A DNA stretch of 64,000 nt, taken from NCBI GenBank assembly GCA_030432235.1, contig JAUIHT010000001.1, positions 1,302,001 through 1,366,000 on the forward strand, written 5' to 3'. Made by a program: the position numbers and the translations under genes. This document shows, one piece after another, positions 1 to 64,000 of the stretch. Each line of letters opens with the position of its first letter. Position 1 is the stretch's first letter. Source of the stretch: Verrucomicrobiia bacterium. Lineage in GTDB: Bacteria > Verrucomicrobiota > Verrucomicrobiia > Opitutales > Cerasicoccaceae. The notes under the pieces were generated by a model, which saw only the letters and a program-made list of their open reading frames with translations, had not been told where the DNA came from and did no database searches.

Positions 1-38
1 GGTCGTCGGATGTGTACGCACGTGGAGGCGCTATCTTT

Positions 39-383
39 ATGCTGCTGTGGCTAGTGCCGCTTGTGTATGTGGTGATCAAGGAGTCGCGGTCTACCCGCGA
101 ATCATCGGATTTTTTCCTGTTGGTGCTTTCCCTGCTTGGCTGCCTGATTGGATGGGTGGGCTCTTTGAATGTGGCCAAGCATGTAGGGCTGGCCTTGGCC
201 TTTGGCGGGCTGGCCAGACCACATCTTTTTAAATACGCGTGGTTGCTGGGTGCTTTCGCCTGGCTGCCGGCCACCGGATGGCTGGCCCACGCGACGCCGG
301 TGAACGGCTGGCCGCTCAGGACAGTATTGCTGGTGCTGAGCCTTGGCATCTCATGGCCCTGGTGGAGGCGGGGGCGCGCATGA
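39..383 (+). CDS. Small multi-pass inner-membrane protein of the EPS/exosortase-type locus
   Basis: A protein of about 114 residues, almost wholly hydrophobic, with roughly four predicted membrane segments and a basic C-terminal tail (WWRRGRA). I chose ATG 39 because GGAGG lies about 10 nt upstream; the frame stays open to the window edge through a GTG at 12, so a longer start or a 5'-truncated gene is possible. Its stop overlaps the start of the EpsI-like gene (ATGA), which implies translational coupling. The loosely periodic Leu/Gly/Ala segments recall the membrane part of exosortase-type proteins, but no catalytic Cys/Arg/His set is visible, so it is not itself an exosortase. Function unknown; a role in polysaccharide or sorting membrane assembly is inferred from context only. 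Confidence 0.6.
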   Translation: MLLWLVPLVYVVIKESRSTRESSDFFLLVLSLLGCLIGWVGSLNVAKHVGLALAFGGLARPHLFKYAWLLGAFAWLPATGWLAHATPVNGWPLRTVLLVLSLGISWPWWRRGRA

Positions 384-973
384 AGTCATGGCAACGAAAC
401 ACCCTCTGGGGAGGCAGTGTGCTGGTTATTCTGCTGGCACTGGCGGTGGAATTTATTCCGCGTGAGGATGCACGGGAGCGCCTGCTGGCCATCCCGGATC
501 AGGGACCGGGATTCACCAGCCGGATGACGCCGCTGAACGAACAGGAAGTGGAGCTTCTGGGAGATGCGTCGGCGGTGAAGCGTGTTGTCCTGCCCGAGGG
601 GGAACCGCCTTTTCTGTTTTCCGCCATCGACGGATCGCGCAACCGGCACGCGGTTCACGATCCGAGGTACTGCTTCGTCGGGGCGGGATGGGAGATAACC
701 AAGGCCGTGCCTATCGAGACTCCGCGCGGCGAAATCATGGCGCTGGAGCTTTCCCGCGATGGCGAAAGGCGGCAGGCCCTGTATTGGTTCAGCGACGGTG
801 ATGCCTGGTTTGTCGCGCCCACGGAATATTGGATGAAGGCGACCCTGCGACGCTTGAGCTTCGGCCTCAGCGGCGAAGAGCCGGTTCTGTTCATTGTGCA
901 GACACTGGAGCCTGGGAGCGTGGATGATGAGGTGGATGTTGACCTGCTGGAAAGGCTGGACCCATGGAAGTAG
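380..973 (+). CDS. EpsI-like exosortase-associated protein
   Basis: A 197-residue protein with an N-terminal membrane anchor (about residues 7-24) and a periplasmic domain. The segment HDPRYCFVGAGWEI matches the conserved EpsI/DUF3485 core, usually H-x-P-x-x-C-x-P-x-x-G-W, including the invariant Cys and Gly-Trp. EpsI proteins are encoded with exosortases and EPS operons and are thought to assist sorting or polysaccharide assembly at the inner membrane; their biochemical reaction is unknown. The start at 380 overlaps the preceding stop (ATGA) and the gene overlaps the O-antigen ligase start by 10 nt, so the three form one transcription unit. No exosortase is visible here; it may lie upstream of the window. 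Confidence 0.72.
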   Translation: MKSWQRNTLWGGSVLVILLALAVEFIPREDARERLLAIPDQGPGFTSRMTPLNEQEVELLGDASAVKRVVLPEGEPPFLFSAIDGSRNRHAVHDPRYCFVGAGWEITKAVPIETPRGEIMALELSRDGERRQALYWFSDGDAWFVAPTEYWMKATLRRLSFGLSGEEPVLFIVQTLEPGSVDDEVDVDLLERLDPWK

Positions 974-2487
974 TCAAACTGCTCATCAAGGTCGGCATCA
1001 TCCTGATCGGCATGTCCGTGATTCCGCTGGCCGTGGCTTGGCTGGCCAACCGTGCGGCGGTTTGGCGGCGCCTCATCCTGGCGGGTACGGTCCTGATGCT
1101 GGTGCGCCCTCCGGGTAACTTCACGCTGATGCTGTACTCCATCGATTGGTATCGCGGGCACACGAAAGGATTCGAGTTCAACATGCTCTGGATGGTCGGA
1201 GCCGGACTCATCCTGGCGGCGATGTTGAGGGGCAGGCGTCCCTGGCTGTTGCTGCCTGGAGTATTGGCGTACTCGCTATATATCGTGATGGGTTCCTTGT
1301 CGATATTCGGGGCCTACGAGCCGCTATACGGGCTCATGGCATTGTTCAAATTTTCCCTGGTGTTCCTCATTGCCATGGGCGTGTGCCTGTCGATTGAGGA
1401 CAGCGAAGACATTCATTGGATACTGCGGGCCTTTGCCGTCGCGCTGGTGATGAATGTGTTGGTTTGCCTGAAGATGCGTTACCTGGAAGGGCGTTACCAG
1501 ATTCCGGCCTGGTTCGAGCATCAAAACCCCATGGCGATGTGGTGTTACTTCACCGCGTTGCCGCTCTTGGCGGTGGCATTGGCGAAGGATGTCAGGCTGC
1601 GGGACTCGCTTTGGTATTTCATCGGCTTCGGTACTGCCGGACTGAGCATCGTGCTCTCGGTTTCGCGTGCATCGCTGGCGGCTATCGGAGCTGGGTCGCT
1701 TTTCCTGCTGGGGGCCAGTTTTCTGCGCGGGGTAACACCTCGCCGGATGGGTGTGCTGCTGGTGATGGGGTCCGCTGGAGGCATCATCTTGCTCATGGCC
1801 ATGGATACGCTCATGCACCGGTTCGAGTCTTCCGAGGACACCGGGCCGGAGAACGATTTACGCTGGATTCTGAACTATCAGTCCAAGGCGATGCTCGACG
1901 ACCATTTCTTCGGGGTGGGGTGGAACAGTTTCGGGATTGCCAACAGCCGCCCGGAAGGCACCGAGTACAGTCAGCTCCTCGAAAAATGGAATGCCAACCG
2001 CGGCCACACCATCGTGGCGGAGCATTACTTCGCCAATCCGCTGACCGAAAGCCACTACTGGCTCATTCTGGCCGAAACCGGTTACCTGGCCTTCACCGCC
2101 TTTGTGCTATTTGAGCTGACAACGCTCTACTGGTGCCTGCGCGGTGTGTGGCATTATCGCAAGTCCATGCTGGGCTTTCTCTGCCTGGGCATCGGTGTCG
2201 CCTTTGCCATCACCTACCTGCACAGCAACCTCGAGCGTGTGCTGACCCAGACGAAAAATCTGTCCACCTGGATGGTGATGGTGGGCGTCCTGATGCGCAT
2301 CGAGCTGTGGCGCCGCTCCGGCTATTTACCCGCAACCTGGGATGGCAAACGTTCCGAAGTGACGACAACGTCGATGGCAAAAGCCAGTCCGGCTAAGCCG
2401 GCTCGGCGGCGTCCTCGCCTGCTGGAGCCAGTTGCCCGGAAACGTACTTTCAGCCTCGCGCCGCAATCCGAAACAGATAGTTTATAA
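964..2487 (+). CDS. O-antigen ligase/polymerase family (Wzy/WaaL-type) membrane protein
   Basis: A 507-residue polytopic membrane protein with about 10-12 hydrophobic segments. It has a large periplasmic loop (about residues 285-360) containing NDLRWILNYQSKAMLDDHFFGVGWNSFG, followed by a segment with SHYWLILAETGYL. A large loop with an FGVG-type turn and a downstream His/Glu-rich stretch is typical of the Wzy_C/O-antigen ligase superfamily, which joins or polymerises undecaprenyl-linked glycans on the periplasmic face. The C-terminus (about 445-507) is a basic cytoplasmic tail rich in Arg, Lys and Pro. It overlaps the EpsI-like gene and is followed after 8 nt by a glycosyltransferase. Ligase and polymerase roles cannot be told apart from sequence alone. 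Confidence 0.82.
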   Translation: MEVVKLLIKVGIILIGMSVIPLAVAWLANRAAVWRRLILAGTVLMLVRPPGNFTLMLYSIDWYRGHTKGFEFNMLWMVGAGLILAAMLRGRRPWLLLPGVLAYSLYIVMGSLSIFGAYEPLYGLMALFKFSLVFLIAMGVCLSIEDSEDIHWILRAFAVALVMNVLVCLKMRYLEGRYQIPAWFEHQNPMAMWCYFTALPLLAVALAKDVRLRDSLWYFIGFGTAGLSIVLSVSRASLAAIGAGSLFLLGASFLRGVTPRRMGVLLVMGSAGGIILLMAMDTLMHRFESSEDTGPENDLRWILNYQSKAMLDDHFFGVGWNSFGIANSRPEGTEYSQLLEKWNANRGHTIVAEHYFANPLTESHYWLILAETGYLAFTAFVLFELTTLYWCLRGVWHYRKSMLGFLCLGIGVAFAITYLHSNLERVLTQTKNLSTWMVMVGVLMRIELWRRSGYLPATWDGKRSEVTTTSMAKASPAKPARRRPRLLEPVARKRTFSLAPQSETDSL

Positions 2488-2495
2488 TAATCTCC

Positions 2496-3815
2496 GTGGA
2501 TTCATCCAAACAGCCCCGCGTCCTCGTCATCGCCGAAGCCGCCAACCCGCGCCTGACCAGTGTGGCGCTGATTGGCTATTCGCTTTCGAGTGCCTTGATG
2601 GAGGTTGCCGACGTCCATCTGGTCACCGAACTGCGCAACCGGGATGCGCTTTTGGAAGCCGGGTTTCCGGAGGAGCGGATGACGGCCATCGATAACCGCC
2701 GTTTGCAGGGGTTCGCCTTTCGCTTTGCCAAGTTGCTACGCGGTGGCGAATCTCTCGGCTGGACGATTTACTCGGCCTTCTACAATTTCGCCTATCCGGT
2801 TTTCGAACGGAAAGTATGGAAGGCGTTTCAGGCCAGACTTCAGGCTGGTGAGTTCGATATCGTCCATCGGGTGACGCCCCTGAGCCCGACGACGGCGAGC
2901 CCGTTGGCCAGAAAACTGAAGAAGCTCGGCATTCCGTTTGTGTTGGGGCCCTTGAACGGCGGCGTCCCCTGGCCGAAGGGGTTCGACGCGGTTCGCCGCC
3001 AGGAAAAGGAGTGGCTCAGCTACGTGCGGGGCCTCTACAAGCTAACGCCGGGCCTTGGAACCACACGGGATGCCAGCGCGGCGCTCCTGCTGGCTTCGGG
3101 CCATACCTATCGCGAGGTGGTCACCACAGACGCCCGCCGCCAGAGCGCGTTGTATTTGCCGGAAAACGCCATCGACCCGGCGCGTTTCCCCGAGGCCGAA
3201 GAGGTTCCCCAAACCGATGTGCTCAGCCTCGCCTTCGTCGGTCGGCTGGTGCCCTATAAAGGCGCGGCCACTTTGCTTGAGGCAGCATTGCCTCTGCTGA
3301 AGCAGAACAAAGTCCGCCTGGATATCATCGGGGACGGGGCGGAAATGGGACGCCTCAAAGCGATGGTCGCGGAGCATGGGCTGGCGGCGGTGGTCTCCCT
3401 GCCCGGATGGATTCCCCACGAGCAGCTTCACGGCCGCTTGCGCCAATCTCAGGTCTTCGCTTTTCCCAGTGTGCGGGAATTCGGCGGCGGGGTCGTTCTC
3501 GAAGCCATGGCGCTGGGCTTGGCGCCGGTCATTGCCGATTACGCCGGGCCCGCCGAATTGCTGCCGGGCGATTGCGGTTGGCGCGTGCTGTTCGACTCGG
3601 CGGAGACCCTGCGGGAGCACTTCCGTGAGCGATTGGAATACCTGGCGGACCATCCCGGGGAAGTGCTGGCAGCGGGGCGGCGGGCGAGCCGTTTTGCCCG
3701 CGCACATTTTACCTGGGGAGCGAAGGCAGGGCAAATTCGGCAGGTCTACGATTGGGTCCTGCACAACGGCGAGAAGCCACGCTTCCCTTTTGCCTATAAC
3801 CCGGAGCAATCGTGA
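2496..3815 (+). CDS. Glycosyltransferase, GT4 family (GT-B fold)
   Basis: A 439-residue cytoplasmic glycosyltransferase starting at a GTG codon. The C-terminal half has the GT4 core: a nucleotide-binding start (LSLAFVGRLVPYKGA), a glycine turn (IIGDGAEMGRL), and the E-x7-E type segment EFGGGVVLEAMALGLAPVI followed by AGPAELL. The N-terminal half opens with VLVIAEAANPR and carries the acceptor-binding Rossmann domain. GT4 enzymes are retaining transferases using UDP-, GDP- or ADP-sugars; the donor cannot be read from the sequence. It closes the forward EPS operon and converges with the Wza-like gene, with stops only 2 nt apart. Confidence 0.87.
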   Translation: MDSSKQPRVLVIAEAANPRLTSVALIGYSLSSALMEVADVHLVTELRNRDALLEAGFPEERMTAIDNRRLQGFAFRFAKLLRGGESLGWTIYSAFYNFAYPVFERKVWKAFQARLQAGEFDIVHRVTPLSPTTASPLARKLKKLGIPFVLGPLNGGVPWPKGFDAVRRQEKEWLSYVRGLYKLTPGLGTTRDASAALLLASGHTYREVVTTDARRQSALYLPENAIDPARFPEAEEVPQTDVLSLAFVGRLVPYKGAATLLEAALPLLKQNKVRLDIIGDGAEMGRLKAMVAEHGLAAVVSLPGWIPHEQLHGRLRQSQVFAFPSVREFGGGVVLEAMALGLAPVIADYAGPAELLPGDCGWRVLFDSAETLREHFRERLEYLADHPGEVLAAGRRASRFARAHFTWGAKAGQIRQVYDWVLHNGEKPRFPFAYNPEQS

Positions 3816-3817
3816 CG

Positions 3818-4927
3818 CTATGGGGCGGCCGCCGGAGCCGCTGAGGATGAGCCGGATGTCGTGATCGGCACCGTGACCGTGGCTCCGGTTTCCGAGCCCG
3901 CCGCGCGCGCGCCCTCGTTGATGGCGATGGCCTGTGCGGCGCTGCGCACCACGTCCTTGACGTAGTCGTACGCCGTCGTCCACGGGTTCTGCGGTATCCA
4001 GACGATATCGCCCGGTTGCAGAGGGATGTCCGGAGCGGCGCCTTTCATGATTTTGTCGAAGTCCACTACCGCGACCTGGGGTTCGCGCAACGAGCCGCGC
4101 ACGATGACGACTTTGGACAGGTGGGCCAGGCGGCTTGGGCCGTGCCCGTAGGCGATACACTCGGCCAGGCTGAGCGAATCCTTGAACGACACGGCTTGCG
4201 GTTGCTCGACGTAACCGAGGAGCAGGACGGAGTTGGACTGCGCCGAGGGCAGGTAAATGTAATCGTTGTGGCGCAGGTAGATGTTCTGGCTCATGTCGCC
4301 GTCGCGAACGAGCTTGGTGAAGTCGACCGGCAGGATTTCACCGTCGCGAATAACGATGCTCGAACCCAGATCGGCCAATTCCTCGGTGGAGCCGGAAAAG
4401 CGCGCACTGAACAATCCGCCGGATGCGGCGATAGCCTCGATTAAAGTGGTGGGCTGGCGTAGGGGATACAGGCCCGGTTCGTAAACCCGCCCAAGCATCC
4501 AGTAGCGGCGGCTTTGCACTTCCACCAGCGTGATGTTGACCACAGGCGAGGCGTAGTCACGCGCCAGTTTTTTCGTCAGCCGCTCGCCCAGCTCGCTGAC
4601 AGTCAGTCCCTCGGCCTGAACGCCGCCGGCCAGGTTGTAGTAGACCATGCCGTCGGGCATGATGAAAGTCCGCGCGAGGGTGCCGGGGATTTCCGCGATC
4701 TCGATTTCCAGAATGTCACCGGGGCCCAGCCGATAGGGTTCGTCGGGCGGCTTGAGCATCTCCGCCGTGATTTTGCCTTCCGGCTCGAATTGCTCGAAAA
4801 CGACGTCGCGGGAACTGGTTGCCGCCTTGACGTCATAAGGGTCGAAGTCGGACTCGGGCAGCCGCACGCAGCTGCTCAGCAGAGCAAGCAGGGTCAGGAG
4901 GAGACTGCATGAAAGAGCGGTGCGCAT
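3818..4927 (-). CDS. Wza-type polysaccharide export lipoprotein
   Basis: A 369-residue outer-membrane lipoprotein candidate. The start at 4927 gives a classic signal peptide ending in lipobox LSSC (Cys about residue 20); the longer open frame upstream has no signal character and overlaps the neighbouring gene. The mature part contains the polysaccharide biosynthesis/export domain (YRLGPGDILEIEI, PDGMVYYNLAGG) and two SLBB-like repeats (RRYWMLGRVYEPGLYPL; VLLLGYVEQPQAVSF). Wza homologues form the octameric outer-membrane channel for capsule or EPS. The C-terminus has an Ala/Ser/Pro-rich low-complexity tail. It lies 4 nt downstream of a second Wza-like gene and behind the Wzc-like co-polymerase. 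Confidence 0.85.
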   Translation of the reverse strand: MRTALSCSLLLTLLALLSSCVRLPESDFDPYDVKAATSSRDVVFEQFEPEGKITAEMLKPPDEPYRLGPGDILEIEIAEIPGTLARTFIMPDGMVYYNLAGGVQAEGLTVSELGERLTKKLARDYASPVVNITLVEVQSRRYWMLGRVYEPGLYPLRQPTTLIEAIAASGGLFSARFSGSTEELADLGSSIVIRDGEILPVDFTKLVRDGDMSQNIYLRHNDYIYLPSAQSNSVLLLGYVEQPQAVSFKDSLSLAECIAYGHGPSRLAHLSKVVIVRGSLREPQVAVVDFDKIMKGAAPDIPLQPGDIVWIPQNPWTTAYDYVKDVVRSAAQAIAINEGARAAGSETGATVTVPITTSGSSSAAPAAAP

Positions 4928-4931
4928 GAGC

Positions 4932-5900
4932 CTAGTTGTTGATGATGTGTGGCGTGTGGATGTTGACGAAATTGACCGCCGCGCTGGTGATGAAGGCGCG
5001 TATAGCGGCGTCGGCCAGCTCTTCAAGCTCGGCGGTTGGTCGGTCGGCCACGTAGACGATGTCTTTTGGTTGCAGCCTGAAGTCGGGCGTGCGCCCGGTC
5101 AGGATGTCGGCGACGTTGACCTCGAAGACCTCAGGGTTGGTGAGGCTGCCGCGCACCACGATGACCCGGTGTATCCAGGCTTTGGGATCATAACCCAGCC
5201 GGCGGCTGAGGGCGGTGACCACAGTGGCGTTGGGCGTGAAGCTCTGTACGCCTGGCTGGCCCACGGCGCCGAACACGTAGTACTGGTTCGTTACGTTTGA
5301 AGCGAAATAGATGTAGTCGTTGGGCTCGATGCCGATGTTTTGCGCCATGTCGCCCTTGAGAAACAGCTTTTGGAAATTCACATCCAGGCGTGTGTCCCCG
5401 CGCACGATGAACGAGCGTTCCATGTCCGCCAGCTCGACGGTATTTTGTTCAAACAGGCCGACCTCCATGCCGCCCGCGCGGGCCACGGCCTCGATGAGCG
5501 TCAGAGGGCGGTCCAAAGTGTAGACGCCGCGTTTCACCACCTTGCCCATGATGGAGTAGCGTTTGCTTCCGATTTCCTCCGGCGTGATGATGACGCGCGG
5601 GTTGCGGAAGTAGCTGGCCAGTCTCTCGTCGAAGAGCCGCCGGGCCTCGTCGATGGTGAGGCCGTTGATATTGACGTTGGTGGCCTGCAAATAGCTGACC
5701 GTACCGTCCGGTGCGATGCGTATGCCCGGGCGGTCCAGTTCGGGGCGTCCGTAATAGGCGAAATTGATGACATCGCCCGGCCCCAGCTCGTAGCGTTCGC
5801 GCCAGGATTCGAAATCCTGCTCCGCCTCCTCGGATTGAGCGTGAAGGCCGGCCAGGGACGCCAGGAGACTGAGCCCGAGAACTGTCAGCGTGCGCGTCAT
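4932..5900 (-). CDS. Wza-like polysaccharide export protein, second paralogue
   Basis: A 322-residue protein with a cleavable signal peptide (about 1-21, ending LHAQ) but no lipobox Cys. It then has the export-domain signature YELGPGDVINFAYYGRPEL, a beta-grasp repeat (IMGKVVKRGVYTLDRPLTLIEAV) and a second SLBB-like unit (YYVFGAVGQPGVQSF). The fold is the same as the downstream lipoprotein, so the operon carries two related export proteins. One may form the outer-membrane pore and the other a periplasmic collar or adaptor, which is inference. The start overlaps the stop of the co-polymerase gene by 4 nt (ATGA). Confidence 0.85.
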   Translation of the reverse strand: MTRTLTVLGLSLLASLAGLHAQSEEAEQDFESWRERYELGPGDVINFAYYGRPELDRPGIRIAPDGTVSYLQATNVNINGLTIDEARRLFDERLASYFRNPRVIITPEEIGSKRYSIMGKVVKRGVYTLDRPLTLIEAVARAGGMEVGLFEQNTVELADMERSFIVRGDTRLDVNFQKLFLKGDMAQNIGIEPNDYIYFASNVTNQYYVFGAVGQPGVQSFTPNATVVTALSRRLGYDPKAWIHRVIVVRGSLTNPEVFEVNVADILTGRTPDFRLQPKDIVYVADRPTAELEELADAAIRAFITSAAVNFVNIHTPHIINN

Positions 5901-7873
5901 GCGTTAGCGGTCGATGCGGGTTTCTTGGTGAACAATTTGCCGATCAAAAGACCGCCACTCTCCAGAGCCTGTGCTACGGTGTTGGGCGGGGTATCTCGGA
6001 TCAGGATGAGCCCATCCGGGGAAGGGAGCGTGTTGGAGAAAAGGCGAACCTGCTTTTTGAGTGCCTTCGGCGCAACAGACTCATCCAGCAGGTAGAGCCA
6101 ATAGCCGGATTTCTCCAGCACCGGCAAGACCGCCGGATAGGGGTCGCCGTTCATGCGCAGGAGCACGGGGCCTTGCTGCAAATTCTTCCAGGCCCAGGCT
6201 TCCCAATCCTCCAGGTTTCGCCAGTGCGTCGCTCTGTCATTGACTACTTCCGGTGGGAGGCCGGGCTTTTGACTGATGTCCAGCACGCTCAACTCCAGTT
6301 CGTCCCGCTTGGCCAGGCGGGACAGGCTTTCCCAGAAGCGGGCCTCGGTTTGCGGCTCGGCCTGGATGCTGATAATGACCAGATAGCCTTCCCTTTGGAG
6401 GCGGATCAGGTCTGTCAGCCAGAATGCATTCAATTGAGATTCCCAATCGTCGCTCTGTCCGGCGGGCAGCTCAAGGACGGGTAGGCACTTGGCTGCGATA
6501 GAGTATTCCAGGGGCGTCGTACGATAGGGGCGGCGTATCTCCAGCACGAGGCAGAGCAGCAGGCCGGCGCCGACGCCCAGGACAAAACCGGCGCCCGCCA
6601 TCAGCACAGCTATCTTCCGGTTTTCTGTGACGTTTACGTCGCTTTGGTCAGGGTTCTGAAAGATTTCCCAGTAGCCCGGAGCGTTCTCCGCGTAGATGCG
6701 TGCTTCCTGCAGGCGGCTGTTCAGCAAATCGTAAGCGCGGCGCAGTTGATCGCGCCGTTGTAACAGGTCGCTGTACCGAAGTATCTTTTGGGGCAGGTTC
6801 TGCAACTGCTTGCGCTGGCTTTCCACCATCTTCTCGTACTCGTTGACGCGCTGCTGAAGTTGCAGTTGCTCGTTGCGCGCCTGCACGATTTCGAGGTACA
6901 GTTGATTGCCCAGCGGGGTGCCGGTGTAGCGGCGCAGATCGTCGTCCGTATGACCGGTTTCATCGGCCAGTTTTTCTTCCAGGTAGGCGATCTCGTAGAG
7001 CTTCTCTTTGACCAGGGGGTTGGAGTCCGTGTAGCGGCCCCGCAACTGTGCCAGCTCTTCCCGAGCTTTCTTCAACTGTCCTGAAACTGGGCTCTGGGCC
7101 TGGAGTTCCTTGTTCAGGCTCGCGATCTGCTGGTTTTTGGAGGCGAGCAGAATGCGGGAGTCTTCCAATTGCAGTTGAATCGCGGCCAGCGAACTCAGGG
7201 CGGATTCGAGCTGCTTGTCGCCATCGAGAAAATCGTGTTCGCTGGAGAAGGTCAGCAACTGCTGGTTGATGCGTTCGAGGTCCTGCGTGAGGCTGTGGTT
7301 TTCCTCTTCAAGGAGCTCACGCATGGCCAGGGCTTCGCGGCGTTGCAGGTTTTTTGTATAGTGGACGATTTCGTCCGCCCACAAATTGACGGTCTCCAGC
7401 GAGCGTTGGGGGCTGTCATTGGAGTGAACTGTGATGTAAAAGAAATCGGTCCCTTCGAGCTGCTCGATTTCCACCTGCTTTTTCAGCGCTTGAGGGTCGA
7501 TGCCCAGAGCGTTGGCAGTGCGCTGGATCGTTTCATTGGCGAGCAGGGTGGAGCGCAGGCTGCGATCATTTAATTGACGCGGACGAAAGGCGTCGCCTTG
7601 TTCCCCGGTCTTGATGACGGAGGACACAGGCTTTTTCATCAGTTGCAGGGAAACGGAATAGCGCTCCGTATTCCAGAGAGAGCCCACCAGATAGCCGATG
7701 ACTGCGAGCAGGAGCGCTAAACCGCCCGGCCAGTAAAGCCGCCGCACGATGGCAAACAGCCAGCGTAGCGGATCGAAGCCCAGAGGAAAACGAAATCCGT
7801 GGCCCAGGTCCGTAACGGGCTCTGTTACAGAGCTCCCGGATGATGCCTGCGATCTCGTCGTGGATTCCGTCAT
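5897..7873 (-). CDS. Wzc/GumC-like polysaccharide co-polymerase with a degenerate BY-kinase domain
   Basis: A 658-residue protein with an N-terminal membrane segment (about 48-66), a long periplasmic region rich in heptad coiled coil (about 150-400), a second membrane segment (about 420-443), and a cytoplasmic C-terminal domain (about 450-645). This is the Wzz/GumC/Wzc layout that sets polymer chain length and links synthesis to the Wza channel. The C-terminal domain keeps the strand pattern of a bacterial tyrosine kinase, but where Walker A (GEGKS/T) should follow the first strand it reads ISIQAEPQTEARFW, and no Tyr cluster ends the protein. A catalytically dead kinase is likely. It is the first gene of a coupled minus-strand export operon. 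Confidence 0.82.
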   Translation of the reverse strand: MTESTTRSQASSGSSVTEPVTDLGHGFRFPLGFDPLRWLFAIVRRLYWPGGLALLLAVIGYLVGSLWNTERYSVSLQLMKKPVSSVIKTGEQGDAFRPRQLNDRSLRSTLLANETIQRTANALGIDPQALKKQVEIEQLEGTDFFYITVHSNDSPQRSLETVNLWADEIVHYTKNLQRREALAMRELLEEENHSLTQDLERINQQLLTFSSEHDFLDGDKQLESALSSLAAIQLQLEDSRILLASKNQQIASLNKELQAQSPVSGQLKKAREELAQLRGRYTDSNPLVKEKLYEIAYLEEKLADETGHTDDDLRRYTGTPLGNQLYLEIVQARNEQLQLQQRVNEYEKMVESQRKQLQNLPQKILRYSDLLQRRDQLRRAYDLLNSRLQEARIYAENAPGYWEIFQNPDQSDVNVTENRKIAVLMAGAGFVLGVGAGLLLCLVLEIRRPYRTTPLEYSIAAKCLPVLELPAGQSDDWESQLNAFWLTDLIRLQREGYLVIISIQAEPQTEARFWESLSRLAKRDELELSVLDISQKPGLPPEVVNDRATHWRNLEDWEAWAWKNLQQGPVLLRMNGDPYPAVLPVLEKSGYWLYLLDESVAPKALKKQVRLFSNTLPSPDGLILIRDTPPNTVAQALESGGLLIGKLFTKKPASTANA

Positions 7874-7909
7874 GCTAAGATGGGTTTTATTATTAGAGCA
7901 GGCCGTCGC

Positions 7910-9058
7910 TTAGGGGAGTTCTGCGCGGATAGCTTGTATGAAATTCGATTCAAATGTTGGCAGGGAATATGAATTTAGTACACGATTTCTTTGTCGATCG
8001 GTAAAATTTTGCTCATCCTTAAGTGCATAGTTAATAGCTTCTTCCATGCTTTTCGCGTCTGCGGGAATGAAACGCCAGGGTGCGGGCAGGAAATCGTGCA
8101 TGCCATCCCGGTCCGCCCCGACGATGGGTACTCCGCAAGCCGCAGCCTCCAGCATGACGAGCGGAAAGCCTTCGAAGCGCGAGGGGATAAGCAGCGCGTC
8201 GAGGGCAGGGTAGAGCTTTTCGGGATGCTTTTCCCAAGGCCGTATGATGACTCGGTTTTCCAAACCGTACTGCTTGACGAGCTCCTTGAGGTTTGCCGCG
8301 TCCGGGCCGTCGCCGACGAAGAGGACTTTGGCCTCGGCGAGGGGACCAGCCCAATCGCTCATCGAGCTGACAACGAAATGCTGTTGCTTTTGCTTGAACT
8401 CGATGCGTCCGCAAAGGCCCAGGAGCAAGCCCTCCGGTAAGTCCTGTTCCCGGCGGCATGTTTCTTTGTCGGCGGGTATGAATCGCTCCGTGTCGATGCC
8501 GTTTTCGACAATGTGTATGGGGGCCGTGGCGCCGCGCTCCTTGAGCATGGACGCAATGCACTCGCTGATGGTCATCCAGGTGTCGGGCACCTTGAAGAGG
8601 TAGCGGGTTGTTTGATCGCGCAGTCCGCCCAGCTTGGCGCCCATCAGTTTCATGGTATGCGCCACCGGGATATAGCTCATGAGCTTGCGCCCGGATTGCC
8701 TGGCCCCGAGCAGCGCCAGCGAGCTATCCTCGATTTCTCCCTGCAACAATACTACGAGATCGGCGTTCAGGGAGTCAAAGGTGCGGGCTAGTTGTGCGAC
8801 TTTGTTTTTGCTGAAATGATTCCGAAGCGCTTGCAGCTTTTGGGTAATACATGGGGCGTGATGCAGCTCCAGATTTCCGCCTGCTTGAATGATGGCATCC
8901 GCCTGCTCCTGTAAGCGTCGATTTTGCGGGTTAAAGACGAGCTTGGCCTGGATGTCGCCAGTGGCTGCCACCGCTGCTATCCCACGAGCAGCCATTAGCT
9001 GGTGACCGCCGAAATCCGAATTATCATCATAAAAGACTACTATGGGTGCGGCGCTCAT
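7910..9058 (-). CDS. Glycosyltransferase, GT4 family
   Basis: A 382-residue GT-B glycosyltransferase. The N-terminus (IVVFYDDNSDFGGHQLMAA) carries the donor-proximal GGH turn, and residues about 195-330 hold the GT4 nucleotide-sugar domain: NGIDTERF, LGLCGRIEFKQKQ, LFVGDGPDAANL and SRFEGFPLVMLEAAACGVPIV with the two spaced Glu residues. It lies 36 nt upstream of the co-polymerase and is probably the first gene of the minus-strand export operon. The product is likely a cytoplasmic enzyme adding one sugar to a lipid-linked repeat; donor and acceptor are unknown. Confidence 0.87.
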   Translation of the reverse strand: MSAAPIVVFYDDNSDFGGHQLMAARGIAAVAATGDIQAKLVFNPQNRRLQEQADAIIQAGGNLELHHAPCITQKLQALRNHFSKNKVAQLARTFDSLNADLVVLLQGEIEDSSLALLGARQSGRKLMSYIPVAHTMKLMGAKLGGLRDQTTRYLFKVPDTWMTISECIASMLKERGATAPIHIVENGIDTERFIPADKETCRREQDLPEGLLLGLCGRIEFKQKQQHFVVSSMSDWAGPLAEAKVLFVGDGPDAANLKELVKQYGLENRVIIRPWEKHPEKLYPALDALLIPSRFEGFPLVMLEAAACGVPIVGADRDGMHDFLPAPWRFIPADAKSMEEAINYALKDEQNFTDRQRNRVLNSYSLPTFESNFIQAIRAELP

Positions 9059-9201
9059 GGGGCTTTCTAATAGGACTACAACTTATTGATAAATTTTACT
9101 ATCGCAAATCTGGAGTTAACCAAGGCCATCTGGCCTGATGGGATATACCTAGTGCCTGACAAAAGGGGTAAACCGGCGCGTGAGGGGCAGGCTGCTTTTT
9201 C

Positions 9202-9229
9202 TTGGCATCAGTTTTATTAATGCTATACC
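9202..9229 (+). promoter_or_regulatory. Putative sigma70-type promoter for the secreted protease
   Basis: TTGGCA (9202-9207) and TATACC (9224-9229) are separated by 16 nt, and TGC directly precedes the second box as in an extended -10. It lies about 65 bp before the protease start in an AT-richer intergenic stretch. Motif match by eye only. Confidence 0.3.
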
Positions 9230-9294
9230 TGTAAGAAGTCCGGATTTTTAGGATTCGGCAGCTATTCCCTCCCACGCTAAACTCGTATAGACCC

Positions 9295-10518
9295 ATGAAA
9301 ACCACACTCGCTCTTCTGATTGCATTCACGTGCTTTCAACTCAGTCACGCCGTCGTCATCCGTGATGACGTTTCCGAATCGACTTACATCGATCTGGCTC
9401 TCAACCGCAACGGCTTCACGCCCGGGCAGCAGTATCCTGATTTCAGTCCAGTGGGCTTGGTCATCAAGGCAGTCGGCTCAGGTGAATCGTTGGGAAGCGG
9501 CACGCTGATTGGAGACCGTTGGGTGCTGACCGCCGCCCACGTCATTGTGGAGGATAACGAACCCATCCCGGATGCCAGCCAGTTTACCTTTCAACTAGGC
9601 CCGGACCGGACGACCTCGACCCATTCGGTGGCGGTGCGCGCCTATTACCTGGAGCCTTTTTACCGGAAGGCAATCGTTGAGCATCTATCCGATGAAGCGC
9701 TGACCAAGAGCGGTCTCGATATCGCCCTGCTGGAGTTGGCCGAGCCCATTGCAGGCATTACGCCGGCGAAAATCAGCCTGGGCATCCAGGAAACCCGGGG
9801 AACCCAGTTTTTCTTCTGTGGTTACGGTGACTTCGGTATCGGGACAACCGGTATTTCCTCCGAATTCGCGGTCAAGCGCGCCGTTGTTAACAACGCCGAC
9901 CGCGTCCTGTCTTCGTTGCCCGTGGACCCCAGCATTGGCAACGCCCCCGGTGGTCAGATTGCTTCGGATTTCGATAACCCGGCCGGGACTACGAATACCT
10001 TGAACGGTGAGCCCTCGACCGTACCGGGCTCCGAGCCGCTTCCCTACCTGGGCTCGGCCCCGAGCGTGGCCACGCCGCGTAATCTGGAAGGCACCCCGGC
10101 CTCCGGAGACAGTGGCGGGCCGGCTTTCCAGAAGCAAAGCGGTGTCTGGCGTATCGTCGGCGTTTCGTCCTTTGGGAACATGGACAACGAGCGCTACGGC
10201 GATATCTCCGTGCTGACCCGGGTGGGCAACTATACCGGCTGGATTTTGGGCATTGTGACGCAGGAGCCTTTGGGCCAGAGCTTCGACGCCGGTAATGGCT
10301 ATCGCTGGAAACAGAACCTCGGCTATATTTCCGCAGGGGGCTTTCCCTGGTACTATCACGGCAAAGCCGGGTGGCTCTACATGAACGGAAATATCGCCAC
10401 TGGCGAATGGTTCTACAGCTCGGATTCCGGCTGGTGCTACATGGAAGAAGGTGAGCTGCCCTGGGCCTACGTCCAGGGGGAGAACCGCTGGCGCGTCTTC
10501 TTCGACTACACGCAGTAG
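9295..10518 (+). CDS. Secreted trypsin-like serine protease with aromatic C-terminal repeat region
   Basis: A 407-residue S1-type protease with a signal peptide (about 1-19, ending LSHA). The catalytic triad is visible: His82 in VLTAAH, Asp142 in LDIALLELAEP, Ser273 in ASGDSGGPAF. Residues about 334-400 form a separate region with spaced Trp/Tyr motifs (GYRW, FPWYYHGKAGWLYM, GEWFYSSDSGWCYM, LPWAY, NRWRVFF), reminiscent of choline-binding-type cell-wall repeats and of C-terminal regions I associate with marine Verrucomicrobiota proteins. That region may anchor the enzyme at the surface or serve as a sorting tail (inference). It is a lone gene with its own promoter region. Confidence 0.85.
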   Translation: MKTTLALLIAFTCFQLSHAVVIRDDVSESTYIDLALNRNGFTPGQQYPDFSPVGLVIKAVGSGESLGSGTLIGDRWVLTAAHVIVEDNEPIPDASQFTFQLGPDRTTSTHSVAVRAYYLEPFYRKAIVEHLSDEALTKSGLDIALLELAEPIAGITPAKISLGIQETRGTQFFFCGYGDFGIGTTGISSEFAVKRAVVNNADRVLSSLPVDPSIGNAPGGQIASDFDNPAGTTNTLNGEPSTVPGSEPLPYLGSAPSVATPRNLEGTPASGDSGGPAFQKQSGVWRIVGVSSFGNMDNERYGDISVLTRVGNYTGWILGIVTQEPLGQSFDAGNGYRWKQNLGYISAGGFPWYYHGKAGWLYMNGNIATGEWFYSSDSGWCYMEEGELPWAYVQGENRWRVFFDYTQ

Positions 10519-10519
10519 A

Positions 10520-11281
10520 CTACGGGTAGTCCTGGCGGGTGCAGCGCACCACGATCTCGCTGACGTTTACATGCGGCGGTAGCGAGATGAGGTGTTCGAT
10601 GGCCTCGGCGATGTCGTCACCGTCCAGGATGGGGTCGAGTTGTTCGTGGAATTTGGCGACCAGCTCGTCGCTGTAGCCGGCGCCATCCTGGAACCCGCTG
10701 ATGACGATCCCCGGTGCCACCAGCGACACGCGCACGCCTTTGGGGCCGACTTCGCGCCGCAGGCCCTCGGCCAGTGAATGCACGGCGAACTTGGTCGACC
10801 CGTAGACCACGCTGTAGGGGGACACATGCTTGCCCACGACCGAACCGATGACCACGATGTCGGCCGCTTTTTCCGGGAAGCATTTCTCCTGTCTCGGCAC
10901 CATTCGCTGGGCGGCCTTCTGTATGAGGGTCAACGCGCCATTTACATTCAGAGCCCAGATTTTTTCCAGCTTGGTCAAATCAGCGTCCTTGGCGGAGCCT
11001 CCCAGACCGACTCCGGCGTTGGCCACCACGATGTCGGGGTCCGCTCCGAAGCGCTTCTGCGCGGCCACAAAAAGGCTTTCGATCACTTCCGGGCTGGAGG
11101 CGTCTCCGGCAACCCCGAGAAAATCCTCTCCCAACTCCTTTTCGAGGCTTTCCAACTTGGATGCAGTGCGGCCGTTGCCTACCACTCCGAAGCCCTTTGC
11201 CACGAATCGGCGGGCAGTGGCTTCGCCAATGCCGGATGTCGCCCCCGTGATGATTGCAATTCGCTTAAGCTTTTCTTCCAT
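10520..11281 (-). CDS. Short-chain dehydrogenase/reductase (SDR)
   Basis: A 253-residue classical SDR. The cofactor-binding motif TGATSGIG is at about residues 12-19, NAG follows in IVVANAGVG, and the catalytic Tyr/Lys pair is in YGSTK after GSVVGKHVSPYS, with the proline-glycine turn VAPGIVISGF. The Arg-rich NGRTASKL after the second strand favours NADP(H). Such enzymes often reduce 3-hydroxy acids or sugars; the substrate is not evident. The stop lies directly against the stop of the convergent protease gene. Confidence 0.87.
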   Translation of the reverse strand: MEEKLKRIAIITGATSGIGEATARRFVAKGFGVVGNGRTASKLESLEKELGEDFLGVAGDASSPEVIESLFVAAQKRFGADPDIVVANAGVGLGGSAKDADLTKLEKIWALNVNGALTLIQKAAQRMVPRQEKCFPEKAADIVVIGSVVGKHVSPYSVVYGSTKFAVHSLAEGLRREVGPKGVRVSLVAPGIVISGFQDGAGYSDELVAKFHEQLDPILDGDDIAEAIEHLISLPPHVNVSEIVVRCTRQDYP

Positions 11282-11418
11282 GGCCCGATGTTAGGGGTGC
11301 CTGCCTTTGTGCGGCCAGAAGAAAAGTCGGGAGGAACGGTGGTACCTTATTATTGGTAAGATAATGAGTTGCAACGGCTTGAACTCGACTGGGAAAATGT
11401 TATCTTACTACCTGAATC

Positions 11419-11583
11419 ATGCCAGAAAGAATTTCAGAACGAAACCCAATCGCTTACAAGAAGACGAATATACGTCGTGTACGAAAGTGGCGGAAGCGTC
11501 ACAGTTTCGCGCCGTATCTGTTTTTCGTTTCTATCGTGATCCTCGGGGTGATCGTTACCATTATGGTTTATCGGAACAGTTGA
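11419..11583 (+). CDS. 54-residue basic single-pass membrane microprotein
   Basis: ATG at 11419 opens a 54-codon frame ending TGA at 11581-11583. The N-terminal half is strongly basic (KKTNIRRVRKWRKRHSF) and is followed by one clean membrane helix (YLFFVSIVILGVIVTIMVY) and a short RNS tail, so the positive-inside rule places the N-terminus in the cytoplasm. The 3' end overlaps the convergent lgt gene by 23 nt. The polar/basic to hydrophobic pattern is not what random frames give here, and the longer overlapping frame at 11307-11633 lacks any such pattern. Function unknown; a nucleic-acid- or lipid-interacting small membrane protein is possible. Confidence 0.6.
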   Translation: MPERISERNPIAYKKTNIRRVRKWRKRHSFAPYLFFVSIVILGVIVTIMVYRNS

Positions 11584-12409
11584 CCGTGCGCGCCCAGAGG
11601 AAGCCGCCGATAAGCACCATCCAGAGCGAGTAAAAGGTGCCCCGGCTCAGGCCGATTATCAGCCCGGCATCCGGTTCGCGGAAAAGCTCTCCGATCACGC
11701 GCACAATGCCGTAAAGGATAAGGAACTCCGCCGAGATGCGTCCGGGGTTTTTCTCCGCCACATCGGTCTTCCAGAAGCGCCATTGCAGGTAGAGCAGGAT
11801 GAGCAGACCCTCCAGGGCGGCTTCGTAAAGCTGGGAGGGATGAGAGGGCGGCGTGTAGCCCAAAAGCTGCCCTGAGCCGTCCCGAATAGGAAAGATGACC
11901 GCCCAGGAGACCTCGGCGGGTTTGCCCCAGAGCTCGGCGTTGATGAAGTTGGCGATGCGCCCGAAGAACACGCCCGCCGGGCCGAGGGTGACGACGATGT
12001 CCGCTACGCGCCAGAAGGGAGTCCGCATCTTGCGCGCGAACCAAATCAGCGCTAGCACAATGCCGATCATGCCGCCATGGCTGGCCATGCCGCCTTTCCA
12101 GACCTGGAAAAAGATGAGCGGGTTGCTCAGGAAGGCGCCCGTGTCGTAGAGGAGCAAGTAGCCGAGCCTTCCCCCCACCAGGGTGCCGACGATAATGGCA
12201 GTGAGCAGGGTGGTTTGCTGATCCGGGTTGAAGGGGCTGCGGCCTTTCTTATGATAAAGCCACAGCAGCCAGGCCGCCACGGCAAATCCGGCCAGGTAGG
12301 CCACTCCGTACCAGCGGATGCCTGCCACCGGCCAGCTTTCCGGAAAGCGCACCAGAAAAGCGTCGAGGTTATGCACCCAGTAGGCGCCTTCTGGCGGGGC
12401 AGGGTCCAT
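11561..12409 (-). CDS. lgt: Prolipoprotein diacylglyceryl transferase
   Basis: Lgt transfers diacylglyceryl from phosphatidylglycerol to the lipobox Cys of prolipoproteins in the inner membrane. The 282-residue protein is the usual size, has about seven membrane segments, and carries the signature GRIANFINAELWG at about residues 150-162, plus the HGGMIG loop (catalytic His region), GGRLGY, and the SQLYEAALEG segment near the end. It is coupled to the upstream CNNM gene (4-nt gap). Several predicted lipoproteins in this window, including the Wza-like protein, the PEGA protein and the peptide-binding protein, would be its substrates. Confidence 0.95.
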   Translation of the reverse strand: MDPAPPEGAYWVHNLDAFLVRFPESWPVAGIRWYGVAYLAGFAVAAWLLWLYHKKGRSPFNPDQQTTLLTAIIVGTLVGGRLGYLLLYDTGAFLSNPLIFFQVWKGGMASHGGMIGIVLALIWFARKMRTPFWRVADIVVTLGPAGVFFGRIANFINAELWGKPAEVSWAVIFPIRDGSGQLLGYTPPSHPSQLYEAALEGLLILLYLQWRFWKTDVAEKNPGRISAEFLILYGIVRVIGELFREPDAGLIIGLSRGTFYSLWMVLIGGFLWARTVNCSDKP

Positions 12410-12413
12410 GCGG

Positions 12414-13514
12414 TTATTCCAGCCCGGGCTTGGGGGTGGACGCGCGGGTGGCGGTGGCCCCGGCGCGAGCCCGGCTTTTGGACTCGGCTGCTTCCTTGGC
12501 CAACTGCTGCTGGCGGGCCAGTTCGCGCATGTCGACGGCAGGGTCGTCGGTTTCCCAGATTTCCTGCCCCAGGATGTGCTCGATGACGTCCTCCATGGTC
12601 ACGACACCGGCCATATTGCCGAATTCGTCGACGGCGATGGCGAGCTGCTGGTGCTTTTTCAGGCACTCCTGCAGGGCGTTGCCCACGCTGGCCTGATCGG
12701 GCACAAAGATGATTTCGTGCATGATTTCGAACATGCGGCACTGGTCGCGGTCCTCGGCCTTGGCTTTGAGAAGGTCGCGTCGCCGTATCAGCCCGATAAT
12801 GTCGTCAATGGTCTCATCGAAGACGGGCATGCGGGCGAAGGGGATGTTCGGATGCTTGGCGAAGACTTCACCCACGGTATCGTCCTTTTGAAAAGCGAGC
12901 ACGACCGTGCGCGGTGTCATGATTTCCTCCACGCGCACTTCGTCCAGGCTGAGGGCACCGGAGATGATGCTGCTCTCGCCCTTGGAAAGGTTACCCTCCT
13001 TGGCCCCCTTTTCGGCCAGCAGCAGGATTTCCTCGTCGCTTACCTCCGCCGAGGCGCGTTTGCCCGCGATGAACTGCACGATGCGGGAGCACAGCCAGGA
13101 GACGGGCAGCATGACCGTGCGGATGCCATGGAGCGGATATATCATCCAGGGCAGCAGGTTGGGCCGGTAAAGCACGCCGATGTTCTTCGGGATGACCTCG
13201 GAGAGGACCAGGATGGCCAGCACCAGGCAGGTGGAGAACCAGATCACGTCGTCCTCACCCCAGGCTTTGATGGCCAAGGCCCCGCTAATACTGGCCCCGG
13301 CGGTATTAGCCACCGTATTGAGGCCCAGGATCGCCGAGGAGGTCTCCTCGATGTCCGCACGGAATTTTTCCAGCAGTAGCCCCCGTTTGGGCGAGCTGTT
13401 CTTGAGACCCTCGATGTCCGCGGTCGTTGTACTGAGAATCATGGCTTCCAGCAGTGAGCAGAAGCCTGATACGAAGAGAGTGAAGGCGACAGCCAGAAAG
13501 AGCTCGAGTGTCAT
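12414..13514 (-). CDS. CNNM/CorC-family protein (DUF21 membrane domain plus CBS pair)
   Basis: A 366-residue protein. The N-terminal DUF21/CNNM transmembrane domain spans about residues 1-180 (SGFCSLLEAMILS, LNTVANTAGA, VLSEVIPKNIG). It is followed by a CBS pair (about 200-330) starting at VEEIMTPRTVV and ending at GVVTMEDVIEHILGQEI. These proteins are linked to Mg2+ or Co2+ transport or sensing. The usual C-terminal CorC_HlyC domain is absent: after the CBS pair there is only a Glu/Lys/Arg/Ala-rich, probably disordered tail. It is first in a two-gene unit with lgt. Confidence 0.85.
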   Translation of the reverse strand: MTLELFLAVAFTLFVSGFCSLLEAMILSTTTADIEGLKNSSPKRGLLLEKFRADIEETSSAILGLNTVANTAGASISGALAIKAWGEDDVIWFSTCLVLAILVLSEVIPKNIGVLYRPNLLPWMIYPLHGIRTVMLPVSWLCSRIVQFIAGKRASAEVSDEEILLLAEKGAKEGNLSKGESSIISGALSLDEVRVEEIMTPRTVVLAFQKDDTVGEVFAKHPNIPFARMPVFDETIDDIIGLIRRRDLLKAKAEDRDQCRMFEIMHEIIFVPDQASVGNALQECLKKHQQLAIAVDEFGNMAGVVTMEDVIEHILGQEIWETDDPAVDMRELARQQQLAKEAAESKSRARAGATATRASTPKPGLE

Positions 13515-13766
13515 CGGCGGTCACCCCGCTCGGCGGGTGCTAAGATATGGTAAGGGCTACTTTTCATGATTGGGCCAGTCCGGCCACGCATGATGCGCCC
13601 TCCGGCTGTCCCCTGTTGGAGATGGTTGAACTTGAATGGGATACTTCTAGGGAACCCCAATGGTATTTCAAGCGTGATATTACGGGCGCGAACTGCAATC
13701 CTGAAGTGATAATAGTCCTTGACCGGACGATTTATACTGCGTTTCTTCTTTTAAAACCTATTCCTC

Positions 13767-14273
13767 ATGACAACACGAACTCTTTGTCTCGCTGCCGTTT
13801 TAGCCCCCCTGGCCCTTCTGCTGAGTGCCTGTAAAACCTTCGATGAAGGATCGGACCAGGAAGTGGTCGTCCAGTCCTTCCCCTCCGGAGCGTCCGTTAT
13901 GCTCGATGGAGAAGAAGTTGGCACGACGCCAGTTACGCTTGAGTTGCCCCGTAAGGTCACTCACCGCATCGTCCTCGAAAAGCCCGGCTACAAGGCTACC
14001 GACGCGACTATCGCCCCCGTGCAGAACGAAGCCGGCCAGGGCATGGTTAAGTTCGGTCTGCTGGACGAAACGGGCTACTATTACGATTTAGATCCCAATC
14101 CGGTGCAGGTTCAAATGGTGCCGGATGTTCTGCCTCCGACCCGCGGGCCCGACGCCTATGCTGAAATGACCGCTATCATCGCCGATGTCGACCAGAAGCG
14201 CATGCGTGGCGAAATCAGCCCGGTCGAGCATAAGTACATGGTAGAGAAGGTCGTGGAATTTTATTCGAAATAA
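13767..14273 (+). CDS. PEGA-domain lipoprotein
   Basis: A 168-residue protein with a lipoprotein signal (LLSAC, Cys about residue 22). A single PEGA domain spans about residues 33-75, with the family pattern SFPSGASVMLDGEEVGTTP and the following VTLELPRKVTHRIVLEKPGY. PEGA domains are small beta-sandwiches common on outer surfaces of PVC and delta-proteobacterial proteins and probably act in adhesion or cell-wall contact. The C-terminal 60 residues are helical and uncharacterised. It is monocistronic, followed by an intrinsic terminator. Confidence 0.82.
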   Translation: MTTRTLCLAAVLAPLALLLSACKTFDEGSDQEVVVQSFPSGASVMLDGEEVGTTPVTLELPRKVTHRIVLEKPGYKATDATIAPVQNEAGQGMVKFGLLDETGYYYDLDPNPVQVQMVPDVLPPTRGPDAYAEMTAIIADVDQKRMRGEISPVEHKYMVEKVVEFYSK

Positions 14274-14310
14274 GCTTCAGTCTTGTTTGTAGTAAGTTAC
14301 CCCATCAAGA

Positions 14311-14337
14311 AGCGTCCGCCCAGGCGGGCGCTTTTTA
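14311..14337 (+). terminator. Rho-independent terminator of the PEGA lipoprotein gene
   Basis: A GC-rich stem (AGCGTCCGCC with GGCGGGCGCT) closes on a four-base loop and is followed by a T-run. It lies about 40 bp after the stop codon. Confidence 0.85.
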
Positions 14338-14360
14338 TTTGTGCGTGACCGCACGGGACA
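14338..14360 (+). repeat. REP-like dispersed repeat next to a terminator, copy 1
   Basis: A 23-nt sequence beginning TTTGTGCGTGACCGCAC contains the small hairpin GTGCG-TGAC-CGCAC. An inverted copy with one mismatch is at 32973-32995, also touching a terminator. Confidence 0.6.
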
Positions 14361-14410
14361 ATCGTGGGGCTTTGCCCCATCGCTCGCATTGCTCGCTGCC
14401 CAAGTGGGTA

Positions 14411-15112
14411 TTACGCACGTTGGCCGTAGAGGGCGGAGCCGACGCGGATGAGCGTGCTGCCCTCGGCGATGGCTTCTTCCAGGTCGCCGGACATACCCAT
14501 GGAGAGCACCGGTAGGGGTACGCCACCGGATGCCTGCAGGCGGTCACGTAGCTCGCGCAGGGCGGCGAAGGCCCTCCGGGCGGCCTCGCGTCCGCCTTCC
14601 AGCGGGGCGATGGTCATGAGGCCGTCCAATTGCAGGGCGGGGCAGGCGAGGGCGGTTTCCAGCAGGGCGTCGGCCTCCGCGGCTTCGGCTCCGAATTTGC
14701 CCGGGTCGCCGCCGGTATTGAACTGTAGCAGGACAGGCAAACGCTTGCCCAGCTCCGTGGCGGCGTCGTTGAGGCGTCGCAACAGCTTGGCGCTGTCAAC
14801 GGACTGAATACGATGGAAGAGCGCGGCGGCTTGACGGGTCTTGTTGGACTGCAGGTGCCCGATCAGCTCCCAGCGGAGGGATTCAGGCCCGGCGGGAATC
14901 TTGCCCTCGGCCTCCTGGACGCGGTTTTCACCGACGGCTGATAGCCCCGCGCGATGAGCCAGCCAGGCGGCCTCGGCAGGGTGAGTTTTGGTCACCGGCA
15001 GCAGGATTACGCTGTCCGGATCCCGTCCAGAACGGTCACAGGCATCGGCCATCCGGTCCTTCAAGGCGGACAGATTTGCCCGAAAATCATATTCACTTAT
15101 GCAGGAGTCCAT
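14411..15112 (-). CDS. YggS/PROSC-family pyridoxal phosphate homeostasis protein
   Basis: A 233-residue single-domain TIM-barrel protein of the YggS/PLPBP family, which binds PLP and buffers vitamin B6 and amino-acid pools without known catalytic activity. The PLP lysine lies in LLPVTKTHP (about residue 42), followed by the conserved GENRVQEAEGK, WELIGHLQSNK, IQSVDSAKL and the C-terminal LSMGMSGDLEEAIAEGSTLIRVGSALYG. Length matches the family. It is divergently arranged with the LysR regulator gene. Confidence 0.93.
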   Translation of the reverse strand: MDSCISEYDFRANLSALKDRMADACDRSGRDPDSVILLPVTKTHPAEAAWLAHRAGLSAVGENRVQEAEGKIPAGPESLRWELIGHLQSNKTRQAAALFHRIQSVDSAKLLRRLNDAATELGKRLPVLLQFNTGGDPGKFGAEAAEADALLETALACPALQLDGLMTIAPLEGGREAARRAFAALRELRDRLQASGGVPLPVLSMGMSGDLEEAIAEGSTLIRVGSALYGQRA

Positions 15113-15175
15113 CCAATTAGAAATTCTAAAATTATGCTTGCAATGAGATTAGCGTGGATTATGGCTGTATGTATC

Positions 15176-16081
15176 ATGCATGTAGAAAACTTCAAAATAT
15201 TCTGTGATCTGGTCGAAAGCCAGAGCTTTTCGCGTGCGGCCAAGCTTAACGGTATCACGCAGTCCGCGGTCAGCCAACAGCTCCGCGCCATGGAGAAGCA
15301 CTTCAACGTCCTCATCGTCGACCGTAGCCAGAAGCAATTCCGGCTGACCCGCGAGGGGGGCAAGCTCTATGATTCCGCCAAAGACCTCCTGCACATGTAC
15401 GACAAACTCGTCAGTGATTTGCAGGAAATGAAAAAGGTCATCAGCGGCACCATTCACCTGTCCACCATTTACAGTATCGGTCTGCACGAGCTGCCACCCT
15501 ACATCAAGCACTTCCTGCAGGAGTTCCCCACCGTCAACGTCCGCGTGGAGTACCGCCGGTCCAACCTGGTTTACGAAGACGTGCTCCAAAACGCCGTCGA
15601 TATGGGGCTGGTGGCATATCCGACCAAGATGCGCCAACTGGAGGTCATTCCCTTCCTGGAAGACCACCTCGTGGCGGTTTGCTCGCCGGATCATCCTCTG
15701 GCCAAGAACAAGAGCATTACGCTGGACGAGCTGGCCGGGCACAAATACATCGGGTTCGACCCGGACATTCCCACCCGCAAGGCGACCGATTCAGTTTTCC
15801 GCGAGCTCAAGCTCGATATCGAGCCCGTCATGGAGTTCGACAACATCGAAACGGTCAAGCGGGCCGTGGAAATCGACGCGGGCGTCTCCCTGCTGCCCTC
15901 GGCCACGGTTATTCAGGAAATCAAGCAAGGTCTGCTGGCATCCGTCCCAATCAAAGGGCAGAAGCTGAGCCGCCCACTGGCCATCATCCACCGCAAGGGC
16001 AGAGTCCTGACCCCGGCCATGAAGCGTCTTATCTCGCTGCTGACCTCAAAGAACATGCTCAAGACCAAAGAAGCGGCTTGA
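15176..16081 (+). CDS. LysR-family transcriptional regulator
   Basis: A 301-residue regulator. I chose ATG 15176 because the N-terminal winged helix then begins in the normal register (MHVENFKIFCDLVESQSFSRAA, ...ITQSAVSQQLRAMEK), although the frame is open upstream and in-frame ATGs occur before it. The effector domain (about 90-290) has the periplasmic-binding-like pattern, e.g. LEVIPFLEDHLVAVCSPDHPLAK and FDNIETVKRAVEIDAGVSLLP, similar to the CbbR/CysB side of the family. The ligand is unknown. It stands divergent from yggS and upstream of the glutaredoxin gene. Confidence 0.87.
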   Translation: MHVENFKIFCDLVESQSFSRAAKLNGITQSAVSQQLRAMEKHFNVLIVDRSQKQFRLTREGGKLYDSAKDLLHMYDKLVSDLQEMKKVISGTIHLSTIYSIGLHELPPYIKHFLQEFPTVNVRVEYRRSNLVYEDVLQNAVDMGLVAYPTKMRQLEVIPFLEDHLVAVCSPDHPLAKNKSITLDELAGHKYIGFDPDIPTRKATDSVFRELKLDIEPVMEFDNIETVKRAVEIDAGVSLLPSATVIQEIKQGLLASVPIKGQKLSRPLAIIHRKGRVLTPAMKRLISLLTSKNMLKTKEAA

Positions 16082-16164
16082 GGCGGAAATATTCCTGAAA
16101 AGCGTTGCTAGGGCTTGAGGGTTGGCGCAGACTCCTTAATGTTAAAGAGTTAAGCAAACCTTCT

Positions 16165-16452
16165 ATGGCTCGAAAACCCATTGTTTACATCAAACGAGGC
16201 TGTCCCTGGTGCCGCGAGGCGGTCGCTTTTTTCCAGCAGCACGGCGTCGATGTGGATCTGCGCGATGTCAACCTGAGCGCCGCGAATATGCAGCGCATGG
16301 TTGAGGTCAGTGGCCAAACACTGACGCCGACGCTGGAGTACGACGACTTTGTGGTGGCGGACTTCAGTGTGGACGAGTTGCTCGACGAACTGGCGGAGCA
16401 CCCTGAAATCCGCCGTGAGTGGGGCCTCAGCGACCATTTGGAAGACGACTAG
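16165..16452 (+). CDS. Glutaredoxin-like protein
   Basis: A 95-residue thioredoxin-fold protein with a dithiol motif CPWC (Cys13 and Cys16), the cis-Pro segment TLTPTLEYDDFVVADF and a short acidic C-terminus. Glutaredoxins reduce protein disulfides or glutathione mixed disulfides. The Trp in the active site and the missing glutathione-binding TVP consensus make true glutathione dependence uncertain. The start at 16165 (MARKP) gives a normal first strand; upstream sequence in the same frame is not glutaredoxin-like. Confidence 0.83.
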   Translation: MARKPIVYIKRGCPWCREAVAFFQQHGVDVDLRDVNLSAANMQRMVEVSGQTLTPTLEYDDFVVADFSVDELLDELAEHPEIRREWGLSDHLEDD

Positions 16453-16476
16453 GAGCCGGCCGCGTCTTTGTGCAGC

Positions 16477-17868
16477 TTAATCGCTGGGCCATGCCGGCTC
16501 CATGAGTTCGGCGTCCCAGGCTTCGTAGGCCGCGCGCAATTCGCTGAAAATCTCCGGTTGCTTCTGTGCGAGGTTGCGCTGTTCGCCGATATCGTCGCGG
16601 AGGTTATACAGGTACTCTCCCGGTACGAAGCGATATGGGGTGGGGCCTTCGCCCCGAGATACACGATAGTATTTCCAGTCGCCTTTGCGTACCGCTCCCT
16701 GAATGCGCCCACGGAACTTGAAGCGCCAATAGAGGTAGTCCCGATCCGGCGGGGTGCCGTCCTGCAGGTTTTGCCATAGAGAGACGCCGTCGAGGTTATC
16801 CGCGGACTCCAGGGAGGCGAGCTCCAGCAAGGTAGGCAGGATATCCACGCCAGTGATGGGCGCCTCGTATACTCCGGGCTCAAGCGTACCGGGCAGGTAC
16901 CATATCCATGGCACGCGAATGCCACCATCGTGGAGCGACCCCTTCTGGTCACGAAGCGGTACGTTGGAGGCTTCTCCGCGGGCCTTGTTGCGGTGGATGA
17001 CTCCACCGTTGTCGTTGGTGAAAATAATGAGCGTGTCCTGAGCCAGTCCGCATGCTTCCACGGTGGACACGATGCGCCCGACTGCTTCGTCCAGGGCGAC
17101 GACCATCTTTAAGTATTCGCGGCGGTTGGGGTTGTCGATTTCTTCGAAGCTATCTGCCAGGCGCTCGGGTCCTTGCAGTGGGGTATGGGGTGCGTTGAAG
17201 GCGACATGGAGGAAAAAGGGGCTATCCTGGTTGCGCACGATGAAGTCGCATGCTTCCTCGGCCAGTTTATCGGTCAGGTAGCTATCGAGGTCTTCCAGCT
17301 CCTCTCCATTGACGAGTGGGGATTTATTGAAATAGGGTGCTTCGCCTTCACGGGTTTCATAATAATCATGGCCACCGCCGAGGAAGCCGTAGAATTCGTC
17401 GAAACCCCGGCGATCGGGACGTTGCGAGTCCAAGTGGCCCAGATGCCACTTGCCGATGATACCGCTATGATAGCCTGCTTCCTTGAGGTAGGCCGGGATA
17501 ATGATTTCATCCTCGGGCAGGCCGCCTTCGGTTTTGGCAGGGGCTATGTGCTCGTAGCCGAACCGTTGCTGATAGCGTCCTGTTAGCAGGCCGGCCCGGG
17601 AGGGGCTGCATTGGGGGGCTGTCATGTAGGCGTTCGTACAGCGGATGCCGTTGCGGGCCAGTTGGTCGATGTTTGGCGTGTCGATGATGTCGCTGCCTTG
17701 GCAACCGAGGTCGGCATAGCCGAGGTCGTCGGCAAAAAGCACTACTACATTGGGTGGTCTGGAGGGGGTTGCTCCATTGGGCTGAGCGCACAGATTCAAA
17801 CAGGCGATAGCTCCCAGAGCAAAAGGAAGAAGAAGCTCGGGTAGGGGTATATGAGAGATTATCTTCAT
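16477..17868 (-). CDS. Secreted type I sulfatase (arylsulfatase family)
   Basis: A 463-residue sulfatase with a signal peptide (about 1-29). The formylglycine site is CSPSR (Cys87), followed by AGLLTGRY; the metal ligands include ADDLGY (Asp47, Asp48) and TNDNGG near residue 285, and GKWHLGH carries the expected Lys and His. It hydrolyses sulfate esters after Cys is converted to formylglycine by a separate maturase, which is not in this window. Type I sulfatases for marine sulfated polysaccharides are greatly expanded in many Verrucomicrobiota, which fits. The exact substrate is not predictable. It is monocistronic. Confidence 0.9.
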   Translation of the reverse strand: MKIISHIPLPELLLPFALGAIACLNLCAQPNGATPSRPPNVVVLFADDLGYADLGCQGSDIIDTPNIDQLARNGIRCTNAYMTAPQCSPSRAGLLTGRYQQRFGYEHIAPAKTEGGLPEDEIIIPAYLKEAGYHSGIIGKWHLGHLDSQRPDRRGFDEFYGFLGGGHDYYETREGEAPYFNKSPLVNGEELEDLDSYLTDKLAEEACDFIVRNQDSPFFLHVAFNAPHTPLQGPERLADSFEEIDNPNRREYLKMVVALDEAVGRIVSTVEACGLAQDTLIIFTNDNGGVIHRNKARGEASNVPLRDQKGSLHDGGIRVPWIWYLPGTLEPGVYEAPITGVDILPTLLELASLESADNLDGVSLWQNLQDGTPPDRDYLYWRFKFRGRIQGAVRKGDWKYYRVSRGEGPTPYRFVPGEYLYNLRDDIGEQRNLAQKQPEIFSELRAAYEAWDAELMEPAWPSD

Positions 17869-17963
17869 GACAGGGGTATTGATAGCTCACTTGATATATC
17901 ATATGTGGATAGTGTCAAACCCATAACGAGTCTATCAATGGCTACAATATAGCCTAACTACTT

Positions 17964-18003
17964 TTAGAACTTTGGCACAGCGGCCAGCAGCTTTGATGTC
18001 TTG
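17964..18003 (-). pseudogene. Remnant duplicate of the 3' end of the peptide-transporter ATPase gene
   Basis: Read on the minus strand, this stretch encodes [11 protein letters not shown] followed by TAA. The intact ATPase gene just upstream ends [11 protein letters not shown] with TGA. DNA identity is high over about 25 nt (ACTTTGGCACRGCGGCCAG). The codon for Phe and the stop differ, so it looks like the tail of a former paralogous ATPase gene or an old tandem duplication rather than a fresh copy. Confidence 0.6.
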
Positions 18004-18040
18004 GTGCCTGACCGTCGTACTTGTCAGCGACCTTTAACGA

Positions 18041-18832
18041 TCAAAACTTTGGCACGGCGGCCAGCAGTTTCTTGGTATAGTCGTTTTGCGGATTCTCGTA
18101 GATGGCCTCCGCCTTGGCCTGCTCGACGATTTTCCCGCCGGTCATGACCAGTACTTCGTCGCTGATGTGCTCGACCACTGCGAGGTCGTGCGCGATGAAG
18201 AGGTAGGTCAGGCCCAGCTCGTCTTGCAGGTCCTGCAGGAGATTGACAATTTGCGCTTGCACGGAGACGTCCAGCGCGCTGACCGGCTCGTCGCAGATGA
18301 TGAACTCCGGCTCGACGGCCAGGGCTCGTGCGATGCCGATGCGCTGGCGTTGGCCACCGCTGAACTCGTGCGGATAGCGCTCCATGTGGTCGGCCTCCAG
18401 CCCCACGCGCTTGAGCAGCTCGGCTACGCGTTCGCGCTTCTGCTTACCGTTCCAGCTTTTGAAGTGGATGTCGAGCGGCTCGGCCACCGCCTGGTAGACG
18501 GTCATGCGCGGATTGAGCGAATTGAAAGGGTCCTGGAAAATCATCTGGATTTTCTTCCGGTAGGGGAAGAACTGCGATGTGCTCAGCGACCCGATGTCCT
18601 CACCCCGATAGTGAATGCGGCCTTCGGTCAGCGGCGCGAGTTTGACGATGCTGCGCCCGATGGTGGTTTTGCCGCTGCCGCTTTCGCCCACCAGTCCTAC
18701 CGTCTTGCCTGCCGGTACTTTGAAAGAGACTCCGTCCACTGCCTTGACCACATCGACCACCTGCCGCAGAAACGGCGAATAAATCGGGTAGTGGACCTTG
18801 AGGGAGTCGACGAAAAGTAGCGATTTTTCCAT
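18041..18832 (-). CDS. Oligopeptide/dipeptide ABC importer ATP-binding protein (OppF/DppF type)
   Basis: A 263-residue ATPase of the peptide importer family. It has Walker [10 protein letters not shown] (about residue 42), Q-loop [15 protein letters not shown], signature [14 protein letters not shown] and Walker [13 protein letters not shown], then the switch His ([11 protein letters not shown]). The N-terminus with [25 protein letters not shown] is the OppF-type insertion. It pairs with the OppD-type ATPase in the next gene upstream. I use the ATG at 18832 (MEKSLLF); an upstream start at 18862 would lie in the repeat element. Last gene of the peptide importer operon. Confidence 0.92.
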
Positions 18833-18845
18833 ACTAAAAAGATAA

Positions 18846-18918
18846 TCACGCAAAGACGCCAAGGCGCAGAGATGTTTCTGTTGCGACCTTGTCTTTGCGT
18901 CTTGGCGTCTTTGCGTGA
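18846..18918 (-). repeat. Intergenic hairpin repeat of 8-nt period (copy A1)
   Basis: Perfect 18-bp inverted arms, TCACGCAAAGACGCCAAG at 18846-18863 and its complement at 18901-18918, sit between the two ATPase genes of the importer operon. The left arm is itself a degenerate tandem repeat of about 8 nt (ACGCAAAG, ACGCCAAG, GCGCAGAG). See the hairpin-family finding. Confidence 0.8.
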
Positions 18919-18934
18919 GATTTCATTTCTAAAG

Positions 18935-19765
18935 TTATGCCAGCGTGGCGTGGTCGATGGTGGTCAACCGCTTTTGCCGGACGCCCAGGCGGGGGATGCA
19001 GGCGATGAGCGCCTTGGTGTAGGGGTGTTGCGGCTCGCGCAGAACCTTCTCGGTTTCGCCGCGCTCGACGATGTCCCCGCGGAACATGACCAGCACCTCG
19101 TCGGCGAAGTCCGGCAGCAAAGCGAAGTTGTGCGTGATGAGGATGATGGACATGCTGCTGCGCTGGCGGATTTTCCGCAGCAGGTCCATGATCTGCTTTT
19201 GAATGGTTACGTCGAGCGCGGTGGTGGGCTCGTCGGCCACGAGTATTTTGGGCTGGCAGGCCAGGGCCATGGCAATCATGACGCGTTGCTGCATGCCGCC
19301 GCTCATCTCGTGCGGATAGGCTCCGTAGCGTTTTTCCGGGTCACGGATGCCTACCTGGTCGAGCGCTTTGACGACACGTCCACGCACGTCGCTTTCCTCG
19401 GGGAAGTGCAGCTTGACCGCCTCGGCGATCTGATAGCCGACGGTGAAGACGGGATTGAGCGAGCTGGAGGGCTCCTGGAAAATGTAGGCGATGTCCTTGC
19501 CGCGAAGCTGTCGCAGGCGTGCCTGTTCCATCGCGAGCACATCCTGGCCGTCGAACATGATTTTGCCCGAGACGCGGCAGACCGGTGGCCCTGGCAGCAG
19601 GCGTGTCAAGGAGAGCGCGGTGACGGATTTGCCGCTGCCGCTCTCACCCACGACCGCGAGGGTGCGGCCCTTTTCCACGGTGAAGCTTGCGCCCTTCACC
19701 GCCACGGTCTCCCGCTCCCGGCTGTGGAAGCTGATTTTCAGGTCATCGACTTGGAGGAGAGACAT
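18935..19765 (-). CDS. Oligopeptide/dipeptide ABC importer ATP-binding protein (OppD/DppD type)
   Basis: A 276-residue ATPase with Walker A GESGSGKS (about residue 39), Q-loop [14 protein letters not shown], signature [15 protein letters not shown], Walker [13 protein letters not shown] and switch His in ITHNFALL. The C-terminal extension with [15 protein letters not shown] is the OppD-type regulatory tail. It forms the ATPase pair with the downstream OppF-type gene. Genomic order (binding protein, fused permease, OppD, OppF) is a complete importer. Confidence 0.92.
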
Positions 19766-19773
19766 GTTGGAAG

Positions 19774-19869
19774 AGCTAAAAGCTAAAAGCTGAAAGCTTA
19801 AAGGTTAAAACTAATTCGAGGTTCAGGGACATGGGTAAATTACTGGCTTTGAGCTTTCTGCTTTTGGCT
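19774..19869 (-). repeat. Heptanucleotide tandem plus inverted repeat in the importer operon
   Basis: Five consecutive 7-mers (AGCTAAA, AGCTAAA, AGCTGAA, AGCTTAA, AGGTTAA) occupy 19774-19808. Around 19845-19869 is an imperfect reverse-complement stretch (GCTTTGAGCTTTCTGC), so a weak long-loop hairpin can form. It fills the gap between the permease stop and the OppD-type start. Confidence 0.7.
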
Positions 19870-22120
19870 ACTGCTTCTTCATTTTCGGGTCGACGATATC
19901 GCGCAGGACATCCCCGAGGACGTTGAAGGCGATCACCGTGATGAAGATAGCGATGCCGGGCGTAATCAACCACCAGTAGTCGAGGAAGAGCACCTTCATG
20001 TCCTTCTGCGACTGCTGAAGCATGAGGCCCCAGGAGGCGGAGGGTTCGGTAATACCCAGGCCGAGAAAGCTCAGGGCGGCCTCGGCCAGGATGTAGCCGG
20101 GGATGGCCAGCGTGGCGGCAACGAGCAGGTAACTGGCCAGGTTGGGCAGGACGTGCTTGCCCAGGATGGCCAACGGGCGTTGTCCCATACTCTCAGCCGC
20201 GGTGACGAATGGCCTCCCGCTGATCGACAGCGACATGCCGCGGATAACGCGTGCGGCGCCGGCCCAGCCAATGATGGACAGGATAATCACGATGGCCAGG
20301 TAGACCTGTGTGGGCGTGAAGCCTGGCTGAAACAGTGCCGACCTCAGAGCTAGCAACAGGTAAAGCGCGGGGATGGACATGAGGAACTCCACCACGCGCA
20401 TGGACAGGAAGTCGAAGGCGCCGCCAAAGTACCCCGCCAACCCACCGACGATGAAGCCCAGCGTGAGCGTGATGGAGATGCCAATGACGCCGATACTGAG
20501 CGATATCTGTCCGCCGTAGAGTAATCGCGAGAAAACGTCGCGTCCGGTGGAGTCGCTGCCGAGTAGGTAGACACGTGCGGTGGGATCTTCGGAGTCCACC
20601 CCGAAGAAGCGGTGTTCGAGAGGGATAAAGCCCCAGAGCTTGTGCTTGTCGCTCGGTACGAAAAACTTCAGCGGGTAGCTCTTGCCCTCGGCGGGCACGT
20701 AGCTGCGAATCGCGGGGTCTTCCAGCTCGTAGGCCTGTACACGCAGCCCGCCTTCGCCGAAGAAGATTTTTGTGGGCGGATGAAAGGACTGCACCAGATT
20801 CTGCCGGTTCATCGGGTAGGGGGCGAGGAAGTTGGCGAAGATGGCCCCGAAGTACAGCACCGCCAGCGTGCCCAATGAAGCCGCCCCCATGGGACGCCGG
20901 ACAATTTGCCAAAAGAGTTTTCGCGCCAGCATGAACACGATATAACCCACCATGGTCAGGCAGCCCAGGGCGATGAGAGCCCCCAGGTAGATCGCGCCCC
21001 ACTTGAGGCCGGCCAGCAGAATGGGGATGATATCGGGCATGGCCCACTCGATGACGATTTCGTAGCCTATCATCGCCACGATCAAAATGCAGATGAGCGC
21101 GAGGCGCAGGGGCGGTATGCCACGACCGCCGCCTTTGCCCTCCAGGCGGATGCGTGGGTCCGACCAGGCCAGGGCGATATCCGCCAATAGGTTGCCGATG
21201 ACCAGCATGACCACGCTGATCATGAGCGCGGCCATGACGACATACTCGTCTTCCTCCAGCAGGGCCTGGTAGATCAACTGTCCGAGGCCGGGGTAGTTCA
21301 TCACGTTCTCGACCAGCAGCGCGCCGGAGAGCAGGCTGGAGAAAGCGAAGCCGAGGTAGGAAATAAGCGGGTTGATGGCGTTGCGCAGCACGTGTTTGAA
21401 CATCACTACTTTTTCCGGCAGGCCCTTGGCCCGTGCGGTGGTGACGAAGCCCTGCTCGCGGTAGTCGATGAAGTTGGCGCGCATGATGCGCATCATTCCG
21501 GCGATGCTGCCGATGCCCAGGACGATGGTCGGCAGGATGAGGTGGTAGGCGTAGTCGGCCAACTGCCCGGCGAACGGATAAAACTCGCTGCCGATGGAGC
21601 TGCGTCCGCCCACCGGAAACAAGCCTGTGACCGCCGCGAAGTACACTGCCAAAATGGCCAGAAAGAATTCCGGAATCGACAACGCGGCGTAGGCCAGCAA
21701 GGCGGAGATTTTGTCAAAGATGGAGTCCTTGTAGATAGCCGCGAGTACCCCGAGAGGCACGGCGATACACCAGGCGAAGAGGATGGAAGTGAGCGAGAGG
21801 ATGAAGGTGGCGCCGGCCCGTTGCGAGATGAGTTGAAAGACCGGAATACGGTAGGTGATGGACTCGCCGAAGTCGCCTTGCAGGACGTTGCCGAGCCAGT
21901 GGCCATAGCGCACGTACCAGCGCGTGGGTTCGCCCTCGGAGTCGACCAGTCCGAGGGATTGCTCAAGCTGCGTTACGGTCTCCTTGGGGATGTCCGGCTG
22001 AGCCCGCATTTTGGTCAGGATGTCGCCGGGGGAAATGTACATTAGCACGGACGCCAGCAGCGTCACCGCCAGCAGGAGCGGGATGAGCGTAAGGAGGCGT
22101 CGCAGGATGAAGCTGAGCAT
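19868..22120 (-). CDS. Fused peptide ABC importer permease (DppB-DppC in one chain)
   Basis: A 750-residue protein carrying both permease subunits normally made separately. Residues about 1-325 are DppB-like (start MLSFILRRLLTLIPLLL; EAA loop EQGFVTTARAKGLPEKVVM). Residues about 420-750 are DppC-like (SDSTGRDVFSRLLYGGQ, EAA loop FVTAAESMGQRPLAILG, C-terminal VIAFNVLGDVLRDIVDP). A linker with additional hydrophobic segments (about 335-430) joins them. Fusing both halves fixes a 1:1 ratio. The reading frame is uninterrupted and no internal start with Shine-Dalgarno is obvious. Normal neighbours: binding protein upstream, two ATPases downstream. Confidence 0.9.
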   Translation of the reverse strand: MLSFILRRLLTLIPLLLAVTLLASVLMYISPGDILTKMRAQPDIPKETVTQLEQSLGLVDSEGEPTRWYVRYGHWLGNVLQGDFGESITYRIPVFQLISQRAGATFILSLTSILFAWCIAVPLGVLAAIYKDSIFDKISALLAYAALSIPEFFLAILAVYFAAVTGLFPVGGRSSIGSEFYPFAGQLADYAYHLILPTIVLGIGSIAGMMRIMRANFIDYREQGFVTTARAKGLPEKVVMFKHVLRNAINPLISYLGFAFSSLLSGALLVENVMNYPGLGQLIYQALLEEDEYVVMAALMISVVMLVIGNLLADIALAWSDPRIRLEGKGGGRGIPPLRLALICILIVAMIGYEIVIEWAMPDIIPILLAGLKWGAIYLGALIALGCLTMVGYIVFMLARKLFWQIVRRPMGAASLGTLAVLYFGAIFANFLAPYPMNRQNLVQSFHPPTKIFFGEGGLRVQAYELEDPAIRSYVPAEGKSYPLKFFVPSDKHKLWGFIPLEHRFFGVDSEDPTARVYLLGSDSTGRDVFSRLLYGGQISLSIGVIGISITLTLGFIVGGLAGYFGGAFDFLSMRVVEFLMSIPALYLLLALRSALFQPGFTPTQVYLAIVIILSIIGWAGAARVIRGMSLSISGRPFVTAAESMGQRPLAILGKHVLPNLASYLLVAATLAIPGYILAEAALSFLGLGITEPSASWGLMLQQSQKDMKVLFLDYWWLITPGIAIFITVIAFNVLGDVLRDIVDPKMKKQ

Positions 22121-22124
22121 GGCG

Positions 22125-23942
22125 TTAGTCCGTTACCGGTTCCGGGGTCCAAAGCATCTCGATATTCCAGATAGGGCTACCGGCGGAAGGCATCATAATA
22201 TTACGCCAGCGGTTTTGCATGCCTACGGTGCTGAACGTGGAGGCCAGGAGAATCATCGGAGCCTCTTCGGCCAGGATGTTCTGGACTTCGTGCATCCGGG
22301 CTTGGCGCTCTTGGAGGTCGAGGATTTGCTCCTGCTCGTTGAAGAGCTGGTCGATGCGGGCCTCCCATTCGGTGGCAGGCTTCTTTTGCTTGGGGTGCCA
22401 GATGTGGTAAATGCCCTCGCTCAGGTAGAAGGCTTTCGAGCCTGAGGGGTCGTAGGCGGCGCTGTTGGAGCCCCAGCCGATGACGCCGGCGTCGTAGTCG
22501 AAAGTGTAATCGATTTTGCGCAGCATGGTGGTGAAGTCCACCGGGTTGAGGTTCACGGTGATGCCGATGGCGTCGAGGTTCTCCTTGAAGGTCACGACCA
22601 TCTCTTCCCAGGAGCCGCCGGAAGGCAGCATCAGGTCGAATTCCACGCGCTTACCGTCGGGGTCGAGCAGGCGCCCGTCGTCGTCCCAGGTGAATTCGGC
22701 TTGGCGCAGGAGCGCGCGGGCCTTTTCGGGGGCGTAGCGGTACTTCTTGATGTTTTCATTGTGCCACTTGCCGTAGGGGGGCGAGACGAAGGAGTCCAGC
22801 GGCTGGCCACGCCCGAAGAAGACGGCGTCGATGACAGCCTCGCGGTCGAAGGCGTAGAGGAGCGCCTGGCGGAAGAGCTTGTTGCTGAACCAGCGGAGCT
22901 TGTGCGGTGCCAGGTAAGGCTTGCCCTCATCGCTTTTGCCGGGGTTCAGGTTGAGCCAGATCATGGTCACGTAGGGGCTCAGTCCGCGCTCGTAGAGAGT
23001 GAAGTCGTAGGTCTCTTCGTTGTCCTTCACCCAGGCGACGTCCGAGGGCCCGACGGCGCTGGCACTGGTCTGGCCGGTGGCGAAGTAGACGACCTCGGTG
23101 TTGGACTCGGTGACGAATTTGTAGATGAGCCGGTCGATGTAGGGCAGGCGCTGGCCGGACTCGTCGGCTTTCCAGTAGTGGGGATTCGGAGTCAGGATGA
23201 GCCGCTCACCGGGGCGGTAGCTTTCCAGGACGAAGGGGCCGGTACCGACGATTTCCGAAGGCGTGTCGATGGCTGTCTGGGTGGTCCAGGCGCGCATGAA
23301 GTCACGCTTTTCATGGTAGGGCTGTAGCTTGTGCTTCGGCAGGATGGGCACGCTCATCATGTCGTACATGAAGGGGGCGTAGACCGTAGGCGTGCGGAAG
23401 CGCACGGTGAAATCGTCAAGCTTCTCGAACTCGATTTTCTTCCCATCGATATGGAGTTCGCTGTAGTAGCGGGTAGGGTAGAGCGGTGTCGTTTCGCCGG
23501 TTTCCGGGTCCGTCTCGTCGGCCAGGACGACTCCGAAGGTGAAGACGACGTCGTCGGCGCTGAAGGGCTCACCGTCGGCCCAGCGGATGCCCTCGCGCAG
23601 GTGGAAGGTGTAGGTTTGCTGGTCTTCGCCGACCTCCCAGGATTTGGCCAGGGCGGGCACGATTTCCATTTTGATGGGATTGAAATCGACCAGGGTGTTG
23701 AACATCTGACCGAGGATGCTGACCGTGCCCATGTTGCTGGGCACATAATAGTTGAAGGTCGTCGGCTGGGTCGTCTCCGACAGGATAAACATACCGCCGT
23801 ATTGACCGATTTCGATGCCCTGGACGATTTCGACATCCTTGGGCAGCGGGGCTTGCTCCCGCTTTACTGCGGGTGGCTCGGCACACCCAGCCAGAGCCAG
23901 TAGTAGGCCAAGAGCGGAAACTATCCGGAAAGGTGCTTTCAA
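22125..23942 (-). CDS. Peptide ABC importer substrate-binding lipoprotein (SBP family 5)
   Basis: A 605-residue lipoprotein with signal and lipobox LALAGC (Cys about residue 21). It is followed by the cluster C (SBP_bac_5) fold, e.g. LAKSWEVGEDQQTYTFHLRE, GIRWADGEPFSADDVVFTF and GTGPFVLESYRPGERLILTPN. It captures peptides or related solutes in the periplasm for the fused permease downstream, from which it is separated by 4 nt. Long (605 residues) but within the range of this family. Confidence 0.9.
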   Translation of the reverse strand: MKAPFRIVSALGLLLALAGCAEPPAVKREQAPLPKDVEIVQGIEIGQYGGMFILSETTQPTTFNYYVPSNMGTVSILGQMFNTLVDFNPIKMEIVPALAKSWEVGEDQQTYTFHLREGIRWADGEPFSADDVVFTFGVVLADETDPETGETTPLYPTRYYSELHIDGKKIEFEKLDDFTVRFRTPTVYAPFMYDMMSVPILPKHKLQPYHEKRDFMRAWTTQTAIDTPSEIVGTGPFVLESYRPGERLILTPNPHYWKADESGQRLPYIDRLIYKFVTESNTEVVYFATGQTSASAVGPSDVAWVKDNEETYDFTLYERGLSPYVTMIWLNLNPGKSDEGKPYLAPHKLRWFSNKLFRQALLYAFDREAVIDAVFFGRGQPLDSFVSPPYGKWHNENIKKYRYAPEKARALLRQAEFTWDDDGRLLDPDGKRVEFDLMLPSGGSWEEMVVTFKENLDAIGITVNLNPVDFTTMLRKIDYTFDYDAGVIGWGSNSAAYDPSGSKAFYLSEGIYHIWHPKQKKPATEWEARIDQLFNEQEQILDLQERQARMHEVQNILAEEAPMILLASTFSTVGMQNRWRNIMMPSAGSPIWNIEMLWTPEPVTD

Positions 23943-24121
23943 GGAGGTCGTTTGAATTGAAGTATAGGGCCCAAGGGCGCTGAAATGCGCGGAAAGGGTT
24001 CGCTTTTTGGCTATCCGTAATCAGACTTGAGGCAGCATTAAGAAAAGACATTGATGCCCTTTCAAGAACAGAGTGCCCGGGGTATGTTTACAAACTCGCT
24101 CCAGAACCGAAGCAAGACAGT

Positions 24122-25060
24122 TTGGAAGTAGAAGAATCCAGTTCAACGCGCTATATTATACTATTGGAGGATACCCAGTCGGGCCGGGTTGCCAGGCTGG
24201 CTTTCCCTTCCCAGGCGCTTTACAACCGATACCTGAAAAAGAAGGACATCAAGCCGAAGGAGGTCCGGTGTGCCTATGTCGAGCTCGATGGGGAAGTTGG
24301 TGAGGGCCTCCACGCCTTCTATTGCCAGTGGCTGGATGAAGGCCCGTGGGAGGTTTCCGGGTACTCGTTGGACGGTCAAAGGCCTGTCTTCCCCATGACG
24401 CCTCACGATGTGCGCTCCATGGTCATCCCGGTGGTAAGCCCCGAGCTGCTCGCGGACGACAGCTTTACCGGGCGTGCTCTCAACACCGTGTCGCGTGTTT
24501 CGCGTCAATTGGCGAGACCCATTCACGCGTTGGACTTCGATCTGGGCAAGGAGCTGCGCGGCATCCCCCTGTTGTACTGGATGACAGCCATCCTGGCCGT
24601 GATGTCCATGGTCACTTTCTTCGTAATGCGAGCGGAGCCGCCGCGCTATGTCGAGGGCGTCTATCGCGTGCCCTGGCTGATGAATACCTTGAGCAACGTG
24701 TCCTACTTCGAGGGAGACGGCCGTCTGGTTTTCGAGGGCGAAATGGAGCCCCGGGCGGTGCGGCGTGCCTTCAAGGGACTGGAAGTGATCAAGCCAGGCC
24801 AGGATTTCGTTATCAGCCGTTACACGCTCTATCGCGATGCCGGCATGCAGGAGGAAGTCGAGCGAGGCGCCTACTGGACCCACGAAGGCTACGATGCCTG
24901 GCAGAAGGCTCACTATGCCAATATCAAGCACGGCTTCGCCAGGAAGCTGCCCAACGGTTCCAGTCTGGCCTACGACTTCGTTACCAACCGCCTGTATGGC
25001 AATCTGCGCGACGCCTCGGAAATCGACCAGTTTACTTCAGCGACACCCACAAACCCCTAG
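24122..25060 (+). CDS. Unrecognised single-pass membrane protein
   Basis: A 312-residue protein starting at a TTG codon; the frame is open further upstream, so the start is uncertain. One membrane segment (about residues 156-175, ILAVMSMVTFF) separates an N-terminal domain (about 1-150) from a C-terminal one (about 180-312). The latter contains the recurring turn YFEGDGRLVFEGEMEPRAV and a Lys/Tyr-rich end. No recognised motif or family. It converges with and overlaps the next minus-strand gene by 29 nt and stands between the peptide importer and the pseudopilin operon without obvious connection to either. It reads as real from codon pattern and the membrane helix. Confidence 0.6.
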   Translation: MEVEESSSTRYIILLEDTQSGRVARLAFPSQALYNRYLKKKDIKPKEVRCAYVELDGEVGEGLHAFYCQWLDEGPWEVSGYSLDGQRPVFPMTPHDVRSMVIPVVSPELLADDSFTGRALNTVSRVSRQLARPIHALDFDLGKELRGIPLLYWMTAILAVMSMVTFFVMRAEPPRYVEGVYRVPWLMNTLSNVSYFEGDGRLVFEGEMEPRAVRRAFKGLEVIKPGQDFVISRYTLYRDAGMQEEVERGAYWTHEGYDAWQKAHYANIKHGFARKLPNGSSLAYDFVTNRLYGNLRDASEIDQFTSATPTNP

Positions 25061-25613
25061 GGTGCATTTGCGCTGAGCCGTTGCCCAGGTCACCGTCGTC
25101 CAGAAGGGCGTCGACGGATTGTAGCAAATCGCGGTCCTGCGAAACCACTACGACGCCGCGCTGGCGGGCGAAGTGATCGTTCTGCCACAGGAAAGCGATG
25201 TCCTCGCGCGGAGGCTGTTCCCAAAGTAGATGGAGCTCCCCGCGCATCAGGTAAGGCGCCTCCCCGACCTGGAGCATGAAGGAGGCCTGAGTGTTTTGCA
25301 TTCGCTCCAGGAAGGATACCTCTCCGGTGAAACGGCTGATGCGATAAGCCACCTCCTCGGCGAGCTGCTTGTCCTCGAAATTTTGGTAGGAGCGATAACC
25401 CCAGGCGTAGCCGAGATAGCTGATGAGGGCCAGGTTGAGCATCCAGGCAATCGCGCGGGGAGAGGTGAGGGCCTCTCCCCAATTACGACGCTTCTTGACC
25501 GGCGCTTCTTCCGGCTTGGCGGCATCTTTCGGAGAAGCGTTGTCCGCCTCCTCTTGGGCGGCTGCTTTTTCCGCGCGTCGTTGCGCGCGTTTCTCTGCTT
25601 TCAGTAGGCTCAA
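25032..25613 (-). CDS. Unrecognised membrane protein translationally coupled to the pseudopilin operon
   Basis: A 193-residue protein starting at TTG 25613, overlapping the stop of the preceding pseudopilin gene (TTGA), so it is likely made by coupled translation. The first 45 residues are highly charged (AEKRAQRRAEKAAAQEEAD), one membrane segment follows (about 54-72), and the last 120 residues are a periplasmic domain with Trp/Leu-rich strands. The topology resembles GspL/M or PilN/O-like type IV pilus and type II secretion accessory proteins, but I see no firm family motif. Assignment to pilus assembly is from position only. Confidence 0.62.
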   Translation of the reverse strand: MSLLKAEKRAQRRAEKAAAQEEADNASPKDAAKPEEAPVKKRRNWGEALTSPRAIAWMLNLALISYLGYAWGYRSYQNFEDKQLAEEVAYRISRFTGEVSFLERMQNTQASFMLQVGEAPYLMRGELHLLWEQPPREDIAFLWQNDHFARQRGVVVVSQDRDLLQSVDALLDDGDLGNGSAQMHPRGLWVSLK

Positions 25614-26938
25614 TTAGAGGCGAAGTAAGTAGTCATCGCAGTCTTACTGCTCAAGGGCAATTTTTCCGAAGACTCTGTCAGCTCACGCCAGTAGTCCATT
25701 TGCAGCTCGCCGTTGTTGGAGCCGAGATTCCCCAGGCGCTCATCGTAATGGATATCGAAGGTGCCGTTGATAAGGATCTGCTTGCCCACAATGGAACCAA
25801 AGAACTGGCCGCTGCCGCCCAGGCTGATTTGAGAATTGGGAGCGTAGAGGACCGCGTGCGTCAAGGCGCCTCCGTTGAAATTAAAAGCATTGTTACTGGT
25901 TCCGTAGATTCGGATGTCCGAGGGCTCATCGTCTTCGCTGAAGATGCCATTACCTCCCCCAAGCGAAAGCGTCTTGATATACATCGTCAAGGTGGAGCCG
26001 GGTTGCACCATGATCCTCCCGTTCATATTCAGGTTGGAATCGACCCGAAGGATGACGTCTCCGTAGACAAGGATGTCCGCGCCACCACCGACGTTGAGAT
26101 CGTTGTAGTAGTATTCGCTCGTCGTGCCGGCGGCTCCCAGCACTGCCCCACCATTAATACTGCCGTTGTTGATGCGGGATACGGACATGGAAGGCACGTC
26201 GACATCCGGCAGTTCCGCATAAAAGTCCCGCGCGACGCGATCCCAGTCGATTTTCGGTTTTTCGGTGAGAACAGGCGAATCCTCTCCCATGATGGAACCG
26301 TTTTTGCCTACGTTGATGTTACCGCCACCGGTGGAAACATATCCCCAAATGTCGCCGTGCTGAAGATTGATATCGTTCGTTTGGACACTGAGGGTCGCGA
26401 CGCCGACCTTATCGCCCCGATTGCTGGAATAGTCGTAAGGTCCTGCGGAGCCATCATAACTGTCCACCGTGATCCCGTTGCCTCCGAACTGAATTCGTTC
26501 CTTGGCCAGAAGGCCGTTACCAAAGCCGCCTTCACTCCCCGCCATCTCGATGTGGAGCTGCTTGGAGATATCGAACTGCTTGCCGTCGATCATGCCCTCC
26601 ACGAAGATGATGGGGTGGCTGGAATCACGGTTGTCCAAAGCCACATAGATGCGCTGTACCTCGCCGTTGGAGCCGTTCTTGCTCAAGGCTCTGTAATAGA
26701 CATCGGTGAGCAGCGTATCCCAGCCGGTGAAGTCGGAGTTGTTCAGCGCATAGAGCGCCTCTTCGGCACCGGATTCGGCGACATTAATGGACTGTTGCAG
26801 CATGAGCGAACGAACTGCATTCTGGTATTCGCTGGTGGCCGTTTCCAAATAGACACCTGCAATGGAGCCTATCAGAATGGCGGCGATAATGACGACTATG
26901 AGTGCCGAGCCGCGACGGTTGCGCATATTTGTTTTCAT
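25610..26938 (-). CDS. PilX-like pseudopilin with a large repetitive C-terminal domain
   Basis: A 442-residue protein whose N-terminus fits a PilX/GspK-type prepilin: a short basic leader (MKTNMRNRRG), a hydrophobic helix (SALIVVIIAAILIGSIAGVYL) and a following helix with Ala/Glu/Ser. There is no prepilin GFTLVE, as is usual for PilX-like proteins. Residues about 150-420 are rich in Gly, Asn, Ile and Val with repeating turns (GGNGITVDSYDG, LNVGGGADILVYG, GSTLTMYIKTLSLGGG), suggesting a beta-helix-like passenger or tip domain. The operon order PilV, PilW, this gene, coupled unknown protein matches minor-pilin cassettes. Function probably minor pilin or tip protein. Confidence 0.68.
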   Translation of the reverse strand: MKTNMRNRRGSALIVVIIAAILIGSIAGVYLETATSEYQNAVRSLMLQQSINVAESGAEEALYALNNSDFTGWDTLLTDVYYRALSKNGSNGEVQRIYVALDNRDSSHPIIFVEGMIDGKQFDISKQLHIEMAGSEGGFGNGLLAKERIQFGGNGITVDSYDGSAGPYDYSSNRGDKVGVATLSVQTNDINLQHGDIWGYVSTGGGNINVGKNGSIMGEDSPVLTEKPKIDWDRVARDFYAELPDVDVPSMSVSRINNGSINGGAVLGAAGTTSEYYYNDLNVGGGADILVYGDVILRVDSNLNMNGRIMVQPGSTLTMYIKTLSLGGGNGIFSEDDEPSDIRIYGTSNNAFNFNGGALTHAVLYAPNSQISLGGSGQFFGSIVGKQILINGTFDIHYDERLGNLGSNNGELQMDYWRELTESSEKLPLSSKTAMTTYFASN

Positions 26939-26952
26939 GACTTTGCCTGGTT

Positions 26953-27525
26953 TTAAGTTCCGGAAACTGGTTTGTTGCGCAGCATGAACTGCGCGGAAAT
27001 AATGTGATTGGTGTTGTCCACCTTCAGAGAGGATTGCTTCATGATGGCCTCTACCTGGATGTGTTTTATCTCCAGAGGGACAGATGCGGTATTCAGGCGA
27101 AGCGTGTAATAACGGATTTCCAGATCGTCCACGTTGTTGAGCAGGACCTGGGAGGCTACGACTGATCCTCCGGAGAGGATATTGCGATAAAGGGTATCCG
27201 CATCGGCTTCGTAAAGGTACTGCACCGTAATTTCGCTTTTACTCGGTCCCGTGGTGGTCAGCACGACTTCGGAATCGCTCATGGTGGTGACATCCGTGGC
27301 GCCCCGGACATCGCGCCCAAAGAGTTCGAGGGTGCGGCGGCTTTCCTCGTTCATGTCCACGTAGTTCATCAGGCTGTTCGAGCCTTGCGTCAGGCTGATG
27401 ATGGAACTCATAGCGCCGGCCAGCAAAAGGGAACCGACGGCCAGCGAGATCATCATCTCGACCAGCGTAAAGCCGCGCCCGGGGGTCTTCTTAAAAAGAC
27501 CGGTAGTAGTAGTCGTTGATCCCAT
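26953..27525 (-). CDS. PilW-like prepilin
   Basis: A 190-residue type IV prepilin-like protein: leader MGSTTTTTGLFKKTPGRG cut after Gly, then FTLVEMMISLAVGSLLLAGA, the canonical N-methylated first helix with Glu at +5. The C-terminal domain begins at about residue 60 with EESRRTLELFGRDVRGA, as in PilW/GspJ proteins, and continues as a beta-rich head. It overlaps the PilV-like gene by 35 nt and precedes the PilX-like gene by 14 nt. Confidence 0.82.
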   Translation of the reverse strand: MGSTTTTTGLFKKTPGRGFTLVEMMISLAVGSLLLAGAMSSIISLTQGSNSLMNYVDMNEESRRTLELFGRDVRGATDVTTMSDSEVVLTTTGPSKSEITVQYLYEADADTLYRNILSGGSVVASQVLLNNVDDLEIRYYTLRLNTASVPLEIKHIQVEAIMKQSSLKVDNTNHIISAQFMLRNKPVSGT

Positions 27526-27934
27526 TTTTGGTAAACGTGGAGTAGAACACCTCTTCCTTCTGGTTGGGGTAGGCGTCCCAGTTCACGGTCAGGGTGATGT
27601 CGATCTGCTCGCCGTTGGCGCGAAGCGCGACGGTGCGCTTGCAGAAAAAGCTATCGCTGTAGGCCTCGATGAACTCGCCGCGCGGAGTAAAGGGCTCGTT
27701 GGTTTGGCCGACCATGGCGGAGAGGTCGGTCCAGTTGAAGGTACGCATGGCCTCGAGCTCGGTCTGCAGTATCTGGCTGGCGCGGGTGCGGTCACGTGCA
27801 TCCCGGGTCATACCGTAGCCCATTTGAAGCGCCCCAAATGCTCCCGCGAACACGATCGCAAACACCGTCATGCTGATCATGATCTCGACGAGGGAGAAGC
27901 CGCACTGAGGGCGCGAACTGCCCATTCCTTTCAT
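27491..27934 (-). CDS. PilV/GspI-like prepilin
   Basis: A 147-residue prepilin, first in the minor-pilin operon. The leader ends QCG, followed by FSLVEIMISMTVFAIVFAGAFGALQMG with the required Glu at +5. The region TRASQILQTELEAMRTFNW is a conserved helix-to-head transition seen in PilV/GspI proteins. Minor pilins prime assembly of type IV pili or the type II secretion pseudopilus; no ATPase or secretin gene is present here, so the machinery is elsewhere. Start ATG at 27934. Confidence 0.82.
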   Translation of the reverse strand: MKGMGSSRPQCGFSLVEIMISMTVFAIVFAGAFGALQMGYGMTRDARDRTRASQILQTELEAMRTFNWTDLSAMVGQTNEPFTPRGEFIEAYSDSFFCKRTVALRANGEQIDITLTVNWDAYPNQKEEVFYSTFTKNGINDYYYRSF

Positions 27935-28054
27935 ATACCTATAATATACGGCATTTCACGCGGAGAAAAAACCGCAATCTGCGTGCTACAAATTTATACC
28001 TCGATTAATAGGGGCTAATACCCCCAAATTGCAGGACCCTATGGCCCTATTTTC

Positions 28055-28915
28055 TTAATCGAAGACGACGGTCTTGTTATTGTAGACCAGTATCCGGTGT
28101 TCCAGGTGCCAGCGCACGGCTTGAGCGAAAACCGTTTTTTCAAGATCCTTGCCGCGCCGCACCAACTCCGCCGGGCCGTGCCGGTGGCTGACCCTGGACA
28201 CGTCCTGGGCGATGATCGGGCCTTCGTCGAGATCGGCAGTGGCATAGTGCGCGGTGGCCCCGATGAGCTTGACCCCGCGCGCGAAGGCCTGGTGGTAGGG
28301 TTTGCCCCCGGCGAAGGCGGGCAGGAAGCTGTGGTGAATATTAATGACCGGGCAGCCAAGCTCCTTCAGGAAGCGATCGGAAAGCACCTGCATGTAGCGA
28401 GCCATGATGACGAGGTCCGCCTGGGCCTCATGGACGATGGCGAGCTGGCGATCCTCGGCTTCGTCTTTGTTTGCCTTGGTGACTGGCACGTGGTGGAAGG
28501 TCAGGCCGTAGTTACGGGTGGCGGCCTCCAGATCGGTGTGGTTGGAGATGACGCCGGCGATCTGCCCGGGCATTTCCCCGCTGGTGAAGCGCAGCACGAT
28601 GTCGTGGAAGCAGTGCTCGATTTTCGATACCATTACCACGACACGGGGCTGTTCGCTGGAGAGCGCGATCTGTGCCCTCATCCCGAGCTCATCGGCGGCG
28701 AAGCGCTCAAACTCACCGGCCTCGGCGCTGGCATCACCGTTGGGCAGCCACTCTAGGCGTTGGAAAAAGATGCCCGCTTCGCCGTCCCGGTGCTGGTCGG
28801 CATGGTGGACGTTGCCCCCGCGCTCAAAAATCCAGCCGGCGGCCTTGGCGACGAGACCGGGCCTGTCGGGTCCGTTGAGGAGCGCGATGATGCGTGTGTG
28901 GCCGTTGGTTTGCAT
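28055..28915 (-). CDS. purU: Formyltetrahydrofolate deformylase
   Basis: A 286-residue enzyme hydrolysing 10-formyl-THF to THF and formate. The N-terminal ACT domain (about 1-85: RIIALLNGPDRPGLVAKAAGWIF) is followed by the formyltransferase-like domain with the catalytic INIHHSFLPAF (Asn, His) and Asp in ATADLDEGPIIAQD. The family length and domain order are exact. It balances one-carbon pools for glycine and purine synthesis. It is downstream of cysS on the same strand, with a heptanucleotide repeat between. Confidence 0.95.
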   Translation of the reverse strand: MQTNGHTRIIALLNGPDRPGLVAKAAGWIFERGGNVHHADQHRDGEAGIFFQRLEWLPNGDASAEAGEFERFAADELGMRAQIALSSEQPRVVVMVSKIEHCFHDIVLRFTSGEMPGQIAGVISNHTDLEAATRNYGLTFHHVPVTKANKDEAEDRQLAIVHEAQADLVIMARYMQVLSDRFLKELGCPVINIHHSFLPAFAGGKPYHQAFARGVKLIGATAHYATADLDEGPIIAQDVSRVSHRHGPAELVRRGKDLEKTVFAQAVRWHLEHRILVYNNKTVVFD

Positions 28916-28957
28916 GTCCGTTTGATATTCTTCGTCGTCTATCGCCTATTTGAACAA

Positions 28958-28985
28958 CTAAGCACTAAGCACCAAGCACTAAAAC
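28958..28985 (-). repeat. Heptanucleotide tandem repeat between purU and cysS
   Basis: Four consecutive 7-mers: CTAAGCA, CTAAGCA, CCAAGCA, CTAAAAC. Same period and A-rich character as the copy at 19774-19808. Confidence 0.75.
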
Positions 28986-28988
28986 ACA

Positions 28989-30428
28989 CTAAACTTTCTC
29001 CAGATCAAAACCGTCTTTGCGGTCGAGCACCTGCCAGCCGGCTGCCTGGATTTCGGCGCGGAGGGCGTCGGCGCTGGCAAAGTCCTTGTTCTTTTTGGCC
29101 TCCCAGCGTTGCTGAGCCAGGGCCACGACGGCTTCCGGGGCGCTGGCGGCGGGGGATTCCTCCACGGCGAACAAATCCAGTCCGAGCGCGTAGAGCAGCC
29201 CGCCGAGGCCCTGCAGTTGCCCGGCCAGGGCCAGCTTGTCGAAGTCCGGATCGTCGAGGTCCTTGAGGGCGGAGAAAAGCGCGCCGAGGGCGGCAGGGAC
29301 GTTCAAGTCCTCGCAGAGCGCTTCCCAGGCCGGTGCGAAGACCCCGGTGGTCAGGAGTGAGTTGGGCGCGATCCAGCCGCGAAACTCATCACGGGAGACG
29401 CCGAGGCGCTCCAGCAGGGGAGCGAGCGTTTTCTCCAGCTTGGCCAGGGCACTGGCGGCGGCCTGCAGGCCGTTCATGGTGAAGTTAAGCTGCTGGCGGT
29501 AGTGCCCCGCGATGAGCGCCCAGCGGATGGCCATCGGGCTGTGCCCTTTTTCCACCAAGTCGTCGAGGGTGTAGAGATTGCCGAGGCTCTTGGACATCTT
29601 TGCGCCTTCCACCATCAGGTGGGCACTGTGGAACCAGTGCCGGGCGAAGGGGCGTACGCCGCTGGCGCACTCGCTTTGGGCGATTTCGTTTTCGTGGTGG
29701 GGGAAGCACAGGTCCACGCCGCCGCCGTGCAGGTCGAAGGACTCGCCCAGATAGCGGGTGCTCATGGCCGAGCACTCGATGTGCCAGCCGGGCCGGCCCT
29801 CGCCCCAGGGGCTGGGCCAGAAATTGTCGCCGTCTTCCGGTTTGCGCGCTTTCCACAGGGCGAAGTCGCTGACTGATTCGCGGTCGTACTCGTCGGCGTC
29901 GTTGGACTCACCGGCGCTGTTGGTCGACTGGGTGCGCAGGGCCTCGCGGTCGAGGCGGGCCAGCTCGCCGTAGTGCTCGCAGGAGGTCACCTTGAAATAG
30001 ACCGAGCCGTCCGCGGCCACATAGGCATGGCCACCCGCGACCAGCTTTTCGATCATCGCGACCTGCTCCGGGATGTGGCCGGTGGCACGCGGTTCTTCGC
30101 TGGGGGTGAGGAGGTTGAGCCGTCCGCAGTCGGCGTGGAATTTCTCTGTCCACTTTTCAGTGAAGGCCAGCAGGGACATACCCTCGGCCTGGCTTTGCCG
30201 GATGGTCTTGTCGTCCACGTCGGTGATGTTGCGCACGTGGTTCACGGCCATGCCGTCAGCCTCGAGTGTGCGCCGCAGGACGTCCTGCAGCAGGAAGGTG
30301 CGAAAATTGCCGATGTGCGCCGGGCCGTAGACAGTAGGCCCGCAGCAGTAAAAGCCCAGCGTCTGGCCGTCCGCTGGCTGCAGCGGGCGGATTTCACGTG
30401 AAAGCGTGTCGAAAAGGCGTATCGGCAT
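28989..30428 (-). CDS. cysS: Cysteinyl-tRNA synthetase
   Basis: A 479-residue class I aminoacyl-tRNA synthetase charging tRNA-Cys. The HIGH-type motif is PAHIGNFR (about residue 36), preceded by the Zn-binding Cys of [10 protein letters not shown]; further Zn ligands are in WHIECSAM and [12 protein letters not shown], and the KMSKS loop is AKMSKSLGN (about 273). The C-terminal tRNA-binding helical domain ends with [16 protein letters not shown]. An essential single-copy enzyme. Confidence 0.97.
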
Positions 30429-30532
30429 AATGAAGCGGACTAGCTAGGAGCCTTTGCGCCCGTTTTTCAAGGGAGGAATTGACGTGCCCACAGTCTTGAC
30501 GCCCTTCCCGTGATGAATGTTACTATGTCGGG

Positions 30533-30898
30533 ATGATCAAGCGCATCCTTATCTGGATCGGCATTGTGATTGTCGTGCTCATTGTAGCCGATCAGATTGG
30601 CATTAGCGTGGGCGGTCTCTTCGCGTTGCTACCTCCTTTGCTCTTTCTTGTCGCCTGGATACTGTTGATTGTGATTCACGTCATGGTTGGGATTGGGCTG
30701 TCAAAGGACGTGCAGCGGCGGCACAACGCCCAATTGGGCACCTATCTCGGACTGGGGCCCTACCTCTGGATGTCCGTCGGTCTGGTCTTCGGACTCCTCG
30801 GATTGCTGGCTTATTGGTTTTTCAATGACTTGATCCTTTCCCGTGGATGGTGCATCCAAGGTAATCGGGTGGAACCGAATCCGCCCGCACAAGACTAA
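30533..30898 (+). CDS. Small three-helix membrane protein of unknown function
   Basis: A 121-residue protein with three hydrophobic helices (about 4-22, 29-52, 73-96), basic residues after the second (LSKDVQRRHNAQLG), and a C-terminal hydrophilic tail. No domain recognised. It shares the strand with hemB, 24 nt downstream, and is divergent from cysS. Confidence 0.65.
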   Translation: MIKRILIWIGIVIVVLIVADQIGISVGGLFALLPPLLFLVAWILLIVIHVMVGIGLSKDVQRRHNAQLGTYLGLGPYLWMSVGLVFGLLGLLAYWFFNDLILSRGWCIQGNRVEPNPPAQD

Positions 30899-30922
30899 TT
30901 CTTTCTCTCTTCTCCTGAATCC

Positions 30923-31927
30923 ATGCCCTCCGATATTTTCAGTCTGAACCTGCCTCGGCGGATGCGCCGCTTGCGCGGTAGTGATGCCATGCGCCGCCTC
31001 GTGCGCGAAACGGAGGTGCGCCCGGGTGACCTCATTCAGCCACTATTCGTCATCGAGGGTGACGGCAAACCGGAGGCAATCGAGTCCATGCCGGGCCAGC
31101 AGCGCATCCCCTTGGGCAAACTGGCCGACGTGTGCAAAAAGCTTTATGACGGAGGCATCCCTGCGGTGGCGCTTTTCCCCAAGCTCGACCCGTCGCTCAA
31201 GACCCCCGAGGGGGCTGAGGCTCTCAATGAGGACACGCTCGTGTTGCGTGCGGTGCGTGCGGTCAAGAGAGCCTGTCCGGGGCTTTTGGTCATCACGGAT
31301 GTCGCCCTCGACCCCTACACCAGCCATGGCCACGACGGCCTGCTGAACGAGAGGGGCACCGATGTGGAAAATGACCGCACCGTGACCGTCCTGCAAAAGA
31401 TGGCTGTGCTCAACGCCCAGGCTGGTGCTGATTTCGTTGCGCCCAGCGACATGATGGACGGCCGTGTGGGCGCCATCCGCGAGGCTCTCGACCAGTCCGG
31501 GCTCACCGAGACGAGCATCATGGCTTACTCCGCGAAGTTCGCCAGTGCCTACTACGGGCCCTTCCGCGAGGCCGTGGGCAGCGCTCAGGCCGCCGGCACC
31601 AAGCTGCTCGGCAAGGATACCTACCAACTCGATCCGGCCAATCGCCGTCAGGCCGCCCTTGAAACCGCCCTCGACGAAGAAGAGGGCGCGGACGTGCTCA
31701 TGGTCAAGCCTGCCGGACCGTATCTGGATATCATTCGCGAACTGCGTGACAGCACCGAGCTGCCCGTAGCAGCATATCAGGTCTCCGGCGAGTATGCCCA
31801 GATCCACGCCGCCGCGCGCTTGGGCTGGCTCGATTTGGAGCGCACCCGCGACGAAAGCCTGCTTGCCATCAAGCGCGCCGGCGCCGACATGATTTTAACC
31901 TACTTCGCCCAGGATTTTTTAACTTAA
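30923..31927 (+). CDS. hemB: Delta-aminolevulinic acid dehydratase (porphobilinogen synthase), Mg-type
   Basis: A 334-residue enzyme joining two 5-aminolevulinates to porphobilinogen. Schiff-base lysines are in SAKFASAYYGPFREA and LMVKPAGPYLDI. The metal-site loop reads DVALDPYTSHGHDGLL: the three Cys of the zinc type are replaced by Ala, Asp and Asp, so it is the Mg2+-dependent class. HemC and CobA/HemD lie 27 kb away in this window and continue the pathway. Followed by a strong hairpin (31933-32010) that could end its transcript. Confidence 0.97.
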   Translation: MPSDIFSLNLPRRMRRLRGSDAMRRLVRETEVRPGDLIQPLFVIEGDGKPEAIESMPGQQRIPLGKLADVCKKLYDGGIPAVALFPKLDPSLKTPEGAEALNEDTLVLRAVRAVKRACPGLLVITDVALDPYTSHGHDGLLNERGTDVENDRTVTVLQKMAVLNAQAGADFVAPSDMMDGRVGAIREALDQSGLTETSIMAYSAKFASAYYGPFREAVGSAQAAGTKLLGKDTYQLDPANRRQAALETALDEEEGADVLMVKPAGPYLDIIRELRDSTELPVAAYQVSGEYAQIHAAARLGWLDLERTRDESLLAIKRAGADMILTYFAQDFLT

Positions 31928-31932
31928 CTTGA

Positions 31933-32010
31933 ACCACGAAATAGACGAAATTCACGAAAAAATAGAATACGACTTTTATAACTTTTCGTGAATTTCGTCT
32001 ATTTCGTGGT
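31933..32010. repeat. Intergenic hairpin repeat of 9-nt period (copy A2)
   Basis: A perfect 28-bp inverted repeat (31933-31960 with 31983-32010, 22-nt loop). The left arm is three degenerate 9-mers (ACCACGAAA, TAGACGAAA, TTCACGAAA). It follows the hemB stop and is followed by a T-run, so it may also work as a bidirectional terminator. Confidence 0.85.
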
Positions 32011-32041
32011 AAATTTTTTCGTCCGTATTTAATAACTCATT

Positions 32042-32944
32042 ATGCGCTCGTTCGTATTTATTCTGTCAGTTTTCTTTTGTGGATTACTCCACGCCGCGCC
32101 TCTTAAGGTGGCGGTGACGCATCCATTCTTTGCCGAGTGGGTCGAGCAGGTGGGAGGAGACGAGGTCGAGGCGGTTGTGGTCTCGGAGGACGATACGTCC
32201 GGCCTGACCGAAGCTGCCGTGGTTTACGAGTCCGGCCTTGGGCAGGAGCCCTGGCTGGATGGGGCTCTGGAGGAGTTGGGGGACAATGCCCCGCGCCGCA
32301 TCGTGCTTTCCGACGGTATTCCGACGATGACCGTGACCGAGGAGTTCTGGGCTTCCATGCCGCTGCCGCATCCCAATCCGGAAAAGATGCCCGAATGCTG
32401 CCGCAAGGATGCTTCCGATACCAATGCCGCCTGGGAAAAACTGGTCAAGACCGTGCCCAAGCTGGAAGTTCCCGAGCAGTACGGCTACGACCCCGAGGCC
32501 GTCGATGCACACCTCTGGTTTGACCCACTCAATGCCCAAAGCGTCGTCTTGGTTATCAACGAGACTCTGGCCGAGGCCGCACCGGATTCCGCCGATGCCT
32601 TTGACCGCAACGCTTACACCGCCCTCGACGAGCTCAACGCCCTCGACGGCTGGATCAAGTCGCGCATCCGTGATGTCCCCATGGGCGACCGTGTCCTGGT
32701 GACCGACGGCGGCAGCTTCCGTTACTACGCCAAGCAGTATGGTCTGGCCGCGCCGCTCGATACACCCGAATACATGGGCGTGTCCCTCAAGGAAACCCCT
32801 ACGGCAGACGGCCATGCCTGCGAGTGTGCCTCACCCAAGCTTTATACCGACTTCGTCGAGGGCGGCCCCGCTACCTACGACGCTCTCATGCGCCAGAATA
32901 CCGATCTCATCATTGAGACACTCACCCCGCAGCCTGCTGGCTGA
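32042..32944 (+). CDS. Orphan TroA/ZnuA-like metal-binding protein
   Basis: A 300-residue protein with a signal peptide (about 1-20, LLHA). The cluster A-I fold is indicated by VAVTHPFFAEWVEQVGGDEVEAVVV, SGLGQEPWLD, VDAHLWFDP and VLVTDGGSFRYYAKQYGL. The first metal ligand, normally in a D-P-H-x-Y-E turn, is absent: that stretch is shortened to SEDDTSGLTEAAVVYESGLG. Other His and Cys-rich stretches (PHPNPEKMPECCRK, DGHACECAS) are unusual. No permease or ATPase is nearby. It may bind metal with a modified site or act as a periplasmic metallochaperone; both are inference. Confidence 0.75.
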   Translation: MRSFVFILSVFFCGLLHAAPLKVAVTHPFFAEWVEQVGGDEVEAVVVSEDDTSGLTEAAVVYESGLGQEPWLDGALEELGDNAPRRIVLSDGIPTMTVTEEFWASMPLPHPNPEKMPECCRKDASDTNAAWEKLVKTVPKLEVPEQYGYDPEAVDAHLWFDPLNAQSVVLVINETLAEAAPDSADAFDRNAYTALDELNALDGWIKSRIRDVPMGDRVLVTDGGSFRYYAKQYGLAAPLDTPEYMGVSLKETPTADGHACECASPKLYTDFVEGGPATYDALMRQNTDLIIETLTPQPAG

Positions 32945-32972
32945 GCTACGACCTGGGGCTGCGCGCCATGAC

Positions 32973-32995
32973 TGTCCTGTGCGGTCACGCACAAA
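32973..32995 (-). repeat. REP-like dispersed repeat, copy 2 (inverted)
   Basis: Reverse complement of 14338-14360 with one mismatch in 23 nt; it contains GTGCG-GTCA-CGCAC and runs directly into the terminator of the TroA-like gene. Confidence 0.6.
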
Positions 32996-32997
32996 AA

Positions 32998-33022
32998 AGC
33001 CCGGCGGTTGAGGCCGGGCTTT
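32998..33022. terminator. Bidirectional Rho-independent terminator
   Basis: Stem AGCCCGGC with GCCGGGCT around a 7-nt loop, A-run before and T-run after. It separates the convergent TroA-like gene and the rpmA-rplU unit and can stop transcription from both sides. Confidence 0.9.
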
Positions 33023-33045
33023 CGGAAAGAAGGTGACGGACGCGC

Positions 33046-33306
33046 TTAGTTGGCGGCGACGGCTTCCTCGACGATGGAGACCTTGCGGTGCTCGGCGTCC
33101 CAGGCGACCTTGCCGTCCTTGAGGGCGTAGAGGGTGAAGTCGCGGCCGAGGCCGACGTTGTCACCGGGGTGCATCTTGGTGCCGCGCTGACGCATCAGGA
33201 TGGTGCCGGCGAGCACGCTCTGGCCGGCGTAGCGCTTGACGCCCAGACGCTTGCTCTGGCTGTCGCGTCCGTTACGGGAAGTTCCTTGTCCTTTTTTGTG
33301 TGCCAT
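33046..33306 (-). CDS. rpmA: 50S ribosomal protein L27
   Basis: An 86-residue L27, with the N-terminus [17 protein letters not shown], the conserved [18 protein letters not shown] and [18 protein letters not shown]27 lies near the peptidyl-transferase centre. No N-terminal extension cleaved as in Firmicutes is present. It follows rplU by 26 nt in the usual order. Confidence 0.98.
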
Positions 33307-33332
33307 GACGTAAAAGTAGTTGGGGGAGGGGA

Positions 33333-33647
33333 TTAACCCTCGATGCTTTCGATTTTGATGACGGAGAGCTGCTGGCGATGGCCGCGACGGGTGGCGGTGC
33401 GCACGCGCGGACGCTTGCGGATGGACATCACCTTGTCGCCCTGCTTGTTTTCGACCACCGTAGCGGTGACCTTGGCGCCGTCCAGCAGGGGTGCGCCAAA
33501 CTTCGTCTCGGCGCCTTCGCCGAGGCTCAGCACGGAGTCGATGGTGACGGTGTCGCCCGCCTGCGTGTCCGGATAGCGGTTGACGGTGAGGACATCGCCT
33601 TCCGCCACGGTGAACTGCCGGCCTTGGGTTTTGATAATCGCTTTCAT
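33333..33647 (-). CDS. rplU: 50S ribosomal protein L21
   Basis: A 104-residue L21. I chose ATG 33647 ([18 protein letters not shown]), which is the family start; an upstream extension in the same frame has no L21 character. Conserved [19 protein letters not shown] and the basic C-terminus [22 protein letters not shown] are visible. L21 binds 23S rRNA domain I. First gene of the rplU-rpmA pair; its leader (33648-33790) shows no recognised RNA motif. Confidence 0.97.
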
Positions 33648-33878
33648 GAGAAAAGGGGAGAAAGAATCGTTTGGAAGCCCGATTGGCAAGTGAAAAATAC
33701 GGATTTTATCGGGGTGTGGAGAGACAGGCAGCCAGCCCCAGAGCGTCCTCTGACCCACTACACTCTAGACCTGATGCATTATCGGGTCCGCGCCGGCCAA
33801 ATTTACTGTGATTGCCCGGCTATTTACCGCTTCTGACTGTATATGTTTTTACAGGCAAATAGCTTAGAATTATAGGCT

Positions 33879-35087
33879 ATGAATTCTCAGACCACTTTTG
33901 CTACGAATATCAACCGGACCTTCCCGGCGGGGGGACGCCTCTTTAAGAATGGTTCAAACAGCGATGACTTCGGGGAAACTCTACCTGAAGCGCTGCTGAA
34001 TGGCTTCATAGTGGATTCCGAAACGCTCGCTTCCCGTGCGGACGTCAACGGCTTCCGTGGGGTATTGAACCAACTCCCCGACGGAGCGCTGATCGTCAGT
34101 CGCAACCGGGAGGTGCTTTTTGTCAATCAGGCCCTTATCCAGATGCTGGGATGCCCGTCCGCCGATGAGATGATTGGTAAATACCCCGGCGATGTCTTGC
34201 GCTGCATTCACAATCGCGAGGATGCCTGCTGTGGACACAATGAATCCTGCCGCCATTGTAACTTCAACAAAGCGCTCATCCGGGGCTTGAGCGGACTGAC
34301 CCGGCAAAGCGAATTCAAGATCGATACCGCCGACGGTATATCGAAGGATTTGCTCGTCAAATCGACCCCCGTCCAGTTTGAGGGCCAGTCGGGCGTTTTG
34401 AGCATGGTTTCGGATATCAGTGATTACAAGTCCCGCGAGATCGCCGACCGGGTCTTCTTTCACGATTTGCTCAACACTGCGGCGGGGCTGCGGAACATCG
34501 CGGACATGATGCGCGATTCAAGCGGAGAGGAAGCGGAGGAATTCAGGAAAATGTCCAGCGATTTGGCCACCCGGCTTTGCGAGGACATCCAGGCTCAGCA
34601 GATGCTCTATGCGGCCGAGGCCAATAACCTTTACGTCGGGTCGGATGTGGTCGATTCGCAGGAAATGCTCGAAGAGATACGCCAGGCTTTCTCCAAGAGT
34701 GATAACACTCATTATGGACGGGTGTCCATTTCTCCGGATTCCGTCATGGTGAAGTTTGTCAGTGATTCGACGATTCTCACGCGCGTTCTCAGCATTTTAA
34801 CCAAGAACGCGGTGGAGGCCAGTGGCGCGACGGATAGGGTAAGGCTGTCTTGTGTCCCTTCCAGTTGCGGTGCAAAGTTCACGGTCCACAACGCCGCCTA
34901 CATTCCTCTGGAAGATCAGAAGCAGATATTCAGGCGCTTCTTCTCGACCAAGGGCCGGGGGCGCGGCATGGGGACCTACTCGGCCCGGCTTTACACAGAA
35001 AACTATCTGGGTGGGGAGATTAACTTTCACTCGAATCCTTTCTTTGGAACCGAGTTCAGCGTCTGGGTGCCGGACAAGGGGCGTTAA
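33879..35087 (+). CDS. Soluble PAS sensor histidine kinase with a Cys-rich PAS loop
   Basis: A 402-residue kinase without membrane segments. A PAS domain (about 62-185) contains an inserted Cys cluster, C109-x7-C117-C118-x5-C124-x2-C127, in CIHNREDACCGHNESCRHCN. The dimerisation helix has FFHDLLNTAAGLRN with phospho-acceptor His195, and a HATPase domain follows (about 290-402: N box ILTKNAVEASG; G box RGRGMGTYSARLYTENYLGG). The Cys pattern recalls a subgroup of redox- or metal-responsive PAS domains, so a thiol, zinc or Fe-S input is possible. No partner response regulator is adjacent. Confidence 0.85.
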   Translation: MNSQTTFATNINRTFPAGGRLFKNGSNSDDFGETLPEALLNGFIVDSETLASRADVNGFRGVLNQLPDGALIVSRNREVLFVNQALIQMLGCPSADEMIGKYPGDVLRCIHNREDACCGHNESCRHCNFNKALIRGLSGLTRQSEFKIDTADGISKDLLVKSTPVQFEGQSGVLSMVSDISDYKSREIADRVFFHDLLNTAAGLRNIADMMRDSSGEEAEEFRKMSSDLATRLCEDIQAQQMLYAAEANNLYVGSDVVDSQEMLEEIRQAFSKSDNTHYGRVSISPDSVMVKFVSDSTILTRVLSILTKNAVEASGATDRVRLSCVPSSCGAKFTVHNAAYIPLEDQKQIFRRFFSTKGRGRGMGTYSARLYTENYLGGEINFHSNPFFGTEFSVWVPDKGR

Positions 35088-35216
35088 CGCGCACTCATTG
35101 GTGGAATAAGCCAGGCGCATAATCGCTGCCCGGAATGGCCGTTTGCGCCTGAAAATGGCGTTTTCTCCGCAGCCACGCTTGACGGCCTGCTTCCTGCTGT
35201 TTTCATCGGACGCATT

Positions 35217-36443
35217 ATGCCGAAGAAAGTTGCACTTCTTACCGCGGGCGGCCTCGCCCCCTGTCTCAGCTCCGCCGTCGGCGGCCTCATCGAGCGCTAC
35301 TCGGAGATTTCGCCCGAGACGGAGATTATCTGCTACAAGGGCGGGTACAAGGGCCTCCTGCTCGGGGACAGCATCAAGGTGACCCCCGAGATGCGCGAAA
35401 ACGCCCATATCCTGCATCGGCATGGGGGTAGCCCCATTGGCAACAGCCGGGTCAAGCTGACCAACGTCAAGGACTGCGTGAAGCGTGGCCTCGTCAAAGA
35501 AGGCGAAGACCCGCAGAAGGTGGCTGCCGACCAGCTCGTCAAGGACGGCGTCAGCGTCCTGCACACCATCGGCGGGGACGATACCAATACCGCCGCGGCC
35601 GACCTTGCGGCCTTCCTGCATAAGAATGACTACGAGCTGCAGGTTATCGGCCTGCCCAAGACCATCGACAACGACGTCTTTCCCATCAAGCAGAGCCTGG
35701 GCGCCTGGACCGCCGCCGAGGAGGGCGCGAAGTATTTCCGTAATGTCGTGGCCGAGCACAATGCCAACCCGCGCATGCTCATCGTGCATGAAGTCATGGG
35801 CCGTAACTGCGGCTGGCTCACTGCCGCCACCGCTCAGTACTACCGCGAGCACATTCTGGGCGACCGCGGCTTCGTGCCCGGTCTGGGCCTGAGCGAAAAG
35901 CGCCTCGACGTCCACGCTGTCTTCATCCCCGAGATGGAGATCGACATCCCCGCCGAGGCCGCGCGCCTGAAGGCCGTTATGGACGAGCACGACTGCGTCA
36001 ACATCTTCATCAGTGAAGGGGCAGGCGTCAGTGGCATCGTCAAGGAGATGGAAGCGGCCGGCCAGGAGGTGCCCCGTGACGCCTTTGGGCACGTCAAGCT
36101 CGACGCCGTCAATCCCGGCAAGTACTTCGGCGAGCAATTCTCTAAGATGCTCGACGCGGAAAAGGTCATGGTGCAGAAGAGCGGTTACTTCTCCCGTGCC
36201 GCTCCGGCCAATGTCGACGACCTGCGCCTGATCAAGTCCTGCACCGACCTCGCCGTCCAGTGCGCCTTCGAGGGGCAGAGCGGCGTCATTGGCCACGACG
36301 AAGACCAGGGCTACCTGCTGCGCGCCATTGAGTTTCCACGCATCAAGGGCGGCAAACCCTTCTGCATCGACACGCCCTGGTTTGGTGAGCTGCTGGCCGC
36401 CATCGGCCAGCCCAAGGGCGCCAAAGTCGAGGTCGAGCACTGA
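35217..36443 (+). CDS. Diphosphate-fructose-6-phosphate 1-phosphotransferase
   Basis: A 408-residue PFKA-superfamily protein of the PPi-dependent group. Substrate loop GGDDTN (Asp121, Asp122) has Asp where ATP-PFKs have Gly; PKTIDND (147-153) is the pyrophosphate-type catalytic segment, with EVMGRNCGWL next. It interconverts fructose-6-phosphate and fructose-1,6-bisphosphate reversibly with PPi, useful for glycolysis and gluconeogenesis. The C-terminal half has the expected ISEGAGVSG and KVMVQKSGYFSRAAP. Monocistronic; a short GC-rich hairpin about 36446-36484 follows the stop without a T-run. Confidence 0.92.
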   Translation: MPKKVALLTAGGLAPCLSSAVGGLIERYSEISPETEIICYKGGYKGLLLGDSIKVTPEMRENAHILHRHGGSPIGNSRVKLTNVKDCVKRGLVKEGEDPQKVAADQLVKDGVSVLHTIGGDDTNTAAADLAAFLHKNDYELQVIGLPKTIDNDVFPIKQSLGAWTAAEEGAKYFRNVVAEHNANPRMLIVHEVMGRNCGWLTAATAQYYREHILGDRGFVPGLGLSEKRLDVHAVFIPEMEIDIPAEAARLKAVMDEHDCVNIFISEGAGVSGIVKEMEAAGQEVPRDAFGHVKLDAVNPGKYFGEQFSKMLDAEKVMVQKSGYFSRAAPANVDDLRLIKSCTDLAVQCAFEGQSGVIGHDEDQGYLLRAIEFPRIKGGKPFCIDTPWFGELLAAIGQPKGAKVEVEH

Positions 36444-36525
36444 TCACCCCACAGGCCCTGGGCGCAAGGCCCCAGTTGCCGGGGTAATGTTTCGTAGTGG
36501 CCGGTAAGTAATAGAATTTTTGACT

Positions 36526-36548
36526 TTCTTCTGTATATTGCAGAAGAA
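36526..36548 (+). promoter_or_regulatory. Inverted repeat covering the Shine-Dalgarno and start of the hybrid kinase gene
   Basis: TTCTTCTG-N7-CAGAAGAA: eight perfect base pairs whose right arm contains the purine-rich ribosome-binding segment AGAAG and touches the first base of the ATG. As DNA it could be an operator; as RNA it would hide the ribosome-binding site. Confidence 0.45.
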
Positions 36549-38146
36549 TGCCGGAACCTACTGAAAATTGGTGGGAGCAACTCTGCGCGGTATCTTTTAT
36601 GCCGCACGGACATTGTTATTTTTGGTCGCAGGATATCCTGTGGCTGCATGTGGTTTCCAACGGGCTGATTGCGCTGGCCTATTTCGCCATCCCGTTCGGG
36701 CTCTTCTATTTCGTTAAGAAGCGCAAGGACCTCATCTACAAGTCGGTCTTCATCCTCTTCGGGATGTTTATTATCTTCTGCGGGCTGACTCATGTGATGT
36801 CCATCGTCACCATCTGGAAGCCCTATTATTATTTTGAGGGTGTTCTGTTGCTCCTCACTGGCATCGTCTCCATGGCAACGGCGATCGTTCTATTTCGCAT
36901 GATCCCGGAAGCCCTGTACCTGCCCAACCCGCAGGAGCTTCAGAAGACAAAGGAGCAACTGGAGGAGGAGGCGCACAAAAAGGCAGAGGCCGTTGCGGCC
37001 AACAACATGAAGTCGCAATTCCTCGCCAACATGTCCCACGACATCCGTACGCCGCTGAACGGCATCCTCGGTTCCCTCGAACTGATGGAAGAGGCCGACG
37101 GCGACGAGGAGCAGCAGGCGCAGTTGCGCAAGATCACGCACGACTCCGCCATCACGCTTCTCGGGCTGATCAACGACGTTCTGGACTTGGCCAAGATCGA
37201 GTCGGGTAAGGTAGAGTTGCGTGCCACTCCCTTCAACTTGCGCGAACTCGTGGATGGCATAGCTGGTATGTTGCGGGCTCGGGCACGCACCAAGGGGCTC
37301 TCGCTGAAGATCGAATTCAATCCGGACGCCACCTACAACGTCTCCGGCGATTCCAGCAAGTTGTCCCAGATAGTGGCCAATCTGGCCAACAACGCCATCA
37401 AGTTTACCGACGAGGGCGAGGTCGCCATCAACGTTCACGTGGAGGACGAAACCGATGACGACATTTGCTACAGCATCGCCGTGCATGACACCGGCATGGG
37501 CATTCCTCCGGAAAAGCTCGATACCATTTTCGAAACTTACTCGCAGGCGCATGACGAGGTTTCCATCGAGCGCGGCGGCGTTGGTCTCGGCCTGGCCATA
37601 AGCCGTAAGCTGGCCCGGCTCATGGGCGGCGATATCAAGGTGGAGAGTGAGCCGGGCGAGGGCTCCATCTTTACCGCCCTGGTGCGTCTGAAAAAGTACG
37701 ACATGGCGGAAGAGGAGTCTGCCACCACGAAGACGTCACGCGCGATCCTGCGTCCCAAGCGGGAAGGCGAGCCGGTACGAATCCTGGTGGCCGAGGACAA
37801 TGTCTCGAATATGTATATCATTCGCAAGCACCTCGAGCGCAGCCGTGTGAAACTGGATACCGTCAATAACGGCATCGATGCCATCGAGAAGTTCCGGGAA
37901 AACCACTACGATGCGGTCATTATGGATATTCGCATGCCCAAGATGAACGGCATGACTGCCATCCAGCACATGCGTGAGGTCGAATCGGGTCGAAAATTCC
38001 GCACGCCCATCCTGGCCCTGACCGCCTATGCCATGCAGCACGACCACCTTGAAGTGATTTCCGCCGGCGCGGACGCCTACTTGTCCAAACCTTTTCGCCG
38101 CGATGATTTACTTAAGATCGTTGGCTCGCTCATCGAGAGCAACTAG
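36548..38146 (+). CDS. Hybrid histidine kinase with ethylene-receptor-like membrane domain
   Basis: A 532-residue protein. The N-terminus (about 20-125) resembles the ethylene-binding domain of plant ETR1 and cyanobacterial homologues: SNGLIALAYFAIP, FYFVKKRKDL and FIIFCGLTHVMSIVTIW, with the copper-ligand Cys78 and His82 conserved. The position equal to ETR1 Asp25 is Asn38. A linking helix leads to HisKA (NMSHDIRTPLNG, His164), HATPase (about 270-390; N box ANNAIKF, GVGLGLAISRKL) and a C-terminal receiver (about 415-532, VMDIRMPKMNG). No output domain: phosphate probably passes to another protein. An inverted repeat covers its start. Confidence 0.9.
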   Translation: MPEPTENWWEQLCAVSFMPHGHCYFWSQDILWLHVVSNGLIALAYFAIPFGLFYFVKKRKDLIYKSVFILFGMFIIFCGLTHVMSIVTIWKPYYYFEGVLLLLTGIVSMATAIVLFRMIPEALYLPNPQELQKTKEQLEEEAHKKAEAVAANNMKSQFLANMSHDIRTPLNGILGSLELMEEADGDEEQQAQLRKITHDSAITLLGLINDVLDLAKIESGKVELRATPFNLRELVDGIAGMLRARARTKGLSLKIEFNPDATYNVSGDSSKLSQIVANLANNAIKFTDEGEVAINVHVEDETDDDICYSIAVHDTGMGIPPEKLDTIFETYSQAHDEVSIERGGVGLGLAISRKLARLMGGDIKVESEPGEGSIFTALVRLKKYDMAEEESATTKTSRAILRPKREGEPVRILVAEDNVSNMYIIRKHLERSRVKLDTVNNGIDAIEKFRENHYDAVIMDIRMPKMNGMTAIQHMREVESGRKFRTPILALTAYAMQHDHLEVISAGADAYLSKPFRRDDLLKIVGSLIESN

Positions 38147-38181
38147 TGTCCTGTTAGGTTCGTTCCTTGGAGTATATATTA

Positions 38182-38266
38182 GCCACAAAGAGGCACAAAA
38201 CACACAAAACGGTGGCAAGGGTATAGCGCGGCTCTGGTTCTTGCGCTTCTTGTGCCTTTTCGTGGC
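38182..38266. repeat. Intergenic hairpin repeat of 9-nt period (copy A3)
   Basis: Arms GCCACAAAGAGGCACAA (38182-38198) and TTGTGCCTTTTCGTGGC (38250-38266) pair over 17 bp with two mismatches. The left side reads as three degenerate 9-mers (GCCACAAAG, AGGCACAAA, ACACACAAA). Lies in the 243-bp gap between the hybrid kinase and the AIM24 gene. Confidence 0.75.
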
Positions 38267-38389
38267 CATTCACTTATATCGAGAACGAAGCTAACACAGC
38301 CTAGGCCATCCGTGCTTGCCAGCAGTGACGGGCTTCGGTTTGTTTGTGATAGCTAAGTTCTATTGTAAACATCCAACCCTGACCTGACC

Positions 38390-39127
38390 ATGCCATCACA
38401 CGTCATTGATTACGAAATTGTCGGAAACGATCTGCAGCTCGTGGAAGTCGAACTCGACCCGGGCGAAACCGTCATCGCCGAAGCCGGCGCCATGAACTAC
38501 ATGGAGGACGGCATCACCTTTGAAGCCAAGATGGGCGACGGCACCGAAGCCGGTGGTTTCATGAGCGGTCTCATGGGTGCGGCCAAGCGCGCCGTGGGCG
38601 GCGGCGGGCTCTTCCTCACGCACTTTACCAATCAAGGTGGCGGCAAGAAGCGTGTTGCCTTTGCCGCGCCGTACCCCGGCAAGATTGTCCCCATCGACCT
38701 GGCGCAGTTCGGTGGTCGCTTCCAGTGCCAGCGTGACGCCTTCCTCTGCGCTGCCTCCGGCACGCGGCTGAGCGTCAGCTTCACCAAGCGCTTTGGCGCG
38801 GGCCTCTTTGGCGGAGAGGGCTTCATCCTGCAAAAGTTGGAGGGGGACGGTTTGGCTTTCGTTCATGCGGGCGGTACGCTTATTCGCAAGAACCTCCAGC
38901 CCGGCGAAACGCTCCGCGTCGACACCGGCTGTCTCGTCGGCTTCACCGACGGCATCGATTTCGACATCGAACGCGCCGGCAACATGAAGTCCATGCTCTT
39001 CGGCGGCGAAGGTCTCTTCCTCGCCACGCTCCGGGGCACCGGTGCGGTCTACCTGCAAAGCCTGCCGTTTTCCCGTCTGGCCGAGCGCATCATCGCCCAG
39101 ATTCCACCCAGTCGACGCGGGGATTGA
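38390..39127 (+). CDS. AIM24-family (TIGR00266) protein
   Basis: A 245-residue protein of the AIM24/tryptophan RNA-binding attenuator-like beta-prism family. The repeated Gly-rich beta strands are typical: [73 protein letters not shown]. These proteins are widespread, soluble and of unknown molecular role, in yeast mitochondria linked to respiratory complexes. A toxin-antitoxin pair follows 38 nt after the stop; no functional link is evident. Confidence 0.87.
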
Positions 39128-39165
39128 CGATTGAAAAACGGCGACTTCTAGGTATCCTTCCCCTC

Positions 39166-39387
39166 ATGACACACGTTCAGGAAATCGAAAAGGCTATTCG
39201 GGAGCTCCCGGATGGAGACAAGAAGTCGCTGGTTCTGAAAATCAACGACCTCTACTGGGATGCCTGGGACGAGCAACTGGAGCGGGATTTCGCTGCGGGT
39301 CGCCTGGACGCTCTCATGGCCGAGGCCGAAGCCGATATCAAGCAAGGTCGTACCAAGCCGCTCGATGAACTCCTTCGCGACACATAG
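39166..39387 (+). CDS. Antitoxin of a RelE/ParE-type toxin-antitoxin pair
   Basis: A 73-residue protein. ATG 39166 (MTHVQEIEKAIRELP) gives the normal helical start; the longer frame upstream overlaps the AIM24 gene. The C-terminal part WDEQLERDFAAGRLDALMAEAEADIKQGRTK is typical of small antitoxins in which this acidic helix wraps the toxin, with WD-x-x-L-E/D and AGRLDALIAEA-like motifs. DNA-binding part unclear, perhaps the N-terminal helix-strand. The gene overlaps the toxin start by 23 nt, as in many such operons. Confidence 0.7.
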   Translation: MTHVQEIEKAIRELPDGDKKSLVLKINDLYWDAWDEQLERDFAAGRLDALMAEAEADIKQGRTKPLDELLRDT

Positions 39388-39628
39388 ATTTTGGAGTTGT
39401 TTCGCGGAACTGCCACGGGCGGAAAAGGAACATGCGATAAAGCAATATCGTCTGTGGCTGGCCGATTCGTACCACCCTTCACTCCATTTTAAGAAAGTTG
39501 GTGGCAGTTTATGGTCAGCCAGAGTGAGTGAGGGCTATCGTGCGTTGGCTATGGAGCATGACGGAGATTTTCATTGGTTTTGGATTGGAACCCATCGCGA
39601 ATACGAGAAGATTCTGAAGGGCAAATAA
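39365..39628 (+). CDS. RelE/ParE-superfamily toxin
   Basis: An 87-residue toxin-like protein starting at ATG 39365 inside the antitoxin reading frame. It matches the family of small ParE/RelE-type toxins: FWSCFAELPRAEKEHAIKQYRLWLAD, HPSLHFKKVGGSLWSARVSEGYRAL and a C-terminal FHWFWIGTHREYEKIL. Basic Lys and Arg residues on strand 3 and a C-terminal His-Tyr are the usual active-site region of RelE-type mRNA interferases, though gyrase-poisoning ParE is equally possible. It ends 12 nt before the oxoprolinase start. Confidence 0.75.
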   Translation: MNSFATHRFWSCFAELPRAEKEHAIKQYRLWLADSYHPSLHFKKVGGSLWSARVSEGYRALAMEHDGDFHWFWIGTHREYEKILKGK

Positions 39629-39640
39629 GTCTTTGAACAT

Positions 39641-42600
39641 ATGCCCAACGAATGGCACATCTGCGCCGATACCGGCGGTACCTTTACGGATGTCTTTGGG
39701 ATTTCTCCCGAGGGCCGGTCGTATCGCGCCAAGGTGTTGTCTAGCGGCTGTCTGCGAGCCGGGGTGGTGGCAATCGAGGGCACACGCCTCTTGGTGGATA
39801 CCACTTGGGAGCTGCCGGATGGTTTTTGTACGGGCTGGGCCGTCAAAGTGCCGGGGGCGGAGGATGCCGCCGCTGTCACGGATTACGCCGCCGTCGATTC
39901 CGTGCTCTGGCTAGATCGGGAGATTGCCTGCCGCCCAGGCGACCTTCTGGAGCTAACTACGGGCGAGCCCGCTCCGGTGCTCGGTGCGCGCATGCTGACC
40001 CGAACTCCTGGCCGCGAAGCGCTCCCGCCGCACACGCTCCGCCTGGCCACCACACGCGGCACCAACGCCCTGCTGGAGCGCAAGGTCGCGCCGACGGCGT
40101 TTTTTGTCACGGAGGGCTTCGCCGACCTGCTCTTTATCGGGGACCAGCGTCGCGCCGATCTCTTTGCTCTCGACATCCAAAAGCCCGAACCGCTTCAGCG
40201 TGAGGTGATCGAGGTGCCTGGTCGCCTGACCGCGGAAGGGGAAGAGCTAATCGCCTTTGATCCGCCTGCCGAATTTCGTGCAAAGGTTAAAGCCGCTCGC
40301 GAGGCCGGTTGCGAATCCGCCGCCGTGGCCTTGTTGCACAGTTACCTGAATCCCGTGCACGAAAAGGCGTTAGAGAAAGTGCTGCGCGAAGCGGGTTTTA
40401 AATACATCGCGCTGTCGTCCGATCTCGCGCCCATGATTAAAGTGCTGCCCCGTGCGCAAACTGCCGTGGCCGATGCCGCCCTTGGTCCCATCATGGAGGA
40501 CTACCTCGACTCTGTGACGCAAAGTCTGTCCGGTGGGAGGTTACTGGTTATGACGAGTGCCGGGGGCCTTTTGCCGAGGAATAGCTTTCGCCCCAAGGAC
40601 AGCCTGCTGAGCGGTCCGGCGGGCGGCGTGGTCGGGGCCTCGGCCACAGGGCGTCGCGCTGGCAACCCGCGCGTGATCGCTTTCGACATGGGCGGCACTA
40701 GCACGGATGTCTCACGCTGCGAGGTGGACTTTTCCTATCGTGCGCAGCACACCGTGGGCGATGCTACTATCGTCGCGCCCGCGCTGCCGGTCATCACGGT
40801 GGCGGCGGGCGGCGGCTCCATCTGCGGTTTTGACGGGCGCAACCTCTTTGTAGGTCCGCAGAGCGCCGGGGCCGATCCCGGGCCGGCCTGCTACGGTGCG
40901 GGTGGTCCGCTGACGTTGACGGACGTTCATCTGCTGCTCGGGAGGCTGCGCCCGGATGGTTTCGGCATCCCGGTTTATCCGGAGAAGGCCGAGGCTGCGC
41001 TGGCCGAGGTTGAAAAGGCCAGCGGCGTGAAGCGGACCGAGCTATTGCCGGGCTTTTTGCGCATCGGCAACGAGCGCATGGCTGATGCCATCCGGCGCGT
41101 TTCCGTACGCGAGGGTTACGACCCGGCCGACTACGCGCTGTTGTCCTTTGGCGGTGCGGGCGGGCTCCATGCCTGTGCCCTGGCCGAGCTTTTGGGAATG
41201 AACAAGGTGCTCGTCCCCGCTGACGCTGGGCTGCTCAGCGCCTACGGGCTGCACCGTGCCGTGGTCGAGCGCATAGCGGCGCGGCAGGTTCTGTGTCAGT
41301 GGAGTGATACAGTTGAAAAACTCCCCGACCTCTTTGCGGACTTGGAAAAGGAAGCCCTCGAGTCACTGGCCAAGGAAGGTTTCGACGCAAGCGAACTGGT
41401 TACCCGCCAGCGCGAGCTACGCCTGCGTTTCGCCGGGCAGGAAAGCGATTTACCCATGTCTTGGGGAGCCGGTGAAGACGTCGCGGCGGCTTTTGCCAAA
41501 CGCTATGCGGAGGTGTTCGGTTATGCGCCGGAAGGCCGTGCGGTGGAGGTCGTCTCCGCGCAGGCCGTCGTCTCCACCCAGCCCGAGGCGATGGAAGACG
41601 AGGTCTTTCCGGAGGATGGTCGTGACGTCACCAGAACGTTTGAGCGCTCAAGCGCCTTCCTGGCGGAGTCCTGGGCGGGCGCGCCGGTTATCGACCGCGA
41701 GACGTTGCAGCCCGGTGACTTCTTCTCAGGCCCCGTGCTGGTGAGTGACCGCTTCAGTGCGCTGGTGGTATCACCGGGGTGGCGCGCGGTCATGGGCACA
41801 CAGGGCACGCTGCGGCTGGAACACCGCCAGCCCATGCGCACCGGGGCGGACATCGCTGACGAGACCATCCGGCGCGAGCTTTTCACCAATCGCTTCCGCG
41901 GCATCGTCGAGGAGATGGGCGAGCAACTCCGCCGCACCGCGCTCTCGACCAACGTCAAGGAGCGGCTCGACTTCTCCTGCGCCTTGTTGGATGTCAAGGG
42001 GAGGCTCATCGTCAACGCCCCGCACATCCCCGTGCACCTCGGCGCGCTCGGCCTCTGCGTGCGCGAGGTCGCGCAAAAACTCAGCCTCGGTCCGGGTGAT
42101 GTGGCGGTGACGAACCACCCCGGCTACGGCGGCTCGCATCTGCCTGACGTGACCGTCATTATGCCCGTGCACGACGACGACGGCCACTTGCTCGGCTACG
42201 TAGCCAATCGCGCCCACCACGCGGAGATCGGCGGCGCGCGTCCGGGCTCCATGCCGCCGGATGCCCGATGTCTGGCCGAGGAGGGCGTCGTCCTGGAGCC
42301 TTTCAAACTTTATGACAACGGACAGCCGCGCTGGGAGGCCCTGGCGGAAAAGCTCTCCGGCGGCGACTACCCATCGCGCTCGGTCGAGGAAAACCTGGCC
42401 GACCTGCGCGCGCAGGTGGCGTCCAATCTCCGTGGTGCCGAGGCGTTGCGCGAACTTTGCGTAAAGCATGGTCGCGGGACAGTGGCCCACTACATGGACG
42501 CCCTGACCGCCTTCGCCCGCGAGGCTGCGCAAGAGGCTTTGCACGGCATGCTTGCGGAGAAGCGTACGGCCCAGCAAAAGCTCGATGATGGCACCTGTAT

Positions 42601-43417
42601 CAGTGTCATAATACAGAAGAACGGTGACAAACCCGTGCTGGACTTCACCGGGACCTCGCCCCGGCACGCGGGAAACCTCAACGCCACCCCGGCCATCGTG
42701 TACAGTGCCGTGCTTTACGTGCTGCGGCTGCTCTTAAAGGAAGACCTGCCGCTCAACGACGGTCTGTTGGAGGCGGTCGAAATAAAATTGCCCGAGTGCT
42801 TCCTTAATCCCGGTTTCGCGGGCGATCCGCGCGAGGCTCCGGCGGTGGTGGCGGGCAACGTCGAGACCAGCCAGCGCCTTGTCGATACCTTGATAAAACT
42901 TTTCGATTTGGCCGCGTGCAGCCAGGGGACGATGAACAACCTCGTCTTCGGCGGTAGTGGCAAAAGCTACTACGAAACGATTTGTGGCGGGTCGGGGGCC
43001 GGGCCGGGCTTTGCCGGGCAAAGCTGCGTCCATACGCACATGACGAACACGGCCATCACCGACCCGGAAATCCTGGAGCGGCGCTACCCCGTGCGCCTGT
43101 GGCGGTTCGCACGGCGCTGGGGCTCCGGCGGAAAGGGTGCGTTCCCCGGCGGCGACGGCGTCGTGCGCGAGATTGAATTCCTCGCGCCCATGAGCGTCTC
43201 CCTGCTGACCCAGCACCGCGTGGAAGCCCCCTACGGTATGAATGGTGGCGGCGATGGGCAGTGCGGACGGCAGTATTTGATTAGGGGAAAGAATCTCTCG
43301 CTGAGACGCGAAGACGCAGAGGAAGAAGAATTGCCCTCTTCAGCTTCCTTTGAGGCCGAGCCCGGCGACCGACTCACCATCGAAACCCCCGGCGGCGGTG
43401 GTTGGGAAGCCGGTTAA
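39641..43417 (+). CDS. Hydantoinase/5-oxoprolinase, fused HyuA-HyuB
   Basis: A 1258-residue one-chain enzyme, as in eukaryotic and many bacterial 5-oxoprolinases. The HyuA half (about 1-690) has ATP-grasp-less ASKHA-type motifs: DTGGTFTDV at the N-terminus, [27 protein letters not shown]. The HyuB half (about 720-1250) includes [50 protein letters not shown]-like GNLNATPA and [11 protein letters not shown]. It likely opens a lactam such as 5-oxoproline with ATP. Near the end (about 1218-1230) the sequence [14 protein letters not shown] is encoded by a half-copy of the intergenic repeat. It precedes a convergent MFS transporter. Confidence 0.87.
43294..43323 (+). repeat. Half-copy of the short-period repeat inside the oxoprolinase gene
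   Basis: TCTCGCTGAGACGCGAAG and following ACGCAGAGGA show the 8-nt period (CGCTGAGA, CGCGAAGA, CGCAGAGG) of the intergenic hairpin arms. It encodes the charged [11 protein letters not shown] stretch just before the final beta strands. Confidence 0.6.
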
Positions 43418-43431
43418 TGCGTGGTTGGCAA

Positions 43432-44670
43432 TCATTGAGGCTGGATGCCGGCTGTTTCCTTCAACCTGAAGGAAAGAATCAGGCCGATGAGGAGCCCCAC
43501 GGGGTAAATGAGCAGAGCCCATTGAAACTCTGGTGTGGTTGCGCCGGCGACGCTTGAGCTGTCCTGGTTGAACAGATGGATTATCAGCCCCGGTAGGTAC
43601 TGCATCAGCGAGGCACCGACGAAGATGGCTGTATTGAGAATGCCGACGGCGGTGGTGGCCAGGCGGTCGGGCACGGATTCCTTGATAAGGACGTAAAGCA
43701 CCGCGTAGTAAAAGGACGAGGCCACCGATGCGCTGAAGGCCAGGATGGCTTCCAGCCAATGGGGCGCCGTGGGCCAGGCCACGATAATGGCGATGGGCAC
43801 GAGTGTGGCGGCGAGTCCGGCTACGATGATAGCCTTGCGGCGCCTGAGCCGGTCGGATACCCAGCCGGCGAAGAACATCCCGAGACCCATGCCAAACATC
43901 ATCAGGGCTACCATCCAATCGGCCATGGTGCGCGAGAACCCGAGCTGCACGACGTAAGGCAGGTACCACAGACCCGCAAAAGCCACGATGCCACCGCTGG
44001 TAAGCCCACCGATTAGAAGCCCGTACCAGAGCTGTGGCAGAGCCAGAACGGCGGTAAGGTCGGCGCGGACGGACCGAGGCTTGCTGGACCGGCTCTCTTT
44101 GGGCAGCTGGAGGTCGACCCATACGAGGCAGGCCAGGAACACCAGGTAAACCACCGCGATTCCGCCGAAGTAGTTGCGCCAGCCTATAGCGGCCAGAAGC
44201 GCCGGCATGGCTGCCATCGTGGCGAGCAGGAGCACGAACTTTGCGCTCTGGTTAAAACCCAGCAGCCGTGCGAAGAGGTGAGGCTCGAAATGCTTCGCCG
44301 CAATCGCAACATAGCCGAGAAAGAAAAAGCCGCCGCCGATGCCGGCCAGCAGACGCCCCAGCAGGGCCAGACCGTAGTTGGGCGCGTAGCCAAAGAGCAG
44401 GTTGCCTGCGGAAAAGGCCAGGCAGGCGATAATGAGCAGCCGCGTGGGCTTATAGCGCGCGAAGAACAGCCCGGACGGAATTTGCAGTACCCCATAGACA
44501 AAGCTGAAAGCGCCGAAAAGAATCGCGGTTTGCGAGGCATTGGTTCCCAGGCTTTTTTCAACATCATGCGTAACCGCGCCTACCGTGAAGAACTGCAGGT
44601 TCAGACCGGCGAGAATGGCCGTTGTCAGCCCCCACAATAGCCACCGGTTCGGAGCTGTCGCATTGCTCAT
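43432..44670 (-). CDS. MFS transporter
   Basis: A 412-residue major facilitator superfamily protein with about 12 membrane helices. Motif A-like loops are RYKPTRLLIIACLAFSAG after helix 2 and GWVSDRLRRRKAIIVAG between helices 8 and 9, with the central loop about residues 200-215 (PKESRSSKPRSV). The fold is that of organic-anion or nucleoside-type permeases; substrate unknown. Converges with the oxoprolinase gene, so coupling to uptake of its substrate is possible but only inferred from position. Confidence 0.85.
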   Translation of the reverse strand: MSNATAPNRWLLWGLTTAILAGLNLQFFTVGAVTHDVEKSLGTNASQTAILFGAFSFVYGVLQIPSGLFFARYKPTRLLIIACLAFSAGNLLFGYAPNYGLALLGRLLAGIGGGFFFLGYVAIAAKHFEPHLFARLLGFNQSAKFVLLLATMAAMPALLAAIGWRNYFGGIAVVYLVFLACLVWVDLQLPKESRSSKPRSVRADLTAVLALPQLWYGLLIGGLTSGGIVAFAGLWYLPYVVQLGFSRTMADWMVALMMFGMGLGMFFAGWVSDRLRRRKAIIVAGLAATLVPIAIIVAWPTAPHWLEAILAFSASVASSFYYAVLYVLIKESVPDRLATTAVGILNTAIFVGASLMQYLPGLIIHLFNQDSSSVAGATTPEFQWALLIYPVGLLIGLILSFRLKETAGIQPQ

Positions 44671-44735
44671 GCGGAAAATACACCGGCCGATTCAGTCCAT
44701 GGCGAGTGAGAAAGCCATCGGGTGCGACGGAGGAG

Positions 44736-44765
44736 TCTCACGCAAAGACCCCAAGAGCGCAAAGG
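44736..44765 (+). repeat. Half-copy of the short-period repeat near the AT-rich orphan gene
   Basis: TCTCACGCAAAGACCCCAAG and following AGCGCAAAGG carry the same 8-9 nt pattern as arm A1 (TCACGCAAAGACGCCAAG). No complementary arm was found close by. Confidence 0.55.
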
Positions 44766-44774
44766 GAAGAGGGG

Positions 44775-44798
44775 AGGGCGCAGACTTCAGTCAAGCCG
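44775..44798 (+). repeat. Left inverted repeat flanking an AT-rich orphan gene
   Basis: A 24-nt sequence starting AGGGCGCAGACTTCAGTCAA that matches the reverse complement of 45458-45481 with two mismatches. A shorter piece (GGCGCAGACTCC) also occurs near 16125. Confidence 0.65.
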
Positions 44799-44808
44799 CT
44801 CGTTTGAA

Positions 44809-45405
44809 TTATGTGCGTTTCGTACGGTTGTTCTCTATAGTAGTGGTTTTATCTGCCAGAAGCCGTATAAAATCTTTTTCATTTGAGGCGTCACAAGCAT
44901 AGTCCCAGGCCCAATCTACGTAAATTAAGGGAGACTGTGAAGAGAGTGCCTTAACAGTATTAGCGCAGATTTGAATACATTCATCTTTGGCGTCAAAGAA
45001 ACTAGTCCACACATGTTGAACTACTTTCGCATCATTCCAGTCTGCGAATATACAGCATGAATCTGAAAGTCCCCAAGCTCCAGTCATTCGGCAAACCTCA
45101 CGATATGAGCTGTACCCTGTGAATACGTTATCAAATTTTTGCAAAAAATGACTAACGCATCGGTCAAATGTATCTAGGTTCATACCCAAATCACCAAATT
45201 CACTATCAAGTGCCTCTCGCACATAGACATCTGTCCAGCCCAGTCCTTCTGGAGCTTGATGTGCTTTTGAAAACTCAGCTACTTTGTTTAGCTCTTGGGA
45301 AATGACATCACTCTTAGAGGAAGGCAGTAATTGCTGCTGACAATAATCGTCCTCGTGAAAGTAAATTTCACGCGCCTTTGGAGATTTCTTAAAAGGCCAA
45401 ATCAT
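44809..45405 (-). CDS. AT-rich orphan protein of unknown function between inverted repeats
   Basis: A 198-residue protein, clearly more AT-rich than its neighbours, suggesting acquisition. Hydrophilic with no signal or membrane segment. It opens with a conserved-looking acidic stretch, IYFHEDDYCQQQLLPSS, and carries several Cys and Trp residues (SSCC-like SDSCCIFADW, VDWAWDYACDA). I do not recognise the family; the general look is of soluble small proteins found as scattered cargo, including immunity-like ones. The gene is bracketed by 24-nt inverted repeats at 44775-44798 and 45458-45481. It has no operon partner. Confidence 0.65.
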   Translation of the reverse strand: MIWPFKKSPKAREIYFHEDDYCQQQLLPSSKSDVISQELNKVAEFSKAHQAPEGLGWTDVYVREALDSEFGDLGMNLDTFDRCVSHFLQKFDNVFTGYSSYREVCRMTGAWGLSDSCCIFADWNDAKVVQHVWTSFFDAKDECIQICANTVKALSSQSPLIYVDWAWDYACDASNEKDFIRLLADKTTTIENNRTKRT

Positions 45406-45441
45406 TTGAGCTATGTGTGGATTAGTTTTGGGAAAAGCAAA

Positions 45442-45481
45442 GCGTAATTATTACGCACGGCTTGACGGGAGTCTGCGCCCT
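45442..45481 (-). repeat. Right inverted repeat plus palindrome flanking the AT-rich orphan gene
   Basis: A perfect palindromic GCGTAATTATTACGC (45442-45456) is followed by the 24-nt partner (45458-45481) of the left repeat at 44775-44798. Confidence 0.65.
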
Positions 45482-45504
45482 ACCTTCTGAGGGGCAATGT
45501 ATTG

Positions 45505-46518
45505 TTACGCGAAGCCTAGCACGGGATGGGGTGTGTAGGGATTTTCCATCGTTTTGATATCCTCTTCCGTTAGCTCGATCTTTAAAGCGGCGAGGGCGTC
45601 GTCGAGGTGGGTGAGTTTGGATGCGCCGATGATGGGGGCGGTGATGGCGGGCTTGGTCAGCATCCAGGCGAGGGCGGTCTGGGCGGGTTTGACGCCGTGC
45701 TTGGCGGCGACCTGGGCGTTGGCCTCGGCCACGGCGAAGTCGCTCTCGGCGAAATACATTTTGCCGGCGAAGTCGTCGGACTGGGCGCGGGTGGTTTCGC
45801 CGCCGCCGGTCTTGTGGCGGTTGCCGGCGAGGAAGCCGCGCGCGAGGGGGCTCCAGGGGATGCAGCCGATGCCCTCGGCGAGGCACAGGGGGATCATTTC
45901 GCGTTCCTCCTCGCGGTAGATGAGGTTGTAGTGGCCCTGCATGGTGACGAAGCGGGTGAGGCCGAACTGGTCGGCGAGGTAGAGGTATTTGCAGAACTGC
46001 CAGGCGTGCATGCTGGAGGCGCCGAGGTAGCGCACCTTGCCGGCCTGGACGAGGTCGTGCAGCGCGGTGAGGGTTTCCTCCATGGGCGTGTTGTCGTCGA
46101 AGCGGTGTATCTGGTAGAGGTCGATGTAGTCGGTGCCGAGCCGGCGCAGGGAGGCGTCGCAGGCGGCCAGGATGTGCTTGCGTGAGAGTCCCCAGTGGTT
46201 CATGCGCTTGGGCGTGTGGGTGCCGTTGTAACACTTGGTGGCGATGACGAGGTCCTCGCGGTCGGGGCAGAGCTCTTTTAAAATGCGCCCGGTGACCTCC
46301 TCGCTGACGCCGTTGCTGTACATGTCGGCGGTGTCGAAGAAGTTGATGCCGCCGGCGAGGGCTTTTTCGTAAAAGGGGCGCGAGGCCTTTTCGTCCAGCA
46401 CCCAGTCGCGCCACTCGGGCGAGCCGTAGGTCATGGTGCCAAGGCAAATGCGCGAGACCATCGTGCCGGTCGTGCCCAGGCGGGCGTAGGCCATGTCGGG
46501 GTTCGGTGTAAAGCTCAT
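45505..46518 (-). CDS. Aldo/keto reductase
   Basis: A 337-residue TIM-barrel NADP(H)-dependent reductase. Catalytic tetrad regions are visible: FDTADMYSNG (Asp, Tyr), VIATKCYNG (Lys), IDLYQIHRFDD (His). The phosphate-binding end IIGASKLTHLDDALAAL is normal for the family. The long central stretch PLARGFLAGNRHK places it with the YajO/Tas-like (AKR11-13) group. The PhyH dioxygenase upstream on the same strand is separated by a putative terminator. Confidence 0.92.
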   Translation of the reverse strand: MSFTPNPDMAYARLGTTGTMVSRICLGTMTYGSPEWRDWVLDEKASRPFYEKALAGGINFFDTADMYSNGVSEEVTGRILKELCPDREDLVIATKCYNGTHTPKRMNHWGLSRKHILAACDASLRRLGTDYIDLYQIHRFDDNTPMEETLTALHDLVQAGKVRYLGASSMHAWQFCKYLYLADQFGLTRFVTMQGHYNLIYREEEREMIPLCLAEGIGCIPWSPLARGFLAGNRHKTGGGETTRAQSDDFAGKMYFAESDFAVAEANAQVAAKHGVKPAQTALAWMLTKPAITAPIIGASKLTHLDDALAALKIELTEEDIKTMENPYTPHPVLGFA

Positions 46519-46572
46519 GGGAAACGGCTAGTCCGTTTCCCGAGCCGAGGCAAACCCGCGCTGAGATTTGCA

Positions 46573-46612
46573 GAAAAAAAACATCGTTGCCGCCATCACG
46601 GGGACGACGATG
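46573..46612 (-). terminator. Putative terminator after the PhyH-like gene
   Basis: On the minus strand a CATCGT/ACGATG stem (46582-46612) is followed by a run of eight T (complement of 46573-46580). A second 7-bp hairpin (GCCTTCA with TGAAGGC, 46612-46630) lies just before it. Interior pairing of the main stem is imperfect. Confidence 0.4.
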
Positions 46613-46635
46613 CCTTCACCTGATGAAGGCTCCGC

Positions 46636-47466
46636 CTAGTGCGCGCCGAAGTGCTTTTTGCGGCGGACCTCCATGATGTGACTGTAATTCTTGGTGGGGT
46701 CGGCGAGTGGTTGGTCGAGGAGATTGCGTCCGCGTGCCTGATACAGGACGTGCCGGTCGGCCAGGTCGGGGTTCAGGCGCACATGGGCGGGGATGAAGCG
46801 TATGGTCCAGCCGCAGCGGCGGATGTCCGATGTGTTTGGCGGGCTGCCGTGCTGGGTGCGGGCGTCGTGTAGCGAGCAGTGATTCGGCTGCAGGATGCAG
46901 GGCACGGCAAGCTCGTCCTTGCGGTCGGCCTTGACGATTTCGGTGTCGAAGACGCTGGTAGCCTTGTCCACGCCCTCGTAGTCGGAGAACCCGCGCTTGC
47001 CGGTGTTGTGCGTGCGCGGGATGACGTACATGCAGCCGTTTTCCTCGGTGGAGGGATCGAGGGCCAGCCACACGGTGGCCACCTCCATGGGGTCGAGCAT
47101 ACGGCCCCAGTACGCGCTGTCCTCATGCCAGGGGACGCGGCGCCCGTCACCCTTGGGCTTACAGATGAAGTGAGTGGAAAAGAGCAAGATGTCCGGCCCG
47201 AGCAGCGGCTCGACCAGATCGACGACGGCCGGGGCGAGCGCCCATTCGTTGAGCTTGGGGTCGGTAAAGTGGGGCGTGTCCATGGCCTCGGGGCGTTTGT
47301 CTTTCGGCCAGGCCGCGAGCTTGGCGTCGAAATGCTCGACCAGGGCTTTGAACTCGTCGTCGGGGAAGACCTGTCCCTTGGGCAGAGCGTAGCCCTCGGT
47401 TTTATAGTGTGCGATTTCCTCAGGGGAGAGGCGATTGCTGGCGGAGGTAGGTGTCTGGGTTATCAT
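46636..47466 (-). CDS. Phytanoyl-CoA dioxygenase (PhyH) family protein
   Basis: A 276-residue Fe(II)/2-oxoglutarate dioxygenase-type protein. The iron ligands are His and Asp of PWHEDSAYWGRM (about residues 116-120) and a distal His in DARTQHGSPPNTS, followed by the 2-oxoglutarate Arg in RRCGWTIRFIP. PhyH proteins hydroxylate acyl chains, ectoine or small alkyl compounds. Encoded divergently from an AraC regulator and upstream of the aldo/keto reductase, suggesting a catabolic unit for an unidentified compound. Start ATG 47466. Confidence 0.85.
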   Translation of the reverse strand: MITQTPTSASNRLSPEEIAHYKTEGYALPKGQVFPDDEFKALVEHFDAKLAAWPKDKRPEAMDTPHFTDPKLNEWALAPAVVDLVEPLLGPDILLFSTHFICKPKGDGRRVPWHEDSAYWGRMLDPMEVATVWLALDPSTEENGCMYVIPRTHNTGKRGFSDYEGVDKATSVFDTEIVKADRKDELAVPCILQPNHCSLHDARTQHGSPPNTSDIRRCGWTIRFIPAHVRLNPDLADRHVLYQARGRNLLDQPLADPTKNYSHIMEVRRKKHFGAH

Positions 47467-47540
47467 GGTTCCTAGTATAAGTTTTTCTGAATGACTTTTC
47501 GTGCTTTTCGGTGAATAAAAAGTGCTCTAAATTGATATTC

Positions 47541-48371
47541 GTGAAAACCATACGCTGGCGGGAAATCTGTTTCGGGGGCGAGTCCCTGCACGTGGCGTTG
47601 GCGCGGACGGCCTCGGAGCGGCACTGGTCGATGCACCGGCACGACTTCTACGAGTGCTTCCATATCGAGGAGGGCGGTGGGTGGCACGTTCTGCCTAAGG
47701 AGCGTCCGCCCCTGAAGCCGGGGCACTTCGTTTTTATGCGGCCGGAGCATATCCATGGCTTCCAAAGCACGGCCTCCGCGCCGCTGCACCTGAACAACAT
47801 CGCGCTGGCCGCCCCGGTGATGGAGGCCTTTCTGGCGCGACACGCAGAGCTCTTCGCGGCCTGGCGTAGCGCCGAGGAGCCGGTCACGCTGGTCTTAACG
47901 CCCTGGCAGAGGCGTGCCTTTACCGACCTGGTGGCCTTGCTCGGAGCGTCGGGCCGGGGAGCCGTTGACGCGGAGTTTTTCCTGGCCGGTTTGGCCCGCC
48001 TGTTGCGAGAGCCTGTTGCGACGCCGCACGAGGCGCTGCCGGATTGGCTCTGGGACGCGCTCCCGGTCATGTCGGAGCCGGAAAATCTGCGCCTGGGCGT
48101 GCCGCGTCTACGGCAGCTCTGCGGGCGTACCCCCGAGCACGTCAGCCGGACTTTCATGCGCTGCTTCGGGCAGACGCCGACGGATTGGCTGGCTGGAGCC
48201 CGCCTGCGGCATGCGCGCCGGCTGTTGGAAACCACTACGCTATCCGTGCTGGATGTCGCCCTGGAGTGCGGCTACGACAGCATGAGCCACTTTCACCGCC
48301 TCTTCAAAGACGACACCGGCACGACACCGCTGGCTTACCGCCGCCGCGCCGCATCGGTGCAGACGGGTTGA
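47541..48371 (+). CDS. AraC-family transcriptional regulator
   Basis: A 276-residue regulator. An N-terminal cupin effector domain (about 20-80: HRHDFYECFHIEEGGGWHVL, GHFVFMRPEHIHGF) is followed by the C-terminal double helix-turn-helix (about 190-275: FMRCFGQTPTDWLAGARLRHARRLLE, SVLDVALECGYDSMSHFHRLFKDDTG). I take GTG 47541 as start; GTG 47511 in the same frame adds ten residues. It is divergent from the PhyH gene (about 75 bp between starts), the usual arrangement for a local activator responding to the substrate. Confidence 0.87.
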   Translation: MKTIRWREICFGGESLHVALARTASERHWSMHRHDFYECFHIEEGGGWHVLPKERPPLKPGHFVFMRPEHIHGFQSTASAPLHLNNIALAAPVMEAFLARHAELFAAWRSAEEPVTLVLTPWQRRAFTDLVALLGASGRGAVDAEFFLAGLARLLREPVATPHEALPDWLWDALPVMSEPENLRLGVPRLRQLCGRTPEHVSRTFMRCFGQTPTDWLAGARLRHARRLLETTTLSVLDVALECGYDSMSHFHRLFKDDTGTTPLAYRRRAASVQTG

Positions 48372-48373
48372 CG

Positions 48374-49039
48374 TCATGCGGTTAGTTCAATCGAGAAGTC
48401 GAAGCCCGGTTTGTTGGTGTGAGGGCTATCAGGGTCAAAGACACGCGCTTTCCCTCTTTGGAAGTCCGCCTTCTCCCAGAATTCGATACTGGGCAGCCAG
48501 CGGTAGGCGTCGTCGATATCAGGATTGCCGAAGGTCCAGCCCTGTATTCTTTCCCAACCGTTTTCGCGGGCCCACTCGACCAGATACCGGGCCATTACGG
48601 TGCCGATGCCTTTTCGGTACATGTCTTTGTTCCAGGCAACGCTGGCACACTGCACCTTGAGCACCTTGGGGGAGAGTTGTTCGAAAGGGATTGCCTCGGC
48701 GGCCTGGATGCTCTCCACAGAGGGCTGCGCATCCACCGGTGCGACCACGCAGAAAAGCATCTCGGGCATGCCGCAATTCACCGGCATGAAGGGGAGAAAT
48801 CCGACCAAGGACTTGCCTTGCCAAGCCGTGATGGCACTCGCGCCGTAGGCCTTCATTATCTTGCGGAAGTAGGCCGCGATGGGTGGGTTGGGCCAGACGC
48901 CCGGCTCGTTTTTGCCCGGCCAGCATTTGATGGCGTACTCAATGCCGGCTTCCGCGGGATCCTCACCGACTACGTAGTCTTCTCCCATCGGACGGATTTC
49001 GGTGGGAACACCGTCGACCAGTATTGCTTGGGGGTTCAT
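48374..49039 (-). CDS. GNAT-family N-acetyltransferase
   Basis: A 221-residue protein. I use ATG 49039 (MNPQAILVDG), preceded by AAGGAAG at good spacing; the longer start at 49078 lacks one. The acetyl-CoA motif region is seen as VQCASVAWNKDMYRKGIGTVMARYLVEWARENGW, with R-x-G-I-G-T as the Q/RxxGxG/A signature, and the C-terminal half WLPSIEFWEKADFQ. Substrate unknown. Convergent with the AraC regulator, stops 2 nt apart. Confidence 0.75.
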   Translation of the reverse strand: MNPQAILVDGVPTEIRPMGEDYVVGEDPAEAGIEYAIKCWPGKNEPGVWPNPPIAAYFRKIMKAYGASAITAWQGKSLVGFLPFMPVNCGMPEMLFCVVAPVDAQPSVESIQAAEAIPFEQLSPKVLKVQCASVAWNKDMYRKGIGTVMARYLVEWARENGWERIQGWTFGNPDIDDAYRWLPSIEFWEKADFQRGKARVFDPDSPHTNKPGFDFSIELTA

Positions 49040-49159
49040 ACTTCCTTTACGGATAACTCCGTATTGTTCCACGGTCAATTCCGTTTATAGAGAACGGGCA
49101 GTGCGTCGTGGGCAGCTTCCCCGTGGACGACTACCGGGGCAAATCGCAGTAATCGTTTG

Positions 49160-50227
49160 CTACCACTGCCACCACTTTTTGCGGTGGCGTTTGTAGTAGA
49201 GGCATTGCTCCAGGGATAGCAGTGGCTTGTCGAAGATGAAGCGTTTGAGCCGTCGGCGTTGCCGCATCAGGAGCTCCGCGCGGGCGTCCGGGTTGGCATC
49301 GAGCATGGCGATGACGTCCCGAGCCTGCTCGATGCTGCGCACATGTGACGGTGGCGGCAGCAGCTCGGCATGCTCGACCTCGTCGGGGTCCATCAGGACG
49401 ATGGTTCCGGCGGAAATGGCCTCGACGATGGAATTGCCCCGGGTGGAACGCCCGCCCACCTTGACGAAGTAGCGTGAATCGTACAGCTCGGTGAGGTTGT
49501 CGCGGATGAGCTGCTGGTGGTAGCGTAGCTCGTGGCCGAGGTCGCCCAAATGCTCTTGATAGAGTGGGGGCGGGGCGGTAACCGGGCGACCCTCGCAGGC
49601 GTTGACCTCCGCGTAGATACCGTTGTCCGCACTGGGGCGGCCGAGGGCGTCTCGCATGGTTTTTTCCAGGGTTTCCGGGCCCAGAAAAGTGTAGGGGAAA
49701 TCGATGACGCCGAGCTCCCGGGCGACCTTGCCACGGGCACGCTGGTTACAGGTGACGTCGTAGCCCCACTTGGCCTTGCGCTGGGAGGCCAGGTTGGCCT
49801 CGCCGATCATGTAGCACCAGAGCGTGTGCGGGTAGGCGCGTACGATTTCCTTGGGTATGCTGACGTTGATGGACAGCACGATGTCGTAGCGAGTCCAGTC
49901 GATGCTGGCGGCATCGACGGCGTACTTCCCAGGCGGATCCGGCGAGCCGGGCTGTTTGAACTCCTGCCCCGGCAGTTGGTCGAGCGTCTCGGTCTTGAGG
50001 CGGCGGAAGTCGCCCGCTTTGCCCGGCAGGACATCCTCCCAGACGCGGCACTCCTTGGTGTTGGCCTCCTTGAGGATGTGAAAGGCCGCGCCCAACTCCG
50101 CGATCAGGCCGTAGGGGCCGACGCGTCCCATGCTGGAGAAGAGCAGGTCGGCGAAGGGTGCGCGGTTGGGGCAAACGTAGAGGTCCTGATAGACCTCCTG
50201 CTTGACCAGGCAGAAGCGCGGCATCAT
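49160..50227 (-). CDS. Glycosyltransferase-like protein of the second glycan cluster
   Basis: A 355-residue protein. ATG 50227 overlaps the stop of the upstream gene (ATGA). The C-terminal half has a GT-B-like end: DSRYFVKVGGRSTRGNSIVEAISAGTIVLMDPDEVEHAELLPPP, with the Glu of an E-x7-E type segment, and a basic tail (RQRRRLKRF, KRHRKKWWQW). The N-terminal half has a Rossmann-like DIVLSINVSIPKEIVRAYP. The family cannot be named. It lies behind the zinc-ribbon glycosyltransferase gene. Confidence 0.65.
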   Translation of the reverse strand: MMPRFCLVKQEVYQDLYVCPNRAPFADLLFSSMGRVGPYGLIAELGAAFHILKEANTKECRVWEDVLPGKAGDFRRLKTETLDQLPGQEFKQPGSPDPPGKYAVDAASIDWTRYDIVLSINVSIPKEIVRAYPHTLWCYMIGEANLASQRKAKWGYDVTCNQRARGKVARELGVIDFPYTFLGPETLEKTMRDALGRPSADNGIYAEVNACEGRPVTAPPPLYQEHLGDLGHELRYHQQLIRDNLTELYDSRYFVKVGGRSTRGNSIVEAISAGTIVLMDPDEVEHAELLPPPSHVRSIEQARDVIAMLDANPDARAELLMRQRRRLKRFIFDKPLLSLEQCLYYKRHRKKWWQW

Positions 50228-51543
50228 GAGCGACCTCCCAACTTGGGCAGGATGTCGCGGTGCAGGTGCTCGGCGGTCAGGCCATCGGTGGCCAGGGGCA
50301 GCCCGGCGGCGTGACACTGGGCGGCCTGGTACTGCAGGCTGGCCACCGGATAGTGGGAAAGCATTTGCCGGGTGATGGCGGCGACGGTCTCAGGCGAGGT
50401 CTCGTCGGGCAGATAGCGGTAGCGCCAGGCGGTCAGGCGCGGGTCGTGAAGGTCGTTGCCGTGCATCAAGGTGTCCTGGGTGAGATTGGTCCATTTATCC
50501 CGCGACATGAGGATGACGGCCATGCCGGCATGGGCGGTGGGCAGCAGCATGTTGGAGCCGTGCGGACCGAAGACCACGCGGCTCTCGGCGTAGACCTGGC
50601 AGAGCGCACGTTCGGTTTCGTCGGTGGATTGCTCGATGCGTTGGTCGTCGATCCAGGCAGGGAAGCTTTCCTCTTTGCCAAAGCCCGCCACGGTAAAGCG
50701 CACCTTGGGCAGGCTGTCACGCAGGGTCTCGAAGAGTTTTTCCACGATAGCGCGCTCGGCCTTGGGGGCGAGCCCGCGCAGGCCCAGCTTTTTGCCTGCC
50801 CAGCGAACCCAGCCGCTGTCGGCCCAGCCGCGCTTGCCGCGCCAGATGTAGGTCAGGCGGTAGTCCTCGCAGGTGAAGTCATGCGGGGCGATTCCGGTGA
50901 AGGGCTCAATGGGCGTGTCCGCCGGATGGCTGACGATGAGCGTGGACAACCGCGCGCTGGTGAAGCGGTCCAGCTCGGCGGTCAGGGCGTGGTCGAGGGA
51001 CGGGTAATACTGCTGGGCCTTGGGGCCGAAGGGCAGGTCGACGCACCAGACCTCGTCGACGAAGTCCGGCGCGAGCCAGCGCAGGGGCGGCTGCACCACA
51101 AGGATGAGCTTTTCGCCAGGCTGCTTGAGCCGCTGGTCGGCCACGGCGTTGAGCACCTTGAGGATGGCGTGCCCGAAAATGTAATCGACGCAATTGAGGA
51201 TGAGCGCGCTACTGCCGTCCTCGGTGCGCTGGTCGACGGTCAGCTTGATTTCTCCATCGCTGGGGTTTTGCAGGCCCGCGGCCAGGGGCTTGGCAAACCA
51301 GTCGAGGGAGTCCGCCGGTCCGTCGATGGCATAGGTGTCCAAATCGATGCGATAGGGGGTAATAAGCGCCTGCCAGACCGGTAGCGTGGCGGCGAAGCGT
51401 TTCCCGCAGGCCGGACAGTTGTCGACCCGCAGGATGTGCATGCCTTGCCACAGAAGGCGCTCGTGCTCCATCGGCGAACCGCAAGCCGGGCAATTACCGG
51501 GCGCGGGCAGCGGTTTGAGCGGTTCGGTGTCGTTGGCGGTCAT
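50224..51543 (-). CDS. GT61-like glycosyltransferase with N-terminal zinc ribbon
   Basis: A 439-residue protein. Residues about 17-48 hold two CxxC knuckles (NCPACGSP and NCPACGKR), a rubredoxin/zinc-ribbon-type Zn site that is unusual in a sugar-transfer enzyme. The C-terminal domain contains the sequence CQVYAESRVVFGPHGSNMLLPTAHAGMAVILM, the DUF563/GT61 GxHGS motif, which supports a GT61-type transferase using nucleotide sugars. First gene of a two-gene minus-strand unit, divergent from the FkbM methyltransferase gene. Confidence 0.68.
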   Translation of the reverse strand: MTANDTEPLKPLPAPGNCPACGSPMEHERLLWQGMHILRVDNCPACGKRFAATLPVWQALITPYRIDLDTYAIDGPADSLDWFAKPLAAGLQNPSDGEIKLTVDQRTEDGSSALILNCVDYIFGHAILKVLNAVADQRLKQPGEKLILVVQPPLRWLAPDFVDEVWCVDLPFGPKAQQYYPSLDHALTAELDRFTSARLSTLIVSHPADTPIEPFTGIAPHDFTCEDYRLTYIWRGKRGWADSGWVRWAGKKLGLRGLAPKAERAIVEKLFETLRDSLPKVRFTVAGFGKEESFPAWIDDQRIEQSTDETERALCQVYAESRVVFGPHGSNMLLPTAHAGMAVILMSRDKWTNLTQDTLMHGNDLHDPRLTAWRYRYLPDETSPETVAAITRQMLSHYPVASLQYQAAQCHAAGLPLATDGLTAEHLHRDILPKLGGRS

Positions 51544-51650
51544 TAGGCCGTTGGGCGCGAAGGCATTAGGAATGGATATGAATGTCCAATTGAATCCGGT
51601 GACGCGAATAAAAAAGTGCTTTTAAAGCGCCGCCTTCTGCCGTGTAGTGC

Positions 51651-52475
51651 ATGGCTATGAAGTGGTTTAAGGACGAGCGTCGGCGCATTAAGCAGTTTTT
51701 TCGCACGCGCGTGCCCGGACTTAAGGGCAAGTTTCGCTATCATCATACCTGGTGCTATTTTCCGGAGGGCTCCATCGTGGTGCAGCGCTTTTTCGATACC
51801 GGCAGCTATGAGCCCGAGACGGTGGAGTTGGCCATCGACCTGGCGGGGGAGGACGCGACGGTCTTCGACATCGGTTCGCACCTGGGCATGATTTCGATTC
51901 CCATCCTGCGGCGCCGGCCGGGCGTCAAGGTGATCGGCGTGGAGGCTTCGCCGAAGACTTTTGAATTTCTCAAGCGTACCCGGGACGAATCCAGCTTCAC
52001 GGACCGCTGGACGCTGCACCAGGTTGCCGCCACGGACGAGGCGGGCACCATCACCTTTTTCGCGCACAATGCCAAGGACGGCGCCTACGACGGCATCCAG
52101 GCCACCGGGCGCGGCGAGGGTGCTCGCGAGGTCAGCGTGGAGGCCGTGCGCGTCGATTCGCTCTGGGAACAGGCCGGACGGCCCAAGGTATCGCTGGTCA
52201 AGATGGATGTCGAAGGGGCCGAGATTTCCGCGCTCAAGGGGATGTCCGCCATGCTGGCAAGCGAGCGTCCCGCGCTGCTTCTGGAGTGGAACACGGTCAA
52301 CCTCAAGGCGCATGGCGTTGCACCGGGTGCTTTGCTGGATTGGGCTCGCGCCAACGACTACCGCATTTTTTCGCAGCAGTACCGCTTGCCGGTGGAGGAC
52401 GCGCAGACGCTGGCCGTGCATAGTCAGGTTTGCGACAATTTCCTGCTTCTGCCGGCCGATAGCTCCGACTCATGA
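51651..52475 (+). CDS. FkbM-family SAM-dependent methyltransferase
   Basis: A 274-residue methyltransferase with the FkbM family SAM-binding pattern: TVFDIGSHLGMISIPI (motif I), GVEASPKTFEFLKRT, VSVEAVRVDSLW and the diagnostic VKMDVEGAEISALKGM. FkbM enzymes O-methylate hydroxyls of sugars and polyketides, so it probably decorates the surface glycan made here. It overlaps the next gene by 4 nt (ATGA). Confidence 0.87.
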   Translation: MAMKWFKDERRRIKQFFRTRVPGLKGKFRYHHTWCYFPEGSIVVQRFFDTGSYEPETVELAIDLAGEDATVFDIGSHLGMISIPILRRRPGVKVIGVEASPKTFEFLKRTRDESSFTDRWTLHQVAATDEAGTITFFAHNAKDGAYDGIQATGRGEGAREVSVEAVRVDSLWEQAGRPKVSLVKMDVEGAEISALKGMSAMLASERPALLLEWNTVNLKAHGVAPGALLDWARANDYRIFSQQYRLPVEDAQTLAVHSQVCDNFLLLPADSSDS

Positions 52476-53407
52476 TCACTTTCTTTTCGGTGCCCCGCGC
52501 GGCCAGGACTCCCGTGAATTTCCGGGAGGTCAACGCCGCGCGCTCCTGGCTCCAGACGGTGCCGGACGCCGAGGTGCTGCTTTTTACTGACGGTGAGGTG
52601 GACCAGTCGCTGGTTAAAGCCGGAGTGACGGTCATCGGGGAGTTTGCGGTCAACGAGCACGGTACGCCGCTGCTGGACGACATCTTTGCGCAGGCCGAAG
52701 CACGCGCGCGCCACGGGCTGCTGTGCTACGCCAATTCCGATATCATCTTTCCGCAGCCGCTGACGGCGTTTGCTGAAACGCTTTCGAAGCTGCCGCGTTT
52801 TTTGCTATCCGGCGAGTGCCAGGATTTCGACCTTCAGGGGGTAATCAGGCCGGATGTCATCACCGGGCTTTGGGAGAAAGCCCAGCGCCTGGGCAAGCCG
52901 CGTGGACGCGACGCGCTGGATTTCTTTTTCTTTGGTAAGGGCTCGCTGGATCGCCTGCCGCCGTTCGCGGTGGGGCGGGCGGGTTGGGACAACTTCATGC
53001 CCTACCTGGCGCTCAAGCGCGGTACGCCTTTTATCGATGCCACCGGGACACTGCCTGCCATTCACCAGAACCACGATTACGGCCACCTGGCCGGCGGTAA
53101 GCAGACCGCGCACAGCGGGCCTGAGGCACTGGTGAATAAGCGTCTGATGGGCGAGGATTCCCGTATGCTCTTTACCCTCGACGACGCTCCGCTGCTGCTG
53201 GGCGAGGACGGGCCGCAGGCCACTGTGAGCACTCACGCCGCCCTGCGTTATTTGCAGACGCGTGATCTGCTCGAGGGGGTGCCAACGGGCCCGGCGTTGC
53301 GCCGCTGGCGTCGGATGAAGCTGCTGCGCAAACTTGCGCCAGCCCTGGTGGAGCGACGTTGCCGGGCGCTCAACCGCAAGCGGGCGGAATTACTGCTGCG
53401 CGGTTAA
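52472..53407 (+). CDS. Putative glycosyltransferase-type protein, GT-A-like
   Basis: A 311-residue protein coupled to the FkbM gene. The first part (ITFFSVPR, VLLFTDGEV, LCYANSDIIFPQPLTAF) has a GT-A-like order of strands and a metal-binding-type N-S-D in the place of DxD. The central GRDALDFFFFGKGSLDRLPPFAVGRAGWDNFM resembles the acceptor region of fold-related enzymes in capsule clusters. A conserved IHQNHDYGH follows. The family cannot be named with confidence. Its stop overlaps the stop of the convergent ABC exporter gene. Confidence 0.6.
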   Translation: MITFFSVPRAARTPVNFREVNAARSWLQTVPDAEVLLFTDGEVDQSLVKAGVTVIGEFAVNEHGTPLLDDIFAQAEARARHGLLCYANSDIIFPQPLTAFAETLSKLPRFLLSGECQDFDLQGVIRPDVITGLWEKAQRLGKPRGRDALDFFFFGKGSLDRLPPFAVGRAGWDNFMPYLALKRGTPFIDATGTLPAIHQNHDYGHLAGGKQTAHSGPEALVNKRLMGEDSRMLFTLDDAPLLLGEDGPQATVSTHAALRYLQTRDLLEGVPTGPALRRWRRMKLLRKLAPALVERRCRALNRKRAELLLRG

Positions 53408-55140
53408 GCGAGGCTCTGCTTTTTGACGAGGTTGCGATAGACATCGCTGTCCTCAAGGAGGGAGTCATGCGTGCCTTGGGCAACGATGCGGCCGGCCTCG
53501 AAGACCAGGATGCGGTCGGCATGGCGGATAGTACTCAGCCGGTGCGCGATGCTGAAGACCGTCTTGCCTTTGACCAGCTCCGCAAGCGCTTTCTGGATGA
53601 AGGACTCGCTCTCGGAATCGAGTGCGCTGGTGGCCTCGTCGAGCAGCAGGATGGGGGCGTCCCGCAGGAAGGCGCGGGCCAGGGCGATGCGTTGCTTCTG
53701 GCCACCGGAGAGACGGTCACCGCGCTCGCCCGCAAGGGTGTCGTAGCCCTTGTCGAAGGCCATGATGAAGTCGTGCGCGTAGGCGCGCCTGGCGGCCTCC
53801 TCGACCTCTTCCCGAGTCGCTTCGGGGCGACCCAGCAGGATGTTCTCATGGAGGCTGCGGTCAAACAGTACGGGGGCCTGGGAGACCACCGCAATATTGC
53901 GGCGCAGGTCGGCCTGACGGAAGTCGCGGATGTCGGAGCCATCCAAAAGGATACGGCCCTCGGAGACATCGTAGAAGCGCGGGATGAGTTTGATGAAGGT
54001 GGACTTGCCCGCGCCGCTGGGGCCGACCAGCGCGATGTTTGTGCCGGCGGCGATATCCACCGAGAGGTCGTACAGGACAGGTTCGTCGGCGTAGGCGAAG
54101 GTGACGCCTTCGAAGCGGATGTCGCCCCGGGCACGCTCGAGGAGGGTGGGGACCTCGGGGTCCCGCATGGGCAGCTCCATGTCCATGACGCTACTGACAC
54201 GGTCGAGCGAGCCCTCGGTGCGGTGAACGATGTTGAACATGCGCAGGATGCGCTTGAGCGGATCGAAGGTGAAGTAAAGCACCGCGCCCAGCTCGGCAAA
54301 GGTGGCGAAGGTGATGCCCTTGGCGTAGGCGAAGACACAGACCGCGCCAATGACGATGGATACGATGATTTCCATCGAGGGTTGCTGGCTCAGCTCATAC
54401 TTCTTCAGCTTGAGCTGGACGTAGCGGTTATAGTCCATGCGTTTGCTGAACTCTTCCTGCTGGGCTCCTTCCAGCCCGAAGGAGCGCACCTCGACCAGCG
54501 CGTCGAGGTTCTCCGTCAGGTGCTGCATGATGTGCGCGTGTGACTCCTGCATCTCACGCCCCCGGCGCTTGAGGTGCTTGCCGATCATTTTCACCGGTAG
54601 CACCAGCACGGGCACGGCCAGTATAAACAGTAACAAAAAGGCGAATTCACCAAAGGTAAAGGACTTGACGACCAGATAGCCAATGGCCACCAGCATGGTG
54701 GCGGGCTGGCGCACGCACTCGGCCGCCACTTCGATAATGAGTGTCTGGATGGCGCCTGCGTCGTTGTTGATTTTCGTTAGCAAATCGCCCTTCTTATTGG
54801 ACTCGAAGAAGGCCAGGGGCAGGCTTTGTAATTTCGCAAATAGATCGTCCCGGATGCTGATGGCGACGTTCATCCCGGTCCAGCTCATGAAATAACCGCC
54901 GACAAAGCCGAAGACGCCACGTATTACAAAAATGCCCACGAGCATGGCGGCAACGCCGATGGCGGGCCACAGGTTGGGGTTATCCACGCGCTTCTCAAAA
55001 AGGTCGCTCATGACCACATTGATCATGAATGGAATCCCGCCCGCGCTGGAGACACCGAAAACGATGCTGCACAGGATGCCGGGTAGCAGCAGCCTCCAGT
55101 GTGGCTTGAGGTAATGGAAGTATGGTAAAAGAGCCTTCAC
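53404..55140 (-). CDS. MsbA-type ABC exporter (fused membrane and ATPase domains)
   Basis: A 578-residue half-transporter starting at GTG 55140. Six membrane helices span about 1-310, followed by the ATPase with Walker A GPSGAGKST (about 370), the Q-loop region AVVSQAPVLFDRSLHENI, signature RLSGGQKQRIALARAF, Walker B ILLLDEATSALD and H-loop FSIAHRLSTI. It is similar to MsbA or lipid-linked oligosaccharide flippases; export of a lipid-linked glycan would fit the neighbourhood. It acts as a homodimer in the inner membrane. The GT10 gene lies 9 nt upstream on the same strand. Confidence 0.92.
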   Translation of the reverse strand: MKALLPYFHYLKPHWRLLLPGILCSIVFGVSSAGGIPFMINVVMSDLFEKRVDNPNLWPAIGVAAMLVGIFVIRGVFGFVGGYFMSWTGMNVAISIRDDLFAKLQSLPLAFFESNKKGDLLTKINNDAGAIQTLIIEVAAECVRQPATMLVAIGYLVVKSFTFGEFAFLLLFILAVPVLVLPVKMIGKHLKRRGREMQESHAHIMQHLTENLDALVEVRSFGLEGAQQEEFSKRMDYNRYVQLKLKKYELSQQPSMEIIVSIVIGAVCVFAYAKGITFATFAELGAVLYFTFDPLKRILRMFNIVHRTEGSLDRVSSVMDMELPMRDPEVPTLLERARGDIRFEGVTFAYADEPVLYDLSVDIAAGTNIALVGPSGAGKSTFIKLIPRFYDVSEGRILLDGSDIRDFRQADLRRNIAVVSQAPVLFDRSLHENILLGRPEATREEVEEAARRAYAHDFIMAFDKGYDTLAGERGDRLSGGQKQRIALARAFLRDAPILLLDEATSALDSESESFIQKALAELVKGKTVFSIAHRLSTIRHADRILVFEAGRIVAQGTHDSLLEDSDVYRNLVKKQSLA

Positions 55141-55149
55141 GTGGTTGAG

Positions 55150-56061
55150 CTATCCTTGGTAAGTGCGCGGGAGCAGGCGGTCGAGGAAGAAGAATGTCCG
55201 GCGTCGCGGCGGCCGGGCGAAGATGGGTTCAAAAAAATCGAGGAGTCGCTCCTCGCTGTAGTACTCGCTCGGTGTGTTGTCGTGGAAGTACGGTTGCGCC
55301 AAATACTCGCAGTAGCGGGCGTCGTCCTGGTCGAGTGCGATAACGTAGTCCCGCGCCTCCTCCAGGCTGGCGAAGTCGTTCACGTTGACGAAGCTGGCGG
55401 GGTTGAAGTCGCGCGCGATGTCCGGGTTGCCCCAATACAGAGGCAGGCTGCGCGCCATCATGGGATGGACGATCTTCTCGGAGGTGTAGCCGCTCTGAGC
55501 CTTGTTCTCGAAGGCGAAGGTGAACTTGTAGTCGCTGATGAAGTCGACTTTGGAAATGGGGATGGGGCCGCCGATGTTATTCAGCAGTTTTCCGCCGGAG
55601 TCGACCCGCTTGTACTCGGAGAGCATCTCGAAAAACTTCACGCGCCGCCAGGCCTTGGGGTCGTTGTTGGAGTAGACGAAGGCGCAGAATTTGGTTTTGG
55701 CTGCCAGGATTTGCCCGGGGTCCTCGCCGGGTTGCCGCACGATGAGGTTGGGGTCGGCATCACCGGTGGCTTTGACGTAGAGCGGCCAGCGGAGCTGCCG
55801 TGGGTCGTCGCTGAAGTCGAAGTCCAGGGAGTAGTCGCACTCGCGGTAGTTGGCCTTGTCGCTCTCGATGGCCAGGTGGATGCGGGTGCAGTTGTGACGG
55901 CGGTAGGCCTTGCCGCCGTCGGAGTAGATGAGGAAGTCCGGCTCGTCCGATAGTTCCAGCTCGTAGCGCTGTGAAAGGATGCGCCACAGGCATAGCTCCT
56001 GCGGGGTGAACCCCTCCTCGAAGTCGCTCAATTGAATGCGGATCCTGCGTTTGCTCGTCAT
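55150..56061 (-). CDS. GT10-family fucosyltransferase
   Basis: A 303-residue protein. The GT10 core is clear: CAFVYSNNDPKAWRRVKFFEML, then FTFAFENKAQSGYTSEKIVHP and LPLYWGNPDIARDFNPASFVNV, the alpha-1,3/1,4-fucosyltransferase signature with the conserved EN, YxSEK and YWG. It transfers fucose from GDP-fucose to glycan acceptors. A strong GGAGG-type Shine-Dalgarno precedes ATG 56061. Together with the ABC exporter downstream it suggests a fucosylated surface glycan. Confidence 0.9.
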   Translation of the reverse strand: MTSKRRIRIQLSDFEEGFTPQELCLWRILSQRYELELSDEPDFLIYSDGGKAYRRHNCTRIHLAIESDKANYRECDYSLDFDFSDDPRQLRWPLYVKATGDADPNLIVRQPGEDPGQILAAKTKFCAFVYSNNDPKAWRRVKFFEMLSEYKRVDSGGKLLNNIGGPIPISKVDFISDYKFTFAFENKAQSGYTSEKIVHPMMARSLPLYWGNPDIARDFNPASFVNVNDFASLEEARDYVIALDQDDARYCEYLAQPYFHDNTPSEYYSEERLLDFFEPIFARPPRRRTFFFLDRLLPRTYQG

Positions 56062-56214
56062 CGCAAACCTTCATCCTCCTACGGGTGTCACCCCCTGGCA
56101 AGCCTTGAGGGAAATAGGTATGAAGGTCCTTGATTTGCATTAAATTGCAAAAAAGTGGCCTAAGTCGTTGTTGTTGGCTTGACCCGGTGAGTACGCGCAG
56201 GCTTGAGTCAGACG

Positions 56215-57603
56215 ATGGGTTTCCCGAAAAACTTCGTCTGGGGCGCTGCGGCGGCCTCTTATCAAATTGAAGGCTCGCCGGTGAACGCCGGTGGCGGCCT
56301 TTCCGTCTGGGATATGCTATGCCGTGAGCCGGGGCGCATCAAGTTCGGGCACACCGGAGACGTGGCCTGTGATCATTACAACCGCTACCCGGAAGATGTG
56401 GCCCTGATGAAGGAAATCGGCCTGCATGCCTACCGCATGTCCATTGCCTGGCCACGTGTGCTGCCCGAGGGCACGGGCCGCATCAACGAGGAGGGCCTGG
56501 CCTTCTACGACAAGCTCGTCGACACGCTGCTGGAGGCCGGGGTGGAGCCTTGGGTGACGCTTTTCCACTGGGACTTCCCCTACGATCTCTTCTGCAAAGG
56601 AGGCTGGCTCAACCGCGAGAGCGCCGAGTGGTTTGCCGAGTACACCGAGGTCATTGTCAAGCGCCTCTCCGATCGCGTGAGCAACTGGATGACGCTGAAC
56701 GAGCCGCAGTGCTTTATCAACCTTGGTCACCAACAGGGGCGTCACGCGCCGGGCCTGAAAATGGGCATCGCCGAGGTCGCCCGGGCCGGGCACCACGCCT
56801 TGCTAGCCCACGGTCGCTCTGTGCAGGTCATCCGTGAGCACGCCAAAAAATCGCCGAAGGTCAGCTGGGCTCCGGTGGGGGTCATCGCCATCCCGGAGAC
56901 AGATTCCCCGGAGGACATCCAGGCTGCACGCGAGGCCATGTTTACTTGCGCGGGTGCGAAAAGCATTACCAACCCATGGGACGAGTCCACTCTCTGGGGT
57001 AACGGCTATTGGGCTGACCCAGTGGTGCGTGGGCACTACCCGGAGGATTCACTGGCCGCTCTGGGTAAAGACCAACCGCCGGTTGAAAAGGGCGACATGG
57101 AGCTCATCGCGCAGCCCATCGATTTCTACGGAGCCAACATCTATAACGGCGCCACCGTTCGAGCAGGGGCCGACGGCAATCCCGAAAAGGTCGACCGCAC
57201 AGTCGGCTTTCCACGGACGGCCATCGACTGGCCGGTTACGCCCGAGGCACTCTACTGGGGGCCAAAGCTCCTCCACGAGCGATACGGGCTACCCGTCATC
57301 GTGACGGAGAACGGCCTGTCCTGCGCGGACTTCGTCTCACTGGACGGTAAGGTGCACGACCCGCAGCGTATCGACTTCCTCGACCGCTACCTTAGTGCCT
57401 ATCGTCGAGCCGCTACGGATGGCGTGGATGTGGCCGGGTACTTCCAGTGGTCTATCATGGATAACTTCGAGTGGGCCGAGGGCTACAACGAGCGCTTCGG
57501 CATCATCCATGTCGATTACGAGACCCAGAAGCGCACCATGAAGGACTCTGCATATTGGTACCGCGATGTCATCGCCAGCAACGGCGAATGCCTCAAGGGG
57601 TAG
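56215..57603 (+). CDS. GH1 beta-glucosidase
   Basis: A 462-residue GH1 glycosidase with the acid/base Glu in MTLNEPQ (Glu163 from ATG 56215) and the nucleophile in VIVTENGLSC. The N-terminus FPKNFVWGAAAASYQIEG is the normal GH1 start. A TTG at 56203 in frame is an alternative start, giving four more residues. No signal peptide, so it acts in the cytoplasm on beta-linked disaccharides or aryl glucosides. The stop overlaps the convergent membrane protein by 11 nt. Confidence 0.95.
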   Translation: MGFPKNFVWGAAAASYQIEGSPVNAGGGLSVWDMLCREPGRIKFGHTGDVACDHYNRYPEDVALMKEIGLHAYRMSIAWPRVLPEGTGRINEEGLAFYDKLVDTLLEAGVEPWVTLFHWDFPYDLFCKGGWLNRESAEWFAEYTEVIVKRLSDRVSNWMTLNEPQCFINLGHQQGRHAPGLKMGIAEVARAGHHALLAHGRSVQVIREHAKKSPKVSWAPVGVIAIPETDSPEDIQAAREAMFTCAGAKSITNPWDESTLWGNGYWADPVVRGHYPEDSLAALGKDQPPVEKGDMELIAQPIDFYGANIYNGATVRAGADGNPEKVDRTVGFPRTAIDWPVTPEALYWGPKLLHERYGLPVIVTENGLSCADFVSLDGKVHDPQRIDFLDRYLSAYRRAATDGVDVAGYFQWSIMDNFEWAEGYNERFGIIHVDYETQKRTMKDSAYWYRDVIASNGECLKG

Positions 57604-58276
57604 GCGGCTTGCCGTCCACGGAGCCTTCCACCGGCTGTACGGTGTAGGTGGCGCCCTTCTTGTCGGAGTAGGTGCCGTCGGCGTTTTTGCGAAGCACGAG
57701 CGTCGTGTCTTCGGCGTGGGTTTCGTGTCGGAGGCGCATGAAGACCGGGACGATCAGGCTGAACAGCACGGTTACAATCGAGATAACCGCCATGAGCCGG
57801 TAAAAGCCCTCGTTGTCGATTTCGCCCCACACGGCGGCGATGATCTGGATCGTGAGCACGCCAATGCTGATCGAGGAGGCCGTCTGCACCCAGCGATGCG
57901 CGGAATCCAGCGCGGGCAGCCAAAGCAGGAAGGCGTAGGCCAGCCCGATGGAAAAGGTGGTCAGCGAGAAGGTCAGTTTCCAGTAGAACTCGCTGTCCAG
58001 CTCGGTCCATATCCCGGTGATGATGAGCAGGGCCGCAGCAATGGAGGTGCCCACGCCGATTAAACTGAAGGTGCGGACGCCACGCTTTTCCATCAGCGCC
58101 GCACAGGCCATCGCACAGATGCTGGCGGCCGAGATCGAAAAGGTGGTGCCGAGTACTTTCAACTGCACTTCGCCGAACTCGCTGGCGAGCACGGAGACGA
58201 TGGCGATGAGCGCCGTCAGGCTGATAAAGCCGATGAAGGAAAACAAGCAGGTCCGGCGGACCGAGGCGGGATTCAT
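57593..58276 (-). CDS. Polytopic membrane protein of unknown function
   Basis: A 227-residue protein with about six membrane helices in residues 1-185 and a hydrophilic C-terminal tail (about 186-227, DGTYSDKKGATYTVQPVEGS). No recognised motif. Hydrophobic segments follow each other at regular spacing, as in DUF-type inner-membrane proteins. It is convergent with and overlaps the GH1 gene. The stop of cobA/hemD is 51 bp away in the other direction. Confidence 0.68.
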   Translation of the reverse strand: MNPASVRRTCLFSFIGFISLTALIAIVSVLASEFGEVQLKVLGTTFSISAASICAMACAALMEKRGVRTFSLIGVGTSIAAALLIITGIWTELDSEFYWKLTFSLTTFSIGLAYAFLLWLPALDSAHRWVQTASSISIGVLTIQIIAAVWGEIDNEGFYRLMAVISIVTVLFSLIVPVFMRLRHETHAEDTTLVLRKNADGTYSDKKGATYTVQPVEGSVDGKPPTP

Positions 58277-58327
58277 AACAGCCTCAGTCTATGCCCGAGC
58301 AGGTCACAGGCGAATACAAAAGTGAGG

Positions 58328-59851
58328 CTATCCCAGCAGCTTGATGATGGCCTCGACCAGCCCGTCGAGGTTGTGCGTGGCAGCCTCGGCATCGACGGGG
58401 ATGCCTTTGGCCTTCATCGCGGCGGAGGTCTGCGGGCCGATGCTGACGGCCTTGGGGCGAGTGGCGCTTTCGGCCATTTGGAGATTGCGGGCCTGTGCGG
58501 CGAAACCCTCCACCGCGCTGGCGCTGGTAAAGGTCAGTACGTCGGCGCCATGTTCGCGGAAGTCAGCCGCGGCAGGGTCCTCGCGCAGGTCACTTAGCTC
58601 CGTGCGGTAGACCGGCAGCACATCCACGATGGCGAGGCCGGTCTCAAGGCCTTTGACCAGTGCGTCGCGGTTGCGGTTGCCGGAGACCACGAGAACGTTC
58701 TGGTGCTCCAGGCTCTCGCTGCGGAGCAGGCCCTCGGCCAGCTCTTCCGCGGTGGCTTTCTCCGGAACGAAGTCGACCATCAGGCGCTGAGCCTCGACGG
58801 CTGCGGCGGTGCTTTTGCCGACGCAGGCGATGCGCATGCCGCCGAAGTCACGCAGGTCCTTGAAGCGGCGGTTGAACTTGTCGAAGAAGTATCGCACGCC
58901 GTTAGCGCTGGTAAAGATGACCCACTGGTAGGCGTGCAGCTCGCGGAAGACGCCGTCGGTCTCGTCGCCATCGGGGGCCTCGTCGACCTTGATGAGCGGC
59001 AGCTCGAGCACTTCCGCGCCGAGCGCGGTGAGTTTGGCGGTGAGCTCGCCGGCGCGTTCGCGGTTACGCGTGACGACGATGCGCTTACCAAAGAGTTGGC
59101 GGCTCTCGAACCAACCCAGTGTCTCCGCGCGGGTAGCGGCTTCGCCGACGATGACCACGGCGGGGGCGCCGAGCCCGGCGGTTTCGACCGCTTGGGCAAC
59201 CTCATTGAGCGTGCTGACGAGGGAACGCTGCCGGGGCAGGGTGGCCCATTGCACCACGGCTACGGGTGTCGCCTTGTCGCGTCCGCCTTCGATGAGCTCC
59301 GCCGCGATGCGCGGGAGCTGGCCCATGCCCATGTAGATGCAAAGAGTGTCGGCGGCAGTGGCGGCCTTTTTGAAATCGATGCGCGGCGTGTGCTTTTCCG
59401 GATTTTCGTGGCCGGTCAGGAAGCACACACTAGACGAGTAGTCACGATGGGTCAGGGGAAGCCCGGTGTAGGCCGCACTGCCGAGGGCGGCGGTGACGCC
59501 CGGCACCAGCTCGAAGGGCAGACCGTCTTTAGCCAGGCGCTCGGCTTCTTCTCCGCCGCGACCGAAGATAAAAGGGTCGCCGCCCTTCAGGCGCACCACG
59601 CTTTTGCCCGCGTGGGCTTTTTCCACGAGGATGTTCTCGATCTCCTCTTGAGGAATGGCATGATGATTGGGTTGCTTGCCGACGTAAATGAGTTCGCAGC
59701 CGCGCTTGGTCCAGGCGGTCAACGCGGGATTGGCCAGGTAGTCGTAGACGAGTACGTCGCAGGTCTCGATGAGTGCCTTGGCCTTCACCGTGACCAGCCC
59801 GAGATCACCCGGTCCGGCTCCGACGAGATAAACTTTGCCCGGCTCAATCAT
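58328..59851 (-). CDS. Fused uroporphyrinogen-III C-methyltransferase/uroporphyrinogen-III synthase
   Basis: A 507-residue two-domain protein. The CobA/SUMT domain (about 1-245) has VYLVGAGPGDLGLVTVKA, LVYDYLANPAL, VVRLKGGDPFIFGRGGEEAE and YMGMGQLPRIA. The HemD domain (about 255-507) begins GKRIVVTRNRERAGEL and includes WVIFTSANGVRYFF and DVLTFTSASAVEGF. HemD closes hydroxymethylbilane to uroporphyrinogen III; CobA methylates it to precorrin-2 for siroheme or cobalamin. ATG 59851 is one base after the hemC stop, so it is co-translated. Confidence 0.94.
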   Translation of the reverse strand: MIEPGKVYLVGAGPGDLGLVTVKAKALIETCDVLVYDYLANPALTAWTKRGCELIYVGKQPNHHAIPQEEIENILVEKAHAGKSVVRLKGGDPFIFGRGGEEAERLAKDGLPFELVPGVTAALGSAAYTGLPLTHRDYSSSVCFLTGHENPEKHTPRIDFKKAATAADTLCIYMGMGQLPRIAAELIEGGRDKATPVAVVQWATLPRQRSLVSTLNEVAQAVETAGLGAPAVVIVGEAATRAETLGWFESRQLFGKRIVVTRNRERAGELTAKLTALGAEVLELPLIKVDEAPDGDETDGVFRELHAYQWVIFTSANGVRYFFDKFNRRFKDLRDFGGMRIACVGKSTAAAVEAQRLMVDFVPEKATAEELAEGLLRSESLEHQNVLVVSGNRNRDALVKGLETGLAIVDVLPVYRTELSDLREDPAAADFREHGADVLTFTSASAVEGFAAQARNLQMAESATRPKAVSIGPQTSAAMKAKGIPVDAEAATHNLDGLVEAIIKLLG

Positions 59852-59852
59852 G

Positions 59853-60701
59853 CTAAGCAGCCCCCATTTCCTTGGCCAGGGCGTCGATGGCTTCCTCGGG
59901 GTTGTCGACGGGCAATTCGATTTCGCGGAGGCCGTGGTCTTCGTGGAAAACCAGCAGGGACTTGCCGCAGACATGCGCGGCGGTAGCCACATGGCAGCCA
60001 CCGCCCATCGCAGCCAGGAAGCGGCGCTCCAACAGGACTGCGCGTCGCGTCGGGAGATCGTCCGCAGGGGCGAGGGTGGGGGCGAAACCCACCGTGCTCT
60101 GCAGTGCGATGGCGCCCTGGCCGACGGCGGGTACGACTTGTCGGGGAGCCAGTGGTTTGAAAACCAAACCGGGCCACTGGTCGATGCCGAGGCGCTTGAG
60201 CCCGGCGGCGGCCAGGATGGTGGCCTCGGCCTGGTGACCGTTGGCGACCTTGCGCAGGCGGGTGTCGACGTTGCCGCGGATGTCTCCCCAAACGGCCTTC
60301 GGGAAGCATACCTTGAGCTGCGAGCGGCGGCGCGGGCTGCTGGTGCCAATGAAGGCGGGCTCGGCCACGTCCTCCTTGACCACGAGCACGTCGTGGGCGG
60401 ACTCGCGCGGGAGGAAGGCCGCGAGGGTCAGGCCCTCGGGCATGTCTGTGGGCAGGTCCTTGGCCGAGTGCACCGCCACCTGGGCGCGGCCCTCCAGCAG
60501 GGCCTCTTCGAGCTCTTTGGTGAAGAGTCCCTTGCCGCCTTCCTTTTCCAGCGACCAGTTCTTCTTGCGATCGCCGGTGGTAGTGATCTTGAGCAGCGTG
60601 CAGCGGGTGTCCGGCAGGACCTTTTCGAGGTGCGTTGCCGTCAACTCCGCCTGCCTGAGTGCAAGCGGGCTACCACGGGTTGCCAAAGTGATTTCCGGCA
60701 T
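59853..60701 (-). CDS. hemC: Porphobilinogen deaminase (hydroxymethylbilane synthase)
   Basis: A 282-residue enzyme joining four porphobilinogens to hydroxymethylbilane. ITLATRGSPLALRQAEL at the start, AVHSAKDLPTDMP, TSSPRRRSQL, DIRGNVDTRLRK, and the dipyrromethane Cys in FLAAMGGGCHVATAAH are visible. Slightly shorter than E. coli HemC (about 310-320), lacking the final C-terminal helix. It is coupled to cobA/hemD. Confidence 0.96.
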   Translation of the reverse strand: MPEITLATRGSPLALRQAELTATHLEKVLPDTRCTLLKITTTGDRKKNWSLEKEGGKGLFTKELEEALLEGRAQVAVHSAKDLPTDMPEGLTLAAFLPRESAHDVLVVKEDVAEPAFIGTSSPRRRSQLKVCFPKAVWGDIRGNVDTRLRKVANGHQAEATILAAAGLKRLGIDQWPGLVFKPLAPRQVVPAVGQGAIALQSTVGFAPTLAPADDLPTRRAVLLERRFLAAMGGGCHVATAAHVCGKSLLVFHEDHGLREIELPVDNPEEAIDALAKEMGAA

Positions 60702-60722
60702 GAATTACCTATTTGAAAGAGA

Positions 60723-60798
60723 AACCACGGAACACACAGAAGACACGGAATGCTGAATACCGCTTTTCTATTCCGTGTTTTCTGTGTGTTCCGTGGTT
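60723..60798. repeat. Intergenic hairpin repeat of 9-nt period (copy A4)
   Basis: A 29-bp inverted repeat with one mismatch (60723-60751 and 60770-60798) between the hemC start and ilvC stop. The left arm is three degenerate 9-mers (ACCACGGAA, CACACAGAA, GACACGGAA). Confidence 0.85.
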
Positions 60799-60890
60799 AA
60801 AATTGAAGTCTCTTTTACAAAGAACGCGAAGCCGGCTTGGGGGGATTCCCTGAGCACGACTTCGCGTATCTTGAAAGTAATCGCGTGGAT

Positions 60891-61925
60891 TTACTTGGCC
60901 GAGTAAGAAGCCTGGGTGCCCTTGAGGTCCTTCTTGGGAATCCAGGGCATCATGGAGCGCAGGCGCTTGCCCACCTTTTCGATCGGGTGCTTTTCGCCTG
61001 CCTTGCGGAGCTTGTTGAATTCCTTGTAGCCGGAGTTGTATTCCTTCACCCACTGCTTGGTGAACTTGCCAGTCTGGATTTCCTTCAGAATCTTCTGCAT
61101 GGACTTCTTCGTGGCCGGGGTGATGACGCGCGGGCCGCGGGTGACATCGCCGTACTCGGCCGTTTCGGAAATGGAGAAACGCATGCCGCTGATGCCGGAC
61201 TCGATCATCAGGTCGACGATGAGCTTCAGCTCGTGCAAGCACTCGAAGTAGGCCATCTCGGGCTGGTAGCCGGCCTCGACGAGGGTTTCAAAGCCACACT
61301 GCACCAGGGCGCTGGCGCCACCGCAGAGCACGGCCTGCTCGCCGAAGAGGTCGGTTTCGCACTCTTCCTTAAAGGTGGTCTGGAGCACGCCGGCGCGGGT
61401 GCCGCCGATGCCCTTGGCCCAGGCCAGAGCGAGCTTCTTGGCGCCCTTGCTGGAGCCTTCCTGAACGGCGATCAGGGCGGGAACGCCTTTGCCTTCCAGG
61501 TACTGCGTGCGGACGACGTGGCCGGGGCCCTTCGGCGCGACCATGATGACGTCCACGCCTTCTGGCGGCGTAATCAACCCGAAGTGAATGCACAGGCCGT
61601 GGGTGAAAAGCAGAGTCTTGCCGGGGGCGAGGTTGGGCAGGATGTCTTCTTCGTAGACCTTGGGCTGCACCATGTCCGGCACCGCCACCATGATGACGTC
61701 GGCCTTCTGCACCGCCTCGGCGGTGGAGTAAACCTCGAAACCGTGCTTCTTGGCGGTTTCGACGGACTTGCTCTTCGGATACAGGCCGATGATGACCTTG
61801 CAGCCACTGTCCTTGAGGTTCAGCGCGTGGGCGTGACCTTGTGAGCCGTAGCCGATGACGGCCAGGGTCTTTTTGGCGATGACGCGCATGTCGGCGTCTT
61901 TGTCTGTGTAGACTTTTGCGGGCAT
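60891..61925 (-). CDS. ilvC: Ketol-acid reductoisomerase, class I
   Basis: A 344-residue class I enzyme converting 2-acetolactate or 2-aceto-2-hydroxybutyrate to dihydroxy acids with NADPH and Mg2+. Rossmann motif [27 protein letters not shown]-type [28 protein letters not shown] and [23 protein letters not shown] carry the metal-binding Asp/Glu. Lies downstream of ilvN (61-bp gap). Confidence 0.97.
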
Positions 61926-61986
61926 TTGTTATCTCTATGGGTTAATGGTAAGGGTGCGTCCGTCGGATTGAGTTTACCGCGGGCAA

Positions 61987-62481
61987 TTAGTCCTCGGCCT
62001 TGTAGCCACGCGGCAGGGCGACCATGCCGGTGCGTGCCATTTCGACAATGCCGAAGGGCTTGATAAGCTCGAAGAAGGCGCGGAGCTTGTTGGCGTTGCC
62101 GGTCACCTCGATGACGATTGAGTCCGGCGAGACGTCCACGATCTTGGCGCGGAAGATGTCGGCGATTTCAATGATTTCGGAGCGGTTGCTGGCGTCGGCC
62201 TTGAGCTTGAGCATGACTAACTCGCGAGCGACGAAGGACTTACTGCTGTCGAAATGGGTGACCTCGATGACGTTTACCAGCTTGTCGAGCTGCTTGATGG
62301 CCTGGTCGAGCTGGGTTTCGTCCTCGGCTAATACCGTGATGGTGATACGCGAGTAAAGCGGATCGTGAGTCGGTCCGACGTTGAGCGTGTCTATGTTGAA
62401 GCCACGTCCGCTGAACATGCCAGCGACGCGGGCGAGCACGCCGAATTTGTTTTCGACCAGGGCTGAGATGGTATGACGCAT
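61987..62481 (-). CDS. ilvN: Acetolactate synthase small (regulatory) subunit
   Basis: A 164-residue IlvN/IlvH-type protein. ATG 62481 (MRHTISALVENKFGVLARVAGMFSGRGFNIDTLNVGPT) starts the ACT domain, followed by the second conserved segment IVEMARTGMVALPRG. It binds valine and tunes the catalytic large subunit, IlvB, which is absent from this window, so ilvB must be elsewhere. ilvN-ilvC is a normal pair on the minus strand. Confidence 0.95.
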   Translation of the reverse strand: MRHTISALVENKFGVLARVAGMFSGRGFNIDTLNVGPTHDPLYSRITITVLAEDETQLDQAIKQLDKLVNVIEVTHFDSSKSFVARELVMLKLKADASNRSEIIEIADIFRAKIVDVSPDSIVIEVTGNANKLRAFFELIKPFGIVEMARTGMVALPRGYKAED

Positions 62482-62583
62482 CGGGAAAAGCGGAAGAGAT
62501 TGGCAGATTACCCCCTCAAGCAAAAGAAAAAAATCGCTTGCCCTGCATCGCCTCACCGCCATGCTCTGTCCCCTTTACCCCAT

Positions 62584-62660
62584 GGGCGGTTAGCTCAGTT
62601 GGTTAGAGCGTCTGTCTTACACACAGGATGCCACAGGTTCGAGTCCTGTACCGCCCACCA
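62584..62660 (+). tRNA. tRNA-Val (anticodon TAC)
   Basis: A 77-nt cloverleaf with acceptor GGGCGGT/ACCGCCC, D-arm GCTC-GAGC, anticodon loop CTTACAC (TAC, reading GUA/GUG), T-arm ACAGG-TTCGAGT-CCTGT, and encoded CCA. A T-run starts immediately after the CCA. Confidence 0.96.
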
Positions 62661-63505
62661 TTTTTTTACCCCTCAGCGTCTCTGAGCGGGCCCGTTGTCA
62701 AAGAACAGCCGTCCGGCGTTCCCCAGGGCCACATCCGTGTCCATTCATTCGTTCACCCATTTAAGACGGCGTTGAGGCGCCCCTGCCGTGCGCTCGCTCG
62801 GGCCCGGCAGGCGGATGAACGCAACAGACCCGTTCGAAGCATCAGGTTTCGCGTTCCGGTGAAACGGCATTCCCGCTAAGGCGGCCGCATGCAACTTTTC
62901 GTAATCATGCCCCAATAATACCATAGCCCACCAAGAGTTACGCTGGCTCTTTTGGCTACGTTGGGGAGGATTTTAACTTTTTTGCTATTTCTTTAGATAT
63001 ATAGCGAGGGGGAACTAAATTTAGCCCCATGCCGCTCGAAGGCGAAACTCGTGTCCATCTTTGCAGAATGGCTCTAGGATAATGGCGATCAGATCGGACT
63101 TGGAGCGAAATCTCTGGATATCCGAACCTCGCCCATCATCGTGTTTTCCTCATTGGGAAGCTAGATGGTGACCTTCTTGTCTTGGGGTCCGCCAGGCAAT
63201 AGTGAGGCCCTCTTCCTCCTTCTGCCTCAAATCCGAAGCAGCTCTTTTGAGGATAGGGAGCTCAGAACTTTGCAGCCTCGGCCTCGTGAGCGCATGTTGA
63301 GGCAATGATTTTTGACCACTCGTTTGGTATTACCGGCTACTAGAGTGGTTGCTTACACTCAGCCAACTGCTTTGTGCCTGTAGGGGCCTTCATGGAGCCC
63401 AGGAACAAGGCGGTTCCGTGGCGGGTTGCAAATACCGAAATAGCCTATTTTGGGCAATTTAGAGAACCTGAAACCCTTTATTTATGCGGAATACGCTAAA
63501 AATAA
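62661..63505. other. 845-bp stretch between two tRNA-Val genes without a supported gene
   Basis: After the tRNA T-run the sequence holds only short frames. The right half is AT-richer. On the minus strand between about 63320 and 63020 one frame is nearly open with a single TGA (it includes KRAASDLRQKEEEGLTIAW and FCKDGHEFRLRAAWG), which may be a decayed gene or chance. No inverted termini, transposase signature or attachment repeat could be seen by eye. Confidence 0.5.
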
Positions 63506-63582
63506 TGGTGGGAGTAACAGGGCTCGAACCTGTGACCTCATCCATGTCAAGGATGCGCTCTAGCCAACTGAGCTATACCCCC
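63506..63582 (-). tRNA. tRNA-Val (anticodon GAC)
   Basis: A 77-nt cloverleaf on the minus strand with acceptor GGGGGTA/TACTCCC (one G-T pair), D-arm GCTC-GAGC, anticodon loop TTGACAT (GAC, reading GUC/GUU), T-arm CAGG-TTCGAGC-CCTG, and encoded CCA. It converges with tRNA-Val(TAC). Confidence 0.95.
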
Positions 63583-63638
63583 ATAAGGGAAAGGGTGAGA
63601 AAGTAGAGAGACATTTGTGGCGCGCGCAAGCGAAAAAA

Positions 63639-64000
63639 TCACTGCATCAACTTCATCCGTTTCATATGTTCCTGGGCGCTTTTGTATAGTTCGAGATCGT
63701 GTTTAACGAGGGGTTTGAGCAGTTCCCGCAGTTCTGGACTCTCAAAATTGGGCGTTTCGTTTATTGGGCTCTGATTCTCACACGGAACAGAGGGGATTTG
63801 GTCAAAGCCCAGTTGGGCACTTAACAGAGCCAGGCTTTCCTGGAGATTTTCGGTCGTCGCAACGAAATCGAAATTGGCCAAACGTTCGATGGCTAGTTGG
63901 CTTTGCTCTTCATTAATGGATTCGTAGCCGGCATCGGTTTCGACAAAAAAACGTGTTTGAAAATTATCGAATGAGTTCCTGGAAAAGGGGTCCAGGTTGT
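63639..64000 (-). CDS. C-terminal part of a probable sulfotransferase, 5' end outside the window
   Basis: The frame runs open from the right window edge to the stop at 63639, giving at least 120 residues, so the apparent TTG start at 63881 is internal. Visible are NLDPFSRNSFDNFQTRFFV (an R-D/N-P-x-x-R-x-x-S-like helix) and the terminal region RLANFDFVATTENLQESLALLSAQLGFD. The latter resembles the F-x-x-V/A-G/T-T-E-x-L-x-E-S-L segment near the C-terminus of sulfotransferase family 2. Such enzymes move sulfate from PAPS to glycans or lipids. Family assignment rests on these short matches; catalytic P-loop lies outside. Confidence 0.55.
   Translation of the reverse strand, partial: NLDPFSRNSFDNFQTRFFVETDAGYESINEEQSQLAIERLANFDFVATTENLQESLALLSAQLGFDQIPSVPCENQSPINETPNFESPELRELLKPLVKHDLELYKSAQEHMKRMKLMQ

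Follow-up and report, generated by a model that had tools for sequence, protein, structure and literature searches.

RAYTs (TnpA-REP), the HuH/Y1 single-strand transposases, are thought to move REPs or REP pairs, according to the accessible parts of PMC6006769 and PMC8266576. Two known arrangements are built from these elements. A REPIN is an inverted REP pair with the heads outward and a spacer of tens of bases, and a REPtron consists of inverted GTAG-type REPs, also with the heads outward, enclosing one AT-rich gene, that of the RAYT. REPs of the GTAG type are reported in Opitutus terrae in the available text of PMC3733652. Among open papers, covered mostly by their listings, no account was found of mobile units in which REPs enclose unrelated genes, save for one replacement in E. 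coli (PMC6006769, in its accessible part).

The window, which is the whole stretch of 64,000 nucleotides analyzed here (G000:C37:1302001-1366000), comes from a 5.72-Mb Verrucomicrobiia genome in 42 contigs (G000). It contains a 711-bp unit at 44773-45483 with a GC content of 43.0%, compared with 60.8% and 64.1% in the adjoining kilobases. The unit holds one intact open reading frame with an ATG start (44809-45405, minus strand) encoding 198 amino acids, and in this the first-pass annotation, which described an AT-rich gene of that length between inverted repeats, was correct. The unit ends are inverted copies of a GTAGGGCGCAGACTnCnGTCAAGCCG-like sequence. The left REP copy, GGAGGGCGCAGACTTCAGTCAAGCCG (44773-44798, plus strand), has its head outward and its tail into the unit, with the head one change from GTAG. 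The right copy, GTAGGGCGCAGACTCCCGTCAAGCCG (45458-45483, minus strand), has the GTAG head outward. The 24-nt core with two mismatches had been read in the sequence, and mechanical detection found 44-nt inverted arms (44768-44811 and 45445-45488, 80% complementary) with 633 nt between them. Also confirmed were a 15-nt palindrome, GCGTAATTATTACGC, just inside the right REP (45442-45456, centre base unpaired) and a short-period repeat, CGCAAAGACCCCAAGAGCGCAAAG, on the left side of the unit. A TCTCACGCAAAGACCCCAAGAGCGCAAAG repeat is located just outside the left REP (44736-44764, plus strand). A TCTCACGCAAAGACGCCAAGACGCAAAG-type repeat adjoins both this unit and the second cargo unit of the genome (L059, described below). 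It was noticed post hoc, and a scan of 11 further stretches, retrieved around the remaining REP-like copies in G000, did not find it.

Inverted 24-nt pairs (two mismatches or fewer, within 1500 bp) gave 26 overlapping matches in the window, compared with 0 in 30 dinucleotide shuffles. The 20 listed matches fall into four places (the cargo unit and short-range repeats at 18845, 31930 and 60722), so membership in a dispersed family is the better evidence for the unit ends. The three short-range inverted repeats are of other families: TCACGCAAAGACGCCAAG at 18845-18918, ACCACGAAATAGACGAAATTCACGAAA at 31930-32010, and AACCACGGAACACACAGAA...CACGGAAT at 60722-60800. A fragment of the repeat was initially also placed near 16125. 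The sequence there reads TTGGCGCAGACTCC. An 11-mer scan with one mismatch allowed found 4 matches in the window, both unit ends included, while 2.1 were expected by chance. The fragment is therefore at most a weak, decayed half repeat.

Both neighbours of the cargo gene are co-directional with it: an aldo/keto reductase gene lies upstream (45505-46518, minus strand) and an MFS transporter gene downstream (43432-44670, minus strand). As the cargo gene starts approximately 50 nt inside the right repeat, read-through from the aldo/keto reductase gene would be the simplest source of its transcript. On the minus strand the palindrome at 45442-45456 is followed by a T-rich run and is terminator-like (2 such sites in the region vs 1.4 in shuffles); promoter-like and terminator-like sites near the unit are no more numerous than expected by chance. 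The first-pass annotation proposed to look for target-site duplications, and none was found: the outer borders of the unit share no direct match as long as 3 nt, even when they are shifted by up to 4 nt. Y1 transposition is not known to leave a target duplication. In a search for an empty site, 18 relatives were probed with the adjoining aldo/keto reductase gene, and none gave a match at E 1e-80.

The unit ends are GTAG-type REPs, a known kind of element, and fit those of PMC3733652 as described in its available text. A whole-genome pattern search allowing three mismatches found 12 copies of the 26-nt family in G000, including both window ends (reversed-pattern control: 0). At two mismatches or fewer, 7 of 88 genomes (G000 included) contain copies, with 0 in the controls. 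These are G000 (10 copies), the same-family genomes G001 (51), G005 (40) and G009 (43), as well as G007 (3), G047 and G048 (1 each). The family is thus dispersed in many copies, and two of those in G000 (L065 and L066) overlap long open frames. Inside these frames the REP copies were seen to read as RAQPTGKP.

The copies share a GTAG head (GTAG in the right window end and GGAG, one change away, in the left) and a bulged hairpin. The outer stem is GGC/GCC, and the middle pair of the inner stem varies, being C-G, A-T or T-A depending on the copy. All 12 G000 copies were aligned with copies from 14 of the 24 loci retrieved in relatives. The alignment comprises 22 distinct sequences, in which 92.4% of cells pair. 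The covariation score is 0.192 vs a shuffled mean of 0.069; 0 of 500 shuffles scored as high, and sliding the partners destroys the signal. By this score the family is an imperfect palindrome with compensatory change. The number of pairs changed on both sides (2) was reached by 98 of 500 shuffles and the number of pair types (6) by 71 of 500, neither being beyond chance, and the two window ends alone fold no better than their own shuffles. A covariance model (E <=0.5) was scored on 150 candidates per genome, which makes its counts lower bounds: at least 19 matches in G000, at least 91 in G001, at least 61 in G005, at least 2 in G003, and at least 1 each in G002 and G006. Among the candidates scored in four other genomes there were none. 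REPs of the family flank a RAYT gene in G005 (L106) and G001 (L108) and a decayed one in G009 (L095); this was not seen in G000.

For 9 of the 12 REPs in G000, GC content drops towards the tail at 300 nt (p 0.02; p 0.009 at 500 nt). When the three listed ends of the two cargo units are left out, the drop is seen in 6 of 9 (p 0.16; 0.07 at 500 nt), and it is absent in relatives (10 of 24). The idea that every G000 REP might mark the edge of an AT-rich insert is only suggestive. Single REP or REP-like copies were seen directly beside AT-rich genes of 140, 153, 135 and 185 amino acids at L060, L061 and L058 in G000, and none of these four frames has a Pfam match. The 135-aa gene at L061 has at its far end the sequence CAGCAGCTTGCCCTACC, which may be a decayed REP. 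An attC-like (integron) motif, a candidate only, was seen in the vicinity of L060.

The first-pass annotation proposed a search for other genes with the same termini, and such genes exist. The second cargo unit of G000 (L059:4420-5249, G000:C37:1014419-1015248) is 830 bp long and has a GC content of 44.3% between flanks of 62-63%. Its REPs are inverted with the heads outward, and the enclosed gene encodes a 255-aa protein with a LEM-3-like GIY-YIG match (E 3e-18); a search of 35 other genomes at E 1e-10 found it in 0. The two REPs of L059 differ from each other at several positions. The left one is weaker: it was missed by the 26-mer search and has a 13-nt match only, from a search with 15 matches vs 6 in the control. 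In both cargo units of G000 the shift in GC content is located at the REPs, left and right.

Among the relatives, REP pairs enclose RAYT genes with a Y1_Tnp match in G005 (L106, 147 aa) and G001 (L108, 158 aa). The decayed RAYT of G009 (L095) is in two pieces and has one internal stop. These RAYT-bearing units span 537-619 bp and have a GC content of 45-49%. A 174-aa ORF with no Pfam match is found between REPs in G009 (L094), and by eye it looks like a membrane protein. It has a homologue in G001 (37%) with no REP nearby among the matches listed. A 532-bp heads-out pair in G005 (L107:2290-2821, contig C10) contains no intact gene. The outer flanks of L107 were seen to be inverted copies of each other, without a mismatch over at least 30 nt. 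L094, L106 and L107 possess an inner extension, AAGCCGCnnCnCTGGAGTGGC, which was seen in neither cargo unit of G000.

The arrangement of pairs was counted from listed positions in four genomes (13 in G000, 80 of 91 in G001, 58 of 61 in G005, 43 of 43 in G009), with the left end of L059 added by hand to the G000 set. Listed pairs up to 250 bp apart obey the REPIN rule (51 heads-out, 4 direct, 0 heads-in). Among the listed copies there are 31 short REPINs in G001, 16 in G005 and 4 in G009, and short pairs account for the majority of listed copies in G001 and G005, for few in G009 and for none in G000. At 250-1500 bp, 8 heads-out, 4 direct and 2 heads-in pairs are listed. Five of these (1 heads-out, 2 direct and 2 heads-in) arise in G001 from short REPINs that lie close to one another. 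This leaves, as isolated long pairs of the four genomes, 7 heads-out, 2 direct and 0 heads-in, or 4 heads-out and 2 direct when the three RAYT units are subtracted. Two of the 7 heads-out pairs hold an intact RAYT, one a decayed RAYT, one no intact gene, and three other genes. Random placement of 13 copies yields two or more such pairs at P about 5e-5, and random placement of 12 copies, with the window unit alone considered, yields at least one at P 0.007, under a null that ignores REP clustering. For 7 of the 12 G000 copies there is no listed partner within 1.5 kb.

The distribution of RAYTs was compared with that of the REPs. At E 1e-6, the L106 RAYT has matches within the family in G001, G003, G005 and G009, but G000 gave none. 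Five other Y1_Tnp matches are present in G000, and in a small database made of their loci only one (L023) proved distantly related to these RAYTs (19-25% identity). None of the five is located at either cargo unit. As candidates for a cognate transposase within G000 they were rejected: none matches the L106 RAYT at E 1e-6, and their loci yielded no full REP even with 5 mismatches allowed. Because no close match to that RAYT was found in G000, the window unit is probably immobile now. Near the IS200-like transposase gene at L022 (G000:C42:281560) a 13-nt REP fragment, GTAGGGCGCAGCC, was seen among other palindromic repeats. At L023 (G000:C39:23311) a longer Y1_Tnp gene is found among GGAACGCAGCTCTCCTGAGCTGC palindromes, perhaps a different REP-like system, and its neighbours look by eye like a restriction system.

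The correspondence between RAYT and REP is not uniform in the relatives. G003 has a RAYT but hardly any REP copies, with 2 weak matches among the 150 candidates scored, which fits no simple rule. At the RAYT loci L113, L114 and L118 no such REP was found within 5 mismatches, and these RAYTs may serve other REPs. The overall pattern suggests that the REP family is still served by a RAYT in G001 and G005 and is decaying in G000.

The cargo protein was initially called unrecognised, and no match was found for it in Pfam, NCBIfam, PHROGs or PADLOC. A search of 87 further genomes from its family and order, the nearest of which belong to other genera, found the gene in 0. In a species collection, relatives were detected at 19 loci, in Phycisphaerales (47% identity), Desulfobacterales, Anaerobacterium, a Chloroflexi genome, Janthinobacterium, Ruminococcus and Flavobacteriales, among others. 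The family is sporadic in distant phyla, and the gene is horizontally acquired. An alignment of 18 sequences (the window protein and 17 of the 19 homologues) has 15 invariant columns, all of which are present in the window protein, as is the N-terminal motif of the family, YFHEDDYCQ. Judged by these sequence features, the proteins constitute an unnamed, widespread family, defined here as the HEDDYCQ family. In one Ruminococcus genome (L038:4995-5510) the homologue was seen between frames that by eye resemble cysteine desulfurase and ThiI.

Several of the 19 loci are truncated by contig ends, and neighbouring genes were Pfam-scanned in ten of the 19. A gene for KptA (RNA 2'-phosphotransferase) adjoins the homologue or is near it in 4 of 19 loci (L026, L028, L029 and L033, by Pfam and tblastn), and overlaps it in L026 and L028. 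PARG and ADP-ribosylglycohydrolase genes are additionally present in L029. SUFU/Imm33 and DUF4259 genes are found nearby in L030, and an Imm51 gene in L035. Plasmids gave a single, distant match (22% identity), encoded on an Asticcacaulis plasmid a few genes from the RNA-repair genes Pnkp and Hen1; a search with the L026 protein recovered it, whereas one with the L029 protein did not. Phages and viral contigs contained no homologues. KptA gave no match in G000, which makes the window gene an orphan in this respect. To our knowledge, the role of KptA in bacteria is unclear.

The structure model of the cargo protein has a pLDDT of 91. No confident relative was found in the fold search, a result that excludes no family: the best Foldseek E-value was 0.4, and the best fold comparison was with ZipA, of the ZipA/SirA-like folds (Z 6.4, 113 aligned residues, 3.6 A). 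Judging from its neighbours, the family most likely comprises accessory or immunity-type proteins of RNA-damage and ADP-ribose systems. An uncontrolled look for inverted repeats around 8 of the 19 homologue loci gave scattered pairs of 16-25 nt with 76-88% complementarity, some of them spanning the gene by coincidence (L026). By eye none of these repeats resembles the window ends.

The explanation tentatively preferred here, though far from secure, is that the window unit is a REPtron-like unit with foreign cargo, in which the gene and its two REPs form one historical unit. The spacer of a REP pair would have become a foreign gene. A RAYT would then have acted in trans, cutting at the GTAG heads and rejoining REP-gene-REP as single-stranded DNA. 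Subsequent loss of the RAYT from G000 would have left the unit fixed, with its intact gene probably expressed via the read-through proposed above. A unit, or a preferred site, explains better than independent REP insertions why heads-out pairs predominate, why GC content changes at the REPs, and why two foreign genes unrelated to each other share one design. An origin in which the foreign gene entered an existing REPIN spacer, or replaced the RAYT gene of a REPtron by recombination, is somewhat less likely and has precedents: in the accessible parts of the respective papers, REPs are known insertion targets (PMC1525189), DNA insertion into REPINs was suggested by Bertels and Rainey (PMC3116915), and toxin/antitoxin genes have taken the place of the REPtron locus in E. 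coli strains (PMC6006769). The REPs would then be the scar of a host site, and the RAYT units of relatives are indeed similar to the cargo unit in size and GC content. However, an independent event would be needed at each of the two G000 loci, neither of which has any of the five Y1_Tnp matches of the genome, and the inner extension shared by L094, L106 and L107 is missing from both.

The absence of heads-in arrangements among the isolated long pairs (7 heads-out and 2 direct over four genomes) also speaks against a gene that arrived through common horizontal transfer and was flanked only later by single REPs, which do land between genes. This sequence of events is rather unlikely, as random placement makes inward-facing pairs around foreign genes unlikely and the composition change meets the REPs on both sides. 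It would nevertheless agree with the large share of single REPs in G000 (7 of 12), with the mutual differences between the L059 REPs, and with the G001 homologue of the L094 gene, near which no REP is found among the matches listed. An ordinary chromosomal gene of the lineage with chance repeats around it is very improbable. Such a gene would be co-directional with its neighbours, which this one is, but it would also be expected to be syntenic in relatives and normal in composition. The cargo gene is instead found in 0 of 87 other genomes and has a GC content of 43%, and its ends come from a dispersed family.

If the REPtron-like origin is extended to the family as a whole, RAYT-served REP pairs would be gene-carrying cassettes, and a domesticated single-strand transposase would spread accessory genes and not only empty REPINs. 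The single foreign genes captured between inverted REPs would here be a KptA-linked gene of RNA-damage or immunity type, the GIY-YIG gene of L059, and the 174-aa gene of L094, which resembles that of a membrane protein. This generalization is doubtful. If REP pairs do hold and move unrelated genes, they would have a role in gene acquisition, with a bearing on why bacteria keep RAYTs and REPs. The cargo of the window unit also points to a widespread unnamed protein family beside the RNA-repair enzyme KptA.

Compared with known systems, the surroundings of the cargo relatives resemble KptA/Tpt1 RNA-repair neighbourhoods at L026, L028, L029 and L033 and immunity-gene islands at L030 (SUFU/Imm33) and L035 (Imm51), while the window gene stands alone in a genome without a KptA match. 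The first-pass annotation suggested a small mobilised cassette or MITE-like capture. It was right about mobile-element ends without a transposase, since these REPs flank RAYT genes in relatives, but the ends are not the terminal inverted repeats of a MITE or transposon. Non-autonomous transposons and MITEs share with the unit the terminal inverted repeats and the lack of an own transposase. The window ends are REP hairpins, and a classical transposon or MITE was rejected on account of the ends belonging to the REP family and the missing target duplication. The likeness to a REPIN lies in the inverted REP pair with the heads outward, and the same REP family makes short REPINs in relatives, but the window arms are 633 nt apart with a gene between them, where a REPIN has only tens of bases. 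With a REPtron the unit shares inverted GTAG-REPs, heads outward, around one AT-rich gene, at a length of 711 bp vs 537-619 bp. It differs in that the window gene, which has no Pfam match, is not a Y1 transposase, and the cargo sits in the place of the RAYT. Strictly, the unit is neither a REPIN nor a REPtron but a REPtron-like variant with unrelated cargo.
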